Positions 1 through 64,000 of a stretch of 64,000 nucleotides of DNA are shown piece by piece. Under the pieces are notes generated by a model. That model was not told the DNA's origin. It made no database searches and saw only the letters and a list, made by a program, of their open reading frames with translations. The position numbers and the translations under genes are program-made. The DNA comes from Chromobacterium subtsugae (GTDB lineage Bacteria > Pseudomonadota > Gammaproteobacteria > Burkholderiales > Chromobacteriaceae): positions 310,001 to 374,000 of the forward strand of contig NZ_JYKA01000001.1 in assembly GCF_001676875.1 (NCBI RefSeq), in the 5' to 3' direction. Position 1 is the stretch's first letter; each line of letters begins with the position of its first letter.

Positions 1-30
1 CGGCCCGGTCGTCGCCGACCGGGCCGTTTT
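1..30. terminator. Intrinsic terminator at the window edge
   Basis: An 11-bp GC-rich stem (1-11 with 16-26) closes a four-base loop and is followed by TTTT at 27-30. The T-run is on the + strand, so it ends a rightward gene that lies before the window. It could also serve greB, which runs toward it, but the bases needed to judge that are outside the window. Confidence 0.75.
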
Positions 31-58
31 CCTTGCGCGGGCGGCATGCGCCCGCCGC

Positions 59-613
59 TCATTCCACCTTGCAGTAGCAGACTTCCAGCACCTCGATGTC
101 TTCGTCGCCGTCCGGGCCGCGGAACAGCACGCTGTCGCCTTCGCGGGCCTTCAGCAAAGCGCGCGCGATCGGCGAGATCCAGCTGATGCGGCCGCGCGGC
201 AGGTCTATCTCGTCGACGCCGACTATCGTCAGCCGCTGCTCGGCGCCGTCGCCGCGCTGGATCAGCACCGTGGCCGAGAAGAAGATCTGATCGGTCGCCT
301 CGCGGGTTTCCGGGTCCACCACCTCGGCGATTTCCAGCCGCTTGGTCAAAAAGCGGATGCGGCGGTCGATCTCGCGCAAGCGCCGCTTGCCGTACAGGTA
401 GTCGCCGTTTTCCGAGCGGTCGCCGTTGCTGGCCGCCCAGTTGACCACCTGCACCATTTCCGGACGCTCGCGGTTGACCAGATGGTACAGCTCGTCCTTC
501 AAGCGCTGCCAGCCGCCGGGCGTGATGTAGTTCTTGCTCGCCGCCGGCAAGCGCTGTTCCGATGGCAGATCGTCTTCCGCCTGGTCTTCTTCCTTGGTGA
601 ACGCCTTGCTCAT
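59..613 (-). CDS. greB: Transcription elongation factor GreB
   Basis: GreB enters the secondary channel of RNA polymerase and stimulates cleavage of backtracked RNA so that stalled complexes can resume. The 184-residue product has the N-terminal coiled coil with the ENGDY and YGKRRLREID stretches typical of GreB, followed by the globular C-terminal FKBP-like domain. The longest open frame begins 16 codons upstream, but that extension is not Gre-like; the ATG that gives MSKAFTKEED fits better. A charged acidic N-terminal tail of about 25 residues precedes the Gre core, somewhat longer than in enteric GreB. GreB rather than GreA is inferred from the RENGDY-type tip followed by YGKRRLREID. Confidence 0.93.
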   Translation of the reverse strand: MSKAFTKEEDQAEDDLPSEQRLPAASKNYITPGGWQRLKDELYHLVNRERPEMVQVVNWAASNGDRSENGDYLYGKRRLREIDRRIRFLTKRLEIAEVVDPETREATDQIFFSATVLIQRGDGAEQRLTIVGVDEIDLPRGRISWISPIARALLKAREGDSVLFRGPDGDEDIEVLEVCYCKVE

Positions 614-660
614 GATGGTTTCCGTCTTGCTGATTGATGTCGGCGCGCGCCGCCGCCCCA

Positions 661-1122
661 TTATGCCTGATCGCCGCCCTCAAGCAGCGCCAGGCAGTAA
701 GGCAGCAACGCCTTGGGCCGCAATTTCACCGCGCAGAGCGCCGCCGCGTCCAGCCAGGCCAGCTCGTAATGGTTGTCGGCAGACAGCTTGGCCAACTCCG
801 GCCCGCCCAGCCGCAGCATGCCGCGGTGCTCGCGCGCCACGAACACATGCTCGGTGCGGCTGCGGCCTTCCAGCACGCACAGCTTGTCGCCCAGCCAGAC
901 GTTGAGGCCGGTCTCCTCGCGCGTCTCGCGCACGCAGGCGATCGCCGGCGTCTCGTTTTTCTTGATGTTGCCGCCGGGCAGCGAGTAATAATCCTTGCCC
1001 GGCTTGATTCTGCGCATCAGCAGCAGCTTGCCGCCTTCGATGATGACGATGGCGGCGCGCTGTTTGCGCGGCTCCGCCGGCAAGGCCAGGCCGGCGTCCT
1101 GATTCTGGCCGAAATCTTCCAC
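661..1122 (-). CDS. Nudix hydrolase
   Basis: This is a Nudix-family pyrophosphohydrolase of unknown substrate. The Nudix box is complete: GGNIKKNE, then seven residues, then RETREETGL, giving the metal-binding glutamates. An open frame extends 26 codons further upstream, but an intrinsic terminator (1133-1168) lies inside that extension. A GTG at 1122 preceded by a purine-rich GGGGGGAA follows directly after the terminator, so I chose it; the product is then 153 residues, usual for a single Nudix domain. The gene lies between rluB and greB on the same strand and is separated from rluB by the terminator. The substrate cannot be told from sequence. Confidence 0.85.
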   Translation of the reverse strand: MEDFGQNQDAGLALPAEPRKQRAAIVIIEGGKLLLMRRIKPGKDYYSLPGGNIKKNETPAIACVRETREETGLNVWLGDKLCVLEGRSRTEHVFVAREHRGMLRLGGPELAKLSADNHYELAWLDAAALCAVKLRPKALLPYCLALLEGGDQA

Positions 1123-1132
1123 GCTTCCCCCC

Positions 1133-1168
1133 AAAACAAAACGGGCAACCGCCAATCGGCGGTCGCCC
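1133..1168 (-). terminator. Intrinsic terminator of rluB
   Basis: An 11-bp stem with one mismatch (1143-1153 with 1158-1168) has a four-base loop and is followed on the minus strand by TTTTGTTTT. It lies 45 bases after the rluB stop and just before the start chosen for the Nudix gene. Confidence 0.85.
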
Positions 1169-1212
1169 ATGCTTGATCCCGCGGTCAAGCCGTCCAGCAC
1201 GGACGGCGCGTC

Positions 1213-2613
1213 TTACTCCGGACGCGGGGTGCGCGGCTTGCGGGCCGATGCCTTGCGCTGAGCCGGCGCCTTCTTGCCGCCGGTGACGGTCAGATTCGAC
1301 CATTTCATCACCGCCGCCACTTCCGCCGGGTTCAGCTCGTAGAACTGGCCGCGCTTGAGGCGCGGCGGCAGGCCGATATTGCCGAACCGCACGCGCATCA
1401 GCCGGCTGACGGTCAGGCCGAAGTGCTCGAACATCCGGCGCACTTCGCGGTTGCGGCCTTCCTTGATCACCACGTTGAACCACTGGTTGGCCGCTTCTTC
1501 CTGGCCGCCGGTCTGGAAAATGCGGTCGAAACGCGCCGGGCCGTCTTCCAGCTCCACGCCCTTGACCATTTCCTTCATGATTTCCGGCGTCAGCTCGCCC
1601 ATCACCCGCACCGAGTACTCGCGCTCCACTTCGAAGCTGGGGTGCATCATGCGGTTCGCCAGCTCGCCGCTGGTGGTGATCAGCAACAGGCCCGCAGTGT
1701 TGACGTCCAGGCGGCCGATGGCCACCCAGCGGCTGGACTTGGCTTGCGGCAGGCGGTCGAACACGGTGACGCGGCCTTCCGGATCGTCGCGGGTGACGAT
1801 CTCGCCCTCTTCCTTGTGATACATGATCACGCGCGGCAGGCGGTCAGGCCATTTCAGTTTGATCGCGTCGCCCTTGACCATCACGCGGTCGTGCGGGCCG
1901 ACCTTGTCGCCCAGATTGGCCTTCTTGCCGTTGACGGTGACCAGGCCGGCTTCGATCCATTCTTCCATTTCGCGGCGCGAGCCGACGCCGGACGAGGACA
2001 GCGCCTTCTGCAGGCGGATGGGCTCGATCTCGTTCAGATCGACGCGCACTTCCTTCAGCTTTTGCGACTTGCTCTTGATGTCCTGGCTGGGGCTGCGCAG
2101 ACGCAGCTTCTTGGCCTTCTGCACCTGCTGCGGTCGGCCGCGGCCTTCGCCTTCGGGCTTGGGGCCGCGCGGCGGTTTGGCGGCGTTGCCGTCAACCGGC
2201 GCCGCCGCGTTCTTGTTGCCGAAGCGGCGCTCGTGGTCCAGCGCCACGTTGCCGTTGACGTCGCCATTGCTGTCGCGGCCGTAGACCGGCTTGCCGCGGG
2301 CGGCGGCCAGCGCCTGTTGCTCCTGTTCGCGGCGGCTCAGCTTGAACAGCGGCACGCCATTCTGCGAGGGCACCGCCGGGTTGCCGTAAGCATCGCGCGG
2401 CTGGCGCGCCGGACCGTTGCGGCGGCCGTTCTGCTGGCCAGCGCCGGCTTGCTGCTGTTGCGGGAAACGGGGCTGGGCGCTCGGGCCGGACTTGCCTTGG
2501 CGCGCTTGCTGGCCCTGGTTGCGGCCGGCATTCTGACGCGGCTGTGCGGTTTCACGACCTTTGACACGCGCAACCGGTTGGCGCGCGTTGGTACGTTGTC
2601 CTTTTGTAGACAT
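1213..2613 (-). CDS. rluB: 23S rRNA pseudouridine(2605) synthase RluB
   Basis: RluB isomerises uridine 2605 of 23S rRNA to pseudouridine. The 466-residue product has an S4 RNA-binding domain at about 198-245 (IRLQKALSSSGVGSRR), then the RsuA/RluB catalytic domain with the GRLDVNTAGLL motif, whose Asp303 is the expected nucleophile, and the REVRRMFEHFGL element near 390-400. It is unusually long: the first 190 residues are low-complexity, rich in Gln, Arg, Asn and Lys, and the last 25 are basic. Such tails occur in RluB of related bacteria and probably bind RNA, which is an inference. It follows scpB by 37 bases, the common scpB-rluB arrangement. RluB rather than RsuA or RluE is judged from the motif and the scpB context. 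Confidence 0.92.
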   Translation of the reverse strand: MSTKGQRTNARQPVARVKGRETAQPRQNAGRNQGQQARQGKSGPSAQPRFPQQQQAGAGQQNGRRNGPARQPRDAYGNPAVPSQNGVPLFKLSRREQEQQALAAARGKPVYGRDSNGDVNGNVALDHERRFGNKNAAAPVDGNAAKPPRGPKPEGEGRGRPQQVQKAKKLRLRSPSQDIKSKSQKLKEVRVDLNEIEPIRLQKALSSSGVGSRREMEEWIEAGLVTVNGKKANLGDKVGPHDRVMVKGDAIKLKWPDRLPRVIMYHKEEGEIVTRDDPEGRVTVFDRLPQAKSSRWVAIGRLDVNTAGLLLITTSGELANRMMHPSFEVEREYSVRVMGELTPEIMKEMVKGVELEDGPARFDRIFQTGGQEEAANQWFNVVIKEGRNREVRRMFEHFGLTVSRLMRVRFGNIGLPPRLKRGQFYELNPAEVAAVMKWSNLTVTGGKKAPAQRKASARKPRTPRPE

Positions 2614-2650
2614 GTGTTTGCTCTTTCCATGGGAGCAACTGGCAGAAAGC

Positions 2651-3283
2651 TTATTCTGCGACAGGCTCTAAATTGTCCGCCTCATCGTCGAGGGGGAGAT
2701 CGTCTGCGCCCGCATCGGGGCTGTCGTCTTGCAATTGGGTGTCCGGCACCACCAGTGTGCCAAGCTCCGCCAATGGCGGCAGATCGTTGAGCGAGACAAA
2801 GCTCAAATCGTCCAGAAACTTGCGCGTGGTGGCGTACAGGCCGGGACGGCCCGGCACGTCCTTGTGACCGATGACTTCGATCCAGCCCCGCTCCAGCAGG
2901 GTCTGCATCACATTGGTGGAGACGGATACGCCGCGTATCGCCTCGATGTCGCCACGGGTCACAGGTTGTTTGTAGGCGATGATCGCCAGGGTTTCCATCA
3001 CCGCCCGCGAATACCGCGGCGGCTTTTCCGGATTGAGCCGGTTGAGATAGGGCGTGAATTCGGCCCTGGCGCGAAAGCGCCAGCCGGAAGCCAGCTTTAC
3101 CAGCTCGATGCCGCGTCCGCGCCAGTCGCCCTGAATGTCATCCAGAATATCATTGATCAAGGCGGCCTTGACGTCTTCGGTGAACAGCTTTTTCAGCTGG
3201 GAAACCGACAACGGCTCCTGGGCCGTCAGCAAGGCTGTTTCCAGCACGATCTTCAGATATTTTAAATCGGTAATGGTGGACAT
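2651..3283 (-). CDS. scpB: Segregation and condensation protein B
   Basis: ScpB is the winged-helix partner of kleisin ScpA in the SMC condensin complex that organises the chromosome. The 210-residue product shows tandem winged-helix modules with the family stretch [19 protein letters not shown] near 96-114 and the motif [12 protein letters not shown] near 142-153. A much longer open frame exists, but similarity begins at [11 protein letters not shown], so I start at 3283. The acidic C-terminal tail ([11 protein letters not shown]) is usual. It sits directly upstream of rluB; no scpA gene is seen in the window on this side. Confidence 0.93.
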
Positions 3284-3363
3284 TAAACCGGGGTGCCGGA
3301 GAATTACAGGGGGCTTAGCGCGGGAAGCCTCGGATTCTACACGTTTTTCGCCGCGGGTGAAAC

Positions 3364-3882
3364 TTAATCCATCAGTCCGGCCAGCGAAGTCAGGCTGAAA
3401 CGCCTGAGCACGCGGCCATCCGGCTGCGGCATGTCCTCCAGCCGCTGGCCGCCGCAAGCCTCTATGGTGCGGATGGCGGCCGGATCGTCGGCGTCGCACA
3501 CCAGCACCCAATTGCCGCAGGCCGGGCTGCTGCCCAACGCCTGCACGTACTGCAGCAGCACCCGGCCGTAGCCATGGCCGCGCCACTGCGGCAACACCTC
3601 GAAGCCGATATGGCCGATCACATCCTGTATCACATCGGTTTCGCCCTGGCGCAAGCGGGCGGCGCCGATGATCTCGCCCTCGCCCGTCAGCAGAAACCAG
3701 GTCTGGCAAGGCACCCAGCCCGCCGGCAGCGACTTGCCCTGCGCATGCAGCACCACCTGGCCCAGCCAGTGGCCGGCGTCGTCCTCCAGGCCGCGGTAAT
3801 ATTCGAAATCCGCTTCGCGGCAGGCCTGGAAGTAACGGCGATAAGCTGACAGATGGTGCTCGCTGGCGGCTTCGATTTTCAT
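3364..3882 (-). CDS. GNAT family N-acetyltransferase
   Basis: A GNAT-fold acetyltransferase of unknown acceptor. The acetyl-CoA binding motif A is seen as [15 protein letters not shown] at about residues 100-114, preceded by the beta strand IGFEVLP. I start at the ATG giving [10 protein letters not shown] because GGGAG lies six bases before it; the frame extends nine codons further. It belongs to the same strand as scpB and rluB, 80 bases upstream of scpB, so co-transcription is possible. The substrate cannot be named: the family acetylates amines of very different kinds. Confidence 0.85.
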
Positions 3883-3998
3883 TGGCGGCTCCCGGATCGA
3901 TACTCCCATCGTAAACAGCTGCGCGGCAAGGTCAAGCCTTTTGCGCGCGCCCGCGCCGGCTATGCGACAATCTCTCCCTGACCGCAGCGAGCATTCTC

Positions 3999-4976
3999 AT
4001 GAGCGACACCCCACAAGCCATCCTGTTGATGGGCCCCACCGCCTCCGGCAAAACCGGCCTGGCGCTGGAGCTGGCCCGCCGTTTCCCGCTGGAGATCATC
4101 AGCGTCGACTCGGCGCTGGTCTACCGCGGGATGGATATCGGCAGCGCCAAGCCCAGCCTGGCAGAAATGGCGGCCTGCCCCCACCATCTGATAGACGTGA
4201 TCACCCCGCTGCAAAGCTATTCGGCGGCGCAGTTCCATGCCGACGCCAATCGCCTGATAGGCGAAATCTCCGCCCGCGGCAACATCCCGCTGCTGGTGGG
4301 CGGCACCATGCTGTATTACAAGGCGCTGCTGGAGGGCTTGTCCGATCTGCCCCAGGCCGACGCCGCGCTGCGCGCCGAGCTGGACGCCGACGCCGCGCGG
4401 CTGGGCTGGCCGGCGCTGCACGCCCGGCTGGCCGGACTGGACCCTGCCACCGCCGCCCGGCTCAATCCCAACGACGCCCAGCGCATCCACCGCGCGCTGG
4501 AGGTGTGCCTGCTGAGCGGCAGGCCGATGTCGGAACTGATCGCCCAAGGCAAGGCCGCCGCCGCCGATTTCAGACACCTGCCGCTGGCGCTGGTGCCGCG
4601 GGAGCGCGGCTGGCTGCACCAACGCATCGCGCAGCGCTTCGACATCATGCTGGAGCAAGGCTTCCTCGACGAAGTCAGCCGCCTGCGCGCCCAATATCCG
4701 GACCTGAGCCTGGACCTGCCGTCGATGCGCTGCGTCGGCTATCGCCAGGCCTGGGAACACCAGGACGGCCTGTACGACCGCCGCGAATTCATCGAACGCG
4801 GCATCGCCGCCACCCGCCAGTTGGCCAAACGCCAGCTGACCTGGACCCGCGGCCTGGACGTGATGCCGGTGGATGCCCAGCAACAAGACCTGGCCGGCTT
4901 GCTGACGGACGCGGTGGCGGACTTCCTCGCCGGCAAGCCGCCAGCCGACGCGCTACGTTTCAGCGGGCCGTTCTGA
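3999..4976 (+). CDS. miaA: tRNA dimethylallyltransferase MiaA
   Basis: MiaA transfers the dimethylallyl group of DMAPP to N6 of A37 in tRNAs that read UNN codons. The 325-residue product carries the P-loop GPTASGKT at 12-19, the [17 protein letters not shown] segment that places the substrate, and the [14 protein letters not shown] element near 101-114, all diagnostic of the family. Length matches known MiaA. It is transcribed alone: the upstream gene is divergent, and a perfect terminator follows 15 bases after the stop. Unlike enterics, no hfq follows it. Confidence 0.96.
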
Positions 4977-4991
4977 ACGCCACGCAACGCG

Positions 4992-5018
4992 AAACGGCAG
5001 GCGCGCGCCTGCCGTTTT
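4992..5018. terminator. Bidirectional intrinsic terminator after miaA
   Basis: A 26-base perfect inverted repeat (4992-5017) flanked by AAA on the left and TTTT on the right. It can terminate miaA on the + strand and the peptidase gene arriving on the minus strand. Confidence 0.85.
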
Positions 5019-5040
5019 ACATCTTCGCCCGGCAAAAGGT

Positions 5041-5631
5041 TCAGGGACTGGCGTTCATCCGCAGGGTATGCGTCCAATCATGGTCGCTGGCCGACACCAC
5101 GCTGCTGTAGCTGGCATAGGTCATGCCCTCGCCCGGCCACGGGTTCATCATGTACAGGTAATTGCCGCCGCTGCCGGTCTGGTAACCGCGGCCGACGATG
5201 AAGTGGCCGCCGCCGCTGGTCCAGCCATAGCGGATCACGAAGGGGCGATTGGCCTGGATGTCCTGCTGCACGTGGGTCCACGACAGATAGTCGTATACCG
5301 TGTAATTGGACACGCCCCAATTCGTCAGGATGTCCTGCAGGCTGCCGTTGCCGCCGAACATATTGTTGGGGCTGTTGGCGTCGCTGTTCCAGTTGAAATT
5401 GCTGTTGCCGCAGGCGTAGTTGATGCCGAAGGCCCAGTTGACGATGGCGCATTGGCTCGGCGTCTGCTTGTACCACGCCAGCACCGCCTTGCTGGAGCCC
5501 GCCCAGCACCACTGGCTATGCTCCTGCACGGTCAAGGGGACGCCCAGCAGCTTGCTGTCGGCCTGCGCGGCGATGCTGGCCGCCAGCAGCGCGGCCGCCA
5601 GCGCGGTGTTGCTCAATCGATTGCCGGTCAT
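5041..5631 (-). CDS. Secreted papain-like (AvrRpt2/C70-type) cysteine peptidase
   Basis: A 196-residue exported protein with a Sec signal peptide (about 1-24, ending AQA). The mature part starts close to VPLTVQEHSQWCWAG, the Q-x5-C-W-A motif that begins papain-like C70/AvrRpt2-type peptidases: Gln36 would build the oxyanion hole and Cys42 would be the nucleophile. His143 in GGHFIVGRGY and Asn163 in MMNPW complete the expected triad. Family members include type III effectors and secreted bacterial proteases; here the signal peptide points to Sec export rather than injection. Extra Cys at 61 and 74 could form a disulfide. It is 14 bases downstream of another exported protein, with which it forms a unit. 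Enzyme activity is inferred from the triad only. Confidence 0.82.
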   Translation of the reverse strand: MTGNRLSNTALAAALLAASIAAQADSKLLGVPLTVQEHSQWCWAGSSKAVLAWYKQTPSQCAIVNWAFGINYACGNSNFNWNSDANSPNNMFGGNGSLQDILTNWGVSNYTVYDYLSWTHVQQDIQANRPFVIRYGWTSGGGHFIVGRGYQTGSGGNYLYMMNPWPGEGMTYASYSSVVSASDHDWTHTLRMNASP

Positions 5632-5645
5632 GGCATTCCTCCGGA

Positions 5646-6353
5646 TCAGCGGAAACGGGAAAGGTTGTTGCGCACCGCGGCGCGCAGCGGCTCGATGAAG
5701 TCGGCGCTATCCATCAGGCCATTGCCGACGGCGCCGGCCGCCTGGGGTTTGAGCGCCAGCGACGCGTAGGCCGAGGCCAGCGCGGCGAAGCGCGGTTTGC
5801 CGCCCCCGGCCGGACTCACCTCGAGGAAGTCGGATTGCGCCTGATACACCCTGACAAAGCGGGTGTTGCTGCGTTCGGCGTTGCCATAAGCCGCCTGCAG
5901 CGACTCCAGGCTCTTGGCCAATCCGGCGGCGCCATACGATACCGCCTCCCAATGGCCACCCACCTGCTCCACCGTCACCAGGCCCACCGCCTGCTGTCGC
6001 AGATAGACGACGAAACGCCAGCTGCCGGTCGGCGCCATCAGCTGGCTGATGTCGCCGTTGCCCGCCAGCAATTGCTGCGGGTCTACGCTGTACACCGGAA
6101 AGCCGGGGCCGATGCGCAGGGCGGGCAGCTCCCGCCCGTCGGCGACATCCAGCGGGAAGCCCGCCGGCAACCTGGCGCCGAAGTCCAGCAGATTTTGCCG
6201 GGCGAATTGCGCCAGGCCGCGGCTGGCCGCGGCGGCGGCCTCCGCCGCGGTTTGCGACGAGACGGAAAACGGCGCGGGTTGCGCGCCGGCTGGCCCGCCG
6301 GCCAGGGCGGCAAGACTGAACAAGACTGCCGCGATCAAGGATTTGGACTGCAT
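5646..6353 (-). CDS. Exported protein of unknown function, partner of the peptidase
   Basis: I do not recognise the family. The 235-residue product has a signal peptide (MQSKSLIAAVLFSLAALAGG, cleavage likely after AGA) and an Ala-rich, mixed alpha/beta mature region without Cys and without membrane segments after the signal. I start at 6353 because AGGAGA lies upstream and the signal peptide begins there; the frame extends 25 codons more. It is the first gene of a two-gene unit with the C70-like peptidase, separated by 14 bases. An exported partner next to an exported peptidase could be an inhibitor, chaperone or substrate, but nothing in the sequence decides this. Confidence 0.75.
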   Translation of the reverse strand: MQSKSLIAAVLFSLAALAGGPAGAQPAPFSVSSQTAAEAAAAASRGLAQFARQNLLDFGARLPAGFPLDVADGRELPALRIGPGFPVYSVDPQQLLAGNGDISQLMAPTGSWRFVVYLRQQAVGLVTVEQVGGHWEAVSYGAAGLAKSLESLQAAYGNAERSNTRFVRVYQAQSDFLEVSPAGGGKPRFAALASAYASLALKPQAAGAVGNGLMDSADFIEPLRAAVRNNLSRFR

Positions 6354-6688
6354 GTGTCGGCTCTCCTGGGTTGGGATGCGGTTGCCGTGCATGGCTGGAT
6401 GCGGGCGGATTATGTCCGGCGCATACATTGCTAGTCATAGCGACCGCTAATCAGCAGAGCAACAATGCCAATTAGGTACAATGTTTTGATTTTTATTTTG
6501 AAACTCAAGAATTTACATGAACTTGCGCGCGAAAATTAAAGCGCCCGCCCAAGTCATTCCTGCCCGGAAGGCCAGTATCGAAGCCGCCACGCCGCCACCG
6601 CCGCAAGCCGAAATCCCCCTTAGCCAAACGCGAAAAGAAAAAGCCCGCGGCCTGACGGCAGCGGGCTTTGAACGAACGATGCGGCAGC
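6354..6688. other. Intergenic region between exported unit and ridA
   Basis: About 335 bases without a convincing gene. The part next to 6353 is AT-rich (6450-6520) and should hold the promoter of the exported pair. The part next to 6688 holds the ridA terminator. A 64-codon frame at 6517-6711 runs through that terminator and into ridA antisense; I consider it spurious. Confidence 0.6.
6633..6669 (-). terminator. Intrinsic terminator of ridA
   Basis: A 9-bp stem (6640-6648 with 6661-6669, AAAGCCCGC/GCGGGCTTT) with a 12-base loop is followed on the minus strand by TTTTTCTTTT. It lies 20 bases after the ridA stop. Confidence 0.88.
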
Positions 6689-7036
6689 TCAGCGCGCGGC
6701 GACCAGCTTGATCTCCACCTTCCAGGCCGGATTGGCCAGCTTGGCTTCCACCGTGGCGCGGGCGGGCACGTGGCCGGCCGGCACCCAGGCGTCCCAGGCG
6801 GCGTTCATCGCGTCGTAATCGGCCAGGCTGGCCAGGAAGATGGTGACGTCGACGATCTTGCTCTTGTCGGAATCCAGTTCCTTCAACAGGGCGTCGATCT
6901 GCCCCAGCACGTTTTCCGTCTGCGCGCGGGCGTCGGCGTCGGTGTTTTCCGGCACTTGGCCGGCCAGGAAGATCAGTCCGTTGCTGACCACGGCCTCGGC
7001 CAGGCGGGCGCCCTGCTTGTGACGGTAGATGCTCAT
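6689..7036 (-). CDS. RidA/YjgF family enamine/imine deaminase
   Basis: RidA-family proteins hydrolyse reactive 2-aminoacrylate and related enamines released by PLP enzymes. The 115-residue product shows the family core: GLIFLAGQVPE, and RATVEAKLANPAWKVEIKLVA near the C terminus with the conserved Arg that binds the substrate carboxylate. It is a YoaB/Rid7-like branch rather than classical RidA, as the TVEA replaces the usual CVEV. Start at 7036 is set by GGAG six bases upstream. It lies just downstream of cbs-cgl, whose enzymes generate such intermediates, so a functional link is plausible. Confidence 0.88.
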   Translation of the reverse strand: MSIYRHKQGARLAEAVVSNGLIFLAGQVPENTDADARAQTENVLGQIDALLKELDSDKSKIVDVTIFLASLADYDAMNAAWDAWVPAGHVPARATVEAKLANPAWKVEIKLVAAR

Positions 7037-7088
7037 ATCGTTCTCCATATGCGGTGGGTTGTCGCCGTCGATTCTAGCGGCATTGCGC

Positions 7089-8231
7089 TCAGCTGTCCCG
7101 CCGCGCCTGCTCCAGATCGGCGATCAGCGCCGCCTCGCCCTCGACGCCGACCGACAGCCGGATCAGGTTGTCGTGGATGCCCAGCGCGGCGCGGCGCTCG
7201 GCCGGGATGGAGGCGTGCGTCATCGCCGCCGGCAGGCACACCAGGCTTTCCACGCCGCCCAGGCTCTCCGCCAGCGCGAACAGCTTGAGCTTGGCCAGGA
7301 AGGCCTTGACGTCGCCTTTCAGGTAGAACGACACGATGCCGCCGTAGCCCTGCATCTGGCGGCGCGCCAGCTCATGCTGCGGATGGCTCTCCAGGCCCGG
7401 ATACAGCACTTTTTCCACCCACGGCTGCGCTTCCAGCCAGCGCGCGACGGCCAGGCCATTGCGGTTGTGCTGCTCGATGCGCAGCGCCAGCGTGCGCAGC
7501 CCGCGCAACACCAGGAAGCTGGGGAAGGCGTCCAGGATGGCGCCCACCGCGTTGTGCAGGAAGGCCAGCTGTTCGGCCAGCTCCGGCTTGTCGCGGCTGA
7601 CCACCGCCACGCCGGCCACCACGTCGGAGTGGCCGTTCAGATACTTGGTGGCGGAATGCACGACGATGTCGAAGCCGAAGTCCAGCGGCCGCTGGTTGAC
7701 CGGCGAGGCGAAGGTGTTGTCGACCACGCCGATCAGGCCGTGGCGGCGGGCGATGGCGGATACCTGCTGCAGGTCCACCAGCTGGTTCAGCGGATTGGAC
7801 GGCGTTTCCACCCAGATCATCCGGGTGTTCGGCCGGATGGCAGCTTCCAGCGCGGCGCTGTCTTCGGAAGCGACGTAGGTCACTTCCAGATTGGCGCTGG
7901 CCTTGCGCACTTTTTCGAACAGGCGGTAGGTGCCGCCGTACAGATCGTTGACCGCGATCAGGTGGCTGCCGGCCGGCAGCAATTCCAGCACGGTGGAAAT
8001 CGCCGCCAGGCCGGAACCGAAAGCGTAGCCGCGCGCGCCGCCTTCCAGTTCGGCCACCGCGCGCTCCAGCGCTTCGCGGGTCGGGTTCTGCGAACGCGAG
8101 TACTCGTAGCCGGTGTGCTCGCCCGGCGCGCGCTGGCGATAAGTGGAGGTGGCGTAGATCGGCGGCATCACCGCGCCGAACGGGTCTTCGTGGGCGCCGG
8201 CGGTCACAGCCAGGGTGTGGAAATCGGTCAT
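7089..8231 (-). CDS. Cystathionine gamma-lyase (trans-sulfuration PLP enzyme)
   Basis: A 380-residue member of the Cys/Met metabolism PLP family. The PLP lysine is Lys196 in HSATKYLNGHSD; the phosphate site is near GSGLAAIS (72-79) and the YSRSQNPTREALE element at 44-56 is typical. The family includes cystathionine gamma-lyase, gamma-synthase and methionine gamma-lyase, which are hard to separate by sequence. Because a cystathionine beta-synthase lies directly upstream on the same strand, the pair makes a reverse transsulfuration route from homocysteine through cystathionine to cysteine, and gamma-lyase is the best call. The intercistronic gap of 61 bases holds a stable 8-bp hairpin without a T-run. 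Confidence 0.88.
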   Translation of the reverse strand: MTDFHTLAVTAGAHEDPFGAVMPPIYATSTYRQRAPGEHTGYEYSRSQNPTREALERAVAELEGGARGYAFGSGLAAISTVLELLPAGSHLIAVNDLYGGTYRLFEKVRKASANLEVTYVASEDSAALEAAIRPNTRMIWVETPSNPLNQLVDLQQVSAIARRHGLIGVVDNTFASPVNQRPLDFGFDIVVHSATKYLNGHSDVVAGVAVVSRDKPELAEQLAFLHNAVGAILDAFPSFLVLRGLRTLALRIEQHNRNGLAVARWLEAQPWVEKVLYPGLESHPQHELARRQMQGYGGIVSFYLKGDVKAFLAKLKLFALAESLGGVESLVCLPAAMTHASIPAERRAALGIHDNLIRLSVGVEGEAALIADLEQARRDS

Positions 8232-8258
8232 GTTTCTGTCCTTTTCTGAAAATCATGC

Positions 8259-8281
8259 GCCCCGGCGCAAGCGGCCGGGGC
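8259..8281. other. Intercistronic hairpin between cbs and cgl
   Basis: A perfect 8-bp GC stem (8259-8266 with 8274-8281) with a 7-base loop lies between the two transsulfuration genes. No T-run follows on either strand, so it is more likely an mRNA-stabilising or processing element than a terminator. Confidence 0.5.
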
Positions 8282-8292
8282 GGGAAAACGGT

Positions 8293-9663
8293 TCAGGCGG
8301 CGCGCGGCTGGCGGCGCCAGAACGCCAGCAAGTCGGCCTGGGTGATCAGGCCCAGATAGCGGCCCTTGTCGACTATCAGCGCGATGTGGCCGGCGTTGAA
8401 TACCTGCAGCAAGTCCTGCAGCGAGGCCTGCGGCGACAGCGTCTGCACATGGCTGCTCATCGCGCTGTCGACGTTCTGGCGGAAATTCTCCGGCTCGCCG
8501 TGCACCGACAGCAGCAGGTCCCATTCATCCAGGATGCCCACCACCTTGTCGTCCTTCAGCACCGGCAGCTGCGATACGTCGTGCAGGCGCATGCGCTGGT
8601 AGGCGACAGACAGCGCCTCATCCGGATGGCAAGACACGGTGCTGCCGTCCTGGTGGCGGCGCACGATCAGATCGGTCAGACCGCCCACTACCGGCAAGCT
8701 CAGCATGCCCTGGTCCACCAGCCAGTCGCGGTTGTACATCTTGGACAGATACTTGTTGCCGCTGTCGCACACCAGCGTGACCACCCGTTTGGGTTCGGTT
8801 TGCTCGCGGCAATAGCGCAGCGCCGCCGCCAGCAGCGCGCCGGACGAAGAGCCTGCCAGAATGCCTTCGGCGCGCAGCAATTCCTGCGCGGTATCGAAGC
8901 TTTCCTGATCGCTGATGCGGAAGGCGCGCTTCACCATGGACAGGTCGGTCAGCGGCGGAATGAAGTCCTCGCCTATGCCCTCGATCAGCCAGCTGCCGGC
9001 CTGGCCGAAGCTGCCGGTTTCGACATAATCGGCCATCACCGAACCCACCGGATCGGCCAGCACGAAGGCGGTGCCCGGCGCCTTGGCGCGGAAAAAGCGG
9101 GTCAGGCCGGTCAGGGTGCCGCTGGAACCGACGCCTACCACCACCGCATCCACCTCGCCGTTCATCTGCCGCCAGATTTCCGGCCCGGTGGTGGTTTCGT
9201 GCGCCAGCGGATTGGCGGGATTGTTGAATTGGTCGATGTAGCAGGCGCCCGGCGTTTCCGCGGCGATGCGCGCGGCCAGATCCTGGTAATACTCCGGGTG
9301 GCCCTTTCCCACGTCGGAGCGGGTCAGCCGCACCTGCGCGCCCAATGCCTGCAGATGCAGGATTTTCTCGCGGCTCATCTTGTCCGGCACCACCAGGATC
9401 AGCGGATAGCCTTTCTGCGCCGCCACCAACGCCAGGCCCAGGCCGGTATTGCCGGCGGTGGCCTCGATGATGGTGCCGCCGGGCTTCAGCAAACCATCGC
9501 GCTCGGCCGCCTCTATCATCGTCAGGGCGATGCGGTCCTTGATCGAACCGCCCGGGTTATGGCTCTCCAGCTTCAGGTACAGCTCGCACGGCCCGGTGTC
9601 CAGATGGGAGACGCGGACCAAGGGGGTATTGCCTATCAGCGACAGGACGGAATCGTCTTTCAT
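8293..9663 (-). CDS. Cystathionine beta-synthase with CBS domain pair
   Basis: This PLP enzyme condenses homocysteine and serine to cystathionine. The 456-residue product has the fold-type II core with the PLP lysine Lys42 in GGSIKDRIA, the phosphate-binding GNTGLGLA loop, and the GSSGTLTG turn. Two CBS motifs follow (about 335-390 and 395-450), the regulatory pair that binds adenosyl ligands in some homologues. There is no haem-binding N-terminal extension like that of the animal enzyme. A cysteine synthase activity is the alternative, but the CBS pair and the gamma-lyase downstream favour cystathionine synthesis. The ATG at 9663 is preceded by GGGAG at eight bases; a TTG two codons earlier is too near that site. 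Confidence 0.9.
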   Translation of the reverse strand: MKDDSVLSLIGNTPLVRVSHLDTGPCELYLKLESHNPGGSIKDRIALTMIEAAERDGLLKPGGTIIEATAGNTGLGLALVAAQKGYPLILVVPDKMSREKILHLQALGAQVRLTRSDVGKGHPEYYQDLAARIAAETPGACYIDQFNNPANPLAHETTTGPEIWRQMNGEVDAVVVGVGSSGTLTGLTRFFRAKAPGTAFVLADPVGSVMADYVETGSFGQAGSWLIEGIGEDFIPPLTDLSMVKRAFRISDQESFDTAQELLRAEGILAGSSSGALLAAALRYCREQTEPKRVVTLVCDSGNKYLSKMYNRDWLVDQGMLSLPVVGGLTDLIVRRHQDGSTVSCHPDEALSVAYQRMRLHDVSQLPVLKDDKVVGILDEWDLLLSVHGEPENFRQNVDSAMSSHVQTLSPQASLQDLLQVFNAGHIALIVDKGRYLGLITQADLLAFWRRQPRAA

Positions 9664-9680
9664 GATCAAAACTCCCGGCT

Positions 9681-9706
9681 ATTATAAAATTACTATAAGT
9701 AATTTT
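9681..9706 (-). promoter_or_regulatory. Candidate cbs promoter with palindromic operator
   Basis: A perfect TATAAT is read on the minus strand at 9686-9681, followed after 18 bases by the cbs ATG. Overlapping its upstream edge is a perfect 9-3-9 palindrome, AAAATTACT-ATA-AGTAATTTT at 9686-9706, occupying the spacer between the -10 and -35 positions. No TTGACA-like -35 is present. The position is that of a repressor operator; the regulator is not identified and no regulator gene is adjacent. Confidence 0.6.
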
Positions 9707-9776
9707 TGTTATATAAAAAGCAAAAAAATTTCTACTCGAAAAACCAGCCGGCATCAGTCCCCGGCCTTGCCGCGGC

Positions 9777-10613
9777 TCAGACCACGGCGCTCGCCTGCAT
9801 GAAGCTATAGAAGAACACCAGTTCCGGATCGCTGCGCAACTGCCGCAACTCGCGCGTCATCGTTTCCACCAGCTGGCTGTCCACCCTGCCCGCCTCGATC
9901 AGCTGGTCGGCTGCCGACAACAGCAGCTCGGTCCAGTAATCCAGCACCAGCTGGCGGCGGTGCGGTTCGCGGCTGTCCAGATGCCAGGTCTTCACCTGCG
10001 TCTCCACCTGGCGGAAGCCAAGCCGCTGCAGGATGTTGCCCAGCTTGGCGCCGACGAAGGGGTCGCCGCCCACCGACAGCTGATGGTCGTTGAAAGCCAG
10101 CCAGTATTGCTGCAGATTGGGGGAATACGGCGCCAGGAAGAAGGAGGCGTTCATCGCCTCGGTCGCGTACAGCCGCGCGCCCGGCTTGAGCACCCGCCGC
10201 ACCTCGGCCAGCACGCGCTCCGGCGCATGCACGTGCTCCAGTATCCAGCACAGGAAAGCGGCGTCGAAGCTGGCCGGCGCGAAGTCCAGGTCCTCGGCGT
10301 CCATATGCTGCAGGCGAACCCGCTCGTGATAGGGGCTGCCCTGCAAACGCTGGCGCGCCACCGCCAGCTGACGCTGGCTGAAGTCTATGCCGGTGATGGC
10401 CAGCTCCGGATAGCGGCGCAGCAGGATCTCGGTTTGCGCGCCGACGCCGCAGCCCACCTCCAGCAAGCGCTCCACGCCGGAGAAATCGACATCGCGATAC
10501 ACCATCGCTTCGGAAAAGCGCGCCTGGCGCACCAGCCGCGCCTGCTCGGCCGCGGAAAACCCATGGATATAGGGCAGATCGGCCTGCGTTTCCGCCAGTT
10601 GCAATGCACTCAT
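9777..10613 (-). CDS. Class I SAM-dependent methyltransferase
   Basis: A 278-residue methyltransferase of unknown acceptor. Motif I is RLLEVGCGVGAQTEILLRRYP near 50-70, the acidic residue of motif II is in ITGIDFS, and the AFLCWILEHVHAPERVLAEV stretch with VLKPGARLYATE gives motifs III-IV in the style of UbiE/COQ5 or sterol and small-molecule methyltransferases. I start at 10613, where GAGGTGGAAG precedes the ATG; the frame reaches eight codons further. It stands alone between the cbs promoter and the divergently spaced AT-rich region at 10640-10720. Confidence 0.85.
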   Translation of the reverse strand: MSALQLAETQADLPYIHGFSAAEQARLVRQARFSEAMVYRDVDFSGVERLLEVGCGVGAQTEILLRRYPELAITGIDFSQRQLAVARQRLQGSPYHERVRLQHMDAEDLDFAPASFDAAFLCWILEHVHAPERVLAEVRRVLKPGARLYATEAMNASFFLAPYSPNLQQYWLAFNDHQLSVGGDPFVGAKLGNILQRLGFRQVETQVKTWHLDSREPHRRQLVLDYWTELLLSAADQLIEAGRVDSQLVETMTRELRQLRSDPELVFFYSFMQASAVV

Positions 10614-10730
10614 CTTCCACCTCGTCCCAGTAAACATCAGGTGGCCATTATATTTCCAATGAGTATTTTGAAATCAAATTTCATTTGAAATTTGAATATA
10701 GAAAAAAACTCTAACAACCGTGCGCGCATG

Positions 10731-10757
10731 AAAAAACCCGCATCTGCCGATGCGGGT
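10731..10757 (-). terminator. Intrinsic terminator of the desaturase gene
   Basis: A 9-bp stem (10736-10744 with 10749-10757) with a four-base loop is followed on the minus strand by TTTTTT. It lies 22 bases after the desaturase stop. Confidence 0.88.
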
Positions 10758-10779
10758 TTGCTTTGCCTGCGCGTTAGGA

Positions 10780-11967
10780 TCAGGCGAGCGCGGCCTGGCG
10801 CAGACTCAACGAGAAGCGCTGCAGCGCGGCGATTCCGGAAGCCTCCGCCCTGGCGCACCAGTCCTGCAACTCCTTCAGCAACTGCTCGCGGCTGAGGTTG
10901 GAGCGCTCCCACAGCCGGGTCAGCTCCTGGCGCATATTGTAGATGGTGGCCAAAACCTGGCTTTGCTCGAGCAGACGGGCCAGTTGCAAGCGCTCGTCCT
11001 CCGGCGTGTCCTTGGCGTCCTGCTTCAGCCATATTTTCATTTTGCGCGGCAGATTCACCTGCGGCAGCTCCGGCAGACTGAGCTTGCCCAGCTCGGCGTG
11101 GTATTCGTCGCGCAGCTCGCGGGCATAGCGCGCGGCGATGGCGTAGCGATTGGCGACGATGGCCTGCAGATGCTCCAGGTCCAGCTGCGGACGGGACGGA
11201 TCCTGCGCCAATTGCGGCGCCACCTTACGGACGGTGGCGAGGCCCAGCATTTCCAGGATGCGGATGTACATCCAGCCGATGTCGAATTCGTACCATTTAT
11301 ACGACAGCTTGGCCGAAGTGCCGAAAGTATGGTGATTATTGTGCAGCTCTTCGCCACCGACCAGAATGCCCCAGGGCACCAGATTGGTGGAGGCGTCCTC
11401 GTTCTCGAAATTGCGGTAGCCCCAGAAGTGGCCGAGGCCGTTGATCACGCCGGCCGCCCAGAACGGGATCCACACCATCTGCACCGCCCAGATCGACAGG
11501 CCGATCGGCCCGAACAGCGCCAGGTCGATGATCAGCATCAGCACGATGCCCTTGGCGTTGTGGCGGCTGTAGACGTTGCGCTCCAGCCAATCATCCGGCG
11601 TGCCGTGGCCGAACTTGTCCATGATGGACTGGTCCTTGCAGGCCGCGCGGTACAGCTCCGCGCCTTCCCACAGCACCTTCTTGATGCCCAGCACTTGCGG
11701 GCTGTGCGGGTCTTCCAGCGTTTCGCAGCGCGCATGGTGCTTGCGGTGGATGGCCGCCCACTGCTTGGTCACCATGCCGGTGGTCAGCCACAGCCAGAAG
11801 CGGAAGAAATGGCTGGGGGCCGGGTGCAGGTCCAACGCGCGGTGGGCCTGGTGGCGGTGCAGGAAAATCGTGACCGAGGCGATGGTGATGTGGGTCAGGA
11901 TCAGGGCGGCGACGATATTGCCCCACCATGGCAGATCCAAGAGACCGTTGAGCCAGTTCAGGTTCAT
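10780..11967 (-). CDS. Aerobic membrane fatty acid (acyl-CoA/acyl lipid) desaturase
   Basis: A membrane di-iron desaturase that introduces a double bond, most often at delta-9, into a saturated acyl chain. The 395-residue product has the three histidine boxes HRHQAH (near 37), HRKHH (near 75) and HNNHH (near 210), with hydrophobic segments before and between them. A C-terminal soluble extension of about 150 residues, rich in charged helices, follows the third box, which makes it longer than the core family. I start at ATG 11967; the longer frame would begin at a TTG at 11997. It is transcribed alone. Together with the anaerobic fab genes downstream it gives a second route to unsaturated lipids. 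Confidence 0.9.
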   Translation of the reverse strand: MNLNWLNGLLDLPWWGNIVAALILTHITIASVTIFLHRHQAHRALDLHPAPSHFFRFWLWLTTGMVTKQWAAIHRKHHARCETLEDPHSPQVLGIKKVLWEGAELYRAACKDQSIMDKFGHGTPDDWLERNVYSRHNAKGIVLMLIIDLALFGPIGLSIWAVQMVWIPFWAAGVINGLGHFWGYRNFENEDASTNLVPWGILVGGEELHNNHHTFGTSAKLSYKWYEFDIGWMYIRILEMLGLATVRKVAPQLAQDPSRPQLDLEHLQAIVANRYAIAARYARELRDEYHAELGKLSLPELPQVNLPRKMKIWLKQDAKDTPEDERLQLARLLEQSQVLATIYNMRQELTRLWERSNLSREQLLKELQDWCARAEASGIAALQRFSLSLRQAALA

Positions 11968-12127
11968 GTATTCGATGCGTCCGGTGTTTAGATACAAAGC
12001 TCTATTCTATAGCAAGCCCCGCCGCCATGCAGAGTCAAATTTGGCCGCGCAACGCGCCAGGCAGCGCATCCATCGGTGCATTGGTGTACCATAGGGCATC
12101 ATTTCACCCTAGTGCAGAAAAATACTA

Positions 12128-13717
12128 GTGTTGCCAAAACGTCGACTGATCATTGCCGGCGCCACCCTCGGTGGCCTGTTTGTCCTGTATGCAGCCTCTA
12201 GCTACTTGGCAGGCGTCAAAGCCGAAGACACCCTGCAGGAACAGCACCGGATGCTGGCCAGCCTGCCGCTGTTCAAGGTCAAATCGCACAGCTACGAACG
12301 CGGCTGGTTCTCGTCCACCGAGACCACCGAGCTGGTGTTCAACCGCCATTTGTCCGGCCCGTATGAAAACATGCTGCCGGACAATATGAAGCCCTTGCTG
12401 AACGCCACCATCAAGTTCACCAATCATGTCCAGCACGGCCCGCTGCCCGGGCTGTCCGGCTTCCACTTCCGTCCGGGCTGGGCGCTGGTGAAGACTGAAT
12501 TCGCGATGAGCGACTCCACCCGCAAGACGCTGAAGACCTTCTTCGGCGACAAGGAGCCGATCACCATCACCAACCACATCGGTTTCAGCGGCGGCGGCCT
12601 GCTCGACGTCAACGTGCCCGCCTTCGACTACGAAGAGGCGCTGTCCGGCGTCAAGATGAAGTGGAAGGGCTTCGACCTGAAGGTCGACTACGCCAACGGC
12701 TACAAGGAATACAAGACCGAGGCGCTGTCGCCGGGCTTCCTGCTGGAAGCCGCCAGCAAGGGCACGGTGTCGTTCGAGGGCGTCCGCTACCTGTCCGACA
12801 TGCGCCCGGGCAACACCGACATCAAGCTGGGCACCAGCGAGCTGACCATAGGCAACGTCCAGCTCAGTTCGCGCGAGAGCGTGCCGTACAGCATCAAGCT
12901 GAACGAGCTGATCTACCTGATGACCCGCGTCCGCGTCGGCGAATTCGTCAACCCGTCCGGCGAGTTCAAGCCCTCCTCGGTGGCGCTGAAGAACTTCAGC
13001 TACCAGATCGTCACCAGCGAGCAGGACGACTTCATCAACAGCCGCGGCAAGGTCAACTTCGCCGAGCTGAGCTTCAACGCCAACCGCTATGGCCCGCTGC
13101 GGCTGGATGTGGCGGTCAATCACCTGCACGGCCGCACGCTGGCCCAGCTGGACAAGGCCATCGGCCAGATCCCGTTCGAAGGCGTGGACCCGGCGGTGTT
13201 GCGCCGCCAGTACGTCGACACCCTCAAGAGGAATATCGGGCCCTTGCTGGAAAACAGCCCCAAGGTGCTGATCAACGAGTTCTACCTGAAGATGCCGACC
13301 GGCGAAGCGACGCTGCAGGCCAGCGCCGGCATCCACGGCTTCACCTCGGCCGACCTGAACGACTTCACCCAGTTGGCGAAGCGCTTCACCGTCGAAGCCA
13401 AGGCCAGCCTGCCGCGGCAGACGCTGGAGAACCTGGTGCAGACCCAGTTCCGCAACCTGTTCACCGTCGACCACACCGCGGAAGACCAGCCGAACATGCA
13501 GGAAGTGGACGACCTGGCCAAGAGCCTGCTGGACAGCCAGCTGGCGCAATGGAAGGCGCAGGACTACATCGTCGAGGAAAACGGGCAGATCTCCACCGAG
13601 CTCAACTACAGCGCCCAGGGCCTGACCATCCACAAGAAGAAGGTCGCCCTGCCCTGGGAGGAAAGCGAGGAGCCGACGGACGCCTCGGCGCCGGCGGCCT
13701 CGCCGGCCAAGAAGTAA
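12128..13717 (+). CDS. DUF945 (YdgA-like) family protein
   Basis: A 529-residue protein of the DUF945/YdgA family, of unknown biochemical role; members are envelope proteins and E. coli YdgA has been linked to motility and envelope functions. The sequence starts with a short basic segment and one hydrophobic helix (about 7-28), consistent with an inner-membrane anchor or uncleaved signal, followed by a periplasmic region with repeated beta-rich segments. The family signature GWFSSTE is at 58-64. The C-terminal tail is rich in Ala, Pro and Glu. The start is a GTG and the SD sequence is weak, so the exact start is uncertain. Confidence 0.8.
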   Translation: MLPKRRLIIAGATLGGLFVLYAASSYLAGVKAEDTLQEQHRMLASLPLFKVKSHSYERGWFSSTETTELVFNRHLSGPYENMLPDNMKPLLNATIKFTNHVQHGPLPGLSGFHFRPGWALVKTEFAMSDSTRKTLKTFFGDKEPITITNHIGFSGGGLLDVNVPAFDYEEALSGVKMKWKGFDLKVDYANGYKEYKTEALSPGFLLEAASKGTVSFEGVRYLSDMRPGNTDIKLGTSELTIGNVQLSSRESVPYSIKLNELIYLMTRVRVGEFVNPSGEFKPSSVALKNFSYQIVTSEQDDFINSRGKVNFAELSFNANRYGPLRLDVAVNHLHGRTLAQLDKAIGQIPFEGVDPAVLRRQYVDTLKRNIGPLLENSPKVLINEFYLKMPTGEATLQASAGIHGFTSADLNDFTQLAKRFTVEAKASLPRQTLENLVQTQFRNLFTVDHTAEDQPNMQEVDDLAKSLLDSQLAQWKAQDYIVEENGQISTELNYSAQGLTIHKKKVALPWEESEEPTDASAPAASPAKK

Positions 13718-13736
13718 GCGACAAACGCCGGATGTG

Positions 13737-13765
13737 AAAAGGGCTGTCTGATGACAGCCCTTTTT
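13737..13765. terminator. Bidirectional intrinsic terminator
   Basis: An 8-bp stem (13741-13748 with 13753-13760) with loop TGAT, flanked by AAAA and TTTTT. It lies between the convergent DUF945 and bfr genes and can serve both. Confidence 0.9.
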
Positions 13766-13790
13766 CATGGCGCGCCGATTCCGAGCGAAA

Positions 13791-14267
13791 TCAGGACGCG
13801 TCGTCCATCTGGCTTTGCAGGTAGTTCTGGATGCCGACGCGCTCGATCAGGTCGAGCTGGGTCTCCAGCCAGTCCACATGCTCTTCCTCGCTCTCCAGAA
13901 TGTCTTCCAGCAGGTCGCGGGTCACATAGTCCTTGGCGGTTTCACAGTAGGCGATCGCCTCGCGCAGCAGCGGCAGCGCCTCCATCTCCAGCTTCAGGTC
14001 GCACTGCAGCATCTCATGCGGGGTTTCGCCGATGTGCAGCTTGCCCAGATCCTGCAGATTCGGCAGGCCTTCCAGAAACAGCACGCGCTCGATCAGCTTG
14101 TCGGCGTGCTTCATTTCATCGATGGATTCTTCGTATTCGTGCTCGTTGAGCTTCTTCAGGCCCCAGTTCTTGAACATGCGCGCATGCAGAAAATACTGGT
14201 TGATCGCGGTGAGTTCGTTCCTGAGAATCTGATTCAGGTATTTGATGACCTTCTTGTCGCCTTGCAT
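13791..14267 (-). CDS. bfr: Bacterioferritin (haem-binding subunit)
   Basis: Bacterioferritin stores iron in a 24-subunit shell with haem at subunit interfaces. The 158-residue product keeps the ferroxidase ligands Glu18, Glu51 and His54 and, further on, the Glu and EEEHVDW pair, and it has Met52, the axial haem ligand, so it is a haem-binding type. A bfd gene for the matching ferredoxin lies 113 bases upstream on the same strand, so iron release and storage are encoded together. The Fur-like boxes in front of bfd may control the pair. Confidence 0.95.
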
Positions 14268-14380
14268 GCCGTATCCTCCAGGGAAATTATCAAGGCATTA
14301 TGGCACAGCGAGGGCGAGTCTCAAGGCGGAAATGCGGCCGGCCGGCGCGTGGAGCCGGCGCAGAGGAAGGAGAAAAACGC

Positions 14381-14581
14381 TCAGGCGGCGGTGCGGGCCA
14401 CCGAGCAGACGGCCAGTTCGGCCTGGGCGTCCTTGCGCACCTGGTTGGCCATGCATGCGCACTTGCCGCAATCGGAAGCGACGCCCAGCTCGCGGCGCAG
14501 ATCGCACATGCGGCTGGCGCCGGCATGGACGGCCTGGCGGATCTGGCTGTCGGTCACTGCATTGCACAGGCAAACGTACAT
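14381..14581 (-). CDS. bfd: Bacterioferritin-associated ferredoxin
   Basis: Bfd is a small [2Fe-2S] protein that docks on bacterioferritin and reduces its core so that iron can be mobilised. The 66-residue product has the four ligand cysteines in the family pattern: Cys4 and Cys6 in MYVCLCNAVT and Cys38 and Cys41 in CGKC. It contains one further Cys near 43 and one near the C terminus. I start at MYVCLCN, which is preceded by AAGGGGGC; an upstream ATG would add 19 residues not found in the family. The gene is upstream of bfr. Confidence 0.93.
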   Translation of the reverse strand: MYVCLCNAVTDSQIRQAVHAGASRMCDLRRELGVASDCGKCACMANQVRKDAQAELAVCSVARTAA

Positions 14582-14605
14582 GTGAGCCCCCTTCGGCTTA
14601 CAATC

Positions 14606-14650
14606 AAGAATAGTTATCATCATCATAGAGACAAACAAGAATGATTGTCA
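14606..14650. promoter_or_regulatory. Two candidate Fur boxes between bfd and nudJ
   Basis: Two matches to the 7-1-7 Fur consensus TGATAAT-n-ATTATCA lie in the divergent region. One is read on the minus strand inside 14606-14624 (TGATAACTATTCTTG, 10 of 14). The other is read on the + strand at 14636-14650 (CAAGAATGATTGTCA, 10-11 of 14) and overlaps the nudJ start codon. Iron repression of bfd is established in enterics; here it is inferred from these sites. Confidence 0.6.
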
Positions 14651-15108
14651 ATAACCTGCAAAGAGAGTGGAAGCCCAACGCTACCGTCGCCGCCATTGTC
14701 GAACGCGGCGGCCGCTTCCTGATGGTGGAGGAAGACACCGCCGACGGCCTGCGGCTGAACCAGCCGGCCGGGCATCTGGAACCCGGCGAAACGCTGCTGC
14801 AGGCGGTGGAGCGCGAAGCCCGCGAGGAAACCGGCTGGCGCTTTACGCCGCAGGGACTGACCGGCATCTACCTGGCCGACCGCCCCGGCAGCGACATCAC
14901 CTATCTGCGCTTCGCCTTCCACGGCAGCGCGGCGCCGCCGCAACAACCCGCCGCGCTCGATGCCGGCATCGTCGCCGTGCACTGGCTCAGCCACCAGGAG
15001 ATCCAGGCCCAGCAAGCCCGGCTGCGCAGCCCGGTGGTGCTGAGCTGCCTGGCCGACTACATCGCCGGCGTCCGCTACCCTCTCGATCTGATACGCGACC
15101 TGCGCTGA
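14641..15108 (+). CDS. nudJ: Nudix phosphatase NudJ-like
   Basis: A 155-residue Nudix hydrolase of the NudJ (YmfB) type, which in E. coli acts on thiamine and nucleoside di/triphosphates. The Nudix box runs GHLEPGETLLQAVE then REAREETGW, complete. It is followed after two genes by mnmA; in E. coli nudJ and mnmA are neighbours too, which supports the assignment. The start ATG at 14641 gives MIVNNLQREWKPN, the expected family beginning. A Fur-like box overlaps this start codon. Confidence 0.88.
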   Translation: MIVNNLQREWKPNATVAAIVERGGRFLMVEEDTADGLRLNQPAGHLEPGETLLQAVEREAREETGWRFTPQGLTGIYLADRPGSDITYLRFAFHGSAAPPQQPAALDAGIVAVHWLSHQEIQAQQARLRSPVVLSCLADYIAGVRYPLDLIRDLR

Positions 15109-15133
15109 CCCGCCCCCAACCGGATGCCCGCCC

Positions 15134-15721
15134 ATGCCGCCATGCCTGACGCCATTGCTGTTGATTCTGCTGTGCCTGCTTCCCGCCGCCGCCCGCGCCG
15201 ATGGCTTAAACATCTGTTATCATTACCGTTGTTCCAGACAAGCCTACTTTGAAATTTCCGAAGAGGCCCGCGACTGGCTGGCCGCCCGCCTGGCGCGCGC
15301 CGGCTCCGCCGCCGCCGAACGCGAAGTGGTCAGCGACGCAGTCGTCGCGCTATACCGCATCGCCGCGCGCGACACTCCCATCTGGCAGGACAAGGGCGGC
15401 AATTTCCATGACGGCCCGGCCGAAGGCCGGATGGATTGCGTCGACCACAGCAGCAACGTCACCGCTTTTCTCGGCTATCTCGACCGACAGGGCTGGTTGA
15501 AATTCCACCATGCGGCGCCACCTGCATGGAGAGCGCCGTGGATACTGGATCTACATTACACCGGCGTGCTGCACGACATCGCCGCCGGCCAGGACTGGGC
15601 GGTGGACACCTGGTTCAGGGATTTCGGGGAACCGCCCGTGGTGGTTCCCCTTTCGATTTGGATGAAGGGATACGAGCCGCCGGCCGTGTCCGCGCCTGAC
15701 GCGTCAGGCCAGCAAAAGTAA
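15134..15721 (+). CDS. Exported protein with transglutaminase-like Cys-His-Asp signature
   Basis: A 195-residue exported protein I cannot assign to a named family. It has a signal peptide (about 1-22, ending ARA). In the mature part, Cys102 lies in [16 protein letters not shown], and the segment at 141-160 has H-x-x-x-V-x-H and then G-x-x-W-x-V-D-T-W, which resembles the His and Asp part of transglutaminase/papain-like folds. The likely triad is Cys102, His141 or His147, and Asp158. This is an inference from motif spacing. Two Cys near the N terminus (28 and 33) may form a disulfide. It lies between nudJ and mnmA with short gaps, so it is probably in their operon, an unexpected place for an exported protein. 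Confidence 0.7.
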
Positions 15722-15735
15722 GGAAGGAAACGCCC

Positions 15736-16812
15736 GTGACGGGTAAGAAACGCATAGTCGTCGGCATGTCCGGCGGCGTGGATTCGTCGGTGACCGCCTG
15801 GCTCTTGAAGCAGCAAGGCCATGAGGTGATCGGCGTGTTCATGCAAAACTGGGAAGACGACAACGACGACGAGTACTGCTCGATCAAGCAGGACGCGCTG
15901 GACGCGATGAGCGTGGCCGACATCGTCGGCATCGACATGGAAATCGTCAACTTCGCCAAGGAATACAAGGACCGCGTGTTCTCGTACTTCCTGAAGGAAT
16001 ATTCGGCCGGCCGCACGCCGAACCCCGACGTGCTATGCAACGCCGAGATCAAGTTCAAGGCCTTCCTCGACTACGCGATGGAACTGGGCGCCGACTGCAT
16101 CGCCACCGGCCACTACGCGCGCAAGCTGGAAAAGGACGGCACCCACTACCTGATGAAGGCGGTGGACCACACCAAGGACCAGAGCTACTTCCTGTACCGG
16201 CTGCAGCAGCACCAGCTGGCCAAAGCCATGTTCCCGCTGGGCGACATCCGCAAGACCGAGGTGCGCAAGCTGGCCGAGGAAGCCGGCCTGCCCACCGCGG
16301 CCAAGAAAGACTCCACCGGCATCTGCTTCATCGGCGAGCGTCCCTTCCGTGAATTCCTGAAACGCTACCTGCCCACCTCGCCCGGCGCCATGGTGACGCC
16401 GGACGGCAAGACGGTGGGCGAGCACATCGGCCTGATGTACTACACGCTGGGCCAGCGCAAGGGCCTGACCATAGGCGGTTCGCGCGACGGCAACGGCGAG
16501 CCTTGGTTCGTCGCCGGCAAGGACATCCCGGGCAACCGGCTGATCGTGGTGCAAGGCCATGACCACCCGCTGCTGCTCAAGCCCACGCTGTCGATGGCCG
16601 ACCTCAGCTGGACGTTGCCGGACGCGCCCAAGCCCGGCGACTACAGCGCGAAAAACCGCTACCGGATGGCAGACGCCGGCTGCAGCCTGTCTCCTATCGT
16701 CGACGGCCAGGCCAGCCTGACCTTCCGCGAAAAGCAATGGGCGGTGACGCCGGGCCAGTCGGCCGTGCTGTACGACGGCGACATCTGCCTGGGCGGCGGC
16801 ATCATCCAGTAA
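15736..16812 (+). CDS. mnmA: tRNA-specific 2-thiouridylase MnmA
   Basis: MnmA thiolates U34 of tRNAs for Glu, Gln and Lys, using ATP and sulfur delivered by the Tus relay. The 358-residue product has the PP-loop [10 protein letters not shown] at 10-19, the nucleophile Cys101 in [12 protein letters not shown] and the second catalytic Cys197 in STGICFIGE. The start is a GTG, preceded by AAGGAAGG. It is 14 bases after the exported transglutaminase-like gene and ends at an intrinsic terminator. Confidence 0.96.
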
Positions 16813-16830
16813 GCCGCCCCAAACGACACT

Positions 16831-16858
16831 GCCCCGCGTAGCGCACGCGGGGCTTTTT
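16831..16858 (+). terminator. Intrinsic terminator of mnmA
   Basis: An 8-bp GC stem (16831-16838 with 16846-16853) with a seven-base loop is followed by TTTTT. It lies 18 bases after the mnmA stop. Confidence 0.85.
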
Positions 16859-16872
16859 CATTTCGCCCGGCC

Positions 16873-18123
16873 TCAGCCCTGCGACAACGGCTGCAGCCGG
16901 CGCAGCCACAACGCCGCCGCCAGCAGCGCCGACAATCCCGCCGCCAACGCCGCCGCCACGCCCAGCCAGCCGCCGCCGCCCCACATCAGGCCGGAAACCG
17001 AGCCGTACACGCTGGAGCCCAGGTAATAGCAGCACAGGTACAGGGCCGAAGCCAACGCCTTCGCCTCCCTCGCCCGCAAGCCCACCCAGCTGCTGGCCAC
17101 CGAATGGCCGGCGAAGAAGCCGAAGGTGAACAAGGCGATGCCCGGCACCAGCAGCCACAGCGTGTCGGCCAGCGTCAGCGCCAGGCCGGCCAGCATCAGC
17201 GCCACCATCAGCCACAGCACGTTGCGGCGGCCCAGCCTGTCGGCCAGCCTGCCCACCCAGGCCGATGCCCAGATGCCCACCACGTACAAGGAAAACACCA
17301 GCGCCAGCGCGCTCTGGCTCAGGCCGAACGGCGCGGCCAGCAGACGGAAGCCCAGGTAGTTGTACAGGCTGACGAAACAGCCCATCAGCAGGAAGGCGGC
17401 CAGGAACAGCCAGGGCAGCCCGCCGTCGCGCGCCACCGCCGCCAGCTCGCGCCGCAGCCGGCCAAAATCCTGCCGCCGCGGCTGGAAATGGCGCGACGGC
17501 GGCAGCCAGCGCCAGAACAGCCAGGCGCCGGCGCAACCCAGCAGCGCCAAGGCCAGCAGCGCGCCGCGCCAGCCGAAATGGTCGGCCAGCACCGCGGCCA
17601 GGAAGCGGCCGCACATGCCGCCCAAGGCGTTGCCGGCGATGTAAAGGCCCATCGAGTGGCCGAGCGACTTGCCATCCACCTCCTCGCTCAGATAGGCCAT
17701 CGCCACCGCCGGCAAGCCCGCCAGCGCTACGCCGAACAAGGCGCGCAAGAACAGAAACGGCCCGAAGCCGTCGACGAAGACCGACAGCAGCATCAGCAAG
17801 GCGGCCAAGCCCAGCGCGCCGTTCATCAGCGCACGGCGGCCGAAGCGGTCGGACAGCAGGCTGGCGGGAATCAGGCTGATGGCCAACGCGCCGGTGGCCA
17901 TCGACACCGCGCCGCTGGCCGCGGCCGGCGTCAGGCCGAAATCATGAGCGAACACCGGCATCAACGGCTGGGTGCTGTACAGCATGGCGAAGGTGCAGAA
18001 ACCGCCGACGAACATCGCGCGGGAGGTGGAGCGGAAAGCCGGCGTGCCGGCCTGCAGCTTGCCCGCCGCGGATGCGGCGGCAAGAACGGCGGAAGGCAGC
18101 GCGGAGGAAGCGGGGGCGGACAC
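16873..18123 (-). CDS. MFS transporter, YnfM-like
   Basis: A 416-residue major facilitator with about 12 hydrophobic segments. The MFS loop signatures are visible: SDRFGRRALMNG after the second segment and ADRLGRRNVLW after the eighth. The SMGLYIAGNALGG stretch and overall form match the YnfM/arabinose-efflux group, often drug or metabolite exporters. The frame starts at a GTG with no strong SD, and the first membrane segment begins only near residue 36, so the true start may be slightly later. It is divergent from a LysR gene with 102 bases between them, the usual sign that the regulator controls the pump. Confidence 0.85.
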   Translation of the reverse strand: MSAPASSALPSAVLAAASAAGKLQAGTPAFRSTSRAMFVGGFCTFAMLYSTQPLMPVFAHDFGLTPAAASGAVSMATGALAISLIPASLLSDRFGRRALMNGALGLAALLMLLSVFVDGFGPFLFLRALFGVALAGLPAVAMAYLSEEVDGKSLGHSMGLYIAGNALGGMCGRFLAAVLADHFGWRGALLALALLGCAGAWLFWRWLPPSRHFQPRRQDFGRLRRELAAVARDGGLPWLFLAAFLLMGCFVSLYNYLGFRLLAAPFGLSQSALALVFSLYVVGIWASAWVGRLADRLGRRNVLWLMVALMLAGLALTLADTLWLLVPGIALFTFGFFAGHSVASSWVGLRAREAKALASALYLCCYYLGSSVYGSVSGLMWGGGGWLGVAAALAAGLSALLAAALWLRRLQPLSQG

Positions 18124-18225
18124 GGCAAAATCTCATCAGGCTTGCGATGCTGTCAGCTTAGGCTTGGCCTTTCCTCCAGTCCAATATATATTTCAACAGC
18201 AATTAATACTTTTAAAATATCAAAT

Positions 18226-19110
18226 ATGGAACTCAGGCATCTGCGCTATTTCCTGGCGGTGGCGGAAGAACTGCACTTCACCCGCGCCGCCGAACGGCTG
18301 CACATCGGCCAGCCGCCGCTGAGCCAGCAGATCCAGGCGCTGGAGGCGGAACTGGGGGTGGCGCTGTTCCTCCGCCACCAGCGCAAGGTGGAACTGACCG
18401 CCGCCGGCCGCCAATTCCTGCCGCGCGCGCGACAGATCCTGGCCGACAGCGCCGCCGCCATCGCGGCCGCCCGCCGCGCCGCCAACGGAGAAACCGGCGA
18501 GCTGCGCATAGGCTTCACCTCGTCGCTGCCGCTGACGCCGATTCTGCACCGCAGCCTGCACCGCTACCGCGAGGCCTACCCGGATGTGCGGCTGACCTTG
18601 CGCGAAATGTTCACCGCCGGCCAGTTCGAGGCGCTGGAAAAAAAGCAGCTGGACCTAGGCTTCGTCCGTTTCAACGGCCCGACGCCCAGCCCGCTGATCC
18701 AGGTGGAAGAATTGCACCGCGACCGGCTGCTGGCGGTATTGCCCCTTGCCCATCCGCTCTCCGGCGCCGCCAGCCTGGCATTGGCGGATCTGGCGCGCGA
18801 GCCGCTGATAGGCTATCCGCGCGAGTCCGGCGCCGGCCTGCGCGACGTGGTGCTGCAGCTGGCGCGACAGAACGGGCTGGAGTTGAACGTGGTGCAGGAG
18901 GCCGGCGAAGCGATCACCCAGATCGGCCTGGCGGCGGCCGGCGTCGGCATCGCCATCCTGCCCTCGCCGCTGGAATGCGTGCAGATTCCGGCAGTGCGCT
19001 ACGTTCCGCTATCGGACAGCGACGCCTACCTGGCGATGGGCATCGCCACCCGCCGCGACGAAACATCGCCGCTGGTGGCGCATTTCCTGGCCGGCGTGGC
19101 CAAAGACTAG
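18226..19110 (+). CDS. LysR-type transcriptional regulator
   Basis: A 294-residue LysR-type regulator. The winged helix-turn-helix is at about 1-60 (MELRHLRYFLAVAEELHFTRAAERLHIGQ begins it; PPLSQQI is the recognition helix), and the type 2 periplasmic-binding-like effector domain starts near 90 with GELRIGF. The open frame runs far upstream through the antisense of the MFS gene, but similarity begins at ATG 18226. It most likely controls the divergent MFS gene. Its stop codon interlocks with that of the convergent SDR gene in a CTAG. Confidence 0.92.
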   Translation: MELRHLRYFLAVAEELHFTRAAERLHIGQPPLSQQIQALEAELGVALFLRHQRKVELTAAGRQFLPRARQILADSAAAIAAARRAANGETGELRIGFTSSLPLTPILHRSLHRYREAYPDVRLTLREMFTAGQFEALEKKQLDLGFVRFNGPTPSPLIQVEELHRDRLLAVLPLAHPLSGAASLALADLAREPLIGYPRESGAGLRDVVLQLARQNGLELNVVQEAGEAITQIGLAAAGVGIAILPSPLECVQIPAVRYVPLSDSDAYLAMGIATRRDETSPLVAHFLAGVAKD

Positions 19111-19847
19111 CGGCCGCCGGACACGTCCAGCAGGCTGCCGGTGCAGAATGAGGCCGCGTCGGACAGCAGCCAGACGATGGCCTCGGCGACCTCCTCCGCC
19201 CGGCCGCCGCGCCGCAACGGCACCGACGGCGCCAGCCGCGCCACCCGGCCCGCTTCGCCGCTGGCGGCGTGGATGCCGGTCTCGATCAAGCCCGGGCGCA
19301 CCGCGTTGACGCGGATGCCCTCCTCCGCCACCTCGCGCGCCAGGCCCAGAGTCAGCGTGTCTATCGCGCCCTTGCTGGCGGCATAATCGATGTATTCGCC
19401 GGCAGAGCCCAGCCGCGACGCGGCCGACGACACGTTGACGATGGCGCCGCCATCGCCGCCGTGGCGGGTCGACATGCGCCGCACCGCCTCGCGGCAGCAC
19501 AGCAGCGGCCCCAGCACATTGACGCGCAACACCCGCTCCACCCGCTCGGCGCTGTAATCCTCCAGCCGGCACATCGGCGCGGTGACGCCGGCGTTGTTGA
19601 CCAGGCCGTCCAGCCGGCCGTAATGGCACAACGCGTCGTCGAACAGGCGGACGATGGCCCGCTCGTCCGACGCGTCGGCGCGGAACAACTCCACCGCATC
19701 GCCCAGTTCCGTTTTCAGCGCGGCGGCGCTGGCCTCGTCGGCGCGATAGTTCGCCGCCACCCGCCAGCCGGCGGCGACCAGCAGCCGGGTCGTCGCCGCG
19801 CCGATGCCGCGCGAGCCGCCGGTCACCAGGGCTACCTTGCCGTCCAC
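19107..19847 (-). CDS. SDR family oxidoreductase
   Basis: A 246-residue short-chain dehydrogenase/reductase. The NAD(P) loop TGGSRGIG is at 9-16, the NNAG motif at about 86-89, the catalytic Ser is in NVSSAAS and the Tyr and Lys are in YAASK. It resembles the FabG/glucose-dehydrogenase-like group of broad function; the substrate is unknown. The GTG start follows AGGAGGGG. It starts one base after the tyrA stop, so the two are translationally coupled, although no link to tyrosine synthesis is known to me. Confidence 0.87.
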   Translation of the reverse strand: MDGKVALVTGGSRGIGAATTRLLVAAGWRVAANYRADEASAAALKTELGDAVELFRADASDERAIVRLFDDALCHYGRLDGLVNNAGVTAPMCRLEDYSAERVERVLRVNVLGPLLCCREAVRRMSTRHGGDGGAIVNVSSAASRLGSAGEYIDYAASKGAIDTLTLGLAREVAEEGIRVNAVRPGLIETGIHAASGEAGRVARLAPSVPLRRGGRAEEVAEAIVWLLSDAASFCTGSLLDVSGGR

Positions 19848-19848
19848 C

Positions 19849-20733
19849 CTAGCCCCTCCTCAGGAATTGCTGATGCCAGCGGGTGCGCACGCCGCGCGCC
19901 TCGCTGAAAAGCTGTTGGAGCCCGGCGGCGTCGCCGCCCGCCAGCATGGCGCTCAGACGTTCCAGCCCGGCGCGGTAGTCGGCCAGTTCGGCCAGCAGCG
20001 CGTCGCGGTTGGCCAAGCTGATGTCGGTCCACATTTCCGGGTGGCTGCCGGCGATGCGGGTGAAATCGCGAAAGCCGGTGGCGGCGAAATCGAAGCAGCG
20101 CTCGGCGTTGTCCTTGGCCGCCACCCGGTCGACATAAGCGAAGGCCAGCAAGTGCGGCAAATGGCTGACGCTGGCGAACACCGCGTCATGCTCGGCGGCG
20201 CTCATGCTGTGGATCTCCGCGCCGCAGGCGCGCCACAACGCCGCTACCGTCTCCGCCGCCTCGGGCGCGGTTTCGGCCAGCGGCGTCAGCACCACGCGGC
20301 GGTTTTCGTACAAGCCGTACTGGGCCGCCACCGCGCCCGACATGTCGGAACCGGCGATAGGATGCGCCGGCACGCACCACGGCAGATGGTCGGGCAGGTG
20401 CCGGCGGTACAGCGCGGCCACATCGCTCTTGGTGCTGCCGCCGTCGGTGACGATGGCGCCGGGACGCAAGCCGGGCGCCAGCGCCGCCATCAAGGCGCCC
20501 ATCTGCCCCACCGGCGACGCCAGCAGCACCAGGTCGGCGCGCGGCGCCGCCGCGGCGATGTCCTGGCTGATCTCGTCCACCACCCCCAGCGCCAGCGCCC
20601 GCTCCAGGTTGGCCAGCGTGCGGCCCACGCCTATCACCCGTCGCACCCGTCCGGCCCGCTTCAAGGCCAGCGCGAACGACCCGCCGATCAGGCCGACGCC
20701 CGCCACCACCAGGGTGTCTATCTGCTGCTGCAC
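19849..20733 (-). CDS. tyrA: Prephenate dehydrogenase TyrA
   Basis: TyrA oxidises prephenate (or arogenate) to the 4-hydroxyphenyl product on the way to tyrosine. The 294-residue product has the Rossmann motif GVGLIGGSFALALK at 12-25, the AHPIAGSDMSG segment with the catalytic His near 123, and the SHLPHLLAFA helix of the dimerisation domain. It has neither a chorismate mutase fusion nor an ACT domain, so feedback control by tyrosine is not apparent. It is the first gene of a two-gene unit with the SDR gene; in many beta-proteobacteria tyrA is next to aroA and cmk, which is not so here. Confidence 0.93.
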   Translation of the reverse strand: MQQQIDTLVVAGVGLIGGSFALALKRAGRVRRVIGVGRTLANLERALALGVVDEISQDIAAAAPRADLVLLASPVGQMGALMAALAPGLRPGAIVTDGGSTKSDVAALYRRHLPDHLPWCVPAHPIAGSDMSGAVAAQYGLYENRRVVLTPLAETAPEAAETVAALWRACGAEIHSMSAAEHDAVFASVSHLPHLLAFAYVDRVAAKDNAERCFDFAATGFRDFTRIAGSHPEMWTDISLANRDALLAELADYRAGLERLSAMLAGGDAAGLQQLFSEARGVRTRWHQQFLRRG

Positions 20734-20827
20734 TGCGCTCCCCTTGTCCTGGCCGCCCCAACGACGGCACGAAGGTCTATCATAAGCGATTTTGCCGCCA
20801 TGGCCAGCCCATGGCCGGGAGACGCGG

Positions 20828-21091
20828 ATGAAGCCGACGCTGTATTGCTATTTCAAGGTTGGAGCCGATCGCGGCGCGCTGCTGGAACAGTTGCGCGCGC
20901 TGCACGCGGAACTGGCCGCCGCCGGTTGGCCCGGGCAGTTGCTGCGCCGCTGCGATGACGCCGACACCTGGATGGAGGTGTATCCGGACATTGACGACCG
21001 CGACGCCTTCCTCGCCGCCTGGCTGGCTGCGCGCCGCCGGCACGGGCTGGAGAGCTTGGCCGCGCATCAGGAATGGTTCCAGCCGCTTTAA
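20828..21091 (+). CDS. DUF4936 family protein
   Basis: An 87-residue cytosolic protein of the DUF4936 type found in beta-proteobacteria; the function is unknown. The product begins MKPTLYCYFKV, with several conserved aromatic residues (YCYFKV, DTWMEVYPD) that suggest a dimeric alpha-beta barrel. GGGAGA lies six bases before the ATG. It is divergent from tyrA and convergent with the symporter gene. Confidence 0.75.
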   Translation: MKPTLYCYFKVGADRGALLEQLRALHAELAAAGWPGQLLRRCDDADTWMEVYPDIDDRDAFLAAWLAARRRHGLESLAAHQEWFQPL

Positions 21092-21103
21092 AACGCGCCG
21101 GAC

Positions 21104-21133
21104 AAGAAAAAGGCCGGGCGCATGGCCCGGCCT
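21104..21133 (-). terminator. Intrinsic terminator of the symporter gene
   Basis: A 9-bp GC stem (21111-21119 with 21125-21133) with a five-base loop is followed on the minus strand by TTTTTCTTG. It ends the leftward symporter gene whose stop is at 21262. Confidence 0.82.
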
Positions 21134-21261
21134 GTCAAACAAACACGATACGAGAGAAACCGAAACCTTGCGCGCCGGGCGGCAAGTCATGCGGCCAGGC
21201 AGCCAATATACGCAACGATGGCCGCCGGCCAAAATCACTTGTTCTGCTTAGCAAATCACCT

Positions 21262-22443
21262 TCAGCCGCGCTGGGGCGCCGCCGCGGCGCAGCCCTGCCC
21301 GGCCCGGCCGGCCAGCCGGTCCACCCACAGCGCGATCACGCCGTCGCCGGCCACATTGCAGGCGGTGCCGAAGCTGTCCTGCGCCAGATACAGCGCGATC
21401 ATCAACGCCAGGCTGGCCTCCGGGAAACCCAGCACGCTGGACAGAATGCCCAGCGCCGCCATCACGCCGCCGCCCGGCGCGCCCGGCGCCGCCACCATGG
21501 TCACCCCCAGCAGCAGGATGAAAGGCAGCATCACTTCCCAGCCCGGCACCGCCAGGCCGCCGGTCATCAGCATCACCGCGGTGGCGCAGCTGACCAGGGT
21601 GATGGTGGAGCCGCACAGGTGGATGGTGGCGCACAGCGGCATCACGAAATTCCCCACCGGCGCCGACACTTTCATGGCGCCGGCCGAACGCAGCGCCACC
21701 GGGATGGTGGCGGCGGACGACATGGTGCCCAATGCGGTGAAATAGGCCGGCAGCATCGCCCGCAGCAACGCGAACGGGTTGCGCCCCAACAACAGGCCGC
21801 TGGCGCCGTACAGCAGCGCCAGCCACAGCGCGTGCAGACCGATCGCCAACAGCAGCACCGCGCCGAAGGTCTTCAAGGTGTCCAGCGCGCTGCCGGCGGC
21901 GGCCATCTCGGCGAACACGCAGGCGATGTAGGCCGGCAGCAGCGGCACCAGCACGCGGGCCAGCACCTTCTCGACGATGTCCTTGCCCTGCTCGGCTATC
22001 TCGCGCAGCCGCGCCGCGCCGGTGGCGGCGATGCCCAGGCCGAACACGAAGGCCAGCATCAGCGCCGTCATCACGTCGAACAGCGGCTTGATCTCCAGCT
22101 TGAACAACGGCGCGGCCTGCGCCGCGGCGGCGGGCGCGGCGGCGGCCTCGCCCACCCATTGCGGCAGGATGGTCGACGCCGCGGCGAAAGCCAGCGCCCC
22201 GGACAGCACGGTGGACGCGTAGGCGAGGCCTACGGTCCAGCCTAGCATCCGGCCCGATCCGCTCTCCAGCGCGGCGATGCCGCTCATGATGTAGAACACG
22301 ATGATCAGCGGGATCATGAAACCGATGAATTGGCCGAACAGGCCCTTGAACGTCAGCAACAGCGACAGCAGCGGCGCGGGCGCGCACAGGCCCAGCGCGA
22401 TGCCTAGCGCCATGCCGGCCAGCAACTTCAGGATCAACTTCAC
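21262..22443 (-). CDS. Dicarboxylate/amino acid:cation symporter (DAACS family)
   Basis: A 393-residue sodium- or proton-coupled carrier of the DAACS (GltP/DctA/SstT) family. It has about eight membrane segments, the serine-rich re-entrant loop MSSAATIPVAL, and the second hairpin with ATIHLCGST and PGAPGGGV; the substrate site lies near DSFGTACNVAGDG. Substrate specificity (glutamate, serine or C4 acids) cannot be told. The start is a GTG giving VKLILKLLAGM, with AAGAGG before it; the frame extends 22 codons further without similarity. The gene is monocistronic. Confidence 0.87.
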   Translation of the reverse strand: MKLILKLLAGMALGIALGLCAPAPLLSLLLTFKGLFGQFIGFMIPLIIVFYIMSGIAALESGSGRMLGWTVGLAYASTVLSGALAFAAASTILPQWVGEAAAAPAAAAQAAPLFKLEIKPLFDVMTALMLAFVFGLGIAATGAARLREIAEQGKDIVEKVLARVLVPLLPAYIACVFAEMAAAGSALDTLKTFGAVLLLAIGLHALWLALLYGASGLLLGRNPFALLRAMLPAYFTALGTMSSAATIPVALRSAGAMKVSAPVGNFVMPLCATIHLCGSTITLVSCATAVMLMTGGLAVPGWEVMLPFILLLGVTMVAAPGAPGGGVMAALGILSSVLGFPEASLALMIALYLAQDSFGTACNVAGDGVIALWVDRLAGRAGQGCAAAAPQRG

Positions 22444-22605
22444 AGGCAACCTCTTGTCAGCTTGTCCAGCCTGCCGCCCTTCCATGCGGCCATGCCGAGG
22501 CAAAACCATCCCGCCGGCCTGAATGGCCGGTGCGGGCGGAAGAAGGGGGAGCCTGCCGAAGCGGCAAGCGGAACATCGCGCCGGCAGTCCCTCCGGCGCA
22601 ACGCA

Positions 22606-23418
22606 TCAGGCTTGTTGTAATAAGGCTTGCCGCAGCGTCTGCAGCAAAGGGGAAGGCGTCCAGGCGCGGTCGCCCAGGCGGGCCACCGGCCAGAGGCCTA
22701 TCAGGCTATTGGAGAGAAACACCGCGTCAGCGTCAATCAAATCGGCGGGAGAAAGTCTCGATTCTGTAAATTCAAGTCCGAAACTTGAAACATTTTCTGT
22801 CAACCAATCCCGCACCGCGCCGTTTACTCCGCAGCAATCCAGCAAGGGGGTGTGGATCACGCCGTCGCGCAGCAGGTACACATTGCTCATGGTGCCTTCC
22901 GCCAGCCAGCCGTCCTGGTCGAGCAGCAGGCCTTCCTGAATGGCCGGATCGCTCCATTCCGAACGCGCCAGCACGCTCTCCAGCCGGTTCAGATGCTTGA
23001 CGCCGGCCAGCCGGGGCTGCAAGGACAGCCTGAGTTCGCACCAGCGCGCGCTCACGCCCCGCTCGCCGTATTCCTCCGGGTAGCCGGCCCATGGCGCCGC
23101 CGACACGATGCGGGTGGGCTCGCCCGCCGCCGCCATCGCGTAGCCGCGCGCGCCGACGCCGCGGGTCAGCGTGATCTTGCCCACCGCCAGCGGATGCTCG
23201 CGCCCCAGCGCCGCCAGCTCATCCAGCAGCAGTTGCTCGTCCGGCAGCGGCAATGCCAGCCGGGCGGCGTCGTCGGCCAGCCGCGCGTACTGCCAGCGCC
23301 ACAGCCGCGGCCGGCCGTCGCGCAGCTGCAGCGTGCGGAACACGCCGTCGCCGTAAGCGAGGCCGCGGTCCAGCGCCGACACCGCCTCGGCCGGCAGGCC
23401 GTTGACCAGCATCGCCAT
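22606..23418 (-). CDS. pabC: Aminodeoxychorismate lyase PabC
   Basis: PabC eliminates pyruvate from 4-amino-4-deoxychorismate to give p-aminobenzoate for folate. The 270-residue product is a fold-type IV PLP enzyme: the catalytic Lys lies in GVKHLNRLESVLAR near residue 140, and EGTMSNVYLLRDG gives the phosphate-binding region. The ATG shares its A with the TGA of pabB, so the two are translationally coupled. Branched-chain aminotransferases have the same fold, but the pabB context settles the call. Confidence 0.93.
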   Translation of the reverse strand: MAMLVNGLPAEAVSALDRGLAYGDGVFRTLQLRDGRPRLWRWQYARLADDAARLALPLPDEQLLLDELAALGREHPLAVGKITLTRGVGARGYAMAAAGEPTRIVSAAPWAGYPEEYGERGVSARWCELRLSLQPRLAGVKHLNRLESVLARSEWSDPAIQEGLLLDQDGWLAEGTMSNVYLLRDGVIHTPLLDCCGVNGAVRDWLTENVSSFGLEFTESRLSPADLIDADAVFLSNSLIGLWPVARLGDRAWTPSPLLQTLRQALLQQA

Positions 23419-24710
23419 CAGGCCTGCTCCACGCCCAGCGCGCGCAGCAAACCGCGCGCCTTGTGGCGGGTTTCCTGCAGCTCTCGCTCGGGGTCGGAGT
23501 CGGCGACGATGCCGCCGCCGGCGCGGAAGCGAAGCTTATTGCCTTCCTGCATGAAAGTGCGGATCAGGATGTTGAAGTCCATGGTGCCGTCGCGGTTCAG
23601 ATAGCCGAGGCTGCCGGTATAGGCCCGGCGCGCGCTGTTTTCCAGCTCGCGGATGATCTGCATGGTGCGCACCTTGGGGCAGCCGGTGATGGTGCCGCCC
23701 GGGAACAGCGCGCGCAGCACATCCGCCGGCGCCACCTCGTCGCGCAGCTTGCCGCGGACGTTGGATTCGATATGGTGCACGTAAGCGTAGCTGGCCACCG
23801 CCATCAGTTCGTTCACCTCTACCGTGCCCGGCCGGCTGATGCGGCCCAGGTCGTTGCGCTCCAGGTCGATCAGCATCACGTGCTCGGCGCGCTCCTTGAC
23901 GCTGCTGATCAGCCGTTTTTTCAATTCGGCGTCCTCGGCCGGGTCTTTCGAGCGCGGGTGGGTGCCGGCGATGGGCCGGGTTTCCGCCCAGCCATCCCGC
24001 ACCCGTACCAGCCGCTCCGGCGACGAGCTGACGATCTGCGCATCGCCGAAGTCGGCCAGCGCCGAAAACGGCGCCGGATTGGCGCGGCGCAGGGCGGCGA
24101 ACAGGTCGGGCGCGGCGATGCCGTCGGCCAATTCGGCGCGCCAGCCGCGCGAGATGTTCACCTGGAACACGTCGCCTTCGTAGATGTAGCGCTTCAGGCG
24201 CGCCACCGCCTCGGTATACCACTCGGGCGGGTCCTCCTCCAGCGCCGCCAGCGCCACCAGCCGCGGCTGGAAATCGGGCTGACGCGCGACCAAGCGCTCC
24301 AGCGCGTGCCAGTCGTCGGCGCTTTCGCCGACCAGCCAGGCTTCGTTTTTCGCGCGGTCCACCAGCACCGCCGCCGGCGTGCGCGCCCATACCGCCAGCG
24401 GGAAACTGTCCGGCAAGGCGGCCGGCACATGCGGCTCGAATTCGGATAGCAGGTCGTAGGCCAGGTAGACGAACCAGCCGCCGACAAAGGGCAGCTCATG
24501 CGGGTTGGACACCGGCTGCGGGCGGAACGCGCGCAGGGCGTCGAGGAAGGCCTGCCCCTCGCCTGCCATGAACACGCGCCGCTCGCTCTGCATCAGCAGC
24601 AGGTCCCAGCCGCTGTCGCCGGACGACTGCATCAGATAGGGAAAGTGTTCGCGGTCCGCGGCATGCAGGGCCAGCAGGTCGGGAATGAAGTCGAGTTTCT
24701 GGGTGAACAT
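23418..24710 (-). CDS. pabB: Aminodeoxychorismate synthase component I PabB
   Basis: PabB aminates chorismate using ammonia from a PabA amidotransferase. The 430-residue product has the chorismate-utilising domain with ERAEHVMLIDLERNDLGRI, GGTITGCPKVRTMQII and GGGIVADSDPERELQET. At the position of the PIKGT motif of E. coli PabB (whose Lys acts as nucleophile) it has PIAGT, which is also the TrpE form. The coupled pabC gene argues for aminodeoxychorismate rather than anthranilate synthesis. The start at 24710 gives MFTQKLDF; the frame reaches ten codons more. No pabA is present in the window. Confidence 0.88.
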   Translation of the reverse strand: MFTQKLDFIPDLLALHAADREHFPYLMQSSGDSGWDLLLMQSERRVFMAGEGQAFLDALRAFRPQPVSNPHELPFVGGWFVYLAYDLLSEFEPHVPAALPDSFPLAVWARTPAAVLVDRAKNEAWLVGESADDWHALERLVARQPDFQPRLVALAALEEDPPEWYTEAVARLKRYIYEGDVFQVNISRGWRAELADGIAAPDLFAALRRANPAPFSALADFGDAQIVSSSPERLVRVRDGWAETRPIAGTHPRSKDPAEDAELKKRLISSVKERAEHVMLIDLERNDLGRISRPGTVEVNELMAVASYAYVHHIESNVRGKLRDEVAPADVLRALFPGGTITGCPKVRTMQIIRELENSARRAYTGSLGYLNRDGTMDFNILIRTFMQEGNKLRFRAGGGIVADSDPERELQETRHKARGLLRALGVEQA

Positions 24711-24843
24711 CCAAAGTCCTGGGCCGGCAAGGCCCGGCACTGATTTGCGACCTCCGGCGGCAGCCTTGCGCGCGGCGCCGGAAAAAAAGAAAACCGCTGC
24801 GAGTGTAGCGCAGCGGTTCGCTCTGTCAATCGCCGGCAGGCGA

Positions 24844-26085
24844 TCAGACGCGTTTGAACACCAGGGTGCCGTTGGTGCCGCCGAAACCGAAGGAGTTGGA
24901 GATGCCCACCTCGATCTTCATGTCGCGCGCGGTGTTGGCCACGTAATCCAGATCGCAGCCCGACTCCACATCCTGCTCGACCAAGTTGATGGTCGGCGGC
25001 GATACCTGCTTGTGGATCGCCAGGATGGTGTAGATCGCCTCCACGCCGCCGGCGCCGCCCAACAAGTGGCCGGTCATCGACTTGGTGGAGTTGACCACCA
25101 GCTTCTTGGCGTGGTCGCCGAAAGCCATCTTGATCGCCTGGGTTTCGTTGGCGTCGCCCAGCGGCGTGGAAGTACCGTGCGCGTTCACGTACTGCACCGC
25201 GTCGGCGTTGATGCCGGCGTCGCGCAGCGCGTTGGCCACGCCGCGGGCCGGGCCCTCGGCGCTCGGCGCGGTGATATGGTGCGCGTCGGAGCTCATGCCG
25301 AAGCCGATCAGCTCGGCGTAGATCCTGGCGCCGCGCTTCACCGCGTGCTCGTACTCTTCCAGCACCAGCACGCCGGCGCCCTCGCCCATCACGAAGCCGT
25401 CGCGGCCCTTGTCCCACGGACGGGAGGCGGCGGCCGGATCATCGTTGCGGGTGGACATCGCCTTCATCGCGGCGAAGCCGCCGATGCCCAGGCGCGATAC
25501 CGCGCCTTCGGCGCCGCCAGCCACCATGATGTCGGCGTCGCCGTACTGGATCAGGCGAGCGGCGTCGCCGATGCAGTGCGCGCCGGTGGTGCAGGCGGAC
25601 ACGATGCCGTAGCTGGGACCCTGATAGCCCTTCAGGATGGATACCTGGCCGGCGATGAGGTTGATCAGCGAGCCCGGGATGAAGAACGGGCCGATCTTGC
25701 GCGGGCCGCCTTCCATCAGCGCCACGCCGGTTTCCTCGATCAGCGGCAAGCCGCCGATGCCGGAACCGATATTGACGCCGACCCGGGTCTTGTCCAAGCC
25801 CGGAATGTCGTCCAGCCCCGCATCCGTCACCGCCTGCAGCGCCGCGGCGATGCCGTAATGGATGAACAGGTCGTTTCGCCGCGCTTCTTTCGGCGAGATG
25901 TATTGGGCGATGTCGAAATCCTTGACCTCGCCGGCAATCTGGCACGCCATGTCGCTGGCGTCGAAACGGGTGATCTTGGCGATGCCGCTCTTGCCGGCGA
26001 CCAGATTGGCCCAGCCGGTGGCGACATCATTGCCGACCGGGGACACATGGCCCAGGCCGGTTACTACAACTCTGCGTTTGGACAC
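24844..26085 (-). CDS. fabF: 3-oxoacyl-[acyl-carrier-protein] synthase II FabF
   Basis: FabF is the elongating beta-ketoacyl-ACP synthase II. The 413-residue product equals the E. coli length. The nucleophile is Cys165 in [11 protein letters not shown], and the two His residues are in [11 protein letters not shown] and [14 protein letters not shown] frame of 13 more codons exists upstream, but GGAG stands before the GTG at 26085, giving [12 protein letters not shown]. It is last in the yceD-rpmF-plsX-fabHDG-acpP-fabF series and is separated from acpP by a weak terminator-like hairpin. Confidence 0.96.
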
Positions 26086-26184
26086 GAAGAATCTCCGTGA
26101 GAGATGGGAGGGCAGTCTCCCCATGAAACCTTGCCGCTCGTCTGAATCATATGATAATTCAAACGCACGTTTGGGAACCTTCTA

Positions 26185-26230
26185 GCAAAAGAACCTCTGC
26201 AGGCGAGCCGAAGCAGCACCGGGCAGAGGT
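26185..26230 (-). terminator. Attenuator-like hairpin between acpP and fabF
   Basis: An 8-bp stem (ACCTCTGC at 26193-26200 with GCAGAGGT at 26223-26230) with a long loop is followed on the minus strand by TTCTTTTG. It would cut transcription after acpP partly, fitting the far greater need for acyl carrier protein than for FabF. Strength is uncertain because the loop is 22 bases. Confidence 0.5.
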
Positions 26231-26250
26231 CCTGGTCCCGAAAAAAGGGA

Positions 26251-26493
26251 TTATTTGTTCAGGTTCGCGTTAACGTAGTCAACAGCGTGTTGAACAGTGG
26301 TGATCTTCTCGGCTTCTTCATCCGGAATTTCGCACTCGAACTCTTCTTCCAGAGCCATCACCAGCTCAACGGTGTCGAGCGAGTCGGCGCCCAGGTCGTC
26401 AACGAAGGAGGATTCGTTCTTCACTTCGGCTTCGTTCACGCCCAGTTGTTCGGCAACGATCTTCTTGACGCGCTGTTCGATGTTGTTTTCCAT
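26251..26493 (-). CDS. acpP: Acyl carrier protein
   Basis: The 80-residue acidic protein carries growing acyl chains on a 4'-phosphopantetheine attached to Ser38 in the [10 protein letters not shown] motif. Sequence and length match AcpP. It lies between fabG and fabF in the usual order. Codon use is less GC-rich at third positions than in its neighbours, as expected for a very highly expressed gene. Confidence 0.98.
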
Positions 26494-26601
26494 TTGTATA
26501 AACCCTTGACCTTTCTGATTCGGGATAGCAAAACCCCGGTATTCTACAAAAAAAATTAGAGCAGCCTACCTAAATCTCGCCCCGGCGCATGCCGGGCCAG
26601 A

Positions 26602-27339
26602 TTATGGCATCAGCATACCCCCGTTAACGTGCAAGGTTTGGCCCGTAATGTAGGCCGCACGGTCCGACGCCAAAAATACAACGGCATCGGCAATATCCTT
26701 GGCGTCGCCCAGGCGGCCCAGCGAAATCTGGCCAACCAGCGCTTCGCGTTGCGCTTCCGGCAGCGCGCGGGTCATGTCGGTATCGATGAAGCCAGGCGCC
26801 ACGCAATTGACGGTGATATTGCGACTGCCGACCTCGCGCGCCATCGACTTGGTGAAGCCGATGATGCCCGCCTTGGCGGCGGCGTAGTTGGCCTGGCCGG
26901 CATTGCCCATCGCCCCCACCACCGAGGCGATATTGACGATGCGGCCGGAGCGGGCCTTCATCATGCCGCGCATCACGGCTTTGGAAGCCTTGAACACCGA
27001 CTTCAGGTTGGTATCCATGATGGCGTCCCAATCCTCATCCTTCATCCGCATCAGCAGGCCGTCGCGGGTGATGCCGGCGTTGTTGACCAGCACAGCGACG
27101 GCGCCGAATTCCTTTTCCACCGATTCGATCAGCGCTTCCACCGCGCCGTCTTCGGTCACGTTCAGCACCCGGCCGGCGCCGCCCTTGGCGGACAGCCGTT
27201 CGTGGATGGCGGCCGCGCCCGATTCCGAGGTGGCGGTGCCGATCACCACCGCGCCCTCGGCGAGCAGCGCGTCGGCGATCGCCGCGCCGATGCCGCGCGA
27301 GGCGCCGGTCACCAGCGCCACTTTGCCTTGCAGACTCAT
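26602..27339 (-). CDS. fabG: 3-oxoacyl-[acyl-carrier-protein] reductase FabG
   Basis: FabG reduces 3-oxoacyl-ACP with NADPH in fatty acid elongation. The 245-residue product has TGASRGIGAA at 11-20, NNAG, NIASVVG with the catalytic Ser, YAAAKAG with Tyr and Lys, and the C-terminal YITGQTLHVNGGM typical of FabG. GGAGA lies before the chosen ATG; the open frame extends 17 codons more. It lies between fabD and acpP. Confidence 0.96.
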   Translation of the reverse strand: MSLQGKVALVTGASRGIGAAIADALLAEGAVVIGTATSESGAAAIHERLSAKGGAGRVLNVTEDGAVEALIESVEKEFGAVAVLVNNAGITRDGLLMRMKDEDWDAIMDTNLKSVFKASKAVMRGMMKARSGRIVNIASVVGAMGNAGQANYAAAKAGIIGFTKSMAREVGSRNITVNCVAPGFIDTDMTRALPEAQREALVGQISLGRLGDAKDIADAVVFLASDRAAYITGQTLHVNGGMLMP

Positions 27340-27423
27340 CAATGTGTCTCCTTGTTGTCGGCGCCCGCCCTTGTTCGTACGGGCCGCCACGGGCAGGGCC
27401 AGGCCTGTCCGGTTTTCATCCTG

Positions 27424-28353
27424 TCAGGCCAGCTGGTCGCGGGCGGCTTCCAGCGCGGCGCGATCGGTCAACGCCAGGCACTTGACGTCGCCATCGATGC
27501 GCTTGGCGAGTCCCGCCAGCACTTTGCCCGGGCCGCACTCGGCCATCAGCGAAATGCCGTCGGCGGCCAGCTTCTGGATGGTTTCGGTCCAGCGCACCGG
27601 CATGTACAGCTGGCGCGTCAGCGCGTCGCGGATCTGCTCGGCGTCGTTGTAGCCGGCGACATCGGCATTGTGCAGCACCGGAATCGCCGGCGCGTTCAAA
27701 TGCACATCCCGCAGCGCGTCGGCCAGACGGTCCGCCGCCGGGCGCATCAGCGCGCAATGGGACGGCACCGAAACCGGCAACGGCAGCGCGCGCTTGGCGC
27801 CGCGCGCCTTGCACAGCTCCATCGCGCGCTCGACGGCGGCTTTGTGGCCGGCGATCACCACCTGGCCCGGCGAATTGAAATTGACCGCCTCCACCACCTC
27901 GCCCTGCGCGGCTTCTGCGCAGGCGGCGCGGATGTCGTCGTCGGACAGGCTGAGGATCGCCGCCATCGCGCCGACGCCGACCGGCACCGCCGCCTGCATC
28001 GCCTCGGCGCGCAAACGGACCAGCTTCACCGCCTCGGCGAACGGCAGCGCGCCCGCCGCCACCAGGGCGGTGTATTCGCCCAGGCTATGGCCGGCAACCA
28101 CCGACGGCTGCTTGCCGTTCAGCTCCTGCCAAGCCAGATAAGTGGCATAGCCGGCGGCCAGCATGATGGGCTGGGTATTGACGGTGGCGTTGATCGCATC
28201 GGCGCTGTCGGCCTGCAGCATCGCCCACAGGTCCAGCGACAGCGTGTCGGACGCTTCTTCGAAAGTGTGTTGCACCACGGGCAGGTCGGCGAAGCCGTCC
28301 ATCATTTTCAGGCTTTGCGAGCCCTGACCCGGAAACAGAAAAGCAAAAGCCAT
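27424..28353 (-). CDS. fabD: Malonyl CoA-acyl carrier protein transacylase FabD
   Basis: FabD loads malonyl onto ACP. The 309-residue product has the FPGQGSQ start, the nucleophile Ser90 in AGHSLGEYTALV and the catalytic His in VPSHCALM; the QLYMPVRWTETI segment is also family-typical. The start at 28353 is preceded by CTGGAG; the frame extends 23 codons upstream. It follows fabH by 124 bases. Confidence 0.96.
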   Translation of the reverse strand: MAFAFLFPGQGSQSLKMMDGFADLPVVQHTFEEASDTLSLDLWAMLQADSADAINATVNTQPIMLAAGYATYLAWQELNGKQPSVVAGHSLGEYTALVAAGALPFAEAVKLVRLRAEAMQAAVPVGVGAMAAILSLSDDDIRAACAEAAQGEVVEAVNFNSPGQVVIAGHKAAVERAMELCKARGAKRALPLPVSVPSHCALMRPAADRLADALRDVHLNAPAIPVLHNADVAGYNDAEQIRDALTRQLYMPVRWTETIQKLAADGISLMAECGPGKVLAGLAKRIDGDVKCLALTDRAALEAARDQLA

Positions 28354-28477
28354 AGTCGACTCCAGAGAATTCGACGCAAAGAATGACGCAAAGCGATGGT
28401 GATTGCCAAGCACGCCGATCAAGAAACCCTGTCATTATCGGCGATCTGGCGGCAAAACCACCATTATTGCGTCACTT

Positions 28478-29437
28478 TTAAAATGTCAGCAGCACTGCGC
28501 CCCAGGCGAAACCGCCGCCTATGCCTTCCAGCAGCACGGTGTGGCCGCGCTGAATGCGGCCATCACGCACCGCCACGTCCAGCGCCAGCGGGATCGACGC
28601 GGCCGAGGTATTGCCCTGGGATGGCAGCGTCACCACCACCCGCGCCATGTCCAGGCCCAAATGCTTGGCGGTGGATTCGATGATGCGCAGATTGGCCTGG
28701 TGCGGCACCAGCCAGTCCACCGCGGCCTTGTCCACGCCGGCTTCCTTCAAGGTGGAAACGGCGATGTCGGACAAGGATTTGACGGCGAACTTGAACACCG
28801 CCGGACCATCCATGTGCAAGTAGGGGATGCCCTGGATCTTGCCGCCGGAAATCTGCGCCGGGGTGTTGAGCAGGCCCTGGTAGCGGCCATCGGCGGCCAG
28901 CTTGGCGTGCAGGATGCCAGGCTCGTCGGACTCGCCCAGCACCACCGCGCCGGCGCCGTCGCCGAACAGCACGCAGGTGCGCCGGTCGTCCCAATCCAGC
29001 ACTCGCGACATGATCTCGGCGCCGATCACCAGCGCTTTCTTGGCCATGCCGCTCTTGATGTAGGCGTTGGCCGTGGAGAGCGCGTAGATGAAGCCGGCGC
29101 ACACCGCCTGCACATCGAAGGCGGGAATGCCCGGCAGCCCCAGTTTTTCCTGCAAGATGCAAGCGGTGCTGGGGAAAATCATGTCCGGAGTGGTGGTGGC
29201 CACGATGATCAGGTCGATCTCGTGCTTGTCTATGCCAGCGTTTTCGATGGCCGCGTTGGCGGCCATCAGCGCGAGGTCGCTGGTCTTGTGCTGATCGTCG
29301 GCAATATGGCGCGCGCGGATGCCAGTGCGAGAAACGATCCACTCGTCGCTGGTATCCACGCGTTCGGCCAATTGCGCATTGGTGAGCACCTGGGATGGCA
29401 GATAACTGCCGGTGCCGAGAATGCGGGAATAGCCCAT
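28478..29437 (-). CDS. fabH: 3-oxoacyl-[acyl-carrier-protein] synthase III FabH
   Basis: FabH condenses acetyl-CoA with malonyl-ACP to begin fatty acid synthesis. The 319-residue product has the nucleophile Cys113 in [13 protein letters not shown], the His in [11 protein letters not shown] and the Asn in [14 protein letters not shown]. It begins six bases after the plsX stop. The second synthase in this operon, FabF, handles elongation. Confidence 0.96.
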
Positions 29438-29442
29438 GTTTG

Positions 29443-30480
29443 TCAGTTCGCTTCTGCCTCGGATTGCTTGAGGTTGTTTAATTGATTTGCAACCCGTTCG
29501 GCGATGTGACCAATCACGTCGGAGCCGGCCTCCTCGCATGCCTGCGCCAACGCGTAACGGAATCCTGTGACATCGGCGCCGCCGTGGCTTTTCACCACGA
29601 TGCCGCGCAGGCCCAGCAAGCTGGCTCCATTATAGCGGCGCGGATCGATGCGTTTCTTGAAGAGCGCCAGCACCGGCAGCGCGGCCAGCGCGCACAAGCG
29701 CGTCCACCAGCTGCGGCCGAACTCTTCCTTCAGGAAGACGGCGAACATGTGCGCCAGCCCCTCAGCTGTCTTGAGCGCCACATTGCCGGTAAAACCGTCG
29801 CAGACTACCACATCCACCGTGCCCTTGCAGATGTCGTCGCCTTCCACGTTGCCGTAGAAATTCAGCTCCGACTGGCGCAGCAGTTCGGCAGTCTTTTTAA
29901 TATTGTCGTTGCCCTTGATGTCTTCGCTGCCGATATTCAGCAGCCCGACGCTGGGATGGCTCCGCCCTTGCAGGCAGCTCATCAGTTCGGACCCCATGAT
30001 GCCGAACTGCAACAGTTGTTCCGGGGTGCAATCGACGTTCGCGCCCAGATCCAGCACGCAGGATGTGCCCTTGACATTGGGCAGCAGCTTGGCGATGGCG
30101 GGACGGTCTATGCCGGGAATGGTCTTGAGGACGAAGCGGGCGGTCGCCATCAGCGCGCCGGTATTGCCGGCGGACACGGCGGCCTGAGCCTTGCCTTCCT
30201 TGACCAGATTGATCGCCACCCGCATCGACGAATCTTTTTTATTCTTGAGGGCGAGCTGAGGCGCCTCGTCCATGCCCACCACCTGGGTGGCGTGCTGGAT
30301 CAGGATGCGCTCACGCACGGCACCGTCGTGCAGGGCCAGTTCCGCCTCCAGGGCTGGCTGGTCGCCTACGAGAATCAGATGGGTGTCGGGGTGGTCTTGC
30401 AGGAATTGGATCGATGCCGGGACGGTAACCTTGAGGCCAACGTCACCGCCCATAGCATCAACCGCGACGGTGATAGTCAT
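29443..30480 (-). CDS. plsX: Phosphate acyltransferase PlsX
   Basis: PlsX converts acyl-ACP to acyl phosphate, the donor for PlsY in phospholipid synthesis. The 345-residue product starts [13 protein letters not shown], the typical beginning, and has [28 protein letters not shown] and [17 protein letters not shown]. An in-frame TTG immediately precedes the ATG; I use the ATG. It lies after rpmF and before fabH. Confidence 0.96.
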
Positions 30481-30541
30481 CAACGATTGCGGTATAAAAG
30501 TGCCTACCTAAGTTCGGGAAGGAAGAGAAGACGGGAGCGAA

Positions 30542-30721
30542 TTACTCGCCCTTGGTCTTCACAACCTTGCGGCCACGGTAGAAGCCGTTCGGGCTGATGT
30601 GGTGACGCAGGTGGGCCTCGCCGGTGCTGGCTTCAACTGCCAGTGCCGGAGCGGTCAGAAAATCGTGGGCACGATGCATACCGCGCTTGGACGGGGACTT
30701 TTTGTTCTGTTGAACAGCCAT
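30542..30721 (-). CDS. rpmF: 50S ribosomal protein L32
   Basis: A 59-codon gene that translates to [20 protein letters not shown] and ends [10 protein letters not shown]. Length, the basic N terminus and the [14 protein letters not shown] segment match bacterial L32. It has no CxxC pairs, so it is the zinc-free type. It lies between yceD and plsX, the canonical position, and is preceded by AGGAGT before the ATG. It should be the most highly expressed member of the operon with acpP. Confidence 0.96.
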
Positions 30722-30766
30722 GGTCGACTCCTAAGAAATTCAAGTAGATTCTAATGCGAATCCGGG

Positions 30767-31270
30767 TTACTCGGACTTGGGTCTCTTAAGCGCCGCCAGC
30801 ACCGCAAACGGGTTGGGCTTGTCAGCCTTGGCGAGCGAGAGAGTATCCCTGCTGCATTCGTCGTGTTTGGGCGAATGCGGCAAGCCCATTATGATTTCGT
30901 CTTCGATCAGCGCAATCGCGTTCAGTTCGGGCTCGGCGAGAATGGCGTCCAGCTCCTCGTCCTGCTCGCAGGCTTCATCCAGCTTTTCCTGGCTGGCAAA
31001 CAGCGTGATCACCGAATCGGTGGCCAAGCTGAACGGCATGCCGTCCAGGCAGCGCTGGCAAGTGACTTGCAGCTTGGCATCCAGCTGGATGCGCAGCGCG
31101 AAGCGCTGCAGCTCGTCACGAAAGCCCGTGAGCTGATACGACACCTCGCCGGAGGTGTCGGACAGGTCGCTGTGCACACGCTCGTCGAGTTCGCAAACCG
31201 GCACCAGGCCGGACTGCGAACGCCCTTCCCGGGCGAACTTGAGCGGGTCGATCAAAATCGGTTTAGACAT
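30767..31270 (-). CDS. yceD: YceD/DUF177 family protein
   Basis: A 167-residue protein of the DUF177 (YceD) family, which in bacteria and plants is connected with 23S rRNA accumulation; its exact role is unsettled. The family signature C-x-R-C-L is seen as TCQRCLDGMPF near 70-80. A second Cys pair is not kept, though Cys appear later (EACEQDEE, DECSRD). It is the first gene of the rpmF-plsX-fab operon, as in most proteobacteria. A good sigma70 promoter lies just in front. Confidence 0.92.
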   Translation of the reverse strand: MSKPILIDPLKFAREGRSQSGLVPVCELDERVHSDLSDTSGEVSYQLTGFRDELQRFALRIQLDAKLQVTCQRCLDGMPFSLATDSVITLFASQEKLDEACEQDEELDAILAEPELNAIALIEDEIIMGLPHSPKHDECSRDTLSLAKADKPNPFAVLAALKRPKSE

Positions 31271-31279
31271 AAACCTCGC

Positions 31280-31309
31280 ATGTTACAATCCACTCCCCTG
31301 ATTTGTCAA
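31280..31309 (-). promoter_or_regulatory. Sigma70 promoter of the yceD-rpmF-fab operon
   Basis: On the minus strand a perfect TTGACA (31309-31304) is followed after 18 bases by TAACAT (31285-31280), four of six to TATAAT. The start of transcription would lie only a few bases before the yceD ATG at 31270, so the message would have almost no leader. Confidence 0.6.
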
Positions 31310-31377
31310 AAGAAACAAGGCAAGGACGGAAGCGCCCGCCCCGGCGCCCGGCCTTGCCGCAACCCGACCCCGAACCC

Positions 31378-31959
31378 ATGCAAATCGTACTGGCCTCCAC
31401 TTCGCGCTATCGCCAAGAGATCATCGCCCGCCTCGGCCTGCCATTCAGCGCCGAGGCGCCCATCTGCGACGAAACGCCGCTGGCCGGCGAAACCGCGCTC
31501 GAAACCGCCGTGCGGCTGGCTCGCACCAAGGCGCAATCGCTGGCGGGCAAGCACCGCGACGCCCTGATCATCGGCTCCGACCAGGTCGCCTTGCTGGACG
31601 GCAAGCAGATCGGCAAGCCCGGCAGCTTTGAAAACGGCGTGGAGATGCTCAAGTGGATGAGCGGCCGCACCGTGGTGTTCCACTCCGCGCTGGCGTTGCA
31701 CAACAGCCACAGCGGCCGGCTGCAGGAGTGCGTGGGCATCACCCGCGTGACGCTGCGCCAGCTGACCGAGGCGCAGATCCGCAACTATCTGACCCGCGAA
31801 CCGGACGCGCTCCATTGCGCCGGCAGCGCCAAGAGCGAAGGCCTGGGCGGCGCGCTGCTGGAAAAAGTGGAATCCGACGACCCCAACGCGCTGATCGGCG
31901 TGCCGCTGTTCCAACTGATCAGCATGCTGGCGAACGAAGGCGTGGAGGTGCTGAAATGA
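31378..31959 (+). CDS. Maf family nucleotide pyrophosphatase (YceF-like)
   Basis: Maf proteins hydrolyse non-canonical nucleotides; the YceF branch acts on m7GTP. The 193-residue product has the N-terminal [16 protein letters not shown], the catalytic Asp in [10 protein letters not shown] and [10 protein letters not shown] near the C terminus. The order yceF opposite yceD-rpmF-plsX is also that of E. coli, which supports the YceF type. The frame starts 25 codons earlier, but similarity begins at MQIVLAST. No clear SD is seen. It overlaps the next gene by four bases (ATGA). Confidence 0.9.
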
Positions 31960-32660
31960 GCGGCACCTTGTTTTTGATCCCCGCGCCGCTCGGCGACGAA
32001 AACGTCGCCTGGCTGCCGGAAGGCGAGCGCGCCAAGGTGATCCACATCACCCACTTCGTGGTCGAGGCGGAAAAAACCGCGCGCAAGCATCTAAAAGCAT
32101 TGGGCGTAACCGCGCCGATCCGCGAGCTGGCCATGAGCACGCTGAACGAACACACCAAGGAAGCGGATGTCGCCGCGCTGCTGGCGCCGCTGCAAGCCGG
32201 CCACGACGTCGGCCTGATCTCCGAAGCCGGCTGCCCGGCGGTGGCCGATCCCGGCGCGCAGCTGGTGGCGCTGGCCCACCGGCATGGCATCCGCGTCGAG
32301 CCGCTGATCGGCCCCTCGTCCATCCTGCTGGCGCTGATGGCCAGCGGCGCCAACGGCCAATGCTTCGCCTTCCACGGCTACCTACCGGTGGATGCGGCGG
32401 AAAAGGCCAAATTGGTGAAAGAACTGGAGCAGCGCTCGCGGCAGCGCAACGAAACCCAGCTGTTCATCGAAACGCCTTACCGCAACAACGCGCTGCTGCA
32501 GCAACTGCGCGAGACGCTGGCGCCCTCCACCCGGCTCGCGGTAGCCTGCGACCTGACCCTGCCGACGCAGACCATCGTCAGCCATCGGGTGCAGGATTGG
32601 CCGCAAAACCCGCCCGATCTGCACAAGCGGCCGGCCATCTTCGTGATCCACGCCGCCTGA
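31956..32660 (+). CDS. SAM-dependent methyltransferase, tetrapyrrole-methylase/RsmI-like
   Basis: A 234-residue protein of the tetrapyrrole methylase fold related to the 16S rRNA methyltransferase RsmI. The region [23 protein letters not shown] near 88-110 and the [16 protein letters not shown] segment near 118-133 are shared with RsmI, but the N terminus is different ([17 protein letters not shown]) and the usual GNLGD sequence is absent. It is the short paralogue that sits downstream of maf in several beta-proteobacteria. The methyl acceptor is unknown. Translation is coupled to maf by ATGA. Confidence 0.82.
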
Positions 32661-32668
32661 GAAGCGCC

Positions 32669-33877
32669 ATGCCCAAGAACACGCCCATCATCCAGTCGCT
32701 GCTGGATACCGATCTTTACAAGTTCACCATGCTGCAAGTGGTGCTGCACCAGTTCCCGGCCGCGCACGGCGAATACGAGTTCAAGTGCCGCAACCATCCG
32801 GACACGCCGCTGACCCAGCTGAAACAGCAATTGGAAACCCAGCTCGACCACCTGTGCCAGCTGCGCTTCAGCCAGGATGAACTGGACTATCTGCGCGGTC
32901 TGCGCTTCATCAAGAGCGACTTCGTCGATTATCTGGAGCTGTTCCATCTGCAGCGCCGCTTCATCGAAGTGGCGGAGGAAGGCGAGCAGTTGGCCATCCG
33001 CATCAAGGGGCCGATGGTGCAGGCGATGTTCTTCGAGATCTTCGTGCTGGCCATCGTCAACGAGCTGTATTTCCGCCCGCTGGACAACCAGAAAGTGCGC
33101 GAAGAAGGCCGCCGCCGGCTGGAGGCCAAGCTGGCGGAACTGGAGCGCTTCCAGCGCGAGGAGGCGGCGGAACAGCGCTTCCCGCTGCTGATCGCCGATT
33201 TCGGCACCCGCCGCCGCTTCAGCCGCGACTGGCAGGAGCACGTGGTGGAAAGGCTGAACGCCGCGCTGCCGGAAATCTTCCGCGGCACCAGCAATGTCCA
33301 TCTGGCGCGCAAGCTGGGCATCACGCCGATCGGCACCATGGCGCACGAGTTCTTCCAGGCCTTCCAGGCGCTGGGCGTGCGGCTGCGCGACTTCCAGAAG
33401 GCGGCGCTGGAATCCTGGGTGCAGGAATACCGCGGCGACCTCGGCATCGCGCTGACCGACGTGGTGGGAATGGACGCCTTCCTGGCGGACTTCGACCTTT
33501 ACTTCGCCAAGCTGTTCGACGGCCTGCGCCACGACAGCGGCGACCCCTACATCTGGGGCGAGAAAGCCATCGCCCACTACCGCAAGCTGCGCATCGACCC
33601 GGCCAGCAAGATGCTGACCTTCAGCGACGGCCTGTCGGTGGATAGCGCGCTGCAGCTGCACCGCCACTTCAGCCCGCACATCCAGGTGAGCTTCGGCATC
33701 GGCACCCACTTCACCAATGATATGGGCCTGGAGCCGCTGCAGATCGTGCTGAAGCTGGTCAGCTGCAATGGCCAGCCGGTGGCCAAGCTGTCCGACAGCC
33801 CCGGCAAGACCATGTGCAGCGACGAAACCTTCCTCGCCTACCTGCGCCAGGTGTTCCGCATCGCCGCGCCGCAGTAG
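32669..33877 (+). CDS. pncB: Nicotinate phosphoribosyltransferase PncB
   Basis: PncB converts nicotinate and PRPP to nicotinate mononucleotide in NAD salvage. The 402-residue product begins with [14 protein letters not shown], has the GTRRRFS stretch, the [22 protein letters not shown] segment with the catalytic His, and [11 protein letters not shown] and [10 protein letters not shown]. It follows the methyltransferase by eight bases and probably belongs to the same transcript as maf. Confidence 0.96.
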
Positions 33878-33880
33878 CCC

Positions 33881-34735
33881 TCAATAAAGCAGCGCCATCA
33901 ACTGCTGGCGCGCCTGCGCCGGCAACCTGTCGCCGGCCAGCGCCACCGCCTGCCGGCCCAGCGCCCGGTAGGCGGACGCCAGCTCCGCATCTTCCAGCAC
34001 CGACAAGTGCCGCTCCACCGTGCCGACGTCGCCGCGCACGATGGGGCCGGTCAACGCCGCATGCGGTCCCAGCAGCAGCGCGTTCTCCAGCGTTTGCCGC
34101 ATCAGCCCGCCCAGCAAATCCGCAGCCAGCCCATCCGGCACGCCAGCCTGGCGGGTCAGGCCTTCCGCCATTTCCAGCAGCGCCACCAGAAAATTGGACG
34201 CCACCGACAAGCCGGCGTGGTAAGCCGCCTTGCCGCCCGGCCCCAGCCGGAACGGCCTGCCTCCCAGCGCCGCGGCGAAACCCTCCAGGCGCGAGCAGGC
34301 CTCTTCATCGCCCTCCAGCGCGCACAAAGTGCCGGCAAACCCCGCCACCGCCCGCTCCGGGTCGGCGAAGGAGAACGCCGGGTGCAGGCTGGCGACATGC
34401 GCGCCCTGCTCCGCCAGCGGCCGCAGCAGCGCGGACTCTCCCGCGCCGCTAGCGTGGAACACCACGCTCCCGGCCGGCACCACCCCAGCGGCGGCCAACG
34501 CCCTGGCGCAGAATGCGATGGCCGCGTCCGGCACCGCCAGCAAGTACAGATCCGCCGCCGCCAGCTGATGCATATCGCTCACCGCCCGCCCCGCGCCGAT
34601 GAATTCGCAAGCCCGCAACAACGGCGGCATCCGCCTGGCCATCACATCCACCACCTCAAACTGCCCAGACAGCCGCGCCAAGCGCGCCAGGCTGCTGCCC
34701 AACCGTCCGGGGCCGATCACCGTCAGCGTCCGCAT
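33881..34735 (-). CDS. DUF2520-type Rossmann oxidoreductase
   Basis: A 284-residue protein with an N-terminal NAD(P)-binding motif GPGRLGSSLARL at about 8-19 and a C-terminal helical domain of the DUF2520 type (SLHPAFSFADPE, AYHAGLSVASNFLVALLEMAE, LTGPIVRGDVGTVERHL). The architecture resembles ketopantoate reductase and pyrroline-5-carboxylate reductase relatives; the reaction is unknown. I start at MRTLTVIGPG; the frame extends 24 codons but without a family match. It is convergent with pncB, with three bases between stops. Confidence 0.82.
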   Translation of the reverse strand: MRTLTVIGPGRLGSSLARLARLSGQFEVVDVMARRMPPLLRACEFIGAGRAVSDMHQLAAADLYLLAVPDAAIAFCARALAAAGVVPAGSVVFHASGAGESALLRPLAEQGAHVASLHPAFSFADPERAVAGFAGTLCALEGDEEACSRLEGFAAALGGRPFRLGPGGKAAYHAGLSVASNFLVALLEMAEGLTRQAGVPDGLAADLLGGLMRQTLENALLLGPHAALTGPIVRGDVGTVERHLSVLEDAELASAYRALGRQAVALAGDRLPAQARQQLMALLY

Positions 34736-35006
34736 CCTTATATATACCTTTCCCGAGCCAAGCCCCGCCCGCTCGATCCAACATCGCCCGGATTGTAGGC
34801 CATACACCCCTCGCGCGCCCGATCACCGCCGCTCTTGCCTGATATGAGCGCGCCCATCCGCATGGAAACCCGTGGCCAAAAAGCCTCACATCGCCATATG
34901 GATAAAACTACGAAAAACAAAAGTAAAAATAATATTACTGTTTAAAACCAATATCTTGCACGAACACTTCACACATATCAGCAACATAATTTGAACATTT
35001 GCACCA
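34736..35006. other. AT-rich intergenic region before the small RNA
   Basis: This stretch has no open frame that looks coding. The right half (34900-35006) is markedly AT-rich compared with the rest of the window and leads into the small-RNA promoter. The promoter of the DUF2520 gene should lie near 34740-34800. Confidence 0.5.
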
Positions 35007-35035
35007 TTTACATAGCTGATGCTTTCTTTTAGTAT
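35007..35035 (+). promoter_or_regulatory. Sigma70 promoter of the candidate small RNA
   Basis: TTTACA at 35007-35012 (five of six to TTGACA) is followed after exactly 17 bases by TAGTAT at 35030-35035 (four of six to TATAAT). A start at about 35042 is predicted. The porin coding region begins 360 bases further, after a strong terminator. Confidence 0.6.
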
Positions 35036-35041
35036 GATCGC

Positions 35042-35135
35042 AAGCGAATTCAAGCAGATGCAATCTGCGCCCGCCTGGATTCACTTCAAGTCACGTTGAT
35101 TTTTCAGCCCGCCCGCATTGGCGGGCTATTTTTTT
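35042..35135 (+). ncRNA. Candidate trans-acting small RNA upstream of the porin gene
   Basis: About 94 bases between a sigma70-type promoter and a strong intrinsic terminator, without an open frame. The first part has a 6-bp hairpin (35054-35059 with 35063-35068). A less structured middle (35069-35105) ends in a U-rich run. The terminator has an 8-bp stem (35106-35113 with 35120-35127), a six-base loop and a run of seven T. Hairpin, U-rich single strand and terminator with a long U tail are the layout of Hfq-binding RNAs. I know no family it matches. An alternative is a terminated leader of the porin transcript, but the porin start lies 274 bases beyond the terminator. Confidence 0.55.
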
Positions 35136-35295
35136 GCCTAAATCACCTCAATCCGCCAAGAAATTCCGCAAAAACAGGTGTTCCTACGCACTGACGTTTT
35201 TTTGCAACAAGACAATCCGCCGCGCAAATACAAAGTAACAGTCCTGACTATTCAATAACTTACGACACAAAAAATCGAACATTTACTTTGCTAAA

Positions 35296-35313
35296 AAGCA
35301 ACAATCGTTGCTT
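35296..35313. repeat. Inverted repeat in the porin upstream region
   Basis: AAGCAAC at 35296-35302 and GTTGCTT at 35307-35313 form a perfect 7-4-7 dyad about 100 bases before the porin ATG. It may be an operator or an RNA hairpin in the porin leader. The porin promoter itself is not clear to me. Confidence 0.4.
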
Positions 35314-35408
35314 GATCACAACACTATCCGCCAGCCATAGTTGCATTTTCACAACCCAGCCAATAGCATTTGCTCACATTCCTAAAACCTAAAAAGGATG
35401 ACTTGACC

Positions 35409-36551
35409 ATGAAAAAAAGTCTGATTGCCCTGCTGGTAGCCACCCTGCCGGCTGCAGCTTTTGCTGACGTAACCATCTACGGTAAGATCAAAGGCGGCGT
35501 TGAGTACAACGACAACGGCGTAACCAAGCAAACCAACATCGACGATCTGGGTTCCCGCATCGGCTTCAAGGGTGCTGAAGATCTGGGCAGCGGCCTGAAG
35601 GCTATCTGGCAAGTTGAGACCGGCTTCGGCATTGATGGCACCGGCACCGGCTCCTCCAGCGGCACCTTCGCCAACCGCAACTCCTTCCTGGGCCTGCAAA
35701 GCAACCTGGGTACCCTGCGCTTCGGCAACGTGTCCAACTTCCTGGACAGCGACATGGGCACGGTTGACACCTGGGAATACAACAGCAACGCGCTGGGTCT
35801 GGGCATCTTCACCCGCGACGCTACCCGCCTGAAGAACTCCGTACGCTACGACCTGCCGGCCGTGGTTCCGGGCCTGACCGCCGCCCTGCAATACGGCGCC
35901 AAGGAAACCAAGGGCCAAGCATCTGCCGATCGCGAAACCTACAACCTGGGCCTGGGCTACGAGAACAGCGGCTTCTTCGGCAAGTACAACTACAGCCACG
36001 AAAGCAAAGCGGTTAGCAGCGTTGCCGTTGTCGTAGACAAAGCCACTGGCAAAATCGAATCGGTTGGCGTAGTAGATGCCAACCACACTGCAGTTGCCAG
36101 CTTCGCCCAGAATGACACTGCTAACGAGAAGCACCGCCTGGAAGTTGGCTACAATGCCAACAACCTGTTCGTTGGCTTCGGCTACCAGCAAGCCAAGGGC
36201 GGCCTGGATGTAGTTGGCAGCGCTTGGGGCAACCAAGTTATCGCTGGCTTCGCAGTACCGAATGGCCAAACCATCAGCGCGAACGGCAAGGTTAAGACTC
36301 GCGAATACGCTCTGACCGCTGGCTACACCTTCGGCGCCATCACCCCGAAATTCACCTACGCTCACGGCGACAAGGTTGAAGTCGGCGGCGTGAAGCTGGA
36401 CAACACCCAATACGACCAGTACGTACTGGGCGCTGACTACGCTGTATCCAAGCGCACCACCATCGGCGCTCAATACGGCCAGATCGCTGTCAAGGGCACC
36501 GGCAACAACGACCTGAAGTCCTTCGGCCTGAACATGGTTCACGCATTCTAA
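35409..36551 (+). CDS. Gram-negative outer membrane porin (Porin_4 type)
   Basis: A trimeric general porin of the beta-proteobacterial type. The 380-residue precursor has a signal peptide (MKKSLIALLVATLPAAAFA) followed by DVTIYGKIKGGVEYN, the usual first strand, and LGSRIGFKGAEDLGSGLKAIWQVE, the conserved loop-strand segment. It ends with the outer-membrane signature NMVHAF, with terminal Phe. AAGGAT precedes the ATG; the frame extends 13 codons upstream. Codon use (many GTT, GCT, CGC, AAC codons) differs from neighbours and indicates very high expression. A strong terminator follows. Confidence 0.95.
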   Translation: MKKSLIALLVATLPAAAFADVTIYGKIKGGVEYNDNGVTKQTNIDDLGSRIGFKGAEDLGSGLKAIWQVETGFGIDGTGTGSSSGTFANRNSFLGLQSNLGTLRFGNVSNFLDSDMGTVDTWEYNSNALGLGIFTRDATRLKNSVRYDLPAVVPGLTAALQYGAKETKGQASADRETYNLGLGYENSGFFGKYNYSHESKAVSSVAVVVDKATGKIESVGVVDANHTAVASFAQNDTANEKHRLEVGYNANNLFVGFGYQQAKGGLDVVGSAWGNQVIAGFAVPNGQTISANGKVKTREYALTAGYTFGAITPKFTYAHGDKVEVGGVKLDNTQYDQYVLGADYAVSKRTTIGAQYGQIAVKGTGNNDLKSFGLNMVHAF

Positions 36552-36588
36552 TTAACCGGTTCGACGCAAGAACCTGTGAACAGAATGA

Positions 36589-36615
36589 AAAAGCCCGCTT
36601 CGGCGGGCTTTTTTA
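36589..36615 (+). terminator. Intrinsic terminator of the porin gene
   Basis: A 9-bp stem AAAGCCCGC/GCGGGCTTT around a TTCG tetraloop (36599-36602) followed by TTTT. It lies 38 bases after the porin stop. Confidence 0.92.
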
Positions 36616-36892
36616 CGTCCATTCGCTGCCGGCTTGGCGAAAACAGCTAGTTCAAGCATTGCCGCCGGACCGGACCAGCCAACGGCAACAGCATCGACAA
36701 GCCGCATCCCGGCTTTCACACAGAGTGACATCCGCCGACGCCAGCCCAATCGGCCGGCCATCCCATTGCCGTTCCGCAGCCAGCTACTGGCGCCATTTTC
36801 GATTCGCGAGCCGCCCAGTCCCGCAAGCGCCGCGCAAAAACAAACACCCCGCCGCAAGCGACGGGGTGGGTGATGGTGAACCCGAAAACGGA
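36616..36892. other. Intergenic region between porin and TetR gene
   Basis: No convincing gene. A 101-codon minus-strand frame (36552-36857) covers both flanking terminators and has no protein-like features. The right end holds the terminator of the TetR gene. Confidence 0.5.
36836..36867 (-). terminator. Intrinsic terminator of the TetR gene
   Basis: A 6-bp stem (36846-36851 with 36862-36867) with further pairing in the loop is followed on the minus strand by GTTTGTTTTT. It lies 25 bases after the TetR stop. Confidence 0.75.
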
Positions 36893-37543
36893 TCAGAACG
36901 GCAGCTGATACACCGGGTTGCGGCTATCCGCGCCCTCCAGCCGGATGCGCTCCAGCTCGCTGCGCAGCGCGTTTTGCAACCACTGCTCGCGCATTTTATC
37001 GCCATCCGGATGCTCGGACAGCGTGCGGTACAGCGCCATGCCGTGCATGGTGGTCATCATGGTGAGCAAGGTGGCGAAAAAGCCGGTGGAAATGGCGTAG
37101 CGCGGGAATAGCGAAGCCATCATCGCGACGAAGCGGTCGCGGAAATAGATGCTGGCGTTGCCGAGGAAGATTTCGCGCAGATCGGGCGTGGTGCGCGCCG
37201 CCATCAGCAGCTCCAGCAGCACGATATGGCGCGGCGCCATCACCAGCGCCTTCATCAGCGCCACGATGCGCTCTTCTTCCGGCATGCCGGGCGGCAGCTT
37301 GCCGGCCAGGGCCAAGCCGGCCTCGAAGATATCGTCGACCACCTTGCGCCCCACCGGCTGCATCAATTCGTTCTTGGTGGCGAAATGGCGGAACAGCGCG
37401 CCCTGCGACACCCCGGCGCGGTTGCAGATCAACTGCACGCTGGTGCCGTGGTAGCCGCACTCCATCAGGCATTCGATCGCCGCCTCCACCAGTTTGCCTA
37501 TGGTGGACTCCCTGCGGCTTTGCTGTGTTCGTCTGGTTTGCAT
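36893..37543 (-). CDS. TetR family transcriptional regulator
   Basis: A 216-residue TetR/AcrR-type repressor. The helix-turn-helix is at about 15-62, with KLVEAAIECLMECGYHGTSVQLICNRAGVSQGALFRHFATKNELM; only the ordered match is needed here: GYHGTSV then AGVSQGALFRHFATK. The ligand domain that follows has no known match to me. It stands alone, with about 400 bases of upstream sequence without a gene and no divergent partner, so its target cannot be named from context. Confidence 0.9.
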   Translation of the reverse strand: MQTRRTQQSRRESTIGKLVEAAIECLMECGYHGTSVQLICNRAGVSQGALFRHFATKNELMQPVGRKVVDDIFEAGLALAGKLPPGMPEEERIVALMKALVMAPRHIVLLELLMAARTTPDLREIFLGNASIYFRDRFVAMMASLFPRYAISTGFFATLLTMMTTMHGMALYRTLSEHPDGDKMREQWLQNALRSELERIRLEGADSRNPVYQLPF

Positions 37544-37944
37544 CTATTGTTTTATCATTTATCGTCCCAAGCCCGGCCAGATAATACGCGAAACGACGTA
37601 CGCAAGCGAGGGTGGGCACATTCTAATAACAAGCAAGACACGCCAACAGCACGGCGCTCCTCTCTCCCCTGGTGGCCACATCGCAACCGGCCACTACAGC
37701 AATACTACCAAAACCCGCAGTGGAATATGCAACTTGCTTCGTTAACCGGAACTGGCCCAAACACCAGGCGGCAGCGCCGCAGCGGCAGTCATGGCCGGCC
37801 CTTGCCCAGGCGCCCCGCGCGGGGCGGAGGTGCGCATTGTCCGCCGCCCTGCGCGCGCCCGCCTTGCGGCGGCGCAAATGCGCGATAAAAGATAGAACCT
37901 GCTCTATTTCATTAATTGCTGATGGACTGCTTCCGCCAGCGTCG
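37544..37944. other. 400-base region without a recognisable gene
   Basis: It lies between the TetR start and the stop of the solute-binding protein gene. It should contain the TetR promoter (AT-rich at 37540-37600). Several short frames exist but none has a ribosome-binding site and a protein-like sequence. GC-rich inverted segments near 37810-37880 may include the terminator of the solute-binding protein gene, but I do not see a clean stem with T-run. Confidence 0.5.
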
Positions 37945-39528
37945 TCACTTCAGGCTGACCGCGGAGAAATCGACTCGGCCATAGGGGTTGGCCGCATAGC
38001 CGCTGACATCCTTGCGCGCCAGGCTGAAGGCGGTGGGATGCGCCAGCGGCAGCCACAAGGCCTGCTCGTGGATGAGCTTTTGCGCCGCCTGATACAGCTT
38101 GGCTCTGGCCTTGAAGTCGCTGGTTTTCTTGCCGTCGGCTATCAGCTTGTCGAGCCGCGGATCGCAATAGCGGGCGAAATTGGTGCCGGACTGCACCGCA
38201 GAGCAGGAAAACTGGGGCGTGAGGAAGTTGTCCGGATCGCCGTTGTCGCCGGCCCAGCCCATGAACAGCATTTCGTGCTCGCCGGCCTTGCCGCGCTTGA
38301 TCAGCTCGCCCCACTCCAGCACCTTGATCTGCAGCCGGATGCCCACTTTCGCCAGATCGGCCTGCAGCATCTCGGCGCCGGCCTTGGGATTGGGGTTCAG
38401 GGTGCTGCCGCCCGGACGCACCCAGATGCCGACATCGAAGCCATTGGGGTAGCCGGCCTGGGCCAGCAGCTTCCTGGCCTGCGCCGGATCGTACGGATAA
38501 GGCTTGATGGCCTTGTCGTAGCTCCAGGTGTTGGGCGGATACACCAGGTTGGCGGCGACGGCGGTATTGCCGAACACCGCCTTCAGATAACTGGCCTTGT
38601 CGAAAGCCAGATTGATCGCCTGCCGCACCAATGGGCTGTTCAGCGGCTTTTTCTGGCTGTTGAACGCGACGAAGGCGGTCATGAAGGCAGGCGCCTGCCA
38701 TACCCGCAGCTTGCCATCGCCCTGCGCCGCCTGCACGTCCTGCGGCTTCGGCGACAGCGCGATCTGACACTCGCCGGCGCGCAGCTTCTGCAAACGGACC
38801 GCGGAATCGGGCGTGATGGCGTAGATCAACGCCGACACCTTGGGCTTGCCGCCGAAATAGGCCGGATTCGGCAGGTAGCGCACCTGCGCGTCCTTGGCGA
38901 AGCTCTTGAAGACGAAAGGCCCGGTGCCGACCGGCTTACTGTTGAGATCGGCCGTTTTGCCGGCGGCCAGCAGCTGGCCGGCGTATTCGGCGGAGTAGAT
39001 CGAGGCGAAACCCATGGTCAGGCTGGACAGGAAGGTGGCTTCCGGGTAGTTGAGCTCGAAACGCACCGTCTGCGCGTCCAGCTTGCGCACCGCCTTGATC
39101 AGCTTGGGAAACTGCATCGCCTGCGCATGCGGATAGCCCGTCGGCGCGGTCTTGTACCAGGGATTGTCCGGATTCAGCATCCGCTCGAAAGTGAATGCCA
39201 CGTCGTCGGCGTTGAAAGCGCGGCTGGGCTTGAAGTATTCCGTGGAGTGAAAGCTCACGCCGGGACGCAAGTGGAAGGTATAGCTCAGGCCATCCGCTCC
39301 CGCTTCCCAGCTGCGCGCCAGGCCGGGCTTGAGCTTGCCGCTGGCGGCGTCGTACTCCACCAAGCGATTCATCAGCACATCGGCGGAGGCGTTGGTGGTG
39401 ACCAGCGAGTTGTATTGCACCACGTCGAAGCCTTCCGGATTGGCGTCGGTGCAAACGGTGAGCGGCTTGGCGGCGACGGCCAGGGCCGGCAGCCACGCCG
39501 CCAACAGCAGGGCGTTGATGGTTTTCAT
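37945..39528 (-). CDS. Family 5 (DppA/OppA-like) extracellular solute-binding protein
   Basis: A 527-residue periplasmic binding protein for peptides or related ligands. It has a signal peptide (about 1-20, MKTINALLLAAWLPALAVAA), the family opening LTVCTDANPEGFDVVQYNS, the ADGLSYTFHLRPGVSFH segment, NADDVAFTFERMLNP, and VAFNSQKKPLNSPLVRQAIN. These resemble dipeptide-binding DppA. GGAGAACATC lies before the ATG. No ABC permease or ATPase genes are next to it, so it is an orphan receptor that must share a transporter encoded elsewhere or act in sensing. Confidence 0.92.
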   Translation of the reverse strand: MKTINALLLAAWLPALAVAAKPLTVCTDANPEGFDVVQYNSLVTTNASADVLMNRLVEYDAASGKLKPGLARSWEAGADGLSYTFHLRPGVSFHSTEYFKPSRAFNADDVAFTFERMLNPDNPWYKTAPTGYPHAQAMQFPKLIKAVRKLDAQTVRFELNYPEATFLSSLTMGFASIYSAEYAGQLLAAGKTADLNSKPVGTGPFVFKSFAKDAQVRYLPNPAYFGGKPKVSALIYAITPDSAVRLQKLRAGECQIALSPKPQDVQAAQGDGKLRVWQAPAFMTAFVAFNSQKKPLNSPLVRQAINLAFDKASYLKAVFGNTAVAANLVYPPNTWSYDKAIKPYPYDPAQARKLLAQAGYPNGFDVGIWVRPGGSTLNPNPKAGAEMLQADLAKVGIRLQIKVLEWGELIKRGKAGEHEMLFMGWAGDNGDPDNFLTPQFSCSAVQSGTNFARYCDPRLDKLIADGKKTSDFKARAKLYQAAQKLIHEQALWLPLAHPTAFSLARKDVSGYAANPYGRVDFSAVSLK

Positions 39529-39643
39529 GATGTTCTCCTGACGGCCGCCGGCAATGCCGGCAGCATGAATCGCATTAGGGTAAGTCAATATGGGGCAAAA
39601 ACCAACGACTTAATCTACATATTGATATAAGGAGAGCATCCGC

Positions 39644-41638
39644 TCACAACAACAGCTTGTGGAACTCGCCAGCCGCCAGCGCCGGGCTGCACAGATAGCC
39701 CTGGTACTCCTGGCAACCTCGCTGCCGCAGCCAGGCCAGCTGCTTCGGCGTCTCCACCCCTTCCGCCACCACTTTCAGCCCCAGCATCCTGCACATGGTG
39801 ATGATCAATTCGGCGATGGCCGGCGTGCTGTCCAGATCCGCGATGAAGGAACGGTCTATCTTCAGCGAACTGAGCGGGTAACGCTGCAAATAGGCCAGAT
39901 TGGAATAGCCGGTGCCGAAATCGTCGACGGCGATGCTCACCCCCTGCGCCCGCAGCGCCTGCAAGGTGCGCATGGTCTGATCGTCATGGCCCAGCAGCAC
40001 CGACTCGGTGATCTCCAGCTCCAGCCTGTCCGCCTGGCAGCCGCTGTCCGCCAGCACGGCGGCCACCATCGCCGGCAGCGCCGGGTCGACGAACTGGCAC
40101 GGCGACAGATTGACCGACACCATCAAGTCCAGTCCCATCTCGCGCCACAAGCGCTGCTGCCGCGTCGCCTGGGCCAGGATCTGCCGTCCCAGTTGCAGGA
40201 TCAGCCCGCTGTCCTCGCACACCTGGATGAAACTGTCGGGCTTCAGCAGGCCGCGTTGCGGATGGTTCCAGCGCGCCAGCGCCTCGGCGCCGACCACCTT
40301 GCCGCTGGCGACATCCACCCGCGGCTGAAAGCCGGCGACGAACTCGCCCTGCTCCAGGCCGCGGCGGATATCGCTCTCCAGCGCCAGCTGCGCCTGGGTG
40401 CGCGCCTCCAGCGCCGGCGTGAAGAACATCAGGTTGTTGCGGCCCGCATCCTTGGCCGCATACATCGCCAGGTCGGCGTGGCGCATCATCTGCTCGAGGT
40501 CCAGCGTCCCGTCGCGGCACACGCTGATGCCGATGGACGCCGACACGCTGATGTCCATGCCGCCCAGACGGATCGGCATGCCAAGCGCCTGCAGGATGTC
40601 CCGCCCCAGCGCTTCCGCCCGCCCCGCGGCGTCCGGCGCCGCCAGCATCACCAGGAACTCATCGCCGCCCAGCCGCGCCGCCTTCTCGTCATGCCGCAGC
40701 AGCCGGGACAGCCGCGCGGTCATGCCCACCAGCAGCTCGTCGCCGCGGGCGTGGCCGAGTGAATCATTGACGTTTTTGAAGCGGTCCAGATCGATGAACA
40801 TCAGCGCCGCCTGGCGGCCATTGCGCAGGGCCTGCTGCAGATAGGGCAGGAAATCGCTGCGGATGCCGTTGCGGTTGGGCAAGCCGGTCAGCACGTCGTG
40901 ATTGGCCAGGAAGCTGGCGCGCGCTTCGGCATGCTTGAGATCGGTGATGTCCACCTCGCTGACCAGCAGCGCGTCCTGCCCGGACACCGCGTCGCGGCAA
41001 GCGCGCACGGCGATCTCGTGCCAGCGCTCGCCCCGCCGGGTATGCACGCGCGCCAGTTGGCGCGCCTCCCCGACCGCCGCCACGCCCTGCTGCAGCGCCT
41101 GCCAATCGCCGTCGTGGAGGAAATGCTGGCGCCAGCGCTCGCCGGCATCCGCCACCTGGGCGCGGGCGGAGGGATTGCGGTACAGCGCCATCCCGGCGGA
41201 GTCGTACAGCGTGATCGGCACCGAGGTGTGCATCAAGGCCTCCGCGCTGCGCAAGCTGGCCGGATCGGCGCTCAGCGGGTTCTGCGCTTCGCAGAACATC
41301 ATCACCCGCCCGTCGGCGCGGATGCCGCGGAACGCCACCTTCAGCACGCAGGGGCGGCCATTGGGATACAGGGTCCAGCTTTCGACGAAGCTGGCGTTTT
41401 CCCGCTCGAAGTCCTGCTGATACTGGCCCAGCCGTTGCGCCACCGAAACCGACATGTCAAGCGACATGTCGCGCTGCTGCAACTCGGCCAGGCTGCGCGC
41501 CCCCCACACCCGCAGCGCGGCCTGATTGGCCCAGAACACGCGCTTGTGATCGATATCGAAAATCCATAGCGGCAGGCCCAGGGCCTCCAGCAACGCCAGA
41601 TCCCCTCCCTGCCAGGAGAGCATGCTTCCTATCGGCAT
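39644..41638 (-). CDS. PAS-GGDEF-EAL cyclic di-GMP enzyme
   Basis: A 664-residue cytosolic signalling protein. Two PAS-like domains are at about 10-120 and 130-235. A GGDEF domain follows (about 240-405) with an intact GGDEF at 324-328; the upstream RxxD inhibitory site is degenerate (RHDE). The EAL domain (about 425-660) has EAL at 452-454 and keeps NLSP, EITES, DDFGTGYSNL, KIDRSFI and EGVE, so it should be an active phosphodiesterase. It therefore has both activities by motif; which dominates cannot be told. No membrane segment is seen. It is monocistronic, 115 bases upstream of the solute-binding gene on the same strand. Confidence 0.92.
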   Translation of the reverse strand: MPIGSMLSWQGGDLALLEALGLPLWIFDIDHKRVFWANQAALRVWGARSLAELQQRDMSLDMSVSVAQRLGQYQQDFERENASFVESWTLYPNGRPCVLKVAFRGIRADGRVMMFCEAQNPLSADPASLRSAEALMHTSVPITLYDSAGMALYRNPSARAQVADAGERWRQHFLHDGDWQALQQGVAAVGEARQLARVHTRRGERWHEIAVRACRDAVSGQDALLVSEVDITDLKHAEARASFLANHDVLTGLPNRNGIRSDFLPYLQQALRNGRQAALMFIDLDRFKNVNDSLGHARGDELLVGMTARLSRLLRHDEKAARLGGDEFLVMLAAPDAAGRAEALGRDILQALGMPIRLGGMDISVSASIGISVCRDGTLDLEQMMRHADLAMYAAKDAGRNNLMFFTPALEARTQAQLALESDIRRGLEQGEFVAGFQPRVDVASGKVVGAEALARWNHPQRGLLKPDSFIQVCEDSGLILQLGRQILAQATRQQRLWREMGLDLMVSVNLSPCQFVDPALPAMVAAVLADSGCQADRLELEITESVLLGHDDQTMRTLQALRAQGVSIAVDDFGTGYSNLAYLQRYPLSSLKIDRSFIADLDSTPAIAELIITMCRMLGLKVVAEGVETPKQLAWLRQRGCQEYQGYLCSPALAAGEFHKLLL

Positions 41639-41780
41639 AGATGCCGCAACCTTTTATTTATTCATTGGAAAACGCCACGCAACTGCCATCGCGGACAGGC
41701 GCCATTGTAGCAAACACGTCTCATGACCTGACCATTTTTTACTCACCACCGGTCCACGTCGCCGCAATGCCGGGCGCCAA

Positions 41781-41812
41781 TGAAAAACAGGGCGATTTCG
41801 CCCTGTTTTTCG
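41781..41812. terminator. Bidirectional intrinsic terminator
   Basis: A stem AACAGGGCG/CGCCCTGTT around a short loop, flanked by AAAA on the left and TTTTT on the right. It ends the TehB-like gene on the minus strand and could stop rightward transcripts. Confidence 0.82.
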
Positions 41813-41830
41813 TCATCCCGCGCCTGCCGT

Positions 41831-42466
41831 TCAGGCGGCTTGCTTGCAGGCGAACAGCCTGGCCATGCTGTGATGATGGGGCCGGCCGTGGCTGAGATCC
41901 AGCGCGTACTCCTCCTGGTAAGCCAGCGGCGCCAGCGCGGAAAACTGTTCGCGCAACTCGCCCGGCCGGTAGTAATGGCGGACATAGGCGGCGGTTTCGC
42001 TGACATCGCCCCCCCTGCCGCTGCAGCCAGGGTCATCCACCATGAACACCGCCGCGAACAAGTAGCCGCCGGGCTCCAGCCCCGCCATCATGGACTGGGC
42101 CAGCCGTTCGCCGGCGGCGGCGTCGAGGTGATCCAGCGCGGTATAGGCGACGATGATGCGGTAGCTTTGCGGCTCGATCTCCAGGTCGGCCAGGTTCACC
42201 ACCTTGCCGCACACCGACAGCCGGCGCTGGTCGGCCAGCTCGCCCATGCGGGAAACCGCCTCCGAAGATTCATCCACGCCGTACATCGAAAAACCGAGGC
42301 TGGCCAGATAGAAGGCGTTGCGTCCCTGGCCGCAGGCCAAGTCCAGTCCCTGCCCGCCGCCCCGCACATCGAATTTGTCCAGAAAATACATCAGCGACAA
42401 GGCTGGCCGGTCGCCATAGAAAGAACCATTGCTGCGATAGAAAGCGTCAAAATTAGCGATTCCCAT
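41831..42466 (-). CDS. TehB-like SAM-dependent methyltransferase
   Basis: A 211-residue class I methyltransferase resembling the tellurite resistance protein TehB. Motif I is GLDLACGQGRNAFYLASLG near 38-56 and the acidic residue of motif II is in YGVDESSEAV. The N-terminal FDAFYRSNGSFYGDRPA matches TehB and similar thiol/selenium methylases. Two further in-frame ATGs lie at 42484 and 42505; I chose 42466 because GGTGAG precedes it. Resistance function is inferred by family only. Confidence 0.8.
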   Translation of the reverse strand: MGIANFDAFYRSNGSFYGDRPALSLMYFLDKFDVRGGGQGLDLACGQGRNAFYLASLGFSMYGVDESSEAVSRMGELADQRRLSVCGKVVNLADLEIEPQSYRIIVAYTALDHLDAAAGERLAQSMMAGLEPGGYLFAAVFMVDDPGCSGRGGDVSETAAYVRHYYRPGELREQFSALAPLAYQEEYALDLSHGRPHHHSMARLFACKQAA

Positions 42467-42618
42467 TTCACTCACCCCGCTCATGCCGACGATATTTCCC
42501 AGCATCCACTGCGCGCAGCGCGCGCTCCGTGCTGTTCATTGAGTGATAGTTCGTACAAAAACGTATGACTACTTAGTTATTCTTTCTAAGTATTTACACT
42601 TAATTTGCCATTGAACAT

Positions 42619-42649
42619 GAAAAACCCCGCCAGACATGGCCTGGCGGGG
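42619..42649 (-). terminator. Intrinsic terminator of the gcv operon
   Basis: A 9-bp stem (42625-42633 with 42641-42649) with a seven-base loop is followed on the minus strand by TTTTTC. It lies 26 bases after the gcvP stop. Confidence 0.88.
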
Positions 42650-42674
42650 CGACAGGGATTCGGCAGCGCCGAGG

Positions 42675-45527
<2,853 letters not shown>

Positions 45528-45633
45528 GTTCAGGACCTTCCATTGCTGCCGCGAAGCCCGCCATCGCCGGCGGGCGGAGAGAGCGCGTGGCTCATCGTCC
45601 GCCGGCCGGTGCGCGGCGGCTGGCTTCGCGGCC

Positions 45634-45667
45634 AAAAAAAACGCCCTGCGTCTGGCGACTGCAGGGC
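45634..45667 (-). terminator. Terminator between gcvH and gcvP
   Basis: A 7-bp stem GCCCTGC/GCAGGGC (45643-45649 with 45661-45667) with an 11-base loop is followed on the minus strand by eight T. It lies inside the operon, 12 bases after the gcvH stop, and should reduce read-through to gcvP. Confidence 0.8.
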
Positions 45668-45678
45668 GGGTTCAGCTA

Positions 45679-46065
45679 TCAGGCGCCGATTTCCTTGGCG
45701 TAGGCGGCGGCGTCCATCAGGCCATCCAGATCGGCGGCGTTGGCCGGCTTGATCTTGAAGAACCAGCCATCGCCGTAGGGCTCGCTGTTGGCCAGTTCCG
45801 GCTCGCCTTCCAGCTCTTCGTTCACCGCCAGGATTTCGCCGGCGATAGGACAGTAGACGTCGGAAGCGGCCTTCACCGACTCCACCACGCCGGCCTGCTC
45901 GTCGCGGGCCAGGGCCGCGCCCACTTTCGGCAGTTCGACGAACACGATGTCGCCCAGCAATTCCTGCGCGTGCGCGGTGATGCCCACAGTCACGGAGCCG
46001 TCGGCTTCCAGACGCAGCCACTCGTGGCTTTCCACATATTTCAGTTCGGCGGGGATATTGCTCAT
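45679..46065 (-). CDS. gcvH: Glycine cleavage system H protein
   Basis: The 128-residue H protein carries the aminomethyl intermediate on a lipoyl group attached to the Lys of [12 protein letters not shown] near residue 64. Also typical are [12 protein letters not shown] and [14 protein letters not shown]. It is 62 bases after gcvT and is followed by an internal terminator before gcvP. Confidence 0.97.
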
Positions 46066-46127
46066 CTTGAAGTTCTCCAGCTTAAGATCAGATCAATGGC
46101 GGCGGCAGTTCCAACACTGCAGCCAGA

Positions 46128-47216
46128 TTATTCGAATACTTTCTTGCCGTTGCGCACGAAGGGCATCTTCACCACGCGCACATCGGTCAGCGCGCCGCGC
46201 AGGTCCACCAGGGCCGTGGCGCCGGTGGCGGCCGGCACGCGGGCGATGGCGATGGAATGCTTCAGCGTGGGCGAGAAGGTGCCGCTAGTGATCACGCCTT
46301 CGCCGACGCCCTCCACCACTACCTTCAAGCCTTCGCGCAGCACGCCGCGGCCTTCCAGCACCAGGCCCACCTGCTTCATCTTCACGCCGGCGGCCTTCTG
46401 CGCCTCCAGCGCCTCGCGGCCGTTGAACTTGCGTTCGGCCGGCTCCCAGGCGATGGTCCAGCCCATGCCCGCCTCCAGCGGCGACACGGTTTCGTCCATG
46501 TCGTGGCCGTACAGGTTCATGCCGGCTTCCAGGCGCAGCGTGTCGCGCGCGCCCAGGCCGATGGGGGCGACGCCGGCGGCTTGCAATTGATGGAAGAAGG
46601 CGATGGCCTGATCGGCAGGCACCATGATTTCCAGGCCGTCTTCGCCGGTATAGCCGGTGCGGGCGTAGAACCACTCGTCCTGCGGCAGGCCCTGGAACAC
46701 TTTCAGCGCGCGGATGGCATCGGCCAGCTCCGGCTTGATGGAGCAGACTTTTTCAATGGCCTGCGGGCCTTGCACCGCCAGCATCGCCAAATCGCGGCGC
46801 ACTTGCAGCGCCACGTCGAAGCCGGCCTTCTGGCTTTCCATCCAGGCCAGGTCTTTTTCGGTGGTGCCGGCATTGACCACCATGCGGTAGCCATAGGAAG
46901 TGAGATAGACGATCAGATCGTCGACGACGGTGCCTTCGGCGGTGAGCATGCCGGAATACAGCGCCTTGCCCTCGAAACCGAGCTTGGCGACATCGTTGGC
47001 GATCAGTTTTTGCAGCCAGGATTTGGCGTCGGCGCCGGTGATGTCGATCACCGTCATGTGGGAAACGTCGAACATGCCGGCGTCCGAGCGGACGATCTCG
47101 TGCTCTTTCAGCTGGGAGCCGTAGTGGATGGGCATTTCCCAACCGGCGAAATCAACCATTTTCGCGCCGGCGGCGACGTGGGCGTCAAACAGCGGGGTAC
47201 GTTTCGGGGCCGTCAT
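46128..47216 (-). CDS. gcvT: Glycine cleavage system T protein (aminomethyltransferase)
   Basis: GcvT releases ammonia from the H-bound intermediate and transfers the methylene to tetrahydrofolate. The 362-residue product starts with [27 protein letters not shown]-type sequence (key DFAGWEMPI), has [24 protein letters not shown] and [24 protein letters not shown] precedes the ATG. It is first in the operon, directly after the tandem glycine riboswitch. Confidence 0.97.
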
Positions 47217-47236
47217 GCGCGGTTCCTTCGAGAAAA

Positions 47237-47457
47237 GTGTGGATAGCCTGTGTCAACCACACCCCTCTGTCCCTGCACCTGAGATTTTCCGGCTGGATCA
47301 GCCGTTAGCCCCTTCGGTGGACGCCACGCAGGCGCCGCTCTCCAGATTGCGCAAGCCGGCAGCCGCCGACCCCGTGATACAGTCCTTTTGCCTGAGCGAT
47401 TGCGGGTGCACTTGCGCCTTCGGCGGCGGCCGCGGGGCCGCTCTCTCCTGTATGACC
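47237..47457 (-). ncRNA. Tandem glycine riboswitch of the gcv operon
   Basis: The gcvT leader holds two glycine aptamers. The first is at about 47374-47457: it starts with CAGGAGAGAGCGG and ends after CAGGCAAAAGGACTGTATC. The second is at about 47262-47346: it starts with CTGGAGAGCGGC and ends after ACAGAGGGG. Both show the GGAGAG start and the AGG-CA-AAA/GGAAAAT end region of the class. After them comes a 6-bp stem GTGTGG/CCACAC followed by TTTT (47238-47262), which may be the expression platform. In this class glycine binding usually turns the operon on. Confidence 0.88.
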
Positions 47458-47462
47458 CGGCG

Positions 47463-47492
47463 ATTATGGTGGCAGTCGCGGCGGCTTGGCAA
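47463..47492 (-). promoter_or_regulatory. Sigma70 promoter of the gcv operon
   Basis: TTGCCA (47492-47487) and CATAAT (47468-47463) on the minus strand, five of six each, are separated by 18 bases. The predicted start near 47456 falls at the beginning of the first riboswitch aptamer, which supports both calls. Confidence 0.7.
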
Positions 47493-47626
47493 GCCGAGTT
47501 TATTTCGAAGTAAAACAGTTTATTTTTCTGTGTTTATCAGAAAAATATCGCAAATTTTTTGTGTTTATTATTATTCGAATATGAAAATTTCCTGAGCCAT
47601 AGCCGCCATCCGCCGCGGGCGGCCAT
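47493..47626. other. AT-rich spacer between gcv promoter and permease gene
   Basis: The segment 47500-47590 is strikingly AT-rich with T- and A-runs. It may hold an activator site for the gcv promoter. I see no gene in it. Confidence 0.4.
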
Positions 47627-47657
47627 GAAAAAAGCGCAGCGGTCGACGCTGCGCTTT
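47627..47657 (-). terminator. Intrinsic terminator of the amino acid permease gene
   Basis: A 9-bp stem (47633-47641 with 47647-47655) with a five-base loop is followed on the minus strand by TTTTTT. It lies 21 bases after the permease stop. Confidence 0.88.
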
Positions 47658-47677
47658 CGGGCTCTGGCGGCGCTGGC

Positions 47678-49009
47678 TCAAGCCGCCGCGTGCCGCTCCT
47701 TCAACTGCCAGACGTAGACCGGCAGGCCCAGCATCAGCAACAGCATGCCCCACATCACGGTATCGGCGCCGGAACCGTACAATGCCCACAGCGAATAGAC
47801 GAAGCCGATGCCGGCGAAGAAGCCGGGGGCGACGTAGTCCTTGGGGGCGAACGCCTTGCCGCGCATCAGCATGATGGCGATCAGCGCCATCGAGCAGAAA
47901 GCGTACGGCAGCAGCGTGGTGGCGGTGGCCAGCAGGATGATGAATTCGAAGATCTTCACGCCGCTGTCGCCGCCGGCGTATTTCATCGCCATCAGGATGG
48001 TGACCAGCGCGCTGGACAGCACCAGGCCGAAGATGGGCACGCCGGCGGCGTTGCGCTGGGCGAAGCGGCTGGGGAACAGCTTGTCCTTGGCGGCGGCGGC
48101 CGGCACATGCGCCTGCATCAGGCTCCAGCCGTTGAGCGCGCCGAAGCAGGACACCACCGCGCCGAAGCCCACCGCCCAATAGCCCCAGTCGCCCCACATC
48201 AGCCGGGCGGCGTCGGCGAACGGCGCTTGCGACGCGGCCAGCGTGTCGGCCGGCATCAGCCCCATCAGCGAGATGGTGGACAAAATGTAGAGCACGGTCG
48301 CCAGCAAGGTGCCGATCACCGTCGCGCGCGGAATGGTCTTTTCCGGCTCCACGACATCGCCCGCCGGCACCGATGCCGACTCCAGGCCCAAGAAGGCCCA
48401 CAGCGTCAGCGCCATGGTGGCCGACAGCGACGACAGCAGCGGCTTGCCGTGCGGATTGAAGGCCAGGTTTTCCGGATGCATGTGGAAAAAGCCGATGAAC
48501 GTCACCGCGGCCAGCGGCAGCAGCTTCAACAGCGTGGTGACCACCGCCACCATGCCGGAGCTGCGCGCGCCGCGGCTGTTGATCCAGGTGACGATCCAGA
48601 TCAGGCTGATGGCGAAAGCGCCGGCCAGCGGCTCGTTATGGCCGAGGATGGGGAAAAACACCTGCATATAGCTGGTGGCCGCCACCGCCAGCGCGGCATT
48701 GCCGGCCCACAGCGCGATCCAGTAGCCCCAGGCGATCCAGAAACCGGCGAAATCGCCGAAGCCGGCATGAATATAGGCATACGGCCCGCCTTCGCGCGGC
48801 AGGATGGCCGACAGGCGCGCGAACACCAGCGCCAGGCAGATCGCGCCGCCGGAGGTCAGCAACCAGCCCAGCATCGAGATGCCGCCGAACGGCGCCAGCG
48901 AGGCCGGCAGCAGAAACACGCCGGAACCTATCATATTGCCCACCACCAGGGCGGTGCACATCCAGACCCCGAGCGAGCCTTTCTTTTGGATGGAACTGTT
49001 TTCGCTCAA
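47678..49009 (-). CDS. APC family amino acid permease/antiporter (AdiC/PotE-like)
   Basis: A 443-residue transporter with about 12 membrane segments. The start of the first segment, VVGNMIGSGVFLLPASLAPFG, and the segment AFLGLESASVPAGDV match basic amino acid/polyamine antiporters such as AdiC, CadB and PotE. No decarboxylase gene is adjacent, so an acid-resistance antiporter pair is not encoded here. The start is a TTG preceded by GGAG eight bases upstream. The substrate is not determined. It is read toward the gcv operon but ends in its own terminator. Confidence 0.87.
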   Translation of the reverse strand: MSENSSIQKKGSLGVWMCTALVVGNMIGSGVFLLPASLAPFGGISMLGWLLTSGGAICLALVFARLSAILPREGGPYAYIHAGFGDFAGFWIAWGYWIALWAGNAALAVAATSYMQVFFPILGHNEPLAGAFAISLIWIVTWINSRGARSSGMVAVVTTLLKLLPLAAVTFIGFFHMHPENLAFNPHGKPLLSSLSATMALTLWAFLGLESASVPAGDVVEPEKTIPRATVIGTLLATVLYILSTISLMGLMPADTLAASQAPFADAARLMWGDWGYWAVGFGAVVSCFGALNGWSLMQAHVPAAAAKDKLFPSRFAQRNAAGVPIFGLVLSSALVTILMAMKYAGGDSGVKIFEFIILLATATTLLPYAFCSMALIAIMLMRGKAFAPKDYVAPGFFAGIGFVYSLWALYGSGADTVMWGMLLLMLGLPVYVWQLKERHAAA

Positions 49010-49310
49010 ACCTGATTCTCCGTCTAGGGCGAAAGCATCCAGCGCCGGGCGCTGGCCGGCCCGGCGTCAAACATGCGGAATAATGGGAAACAACGGCATC
49101 AGCTGGCTCGCCTCACAGGCTTCAAGATAGCCCAGCCTGGGCTTCTTGGCCGATCTCTCGGCATCGCCGCGCCGCGGGCGCCAGCCGCCGCGCCGGAAAA
49201 AAAGGGCGCATTAAAACACAGATTTGACGTAAAAACATGTCGCATTGGCGATTTTTTTACAAAAAAACCGTTACGCGACAGATGCTTATGTCAATTGAAT
49301 AAGCGGACGC
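49010..49310. other. Intergenic region between permease and gluQRS
   Basis: No gene is seen. It should carry the permease promoter near 49020-49120. The part 49200-49300 is AT-rich with a long T-run and A-run. A 7-2-7 inverted repeat (ATAAGCG-GA-CGCTTAT, 49299-49314) overlaps the gluQRS stop; it lacks a T-run so is not a normal terminator. Confidence 0.5.
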
Positions 49311-50207
49311 TTATGCATGAGGCAGGATCAGCGGGCCGCGCGGCGCGCGGCTCAGCGACCAATTGGCGATGGCCCAACGCCACAGTTCGTCCAGCCTGCC
49401 GCACTCGGCCGGCGGCGGATGGCCCAGCCAGCCCAGCGCCGCGCGCAGCTGGCGCGCGGCGTCGCCGCCGCTTATCGCCGGCGCCAGCGTCTGCTTGGAC
49501 AATTTCTCGCCGGCGGCGTTGGTCAGCACCGGCAGGTGGCAATAGCCGGGCGGCGGCAGGCCCAGGCTGTCGTAAACCTGCAGCTGGCGCGGCGTCGACA
49601 CCAGGAGGTCGGCGCCGCGCACGATGTCATTGACGCCCTGCTCGGCGTCGTCCACCACCACCGCCAACTGGTAGGCCCAAAAGCCGTCGGCGCGCAGCAG
49701 CACGAAATCGCCGATGTCGCCGGCCAGGTTCTGCCGGCATTCGCCCTGCAGACGATCCATCACCGACACATCCCGGTCGGGCGCGCGCAAGCGCCAGGCC
49801 CGGCCTTCCCTGCCGCCGGGACAGCCGTTGCGGCAGGTGCCGGGATAGACATAGCCGTCCAGACCGCGCCGGGCGGCCGCGGCGATTTCCTTGCGGGTGC
49901 AGCAGCAGGCGTAGGCATGGCCGCTGGCGGCCAACTGCAGCAGGGCGGCGCGATAGCGCTCGTGGCGCCGGCTCTGGTAAACCACCTCGCCATCCCATTC
50001 GAAACCGAAGGCCTCCAGCGTGCGCAGGATGTCGTCGGCCGCGCCGGGCATTTCCCGCGGCGGGTCGAGGTCTTCCATTCTGAGCAGCCATTCGCCGCCG
50101 CGGCTGCGGGCCTCCAGATAACTGCCGACCGCGGTGCTGAGGGAGCCGGCATGCAGCAGGCCGGTGGGGCTGGGGGCGAAACGGCCCCGGTATGATGACT
50201 TGGACAT
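49311..50207 (-). CDS. gluQRS: Glutamyl-Q tRNA(Asp) synthetase
   Basis: GluQRS charges glutamate onto the queuosine base of tRNA(Asp). The 298-residue protein is a truncated class I glutamyl-tRNA synthetase lacking the anticodon domain. It opens [18 protein letters not shown], where LHAG stands for HIGH, and has KLSKQ in place of KMSKS near 240. Zinc ligand cysteines are CCC near 101-103 and in YPGTCRNGC. Length fits the family. It is divergent from fdxA. Confidence 0.94.
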
Positions 50208-50299
50208 CGGGATTGGAGGACTGAAATCTACAAGGGGACGAATTATCGCTAAAATACCATTATCCCGATCTACGATTCAGCCTCGATGAGGACACCAGA

Positions 50300-50623
50300 A
50301 TGACGTACGTTGTAACCGATGCCTGTATCAAATGCAAATACACCGACTGCGTGGACGTGTGCCCGGTGGACTGCTTCCATGAAGGGCCCAACTTCCTGGC
50401 CATCGACCCGGAAGAATGCATAGACTGCTCGCTGTGCGTGGCGGAGTGCCCGATTAGCGCCATTTATGCCGAGGACGACTTGCCCAAGGGCCAGGAAAAC
50501 TTCCTGGCCCTCAACGCGGAATTGGCCAAGAACTGGCCGGTGATCACCGAAAAGATCGATCCGCTGCCCGACCATGCCGACTGGGCCGAGGTGAAGGACA
50601 AGCTGCAATACCTGGAACGCTGA
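50300..50623 (+). CDS. fdxA: 7Fe ferredoxin FdxA
   Basis: A 107-residue ferredoxin with one 3Fe-4S and one 4Fe-4S cluster. Cysteines are at 9, 12, 17, 21 and 25 and at 40, 43, 46 and 50; the first cluster pattern C-x2-C-x4-C-x3-C with Pro and the second C-x2-C-x2-C-x3-C match FdxA of Azotobacter type. It is a general electron carrier. The gene is monocistronic, with the chemotaxis operon arriving convergently. Confidence 0.95.
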
Positions 50624-50635
50624 ACGCTCCGCCTG

Positions 50636-51241
50636 TCACAGGAACAGATCGATGTCGCCGGTCTTGGCGCCTTCGCCCTGTTCCAGGATGCGGCCGCGGT
50701 AGGGCTGCTCGGCCTTGACCGCCACGCCGCTGCGCTTCAGCTTCTTGATCAGCACCCTGCCGGTTTCGGTGAAGAAATACACCTTGCGCGCGCACTCGCC
50801 CAGCAAGTCTTCGGCCAGCACCGGAATCTGCTCGTTGGCGAGGTAGCTGCGGATGAACTGGCTGTTGCGCTCGCCGACGTTCACCACGGTCATGCCCTCC
50901 AGCACATTGGCCGCGCCGAAGATCTTAGCCTCCAGCCGGTGCCGCATCGCCCCCAGCTTCTGCATGTCGGTGATCAGCAACTCCATCGCGTTGACGCCGA
51001 AGCGCGCCGCGGAAGCGCCGGCGCCCAGATCCAGCGAGCCTTCCGGCAGCAGGAAGTGGTTCATGCCGCAGACGCCGGCGGTGCGATCGCTCAAGCACAC
51101 CGCCACGCAGGAGCCCAATAGCGTCACCAGCATCAGCCGCTGATTGGTGGCGTGGAATTCGCCGGGGAACACCTTCACCGCCATCGTCTGGAAATGCTTG
51201 TCGTAATAGCGGTTGCCATCCATCGCGCCGGGGAAGTTCAT
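50636..51241 (-). CDS. cheD: Chemoreceptor glutamine deamidase CheD
   Basis: CheD deamidates specific Gln residues of chemoreceptors. The 201-residue product has the catalytic Cys45 in LGSCVAVCL, His62 in GMNHFLLP and the Thr-bearing segment near 118. A much longer open frame exists, covering the cheB antisense, but MNFPGAMDG at 51241 follows the cheB stop by five bases and gives the family start. It is the last gene of the cheY-cheA-cheW-mcp-cheR-cheB-cheD operon. Confidence 0.94.
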   Translation of the reverse strand: MNFPGAMDGNRYYDKHFQTMAVKVFPGEFHATNQRLMLVTLLGSCVAVCLSDRTAGVCGMNHFLLPEGSLDLGAGASAARFGVNAMELLITDMQKLGAMRHRLEAKIFGAANVLEGMTVVNVGERNSQFIRSYLANEQIPVLAEDLLGECARKVYFFTETGRVLIKKLKRSGVAVKAEQPYRGRILEQGEGAKTGDIDLFL

Positions 51242-51246
51242 GTCAT

Positions 51247-52305
51247 CTACCTTTCGCCATGCAGTTGCAGACACTCGACAACCCGGAACGCCAGCGAAGC
51301 CAGCGGGCAGACGTGCATCACCGCCCCCGCCTTGACCGCTTCCTTCGGCATGCCGTACACCACGCAGCTGGCCTCGTCCTGGCCGAAAGTGACGGCGCCG
51401 GCCTGGCGCATCCGCAACAGGCCGGCGGCGCCGTCCCGCCCCATCCCTGTGAGCAGCACGCCGATGGCGTTGCCGCGCAGATGCCGCGCGGCGGAATCGA
51501 ACAGCGCGTCCACCGCCGGGCGATGACGGTTGACCGGTTCGCCTTGGTCCAGCGCGATCTGATAGCCGGTCGGCCCGCCCGGCCTCACCCGCATGTGCGA
51601 GTGGCCCGGCGCGATGTAAGCCGCGCCGATTTGCGCCGGCTCGCCATCCCTGGCCTCTGTCACCCGCATCGCGCACAACCGGTCCAGGCGGGCGGCGAAG
51701 GTGAAAGTGAAATGTTCCGGCATGTGCTGGACGATCAGGATGGGCGGACAATTGGCCGGCATGCCCAGCAAAAACTCCTTGATCGCCTCGGTGCCGCCGG
51801 TCGAGGCGCCGACGAAAATCAGCGCGCGCCCGGCGTCCGGGCCAGCCAGCATGCCAACCGGAACCGGCGGGAAACGCATCGGCTGGCGCAGACGCGCGGC
51901 CGCCGCCATCCTCAGCTTGGCGCGGATTTCCTCCGCATAGTCCGGCATTCTGCGCGCGACATCCTCTGCCGGCTTGTGCACGAAATCCACCGCGCCCAGC
52001 TCCAGCGCCGCCAGCGCGGTTTCGGAGCCTGCCGCCGTCAGCGACGAGATCATCAATACCGGCGTCGGCCGCAGCCGCATCAGCCGGCGCAAGAACTCCA
52101 GCCCGTCCATGCGCGGCATTTCCACATCCAGCGTCACCACGTCCGGGCTGGTTTCCCGTATCCGCTCGCGGGCGAGGATGGGGTCGGAGGCGGTCGCCAC
52201 CACCTCCATGTCCGGCGCCCCGTTGATGATGGCGGTGAGCAGGCTGCGGATCAGCGCCGAATCGTCGACCACCACCACCCTGATCTTGCTCCGGATGACC
52301 GCCAT
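51247..52305 (-). CDS. cheB: Chemotaxis methylesterase/response regulator CheB
   Basis: CheB removes methyl groups from receptors when phosphorylated by CheA. The 352-residue product has a receiver domain (phospho-acceptor Asp60 in [12 protein letters not shown]) and a methylesterase domain with Ser168 in GASTGGTEA, His194 in VQHMPEHF and the Asp in GMGRDGAAG. It lies between cheR and cheD with short gaps. Confidence 0.96.
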
Positions 52306-52314
52306 GCCCGCCTC

Positions 52315-53157
52315 CTAGCCGCCGTCCGGGCGCGCCAGCCGATAGGCCGTCCTGCCGCAGCCGGCGAAGGCCTCGGTCAGATGCGAGATGTTTTCCGAGT
52401 GCCCCAGGAACAGCAGGCCATCCGGCTTCAGGCACGGCGCCATCCGCGACAGGATGTCCGCCTGGGTGGCCTTGTCGAAGTAGATCAGCACATTGCGGCA
52501 GAAAATCACGTCGAAACGCCCGATATCGGGCCATGTCGACGCCGCCAGGTTGAACTGGAAAAACAGCGCGGCCTCCCGCGCCTGCCGCTTGAGCCTGGCC
52601 ATGCCCTCATTGGCTCCCGCCCCTTTGTCGAAATAGCGTTTCAGCAGATGCGGCGCAAGCTGGACGACTCGCTCCAGCGGATAAACGCCGCGCGCCGCCT
52701 GCGCCAGCGCCTGGGTGTCGATATCCGACGCCAGCAGCTCGAAAGCGCCGCCGCCGGACTCGCGCCACGACTCCAGCAAGGTGATGGCTATCGAATACGG
52801 CTCCTCTCCGGTGGAGGAGGCCGCGCTCCACACCCGAAACGTCTCCCCCGCCGGCCGGCGTCGGCGGACATGCTCGCGCAGCATCTCGAAATGATGCGGC
52901 TCGCGAAAGAAGGACGTGAGGTTGGTGGTGAGCGCATTGATGAAACCCTGCCACTCGCCCTCCTCCTGGTCTTGCTGCAGCAGGTCCAGGTATTCGCCGA
53001 AACTGCGCAGTCCGCGCGAGCGCACCCGCCTCGCCAGGCGCGCGTAGACCATGTGTTTTTTGGAGTCGTGCAGCGCGATGCCGGCCTTTTGGTAGAGCAT
53101 GTCCCGCGCCCGCCGGAAATCGCTGCCGGTGAATTTCAGCTCGGTCTCGTCCATCAT
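52315..53157 (-). CDS. cheR: Chemotaxis protein methyltransferase CheR
   Basis: CheR methylates receptor glutamates using SAM. The 280-residue product has TNLTSFFREPHHFEML in the N-terminal domain, SAASSTGEEPYSIAI for SAM binding and FCRNVLIYFD. In the beta-subdomain region, RYFDKGAGANEGMARL aligns with E. coli CheR RYFMRGTGPHEGLVRV, the loop that binds the C-terminal pentapeptide of receptors. This fits the TWEEF end of the receptor encoded just upstream. Two ATGs in a row start the gene. Confidence 0.95.
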   Translation of the reverse strand: MMDETELKFTGSDFRRARDMLYQKAGIALHDSKKHMVYARLARRVRSRGLRSFGEYLDLLQQDQEEGEWQGFINALTTNLTSFFREPHHFEMLREHVRRRRPAGETFRVWSAASSTGEEPYSIAITLLESWRESGGGAFELLASDIDTQALAQAARGVYPLERVVQLAPHLLKRYFDKGAGANEGMARLKRQAREAALFFQFNLAASTWPDIGRFDVIFCRNVLIYFDKATQADILSRMAPCLKPDGLLFLGHSENISHLTEAFAGCGRTAYRLARPDGG

Positions 53158-53215
53158 GCCGTCCCCGCCCGCTCCTTAGCCAGCGCGCCGCCGGGCCTGC
53201 CGCGGATGCCGCCGC

Positions 53216-56200
53216 TCAAAACTCCTCCCATGTCCCGTCGTCCGCGTCCCGCGGCGGACGGATAGGCTCCAGCGCCCGCGCCGGACCCCGTCCCTTGGCG
53301 GCGAATGTCCACGCCGCCGGCTGCCGGCTGGCGAGCGGCCTCGTCTGCGGCGGCTGGCCGCTTCGCCCCGATTCATCCAGCCGAAACACCGCCACCGCGC
53401 CGGACAAATAGCGCGCCTGCTCTTCCAGCGACTCCGCCGCCGCGGCCGCCTGCTCCACCAGCGCGGCGTTCTTCTGGGTGTTTTCGTCCATCTGGGTGAC
53501 CGCCAGGTTGACCTGCTCGATGCCCGAACTTTGCTCGGCCGAGGCCGCCGAGATATCGCTCATGATGTCGGCCACCCGGCGGATGGACACCACGATCTCG
53601 TCCATGGTCCGCCCCGCCTCGTCCACCAGCCGGCTGCCGGACTCCACCTTGTCCACCGAGTCGCCGATCAGCGACTTGATTTCCTTGGCCGCCGCCGCCG
53701 AGCGCTGCGCCAGGCTGCGCACCTCGCTGGCCACCACCGCGAAGCCCCGGCCCTGCTCGCCCGCGCGCGCCGCCTCCACCGCCGCGTTCAGGGCCAGGAT
53801 ATTGGTCTGGAAGGCGATGCCGTCGATCACGCTGATGATGTCGACTATCTTCTTGGCGCTGTCGTTGATCTCGTTCATCGTCGACACCACGTCGCCCACC
53901 ACCTTGCCGCCCCGCGCCGCGATGTCGGACGCGCCTATCGCCAGCGAATTGGCCTTTCTGGCGTTTTCGGCGTTCTGCCGCACCGTGCTGGTGATCTCCT
54001 CCATGCTGGACGCGGTTTCCTCCAGGCTGGCCGCCTGCTGCTCGGTGCGGCTGGACAGGTTGGCGTTGCCGGCGGCGATCTCCCGCGCCGCGGTGTTGAT
54101 CGTGTCGGTGGAGTCCTTGATATTGGCGACGATCTCCTTCAGCTTGTCGACGGTGGCGTTGCTGTCGGCCTTCAGCTGGCCGAACAGGCCCTGGTAGTCG
54201 GCCGATATGCTGCGGGTGAGGTCGCCACCGGCCAGCGCGCCCAGCACGCCGGCGATATCGGCCAGTCCCTGGCTGGTCACCCCCATCAGCTGATTGACGC
54301 CTTCGCTCAGCAAGCGGAAAAAGCCCTGCTTGCCCTCCACATCGATGCGTTTGCCGAACTCGCCGGCGGAAGCGGCGCTGACGATGCCGGCCACCTCGCG
54401 CTCGATCTCCACTTCAGCGGTGCGGTCCTTCCACTCCACCACCGAACCCAGCCGCGCGCCGTCGGCGCCGAACACCGGATTGGACACCAGCGAAAACGTG
54501 CGGCCGGCGACGACGATCTCGGCGCGGTAAGTGGCGCGCATATTGGCCAGCAGCTCGCGCTGGTGGGCGGGATTCTTGTGGAACTCGTCTATGCTGGTGC
54601 CCAACAGCCGGCGCACGTCGAAATGGGGCAGCGCCTTGCGCAGATCGGCCTCCACGCTGCGCAGCATGTCGGTGACGCTGTGGTTCATGTAGATGATGCG
54701 GCGCTCGTTGTCGGCGATCATCACATTGGTGGTGCAATTGTCCAGCGCGTTGCGGATGCGGGCGTTTTCGGCGGCCTGCGCGCGCTCCTGGTCCATCCGT
54801 TGCTGCGCCTCCTGCTGCAGCCGCAGCATCTCGGTGTTGTCCTGCCATTCCACCACCGAACCCAGCCGCTCGCCCTTGGCGCCGACCACCGGAGACAGGA
54901 TCAGGCCGAAGGTGCGCCCGCCCACCGCGATGGACGAGCGGTGCGTGTCCCGCGCCTGCGCCAGCAGGCCGCGCTGGTAGCCGGGATTCTTGTGGAATTC
55001 GTCGATGCTGGAGCCCAGCAGCCGGCTGGCCGAAAAGCTGGGAATATCCTTGCGTATGTCCGGCTCCGCGTTGCGGAACATCGCCAGCGCCGAACCGTTG
55101 GCATAGATGATCTTATGCTCCGCGTCGGCGATCATCACGTTGGTGGTGCAGACGTCCAGCGCGCTGCGGATGCGGGCGTTCTCCGCCGCCGCCAGGCGGT
55201 CGGCGGCCAGGCGCGCATCCTCTTCCGCCTTCCGCTCCAGCTCGCGCGTGGCGTCCACCCACTCCACCACCGCGCCCAGCTTGCGGTTCTGTCCATCCAG
55301 GATAGGCGTCAACACCAGATGGAAGGTGCGTCCGCCCACCTTGATGGTGCCGCGATGGGTGCCTCGCAAATCCTGCAGCAAGCCGCGCTGGAACGAGGGA
55401 TTGCGGTGGAAGCTGTCTATGCTGCAGCCCAGGATCGCCCGGGCGGAAAACTGCGGCAGCTCCTGCCGGATGTCCGCCTCCGCCTGCTGGAACATGTCCA
55501 GCGCCGCCCGGTTGGCGTACACCACCTGATGCTCGCCGTCGGCGATCATCACATTAGTGGTGCACACATCCAGCGCGCTGCGCAGCCGCATGTTCTCCAG
55601 CGAGCGCGACACCGCGGCGCGCAGAAAGGCGAACGGACTGCTGTCGTCGCCGTCGCGCACATTGAACGCCGTGCGCACCTCGCCGCCGGCCAATTCGCGC
55701 AGCACCATCGCCAGTACCCGCGGATCGCCGCCCAACTGCCTCTCCAGAGCCCGCGCCAACAGCCAGTACAGCGCGACGGCCAGCGCCGCCAGCGCCGCGC
55801 CGGCGACCGCGACTCCGTCCGCGGCGCGGCCGGACGATGCGCCCGCCTCCGCCGCGGCCAGCCGCAGCGACTGCTCGCCCTCGAAGCGGGCATAGCGGCC
55901 AACCGCCTCCTGGTATTTTTGCGCTGCCGGCCACAGCGAGGCGCGCAGATAGATCCGCGCCTCGTCGCCATGGGCCGCAGCCGCCAGCCGGCGGTAGTCG
56001 GCGATCTGGCCGCGCACGGCGAGTCCGGCCTCGCGCGCGGCCTCCAGCAGCGGTTTGCCGTCGCCGGCGGCATGGGCCGTCAACGCGCTCAGCCCCGTCA
56101 TCGCCGCCTCCAGCGCGGCGTCGACCCGCGGCTGCTCTGCCCGCCATTGCGCGCCGTCGCCGCCGGCCAGCAGGCCGGCCACGCGCAGAACCAATTGGGC

Positions 56201-56389
56201 GCCGGCATCCTGCGCCCGCCCCGCCAGCGCCAATTGCCCGGCCTGGATCAGCCGGCCGGCGGCGGCATCGTCGTCGCGCGCCTGCTGGCCGCGCAATTGC
56301 GCCTGCGCCAGGAACAAAGCCGCCGCTAGCGCCGCCAGCAGCAGCCCGAAGCCAAGGGCCAGCTGATGCTTCAGCTTCATGTCGCTCAT
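53216..56389 (-). CDS. Methyl-accepting chemotaxis protein with three PAS domains
   Basis: A 1057-residue chemoreceptor. A membrane segment is at about 9-30, a helical periplasmic domain at 31-190 and a second segment at 192-213. Three PAS repeats follow (about 269-383, 407-521, 545-659), each with CTTNVMIAD and SIDxFHxNP. A HAMP-like linker (707-755) leads to the signalling hairpin with [23 protein letters not shown] near 855. The tail is Pro/Arg-rich and ends in TWEEF, a CheR/CheB-tethering pentapeptide. It is encoded between cheW and cheR. The signal sensed is unknown; the PAS repeats could bind a cofactor, but only the Cys in CTTN and no haem motif is conserved. Confidence 0.94.
54410..55585 (-). 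repeat. Three in-phase PAS coding repeats, 414-bp period
   Basis: The Cys of CTTNVMIAD recurs at residues 276, 414 and 552 of the receptor, a spacing of exactly 138 codons twice. The units cover 55585-55172, 55171-54758 and 54757 to about 54410. They are diverged in sequence but the length has not changed by one codon, so the array is probably maintained by its coiled-coil linkers or arose by equal duplication. Confidence 0.88.
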
Positions 56390-56416
56390 GTTTGCTTCTC
56401 CCTTAGGATGCCGCCG

Positions 56417-56899
56417 TCAGGACCGGGCCGCCGCGTCGGTCAGCGCCATCTCTTCGCTGTTCATCAGGCGCTCGATGTCGACGATGATGATCATCTGCTC
56501 GTCCACCATGCCCAGGCCTTCGATATAGGCGGTATCGACGCTGGCGCCGAACTCCGGCGGCGCGCGCAGCGCCTCCTGGCCCAGCTGGACCACGTCGGAC
56601 ACGCCGTCCACCACCATGCCCACCGTCCGCTTGCCGAGATTCAGGATGATCACCACGGTGAAGGCGTTGTACTGCGGGTCGCCCAGGCCGAATTTCAAGC
56701 GCAGGTCGACGATGGGCACGATGCTGCCGCGCAGATTGATCACGCCCTTGATGAAGTCCGGCGCGTTGGCGATCCGCGTCACCGCGTCGTAGCCGCGAAT
56801 CTCCTGCACCTTCAGTATGTCAATCGCATATTCTTCGTCGCCCAGCGTGAACACCAGCAGTTCGCGCGCCTGGGCGTCGTTAGGCTTGTCCATCGGCAT
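56417..56899 (-). CDS. cheW: Chemotaxis coupling protein CheW
   Basis: CheW links receptors to CheA. The 160-residue product has [22 protein letters not shown], where [11 protein letters not shown] is the family segment, [13 protein letters not shown], and DGVSDVV. The frame extends upstream through cheA antisense, but GGGGGAG lies before the ATG at 56899. It is between cheA and the receptor. Confidence 0.96.
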
Positions 56900-56916
56900 G
56901 GGCCGCTCCCCCCCGC

Positions 56917-59025
56917 CTACCCTGCGCCCGTCTCGGCCGGCGCGACGGCGCTGGCCGGCCCGCGCTGGCCGCCGTGGCTGCGGACTATGGTTGCGATATC
57001 CAGGATCAGCGCCACCCGGCCGTCCCCCAGGATGGTGGCGCCGGCCAGGCCGTCCACCTTGCGGTAATGGGTTTCCAGATTTTTCACCACGAACTGCTGC
57101 TGTCCGATCAGGTCGTCCACCAGCAGCGCCGCCCGCCCGCCCGATGCCTCGACGACCACCAGAATCCCGCCGGTGGCGGCGCAGCCGGCGTCCGCCACGC
57201 CGAAATGCCGGCCCAGCATGACGATGGGCAGGTATTCGCCGCGGATGCGCACCACTTCGCCGCGGCCGGCGATGGTCTTGATCTCGCCCGGCGCCGGCTG
57301 CAGCGACTCCAGCACGCAACCCAGCGGCAGCACATAAATCTCCCGGCCCACCCGCACCGACATGCCGTCCATGATCGCCAGCGTCAGCGGCAGGCGGATG
57401 CTGATGGTGGTGCCGACATCCAGCATCGAGTCGATTTCGATGCGGCCGCCCATGCTCTGGATATTGCGCTTGACCACATCCATGCCGACTCCGCGGCCGG
57501 AGATGTCGGTGACTTCCGCCGCGGTGGAGAAACCGGCCTCGAAGATCAGGTTCCAGACCTCCTGGTCGGACGCGGCGTCGTGAACCTCCATGCCGCGCTC
57601 GCGCGCCTTGGCCAGGATGCGCTCGCGGTCGAGGCCGGCGCCGTCGTCGCAAACGTCGATGACGATGCTGCCGCCCTGATGGAAGGCGCGCAGCGTCAGC
57701 TTGCCGGCCGGCTGCTTGCCCTTTTCGCTGCGGACTGCAGGAGATTCGATGCCGTGGTCCAGGCTGTTGCGCACCAAGTGGGTCAGGGGGTCGGACAGCT
57801 TCTCGACGAAGCTTTTGTCCAGTTCGGTGTTCTCCCCCGCCATTTTCAGCTCCACCTGCTTGCCAAGCTTGCCGGCCAAGTCGCGCACCACTCGCGGAAA
57901 TCGCTTGAAGACGAAGGCGATCGGCGTCATCCGGATCGACATCACCGCCTCCTGCAGTTCGCGGGAATTGCGCTGCAAGGCACCGATGCCGCTGAGCAGG
58001 CGCTCATGCTCGGCCGGATCGAGCGCGCTGCCGGACTGCACCAGCATCGACTGGGTGATCACCAGCTCGCCCACCAGATTGAGCAGCAGGTCCACTTTTT
58101 CGATATTGACCCGGATCGAGCTCTCGCCGGCCGCCGGCCCCTTGTCCGCCTGCGCAACGGCGGCTGGCGCGGGTTTGACCACGCCGGGCGCTTCGGCGAA
58201 CAAGCCGAAGCCCTCGCCCTCGATATCGGCGCCGCGGGCTGGCGGCGGCGGCTCGAACAAACCGAAGCCGGAGCCGGCTCCCTCCGCTGCGGCGGCCGCG
58301 GCGTCGCCCGACAGGAACAAGCCGAAACCGCCGCCTTCCTCGCAGCCATGATCGACGCTGATGCGGAACTGCTCGGGGGCCAGCATGAAAGCCAGCGACT
58401 CGGCCACCTCGCCGGCGTCCAGCGCAGACGTGAATACCGCCACCCAGGGCAGCCCGGCCTGCGCCGCGCCCTGCTGCACCACGGTCAGGTCGCCATGGGC
58501 GGCCAGCGAGTCCAGCAGCCGGCGCATATCAAGGCCCTCCGCCGGCGACAATTCGAGAAACAGCGTCCAGATCCGCTCCTGCCCAGGCGCCATCGCCGCC
58601 CCGACCAGCGCCGGCGCCGCCGCCGGCTCGCCGCCGGCGCTGTCTTCGATGTCCCGCAGCCGCCGCCGCACCGCCTCGGCGCGTTCCGGGTCGGCGCGCG
58701 CGCCGCCCTTGTGGGCGGCCAGCATGCCGTGCAGCACATCCTTGGCTTGCAGGAAAACGTCCACCATCTGCGCAGTCAGCTTCACGCCGCCCTTGCGCAC
58801 CCGGTCCAGCAGGCTTTCCAGCACGTGGGTCAGGTCCGCCATGTCGGAAAAACCGAAAGTGGCCGCGCCGCCCTTGATCGAATGCGCGGCGCGGAACACC
58901 GCATGCAGGTCTTCCGCCTGCGGCTCGCCGACATCGATCGCCAACAGCAGCGATTCCATGCCGGCCAGGTGCTCATCCGCCTCGTCGAAGAAAACCTGGT
59001 GAAACTGCGACATATCGATGGCCAC
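56917..59025 (-). CDS. cheA: Chemotaxis histidine kinase CheA
   Basis: CheA phosphorylates CheY and CheB according to receptor state. The 702-residue product has the HPt domain with His48 in [14 protein letters not shown], a flexible middle region with repeated EGFGLF motifs between about 220 and 300, the dimerisation and ATPase domains ([27 protein letters not shown]) and a C-terminal CheW-like domain. The start is a GTG with AAGGAGGG before it; an ATG four codons later is less well placed. The repeats GFGLF in the P2-like region may bind response regulators. Confidence 0.96.
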
Positions 59026-59048
59026 GGGCCCTCCTTCCGGACGCCGCG

Positions 59049-59414
59049 CTAACCGACCAGGCGCTTGACGACATCCAGCAGCCGTTGGGGGTCGAAGGGC
59101 TTGACCAGCCAGCCGGAAGCGCCGGCGGCTCGCCCCAGCGTCTTCATTTCATCGCTGGACTCGGTGGTCAGCATCAGGATCGGCGTGGCCGCGTAGGCGG
59201 GCTGCTTGCGCAGCGAGCGGATCAGCGTCAGCCCGTCCATGCCCGGCATGTTCTGGTCGGTGAGCACCAGATCGAACTGCGCGCCCAGCGCCTTGCCCAG
59301 CCCGGCTTTGCCGTCCGCCGCCTCGGCTACCTCATATCCGGCGCTCTTCAGCGTGAAGCTGACCATCTGGCGGATCGACGCCGAATCATCGACGGTAAGG
59401 ATTTTCTTCGACAT
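59049..59414 (-). CDS. cheY: Chemotaxis response regulator CheY
   Basis: CheY-P binds the flagellar motor switch. The 121-residue protein is a single receiver domain: DD at 9-10 in TVDDSASIRQMV, phospho-acceptor Asp53 in LVLTDQNMPGMDG, the Thr in LMLTTES and Lys105 in WLVKPFD. The longer frame of 164 codons would add an unrelated N terminus. It is the first gene of the operon, behind a sigma28-like promoter. Confidence 0.95.
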   Translation of the reverse strand: MSKKILTVDDSASIRQMVSFTLKSAGYEVAEAADGKAGLGKALGAQFDLVLTDQNMPGMDGLTLIRSLRKQPAYAATPILMLTTESSDEMKTLGRAAGASGWLVKPFDPQRLLDVVKRLVG

Positions 59415-59532
59415 GGGATTTCCGCTAGCAAATGATTCCGATCGATGCGATCGCCGCCGCCAGGCCTGCTGGCCGGGACCGGCGGATGGCGTCATCGGCA
59501 AACACGGCAGCCGCGCCGTCGCCGTCTTTCGC

Positions 59533-59560
59533 CGCTCGGCCAATCCCGCTCATCATTTTA
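59533..59560 (-). promoter_or_regulatory. Candidate sigma28 (FliA) promoter of the cheY operon
   Basis: On the minus strand AAAA (59559-59556) is followed after 15 bases by GCCGAGCG (59540-59533); the consensus is TAAA-n15-GCCGATAA. With TAAA the spacing is 16. The site lies about 120 bases before cheY. Dependence of chemotaxis operons on FliA is known in other bacteria; here it is inferred. Confidence 0.5.
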
Positions 59561-59696
59561 TGTGATCAACCATAATCGGAAGCGAATCAAGCAGATTCTG
59601 CGCGAAGCACGCGGGAGACGGGGCAAGGACTCTGTGCGAAGCCGGGCAGCTCGCTGCCCGGCTGAGGACGTGCCACGATGATGCGCCGGACGCGGC

Positions 59697-60008
59697 TTAG
59701 GCGAACTGGAAGTTGAAATGGGTGGACATATTGGCGATCTCAAACACCTGCTTCACCGCCGGCTGGCAGTTGACTATCTCCATAGTCATCCGGTTCATGG
59801 CCGCTCTCTCCCGCAACAGCAGCAGCATGCCCAGCGCCGAGCTGTCTATTTGCGGCACCTGTTCCATATCGATGCGGATGATTTTCACCGCGTTATTGTC
59901 CAGCAACTCCTGGCCTGCCTGGCGAAATTCTCGGTGCAGATTGAAATCGAACTGCCCGATCAGGATGATCCGGCCAATGCCGCCTTCCACTTTGACTATC
60001 GGTCTCAT
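59697..60008 (-). CDS. STAS domain protein, paralogue 1
   Basis: A 103-residue single STAS domain, the anti-anti-sigma fold. The key segment is QIDSSALGMLLLL near 53-65, with Ser56 or Ser57 as likely phosphorylation site. It starts MRPIVKVEGGIGRIILIGQFDF. It shares about 55-60 percent residues by eye with the STAS protein encoded 243 bases upstream, and the leaders are also alike. GAGGA precedes the ATG. No anti-sigma kinase of RsbW type is seen nearby; the histidine kinase upstream is of a different type. Confidence 0.87.
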   Translation of the reverse strand: MRPIVKVEGGIGRIILIGQFDFNLHREFRQAGQELLDNNAVKIIRIDMEQVPQIDSSALGMLLLLRERAAMNRMTMEIVNCQPAVKQVFEIANMSTHFNFQFA

Positions 60009-60077
60009 TTCAGATCCTCGGCTTTCCTTCAGGTTTGCCTCCAAAATTTGACGGACAGCCGAATGCTTCGCCCGCGG

Positions 60078-60146
60078 CCTGCCAGTTGCAAGGGAGAAGC
60101 CTTCGCCATCCGCCACCTTGCTGCAACAACGCAGATTGCCACTTTC
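60078..60146 (-). pseudogene. Remnant of a histidine kinase 3' end
   Basis: In the gap between the STAS genes the frame of STAS paralogue 1 reads GNLRCCSKVADGEGFSLATG, which aligns with GNVRCYNRTSGGACFELKLP at the C terminus of the kinase encoded upstream. Distance to the next STAS start is about 72 bases here and 80 in the intact copy. The following text AVR...KESRGS before the STAS ATG also matches the other copy. The remnant shows that the duplicated unit included the end of the kinase gene. Confidence 0.65.
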
Positions 60147-60199
60147 AAAATCATGGCCGGGCAGGCCGACAGTTCGCTCCCCCTGGCCCGGCATCCCAA

Positions 60200-60234
60200 A
60201 CAGAAAACGAATGCGTCCGCCGGCCGGCGGACGC
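60200..60234 (-). terminator. Terminator-like palindrome after STAS paralogue 2
   Basis: A 22-base perfect palindrome (60213-60234) of GC-rich sequence is followed on the minus strand by ATTCGTTTT. It lies 17 bases after the stop of STAS paralogue 2 and could partly separate the two STAS genes. Confidence 0.55.
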
Positions 60235-60251
60235 GCGGCGCCGACCGCGGC

Positions 60252-60566
60252 TCAGGACGCGGGGCGGATGGTGAACATCTTGTTGAAGCAGGCGATTTCA
60301 AACACCTGCATCACTGCCTCCCGGCAATTGATCAAGATCATCGATTTCTTCTGCCCGGCGGCGCGCTCCTTCAACAGCAGCAGCATCCCCAGCGCGGAAC
60401 TGTCGAGAAAGGGCACCTGGTCGAAATCGACATGAATCTCCTGCACCGCCGGATTGTCCAGCAACTCCTGGCTGGCCTGGCGGAAATCCTTGTGCAAGTT
60501 GAAGTCGAACTGCCCAATCAGCCGCATGGTTCCGATACTCCCCTCTACGCTCACAATCGGTTTCAT
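60252..60566 (-). CDS. STAS domain protein, paralogue 2
   Basis: A 104-residue single STAS domain with FLDSSALGMLLLLKERAAG near 53-71 and Ser56/Ser57 as likely phosphorylation site. Its sequence and its 5' leader (KESRGS reading, with GAGGATCAGTG before the ATG) are close to the other STAS gene; the start codons lie 558 bases apart. It is 65 bases downstream of a histidine kinase on the same strand, so kinase and STAS proteins are probably co-transcribed. The binding partner is unknown. Confidence 0.87.
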   Translation of the reverse strand: MKPIVSVEGSIGTMRLIGQFDFNLHKDFRQASQELLDNPAVQEIHVDFDQVPFLDSSALGMLLLLKERAAGQKKSMILINCREAVMQVFEIACFNKMFTIRPAS

Positions 60567-60631
60567 CACTGATCCTCGGCTTTCCTTAGATTCCAGATAC
60601 ATTGAACGGACTGCGTCGCCCATCGCGGACA

Positions 60632-61798
60632 TTACTCCCGGCAGACCGGCAGCTTCAACTCGAAACAGGCGCCGCCCGACGTCCTGTTGTAACAACGTAC
60701 ATTGCCGCCCAGTTCTTCCGCCACCTTCTTCACGATGGCCAGCCCCAGGCCGGTGCCGCCCGGGCGCATGGTGAAGAACGGCTCGAAAATCTTGTCGGCC
60801 ACCGCGGCGTCTACCCCCGGACCGCCATCGTCGACGCGGAAAACCACGCCGTCCCGCAGCTTCTCCACCGCCAGCGCCACCATCGCGCCCGGCGGCGTGA
60901 ACTGCAGCGCGTTTTCCAGCAGATTGAGCAAGGCGCCCTGCAACGCTTTGCGGTCTATCAAGACCGTTATGGCAGACTCCGCCGGCAGATGGCAATCAAA
61001 AATCACACCTTTGTCATGGCATTGCGGCGCCATTACCGAACAGACATCCTCCAACAGCGCGGCCACCTCCACCATCTCCAGCGACGAAATCTGGCCGCGC
61101 ACATAGCTCAGCATATTCTGGATCAAGCCCTCCAGCGCCCGCATCCTGGCCAGGCTCTTGTCGACGAAGCGGGCGCGGTCCTCTGGCCGCGGAATATCCT
61201 GCTTCAGATTGGCGGTATACAGCATCGCGCTGGCCAGCGGCGTGCGCAGCTGGTGCGCCAGCGCCGCGGCCATGCTGCCCATCGAGGCCAGTTTCTGCTG
61301 CTGCGCCAGCTCGCTGGTCAGCTGATGCAGCCGGGTGACATCGTGAATAAGCACAATCCGCCCGCCCGAAGCCGGCAGATCCTGGTATTGCAGCGTCAGC
61401 CGGCGCGACTCGCCGCCCTGTTCCAAGGCATAGGTATCGTCCAATTCCGAACGCTGCAGGCCGGTCATGAAATCCGACCACATTTCACCTATATAACAGC
61501 CATTTAACAGCATCTCCGCCGCCAGGTTCTCCGCGATGACCCGTCCTTCCGGCGACAGCTCCACCACGCCGGCCGGCAGCACTTTAAGCAACAGTGCCAA
61601 ACGTTCCGCCAACGCGGCATTCTCGTCGCGCTGTTTGCGCAACTGATTGTTCGCCTCGTCCAATTGGGCGTTCAAAACGTTGACCTGAACCTCAAGTTGC
61701 CTATATGCATCAATGAGTTGGCTGGAAACCGCATTGAACTGCTCAAATGCCGCCTCCAGTTGCTGCTGATCCTTCAGGCTTGAAACCATAGTCGCCAT
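60632..61798 (-). CDS. PAS-like sensor histidine kinase
   Basis: A 388-residue soluble histidine kinase. A coiled coil at about 10-65 precedes a PAS-like domain (70-155). The HisKA box is MAAALAHQLRTPLASA with His182, and the ATPase domain has LLNLLENALQFT, DDGGPGVD and GGTGLGLAIVKKVAEELGG. It resembles FleS/AtoS-type kinases of polar flagellar systems. No response regulator follows it; the STAS genes do, and CheV/CheY are divergent. Start at ATG 61798 is chosen over GTG 61825. Its ATPase tail is the source of the remnant between the STAS genes. Confidence 0.9.
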   Translation of the reverse strand: MATMVSSLKDQQQLEAAFEQFNAVSSQLIDAYRQLEVQVNVLNAQLDEANNQLRKQRDENAALAERLALLLKVLPAGVVELSPEGRVIAENLAAEMLLNGCYIGEMWSDFMTGLQRSELDDTYALEQGGESRRLTLQYQDLPASGGRIVLIHDVTRLHQLTSELAQQQKLASMGSMAAALAHQLRTPLASAMLYTANLKQDIPRPEDRARFVDKSLARMRALEGLIQNMLSYVRGQISSLEMVEVAALLEDVCSVMAPQCHDKGVIFDCHLPAESAITVLIDRKALQGALLNLLENALQFTPPGAMVALAVEKLRDGVVFRVDDGGPGVDAAVADKIFEPFFTMRPGGTGLGLAIVKKVAEELGGNVRCYNRTSGGACFELKLPVCRE

Positions 61799-61966
61799 CG
61801 CTTCACTGTCATTTGTAAAAACCACTTAAACAGTATGATAATGATCCATCTACGGTCAGCCAACTTGCGTCCGACATGGCCGCGAGCAAAAAAAACCGGG
61901 AAAAACTCATATCTGGCGTATAAAGGGAAGTAGTACGCCATTCCAAAAGATGCTGCGGAGGTTTCT
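61799..61966. other. Divergent region between kinase and cheV
   Basis: The 168 bases hold the promoters of the kinase on the left and the first CheV gene on the right. AT-rich segments occur at 61820-61850 and 61885-61925. TATAAA at 61918-61923 could be a -10 for cheV, but no matching -35 is seen, and I find no good sigma28 site. Confidence 0.35.
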
Positions 61967-62920
61967 GTGTCAGAGCTTCTCAAAAAAATCGACGCCAGAA
62001 CCAAACTGGCAGGCACCAACAAGCTGGAAATCCTGCTGTTTTCCCTAGGGCATGATCAGCGTACCGGCCGCAAGGAAGTTTTTGGTATCAACGTGTTCAA
62101 GGTGCGCGAAGTCATGCGCACGCCGGAAATCACGTCGGCGCCGGAAATGCCGTCCTCGGTCGAAGGGATGGTCAGCCTGCGCGGCGCGCTGGTGCCGGTG
62201 ATCGACCTGGCGAAATACGCTGGCATTGTGACCAGCAACCGCCCGGAAATCATGATAGTCACTGAGTACAACGGCCACACTCAAGGCTTCCTCGTCGAGG
62301 CGGTCGACACAATTCTGCGGCTGGACTGGTCCGCCATGCGCGTGCCGCCCGACATGATCACCAACCGCATGGCCGGCCTGGTGACCGCGGTCACCGAGCT
62401 GGACAACGGCACGCTGGTGATGATGATGGACGTGGAAAAAGTGCTTGCCGAAACCAGCATCGTCGATGACGGGCACAGCTTCATCAATATCGAACCGGTA
62501 AAGGAAGAGCGCCGCATCTTCTTCGCCGACGACAGCGCGGTGGCGCGCAAGCAGATCGAGCGCACGCTGGAAGCGATGAACATCAAGTACACCTCGGCCA
62601 TCAACGGCATGCGCGGCTGGGAAGACCTGCAGAAAATGGCCAGCCAGGCCGAGGCCGCCGGCCGCCAGCTGTGCGACGAACTGCATCTGGTGCTGACCGA
62701 CGTGGAAATGCCGGAAATGGACGGCTACATGCTGACCAAGATGATCAAGAGCGATCCGCGCTTCTCCGGCATCCCGGTGCTGATGCACTCGTCGCTGTCC
62801 GGATCGTCCAACCAGAAGCTCGGCGAGTCGGTCGGCGTCGACTCCTACGTCGCCAAATTCGAGCCGCAGAAGCTGGCCAGCAAGCTGCGTCAGATGCTGA
62901 AACTGGAACCGAGCAACTAA
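61967..62920 (+). CDS. Chemotaxis coupling protein CheV, copy 1
   Basis: CheV joins a CheW-like coupling domain (about 18-165) to a receiver domain (about 185-315). The 317-residue product has VFGINVFKVREVM, MVSLRGALVPVIDLAKY, and in the receiver the acidic pair FFADDSAVAR and the phospho-acceptor Asp in LVLTDVEMPEMDGY. The GTG start is preceded by GGAGG. A second CheV follows after 42 bases. CheV copies tune receptor-kinase coupling and act as phosphate sinks. Confidence 0.95.
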   Translation: MSELLKKIDARTKLAGTNKLEILLFSLGHDQRTGRKEVFGINVFKVREVMRTPEITSAPEMPSSVEGMVSLRGALVPVIDLAKYAGIVTSNRPEIMIVTEYNGHTQGFLVEAVDTILRLDWSAMRVPPDMITNRMAGLVTAVTELDNGTLVMMMDVEKVLAETSIVDDGHSFINIEPVKEERRIFFADDSAVARKQIERTLEAMNIKYTSAINGMRGWEDLQKMASQAEAAGRQLCDELHLVLTDVEMPEMDGYMLTKMIKSDPRFSGIPVLMHSSLSGSSNQKLGESVGVDSYVAKFEPQKLASKLRQMLKLEPSN

Positions 62921-62962
62921 GTACGGCCTTACTTCAAGATTCTCAAGGGATAGGGATAAGAC

Positions 62963-63904
62963 ATGCCTAGCACCGACGCCTCCTTGCTTGCCACTGTTGA
63001 CGCCAGGACCAAGCTTGCCGGCTCCAACAAGATGGAGATTCTGCTGTTCTCTCTGGGAACCCGCGAGACATTCGGCATCAACGTGTTCAAGGTGCGCGAA
63101 GTCTCGCAGACGCCGGCCATCACCAAGACCCCCAACATGCCCTTCGGCGTGGAGGGGGTGCTGTCGTTGCGCGGCAACATCATTCCGGTCATTTCTCTGG
63201 CCAAGTTCATCGGCCATGACAACAACGGCAGCAAGTTCGACACCATGATCGTCACCGAATTCAACAAGAGCACCCAGGCCTTCCTGGTGGACTCGGTGGA
63301 CCGCATCATCCGGGTGGATTGGGACAAGGTGCGCGCGCCGGAAAACATCATGGCGGCGGCGGGCACCAATCAAAACCTGATCACCGCCGTCACCGAGCTG
63401 GAAAACGGCAAGCTGGTCTCCATCCTCGACGTCGAGCAGATTCTCGCCAGCGTCGTCGGCGAGCCGCGCCTGCCGGACGTGCCGACCGCCCAGCTGGAAA
63501 TCGACCAGTACATCTTCTTCGTCGACGACTCGGTGGTTGCCCGCAAGGAAATCACCGGCGTGCTGGAAAAAATGGGCATCAAGTTCCAGCAGGCCACCAA
63601 CGGCCGCGAGGCCTGGGACCGCCTGCAGGTGCTGGCCGGCCGCAACTGGGGCGAAGGCGAATGCCTGCACGACTACCTGAAGATCATTCTGGTGGATGCC
63701 GAAATGCCGGAAATGGACGGCTACGTGCTGACCAAGCTGATCAAATCCGACCAGCGTTTCAAGGGCATTCCGGTGATCATGCACTCGTCGCTGTCGTCCA
63801 ACGCCAACCGGGCGATGGGCTCCAGCGTCGGCGTGGATTCCTATGTGGCGAAGTTTGACCCGGGCGTGTTGGCAGAAACTTTGATTCCATTCCTGCAAAG
63901 GTAG
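62963..63904 (+). CDS. Chemotaxis coupling protein CheV, copy 2
   Basis: The 313-residue second CheV has TFGINVFKVREVSQTP, VLSLRGNIIPVISLAKF and the receiver segments FFVDDSVVARKEI and ILVDAEMPEMDGY. It shares the whole domain plan with copy 1 and lies on the same transcript direction with a 42-base gap, so it is a tandem paralogue. Sequence divergence is clear in the linker and coupling domain, so the duplication is not recent. Confidence 0.95.
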   Translation: MPSTDASLLATVDARTKLAGSNKMEILLFSLGTRETFGINVFKVREVSQTPAITKTPNMPFGVEGVLSLRGNIIPVISLAKFIGHDNNGSKFDTMIVTEFNKSTQAFLVDSVDRIIRVDWDKVRAPENIMAAAGTNQNLITAVTELENGKLVSILDVEQILASVVGEPRLPDVPTAQLEIDQYIFFVDDSVVARKEITGVLEKMGIKFQQATNGREAWDRLQVLAGRNWGEGECLHDYLKIILVDAEMPEMDGYVLTKLIKSDQRFKGIPVIMHSSLSSNANRAMGSSVGVDSYVAKFDPGVLAETLIPFLQR

Positions 63905-63955
63905 TCGCTACAATGTGCGCCTTGATGGAACATAGATAATTCAGGATATACCTCG

Positions 63956-64000
63956 ATGTCAGACAAGAATATGAAATTTCTGGTCGTGGACGACTTCTCC
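63956..64000 (+). CDS. Start of a CheY-like response regulator (truncated by the window)
   Basis: Fifteen codons are seen, reading MSDKNMKFLVVDDFS, the characteristic beginning of CheY with the acidic DD pair. The remainder lies outside the window. This is a second CheY, different from the one at 59049-59414 (which starts MSKKILTVDDSAS). It follows CheV copy 2 by 51 bases. Confidence 0.8.
   Translation, partial: MSDKNMKFLVVDDFS

What the first reader, a model, noticed from the sequence alone, without database searches (positions are those of the whole stretch)
35007..35135. Candidate small RNA between a sigma70 promoter and a strong terminator, upstream of the porin gene
TTTACA-17-TAGTAT leads to a segment of about 94 bases with no open frame, a 6-bp hairpin, a U-rich stretch and an 8-bp terminator with seven T. 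This is the layout of Hfq-dependent RNAs. Position before a porin is suggestive, since porin mRNAs are common targets of such RNAs, but that link is inference. I recognise no family.
Basis: partly seen in the sequence, partly recalled or inferred. Interest (0 to 1): 0.72.

Follow-up and report, generated by a model that had tools for sequence, protein, structure and literature searches.

The report
Chromobacterium small RNA targeting a porin
A short RNA gene beside one outer-membrane channel gene carries a conserved stretch that matches the start signal of a second channel gene elsewhere in the genome, so it probably switches that channel off, much as MicF does in E. coli.

Summary
In detail: a sigma70-type promoter (35007-35035), about 94 nt, then an 8-bp terminator with seven T. 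As patterns these are no more than chance. Conservation makes the case: the gene is found in 19 of 19 genomes of the genus (Chromobacterium and close relatives), with a promoter box found once per genome, a 5' hairpin, and a core, TTCAAGTCACGTTGAT, identical in 18 of 19.

The core gives the likely function. It pairs over 18 nt, with one bulged base, just ahead of the Shine-Dalgarno (SD) sequence of a second, distant porin gene. Among 780 predicted gene starts (854 kb of 4.81 Mb sampled) that gene ranks first. The complementary 14-mer is exact in 17 of 19 genomes, always before that porin; the other two have altered but still pairing versions. The adjacent porin has its own conserved promoter and only an 8-nt match, which energetics do not support.

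Best reading: a new, genus-restricted, probably Hfq-dependent trans-acting RNA that blocks translation of porin 2. It works like MicF or MicC but matches neither family. No transcript was tested.

The parts
35007..35035 (+). Promoter of the small RNA: TTTACA-17-TAGTAT, with a conserved box TTTACAKAGNNNNNGCTTTCT (35007-35027)
   Evidence: box occurs once per genome in 19 of 19 genus genomes
35042..35135 (+). Small RNA gene, about 94 nt; start inferred about 7 nt after the -10 box (+/- 2)
   Evidence: 19 of 19 genus genomes; conservation island
35046..35082 (+). 5' hairpin (GAATTC...GGATTC base); the sequence varies between species but a 5' hairpin is in the minimum-energy fold of all 19 homologues
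35085..35104 (+). Core TTCAAGTCACGTTGAT plus T-rich stretch; pairs with the porin-2 ribosome-binding region (TTCAAGTCA 35085-35093, bulged C 35094, GTTGATTTT 35095-35103)
35106..35135 (+). Rho-independent terminator: 8-bp stem 35106-35127, then seven T 35129-35135
35341..35369 (+). Separate promoter of the adjacent porin 1 (TTGCAT-17-TAGCAT), both hexamers and spacing the same in 18 of 18
   Evidence: inferred from consensus and conservation
35399..35406 (+). TGACTTGA in the porin-1 SD-to-ATG spacer, complementary to core TCAAGTCA (8 nt); possible weak second target
   Evidence: not supported by energetics (rank 263 of 780)
35409..36551 (+). Porin 1 (380 aa, Pfam Porin_4 / Porin_1)

Best explanation
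Window 35042-35135 encodes a trans-acting small regulatory RNA of about 94 nt, made from its own sigma70-type promoter and ended by its own terminator. Its conserved linker between the 5' hairpin and the terminator (UUCAAGUCAcGUUGAUUUU) pairs with AAAAUCAAC-UGACUUGAA, which abuts the SD of a distant porin gene (porin 2, G000:C56:21944, 393 aa). The duplex would lie within the ribosome's landing zone, so the likely effect is to block translation and destabilise the porin-2 mRNA, with Hfq bound to the U-rich stretch and 3' tail. Shown by computation: the conserved gene, promoter, structure, pairing, its first rank among sampled gene starts, and its persistence in all 19 genomes. Inferred: transcription, Hfq binding, the sign of regulation (repression) and the inducing signal, which is unknown.
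For: Homologue in 18 of 19 genus genomes by DNA and 19 of 19 by covariance model, beside porin 1 in 18 of 19 and elsewhere in G014. Promoter box once per genome in 19 of 19. Porin-2 leader: 9+9 paired nt with one bulge, next best of 780 gene starts 13 nt, 0 of 20000 shuffled linkers as good. Rank 1 of 780 by linker duplex (-23.4, next -21.6 kcal/mol) and by full-length co-folding (-16.7, next -15.8; mean -4.7, sd 2.6; 0 of 400 core shuffles as good). ATCAACTGACTTGA exact in 17 of 19 genomes, one exact place each, 17 of 17 before the porin-2 start. The two exceptions still pair: in G011 the leader lost a base and the RNA changed just beside the core (about 17 pairs with a 2-nt bulge, read by eye); in G014 both partners changed (13 contiguous pairs into the SD plus 12 more, duplex string). 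Own pair -12.8 to -24.6 kcal/mol in 19 of 19. Both porins are Pfam porins. Hfq in 19 of 19.
Against: No expression data. Promoter and terminator as patterns are at chance level. The core is predicted to sit in a weak hairpin in 18 of 18 homologues other than G014 (5-6 pairs in 17, 4 pairs in L018; minimum-energy strings). Only 854 kb of 4.81 Mb was ranked and the lead of porin 2 over the next gene start is about 1-2 kcal/mol by energy, though large by paired length. In a 4 x 4 cross-species co-folding the native RNA is the best partner in only 1 of 4 leaders (G011); the G001 RNA beats the native one on the G000 and G014 leaders, so strict co-evolution is not shown. The porin-2 leader has other conserved stretches as well. 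Covariation in the 5' hairpin is weak: 1 of 11 pairs changed on both sides.
Confidence: 0.82

Rival explanations
1. The element is the 5' leader and attenuator of the adjacent porin 1: transcription starts at 35042 and the terminator is conditionally read through into the porin.
For: It lies upstream of porin 1 on the same strand in 18 of 19 genomes.
Against: Porin 1 has its own TTGCAT-17-TAGCAT promoter, the same in 18 of 18, and a separate conservation island, with poorly conserved DNA between. In G014 the RNA gene has no porin within the 1.5 kb read on either side, yet keeps promoter box, hairpin and terminator. I did not search for an alternative antiterminator fold.
Confidence: 0.06
2. 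A trans-acting RNA whose main targets are other, unexamined genes; the porin-2 match is one of several or incidental.
For: Most such RNAs have several targets (established knowledge); the ranked sample covers about 18% of the genome. Of the 17 rows of the whole-genome search for TGACTTGA before ATG, six open a frame of 200 aa or more: the two porins, an MFS transporter, an oxidoreductase, a DedA-family gene and an apparently internal site in a phage-like gene (names by eye). The DedA-like string recurs in G002, G003 and G007.
Against: Of these only the porin-2 site was found to extend to 18 nt and only the two porin sites were followed and found in 18 or more genomes; the MFS, oxidoreductase and DedA-like sites were not followed further. 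Of 10 other near-complements of the 16-nt core with up to 3 mismatches, most have no start nearby; two (L075 integrase-like, L076) have an ATG frame of 391 and 163 aa just downstream, with 3 mismatches each. A 13-nt partial match at a dipeptide-binding-protein gene in the window is present in 2 of the 6 orthologues whose start my script located, out of 19 fetched.
Confidence: 0.1
3. The RNA activates porin 2 by opening an inhibitory leader structure rather than repressing it.
For: The pairing stops just before the SD in most species; the sign cannot be read from sequence.
Against: The duplex abuts the SD and in G011 and G014 extends into it, which normally blocks initiation. An inhibitory leader hairpin was not sought.
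Confidence: 0.1
4. The RNA mainly controls the adjacent porin 1 through the 8-nt match in its SD-ATG spacer.
For: TGACTTGA is present in 18 of 18 adjacent porin-1 leaders and absent in G014, where the core is altered and the gene is not adjacent; 3 of 780 gene starts carry this 8-mer (porin 1, porin 2, the DedA-like gene).
Against: Rank 131 of 780 by duplex and 263 of 780 by co-folding; 197 of 400 core shuffles are as good; 860 of 20000 shuffled linkers reach 8 nt. The whole porin-1 leader is highly conserved, so conservation of the site adds little.
Confidence: 0.15

Closest known systems
MicF (Escherichia coli; gene next to ompC, represses ompF)
   Same: sRNA gene next to one general porin that acts on another porin. 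The ompC-micF organisation and MicF as repressor of OmpF were seen in passages of PMC5745476; pairing at the ribosome-binding region is recalled.
   Different: No Rfam match; here the RNA gene and neighbouring porin are on the same strand, whereas micF and ompC are divergent (recalled); different core and promoter; the regulator is unknown.
MicC (E. coli; gene next to ompN, represses ompC)
   Same: 109 nt, porin-adjacent, pairs with the 5' UTR of a different porin mRNA (passages of PMC5745476).
   Different: No Rfam match; MicC lies opposite to ompN; the element here was found only in the Chromobacterium genus.
Small RNAs of Neisseria (e.g. NgncR_162/163, PMC9973317)
   Same: Same broad group of bacteria; trans-acting sRNAs.
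   Different: PMC9973317 (search listing and start of abstract only) deals with metabolic pathways, not porins. Among 300 genomes drawn from the order, model R1 gave outside the genus only five matches of 25-28 bits, not read.

Membership tests
Hfq-dependent trans-acting sRNA (class) | Own promoter and rho-independent terminator with U tail | tested here: met
   Seen in 18 of 18 aligned homologues and in G014
Hfq-dependent trans-acting sRNA (class) | Conserved short region complementary to a distant mRNA's translation-initiation region | tested here: met
   Core to porin-2 leader
Hfq-dependent trans-acting sRNA (class) | Hfq encoded in the genome | tested here: met
   PF17209 in 19 of 19
Hfq-dependent trans-acting sRNA (class) | A transcript exists, binds Hfq and regulates the target | not testable with these tools
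   needs RNA-seq, co-immunoprecipitation and reporter assays
MicF (Rfam) | Match to the family covariance model | tested here: not met
   not among gathering-level matches nor among the 12 matches with E up to 5
MicC (Rfam) | Match to the family covariance model | tested here: not met
   as above
anti-hemB / Betaproteobacteria toxic sRNA (Rfam RF02837, RF02278) | Score at or above the family's gathering cut-off | tested here: not met
   20.2 against 49.5 and 19.9 against 50 bits, probably owing to the generic terminator (inference)
cis-acting leader / attenuator of porin 1 | Lies in the transcript of the downstream gene | tested here: inconclusive
   separate conserved porin promoter and a porin-free context in G014 argue against; no transcript data

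The most novel reading that the evidence does not exclude
An independently evolved MicF-like porin switch in Betaproteobacteria: an RNA gene placed beside porin 1 shuts off porin 2, and through the same core also tunes porin 1, so that one RNA sets the ratio of two general porins in the outer membrane. In G014, where the gene is not beside porin 1 and the core has changed, the porin-1 site is absent and the porin-2 pairing is remodelled.
Probability: 0.3. Interest if true: 0.65.

Novelty: new member of a known kind. Interest (0 to 1): 0.55.

Why it matters
The listings that I saw show no paper on a small RNA of Chromobacterium itself (20 of 29, 20 of 74, 3 of 3 and 10 of 38 papers listed). If true, this gives the genus a porin-controlling RNA with a named target and exact pairing to test. 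It would also be an example, outside enterobacteria, of an RNA gene sitting next to one porin and acting on another, which bears on why that arrangement recurs. Porins govern uptake of nutrients and many antibiotics (established knowledge), and two porins are in the table of the 30 proteins with most spectral counts of a C. violaceum proteome (PMC4913304, table passage; whether they correspond to porin 1 or 2 was not established).

Tried and rejected
Rfam families: nothing reached its gathering score at this place. Coding reading: short frames differ between homologues. Homologues outside the genus: the model gives 15 of 42 other family genomes at E 1.7e-4 to 0.1, about 19-28 bits; 12 genus genomes also have a second weak match at E 0.007 or worse, not read. 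In the order, 5 genomes outside the genus of 300 searched match at E 2.7e-4 to 8.6e-4, not read. I read 11 of the family ones (L039-L049) and by eye saw mainly terminator resemblance. Two, in genus g3 (L040, L041), lie upstream of a porin (47-48% identical to porin 1) with a TTTACA-17-TAGAAT promoter and the same layout but another core. A search for targets of that core found no porin, and their score is at the noise level, so I leave them open. Of five one-mismatch promoter boxes outside the genus, the two in G031 and G032 were read; they overlap the start of a pilU-like gene on the other strand (name recalled). Whole-genome near-complements of the 16-nt core: 11 places including the RNA itself against 4 for the control; none of the other 10 is a convincing gene start. 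A dipeptide-binding-protein match in the window (13 nt) is in 2 of 6 located orthologue starts. A FadL-like gene ranking third by co-folding resembles the RNA's own hairpin, which varies between species.

Mistakes corrected: my porin query was translated one base out of frame, so the identities and the ATG positions printed there are wrong (positions by 4 nt); replace them. The gene caller (716 starts, porin 1 rank 125, porin 2 start missed, many GTG starts that looked spurious) was replaced by that. Unpaired probabilities look unreliable for several rows and are not used. In one search the printed 'core' and duplex of seven rows picked another TCAAGT or none; for those rows only the full-length co-folding energies are used. 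The alignment behind R1 misplaces some terminator columns, so R1 carries no terminator pairs. The listing stops within G009, so recurrence of TGACTTGA sites was read from eight genomes and part of a ninth. Of the 17 rows, two are one site with two ATGs, and one (L059) was not printed; one search shows it to lie in a long frame. After the first check I changed the confidence of the best explanation from 0.83 to 0.82 for the narrow energy lead of porin 2 and the 1 of 4 in the cross test.

Full report
What is there. The 94-nt segment folds at -32.3 kcal/mol, better than all 200 shuffles (z -3.3).

Conservation. A DNA search finds the element in 18 of 19 genomes of the genus. A covariance model built from those 18 finds it in 19 of 19, the nineteenth (G014) at E 1.6e-5. 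A scan of named genomes with the promoter box gives 13 records: ten Chromobacterium, 'Neisseriaceae bacterium TC5R-5', 'Xenophilus sp. AP218F', and Arcticibacter, which is unrelated and probably chance. In 18 of 18 the RNA lies 314-339 nt, core to ATG, upstream of an orthologous porin (62-77% identity to porin 1 in the 17 others). A 20-nt profile shows an island at 35006-35145 (0.61-0.96), poorer DNA after it (0.38-0.71 over 200 nt), and a second island from about 35346 that holds most of the porin-1 promoter and the leader (0.85-1.00). The porin-1 promoter TTGCAT-17-TAGCAT is the same in 18 of 18. The RNA is therefore most likely its own transcription unit and not the porin's leader.

Anatomy. 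From 5' to 3' the RNA has a hairpin whose base is GAATTC...GGATTC in the window. In other species the hairpin changes sequence, most of all in L012, L013-L017 and L018, yet a 5' hairpin is in the minimum-energy fold of 19 of 19. RNAalifold finds only one of 11 pairs with changes on both sides, so the covariation evidence is weak. Next comes the linker TTCAAGTCACGTTGAT, identical in 18 of 18, then a T-rich stretch and the terminator. In G014 the linker reads TCAAGTGAAGTTG. The promoter box TTTACAKAGNNNNNGCTTTCT, searched with one mismatch allowed, occurs exactly once, without mismatch, in each of 19 genomes, at the RNA gene. In 42 other family genomes it occurs five times, each with one mismatch; the two of those that I read overlap the start of a gene on the other strand. 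A conserved stretch within the promoter spacer suggests control by a regulator, which I could not name.

Target. Sites complementary to the core before ATG were sought in the whole own genome: TGACTTGA with ATG within 22 nt gives 17 rows, against 4 for the reversed control pattern. Six open a frame of 200 aa or more, and two of these are Pfam porins. One is the adjacent porin 1. The other, porin 2 at G000:C56:21944 (393 aa, 38.5% identical to porin 1), has the leader ACAAAATCAACTGACTTGAAAGGATCTGCAATG. Its AAAATCAAC-TGACTTGAA pairs with the RNA's TTCAAGTCA-c-GTTGATTTT over 18 nt with one bulged base, abutting the SD. Against 780 predicted starts from 854 kb of the genome, porin 2 is first by linker duplex energy (-23.4, next -21.6 kcal/mol), first by paired length (18 against 13 for the next, and 0 of 20000 shuffled linkers), and first by co-folding of the full RNA (-16.7, next -15.8 kcal/mol; 0 of 400 core shuffles as good). 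The lead is narrow by energy and wide by paired length.

Conservation of the target site. The 14-mer ATCAACTGACTTGA is found exactly in 17 of 19 genomes, in one exact place each, and in 17 of 17 that place is just upstream of the porin-2 SD. With one mismatch allowed there are five more places, of which one is the porin-2 leader of G014 and four are not before a porin. The stretch upstream of the SD is kept while the SD-to-ATG spacer varies, although other parts of this leader are also conserved. The two exceptions are informative. In G011 the leader has lost one base (ATCAAC-GACTTGAAAGG) and the RNA, with the core unchanged but altered beside it, reads CCTTTCAAGTC-AC-GTTGAT, which by eye pairs over about 17 nt and into the SD. 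In G014 the RNA core and the leader (ATCAACCGACTTGAAAGGAA) both differ, yet the duplex string has 13 contiguous pairs reaching into the SD and 12 more. Co-folding each species' own pair gives -12.8 to -24.6 kcal/mol in 19 of 19. In a cross test of four species the native RNA is the best partner for only one of four leaders, so I do not claim strict co-evolution.

Porin 1. The adjacent porin carries TGACTTGA between SD and ATG in 18 of 18 genomes; the G014 orthologue, which is not beside the RNA gene, lacks it. The energetic evidence is negative: rank 131 of 780 and 263 of 780, and 197 of 400 core shuffles do as well. I treat it as a possible secondary target only.

Mechanism. The duplex with porin 2 covers the zone just ahead of and touching the SD, so I infer inhibition of translation initiation, as for MicF and MicC. 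The core is predicted in a weak hairpin in 18 of 18 homologues other than G014, which pairing would have to open. Hfq is encoded in all 19 genomes, and the U-rich stretch plus U tail fit Hfq binding (established knowledge; not tested). The signal is unknown.

Comparison. E. coli MicF (next to ompC, acting on ompF) and MicC (next to ompN, acting on ompC) share the arrangement of an RNA gene beside one porin that acts on another (passages of PMC5745476). There is no family match to either. The RNA appears restricted to this genus: 300 genomes drawn from the order give, besides G000 and G014, only five matches at E 2.7e-4 to 8.6e-4, which I take as noise and did not read. The papers listed by the searches (most lists were capped) include none whose title or abstract start reports a Chromobacterium small RNA. 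Of those papers I read passages of five.

Limits. There are no expression data, the ranked sample is 18% of the genome, gene starts were predicted by my own script, and the genomes are related, so counts are not independent events.

Noticed in passing
window 47257-47460 (-): Two glycine riboswitch aptamers in tandem (Rfam RF00504, 65 and 44 bits).
   Followed up: no
L040 and L041 (genomes G030, G029, another genus of the family), about 1470-1600 on the minus strand: Upstream of a porin: TTTACA-17-TAGAAT, a hairpin, a different core TTTCGAGGTTAGGTTTTT and a terminator. Same layout as the window's RNA, so possibly a diverged relative or a parallel case; no porin target found for its core.
   Followed up: partly
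L038 (genome G014), minus strand, about 1470-1610: The RNA gene sits with no porin within the stretch read, while keeping the promoter box; the porin-1 orthologue of that genome (L106) lacks the TGACTTGA site.
   Followed up: partly
L066 / G000:C56:63153: A DedA-like gene has TGACTTGA upstream of its start; similar strings recur in G002, G003 and G007. Possible minor target.
   Followed up: no
L056 / G000:C12:249292 and L064 / G000:C45:327433: An MFS-transporter-like and an oxidoreductase-like gene also have TGACTTGA within 30 nt of a start; conservation not examined.
   Followed up: no
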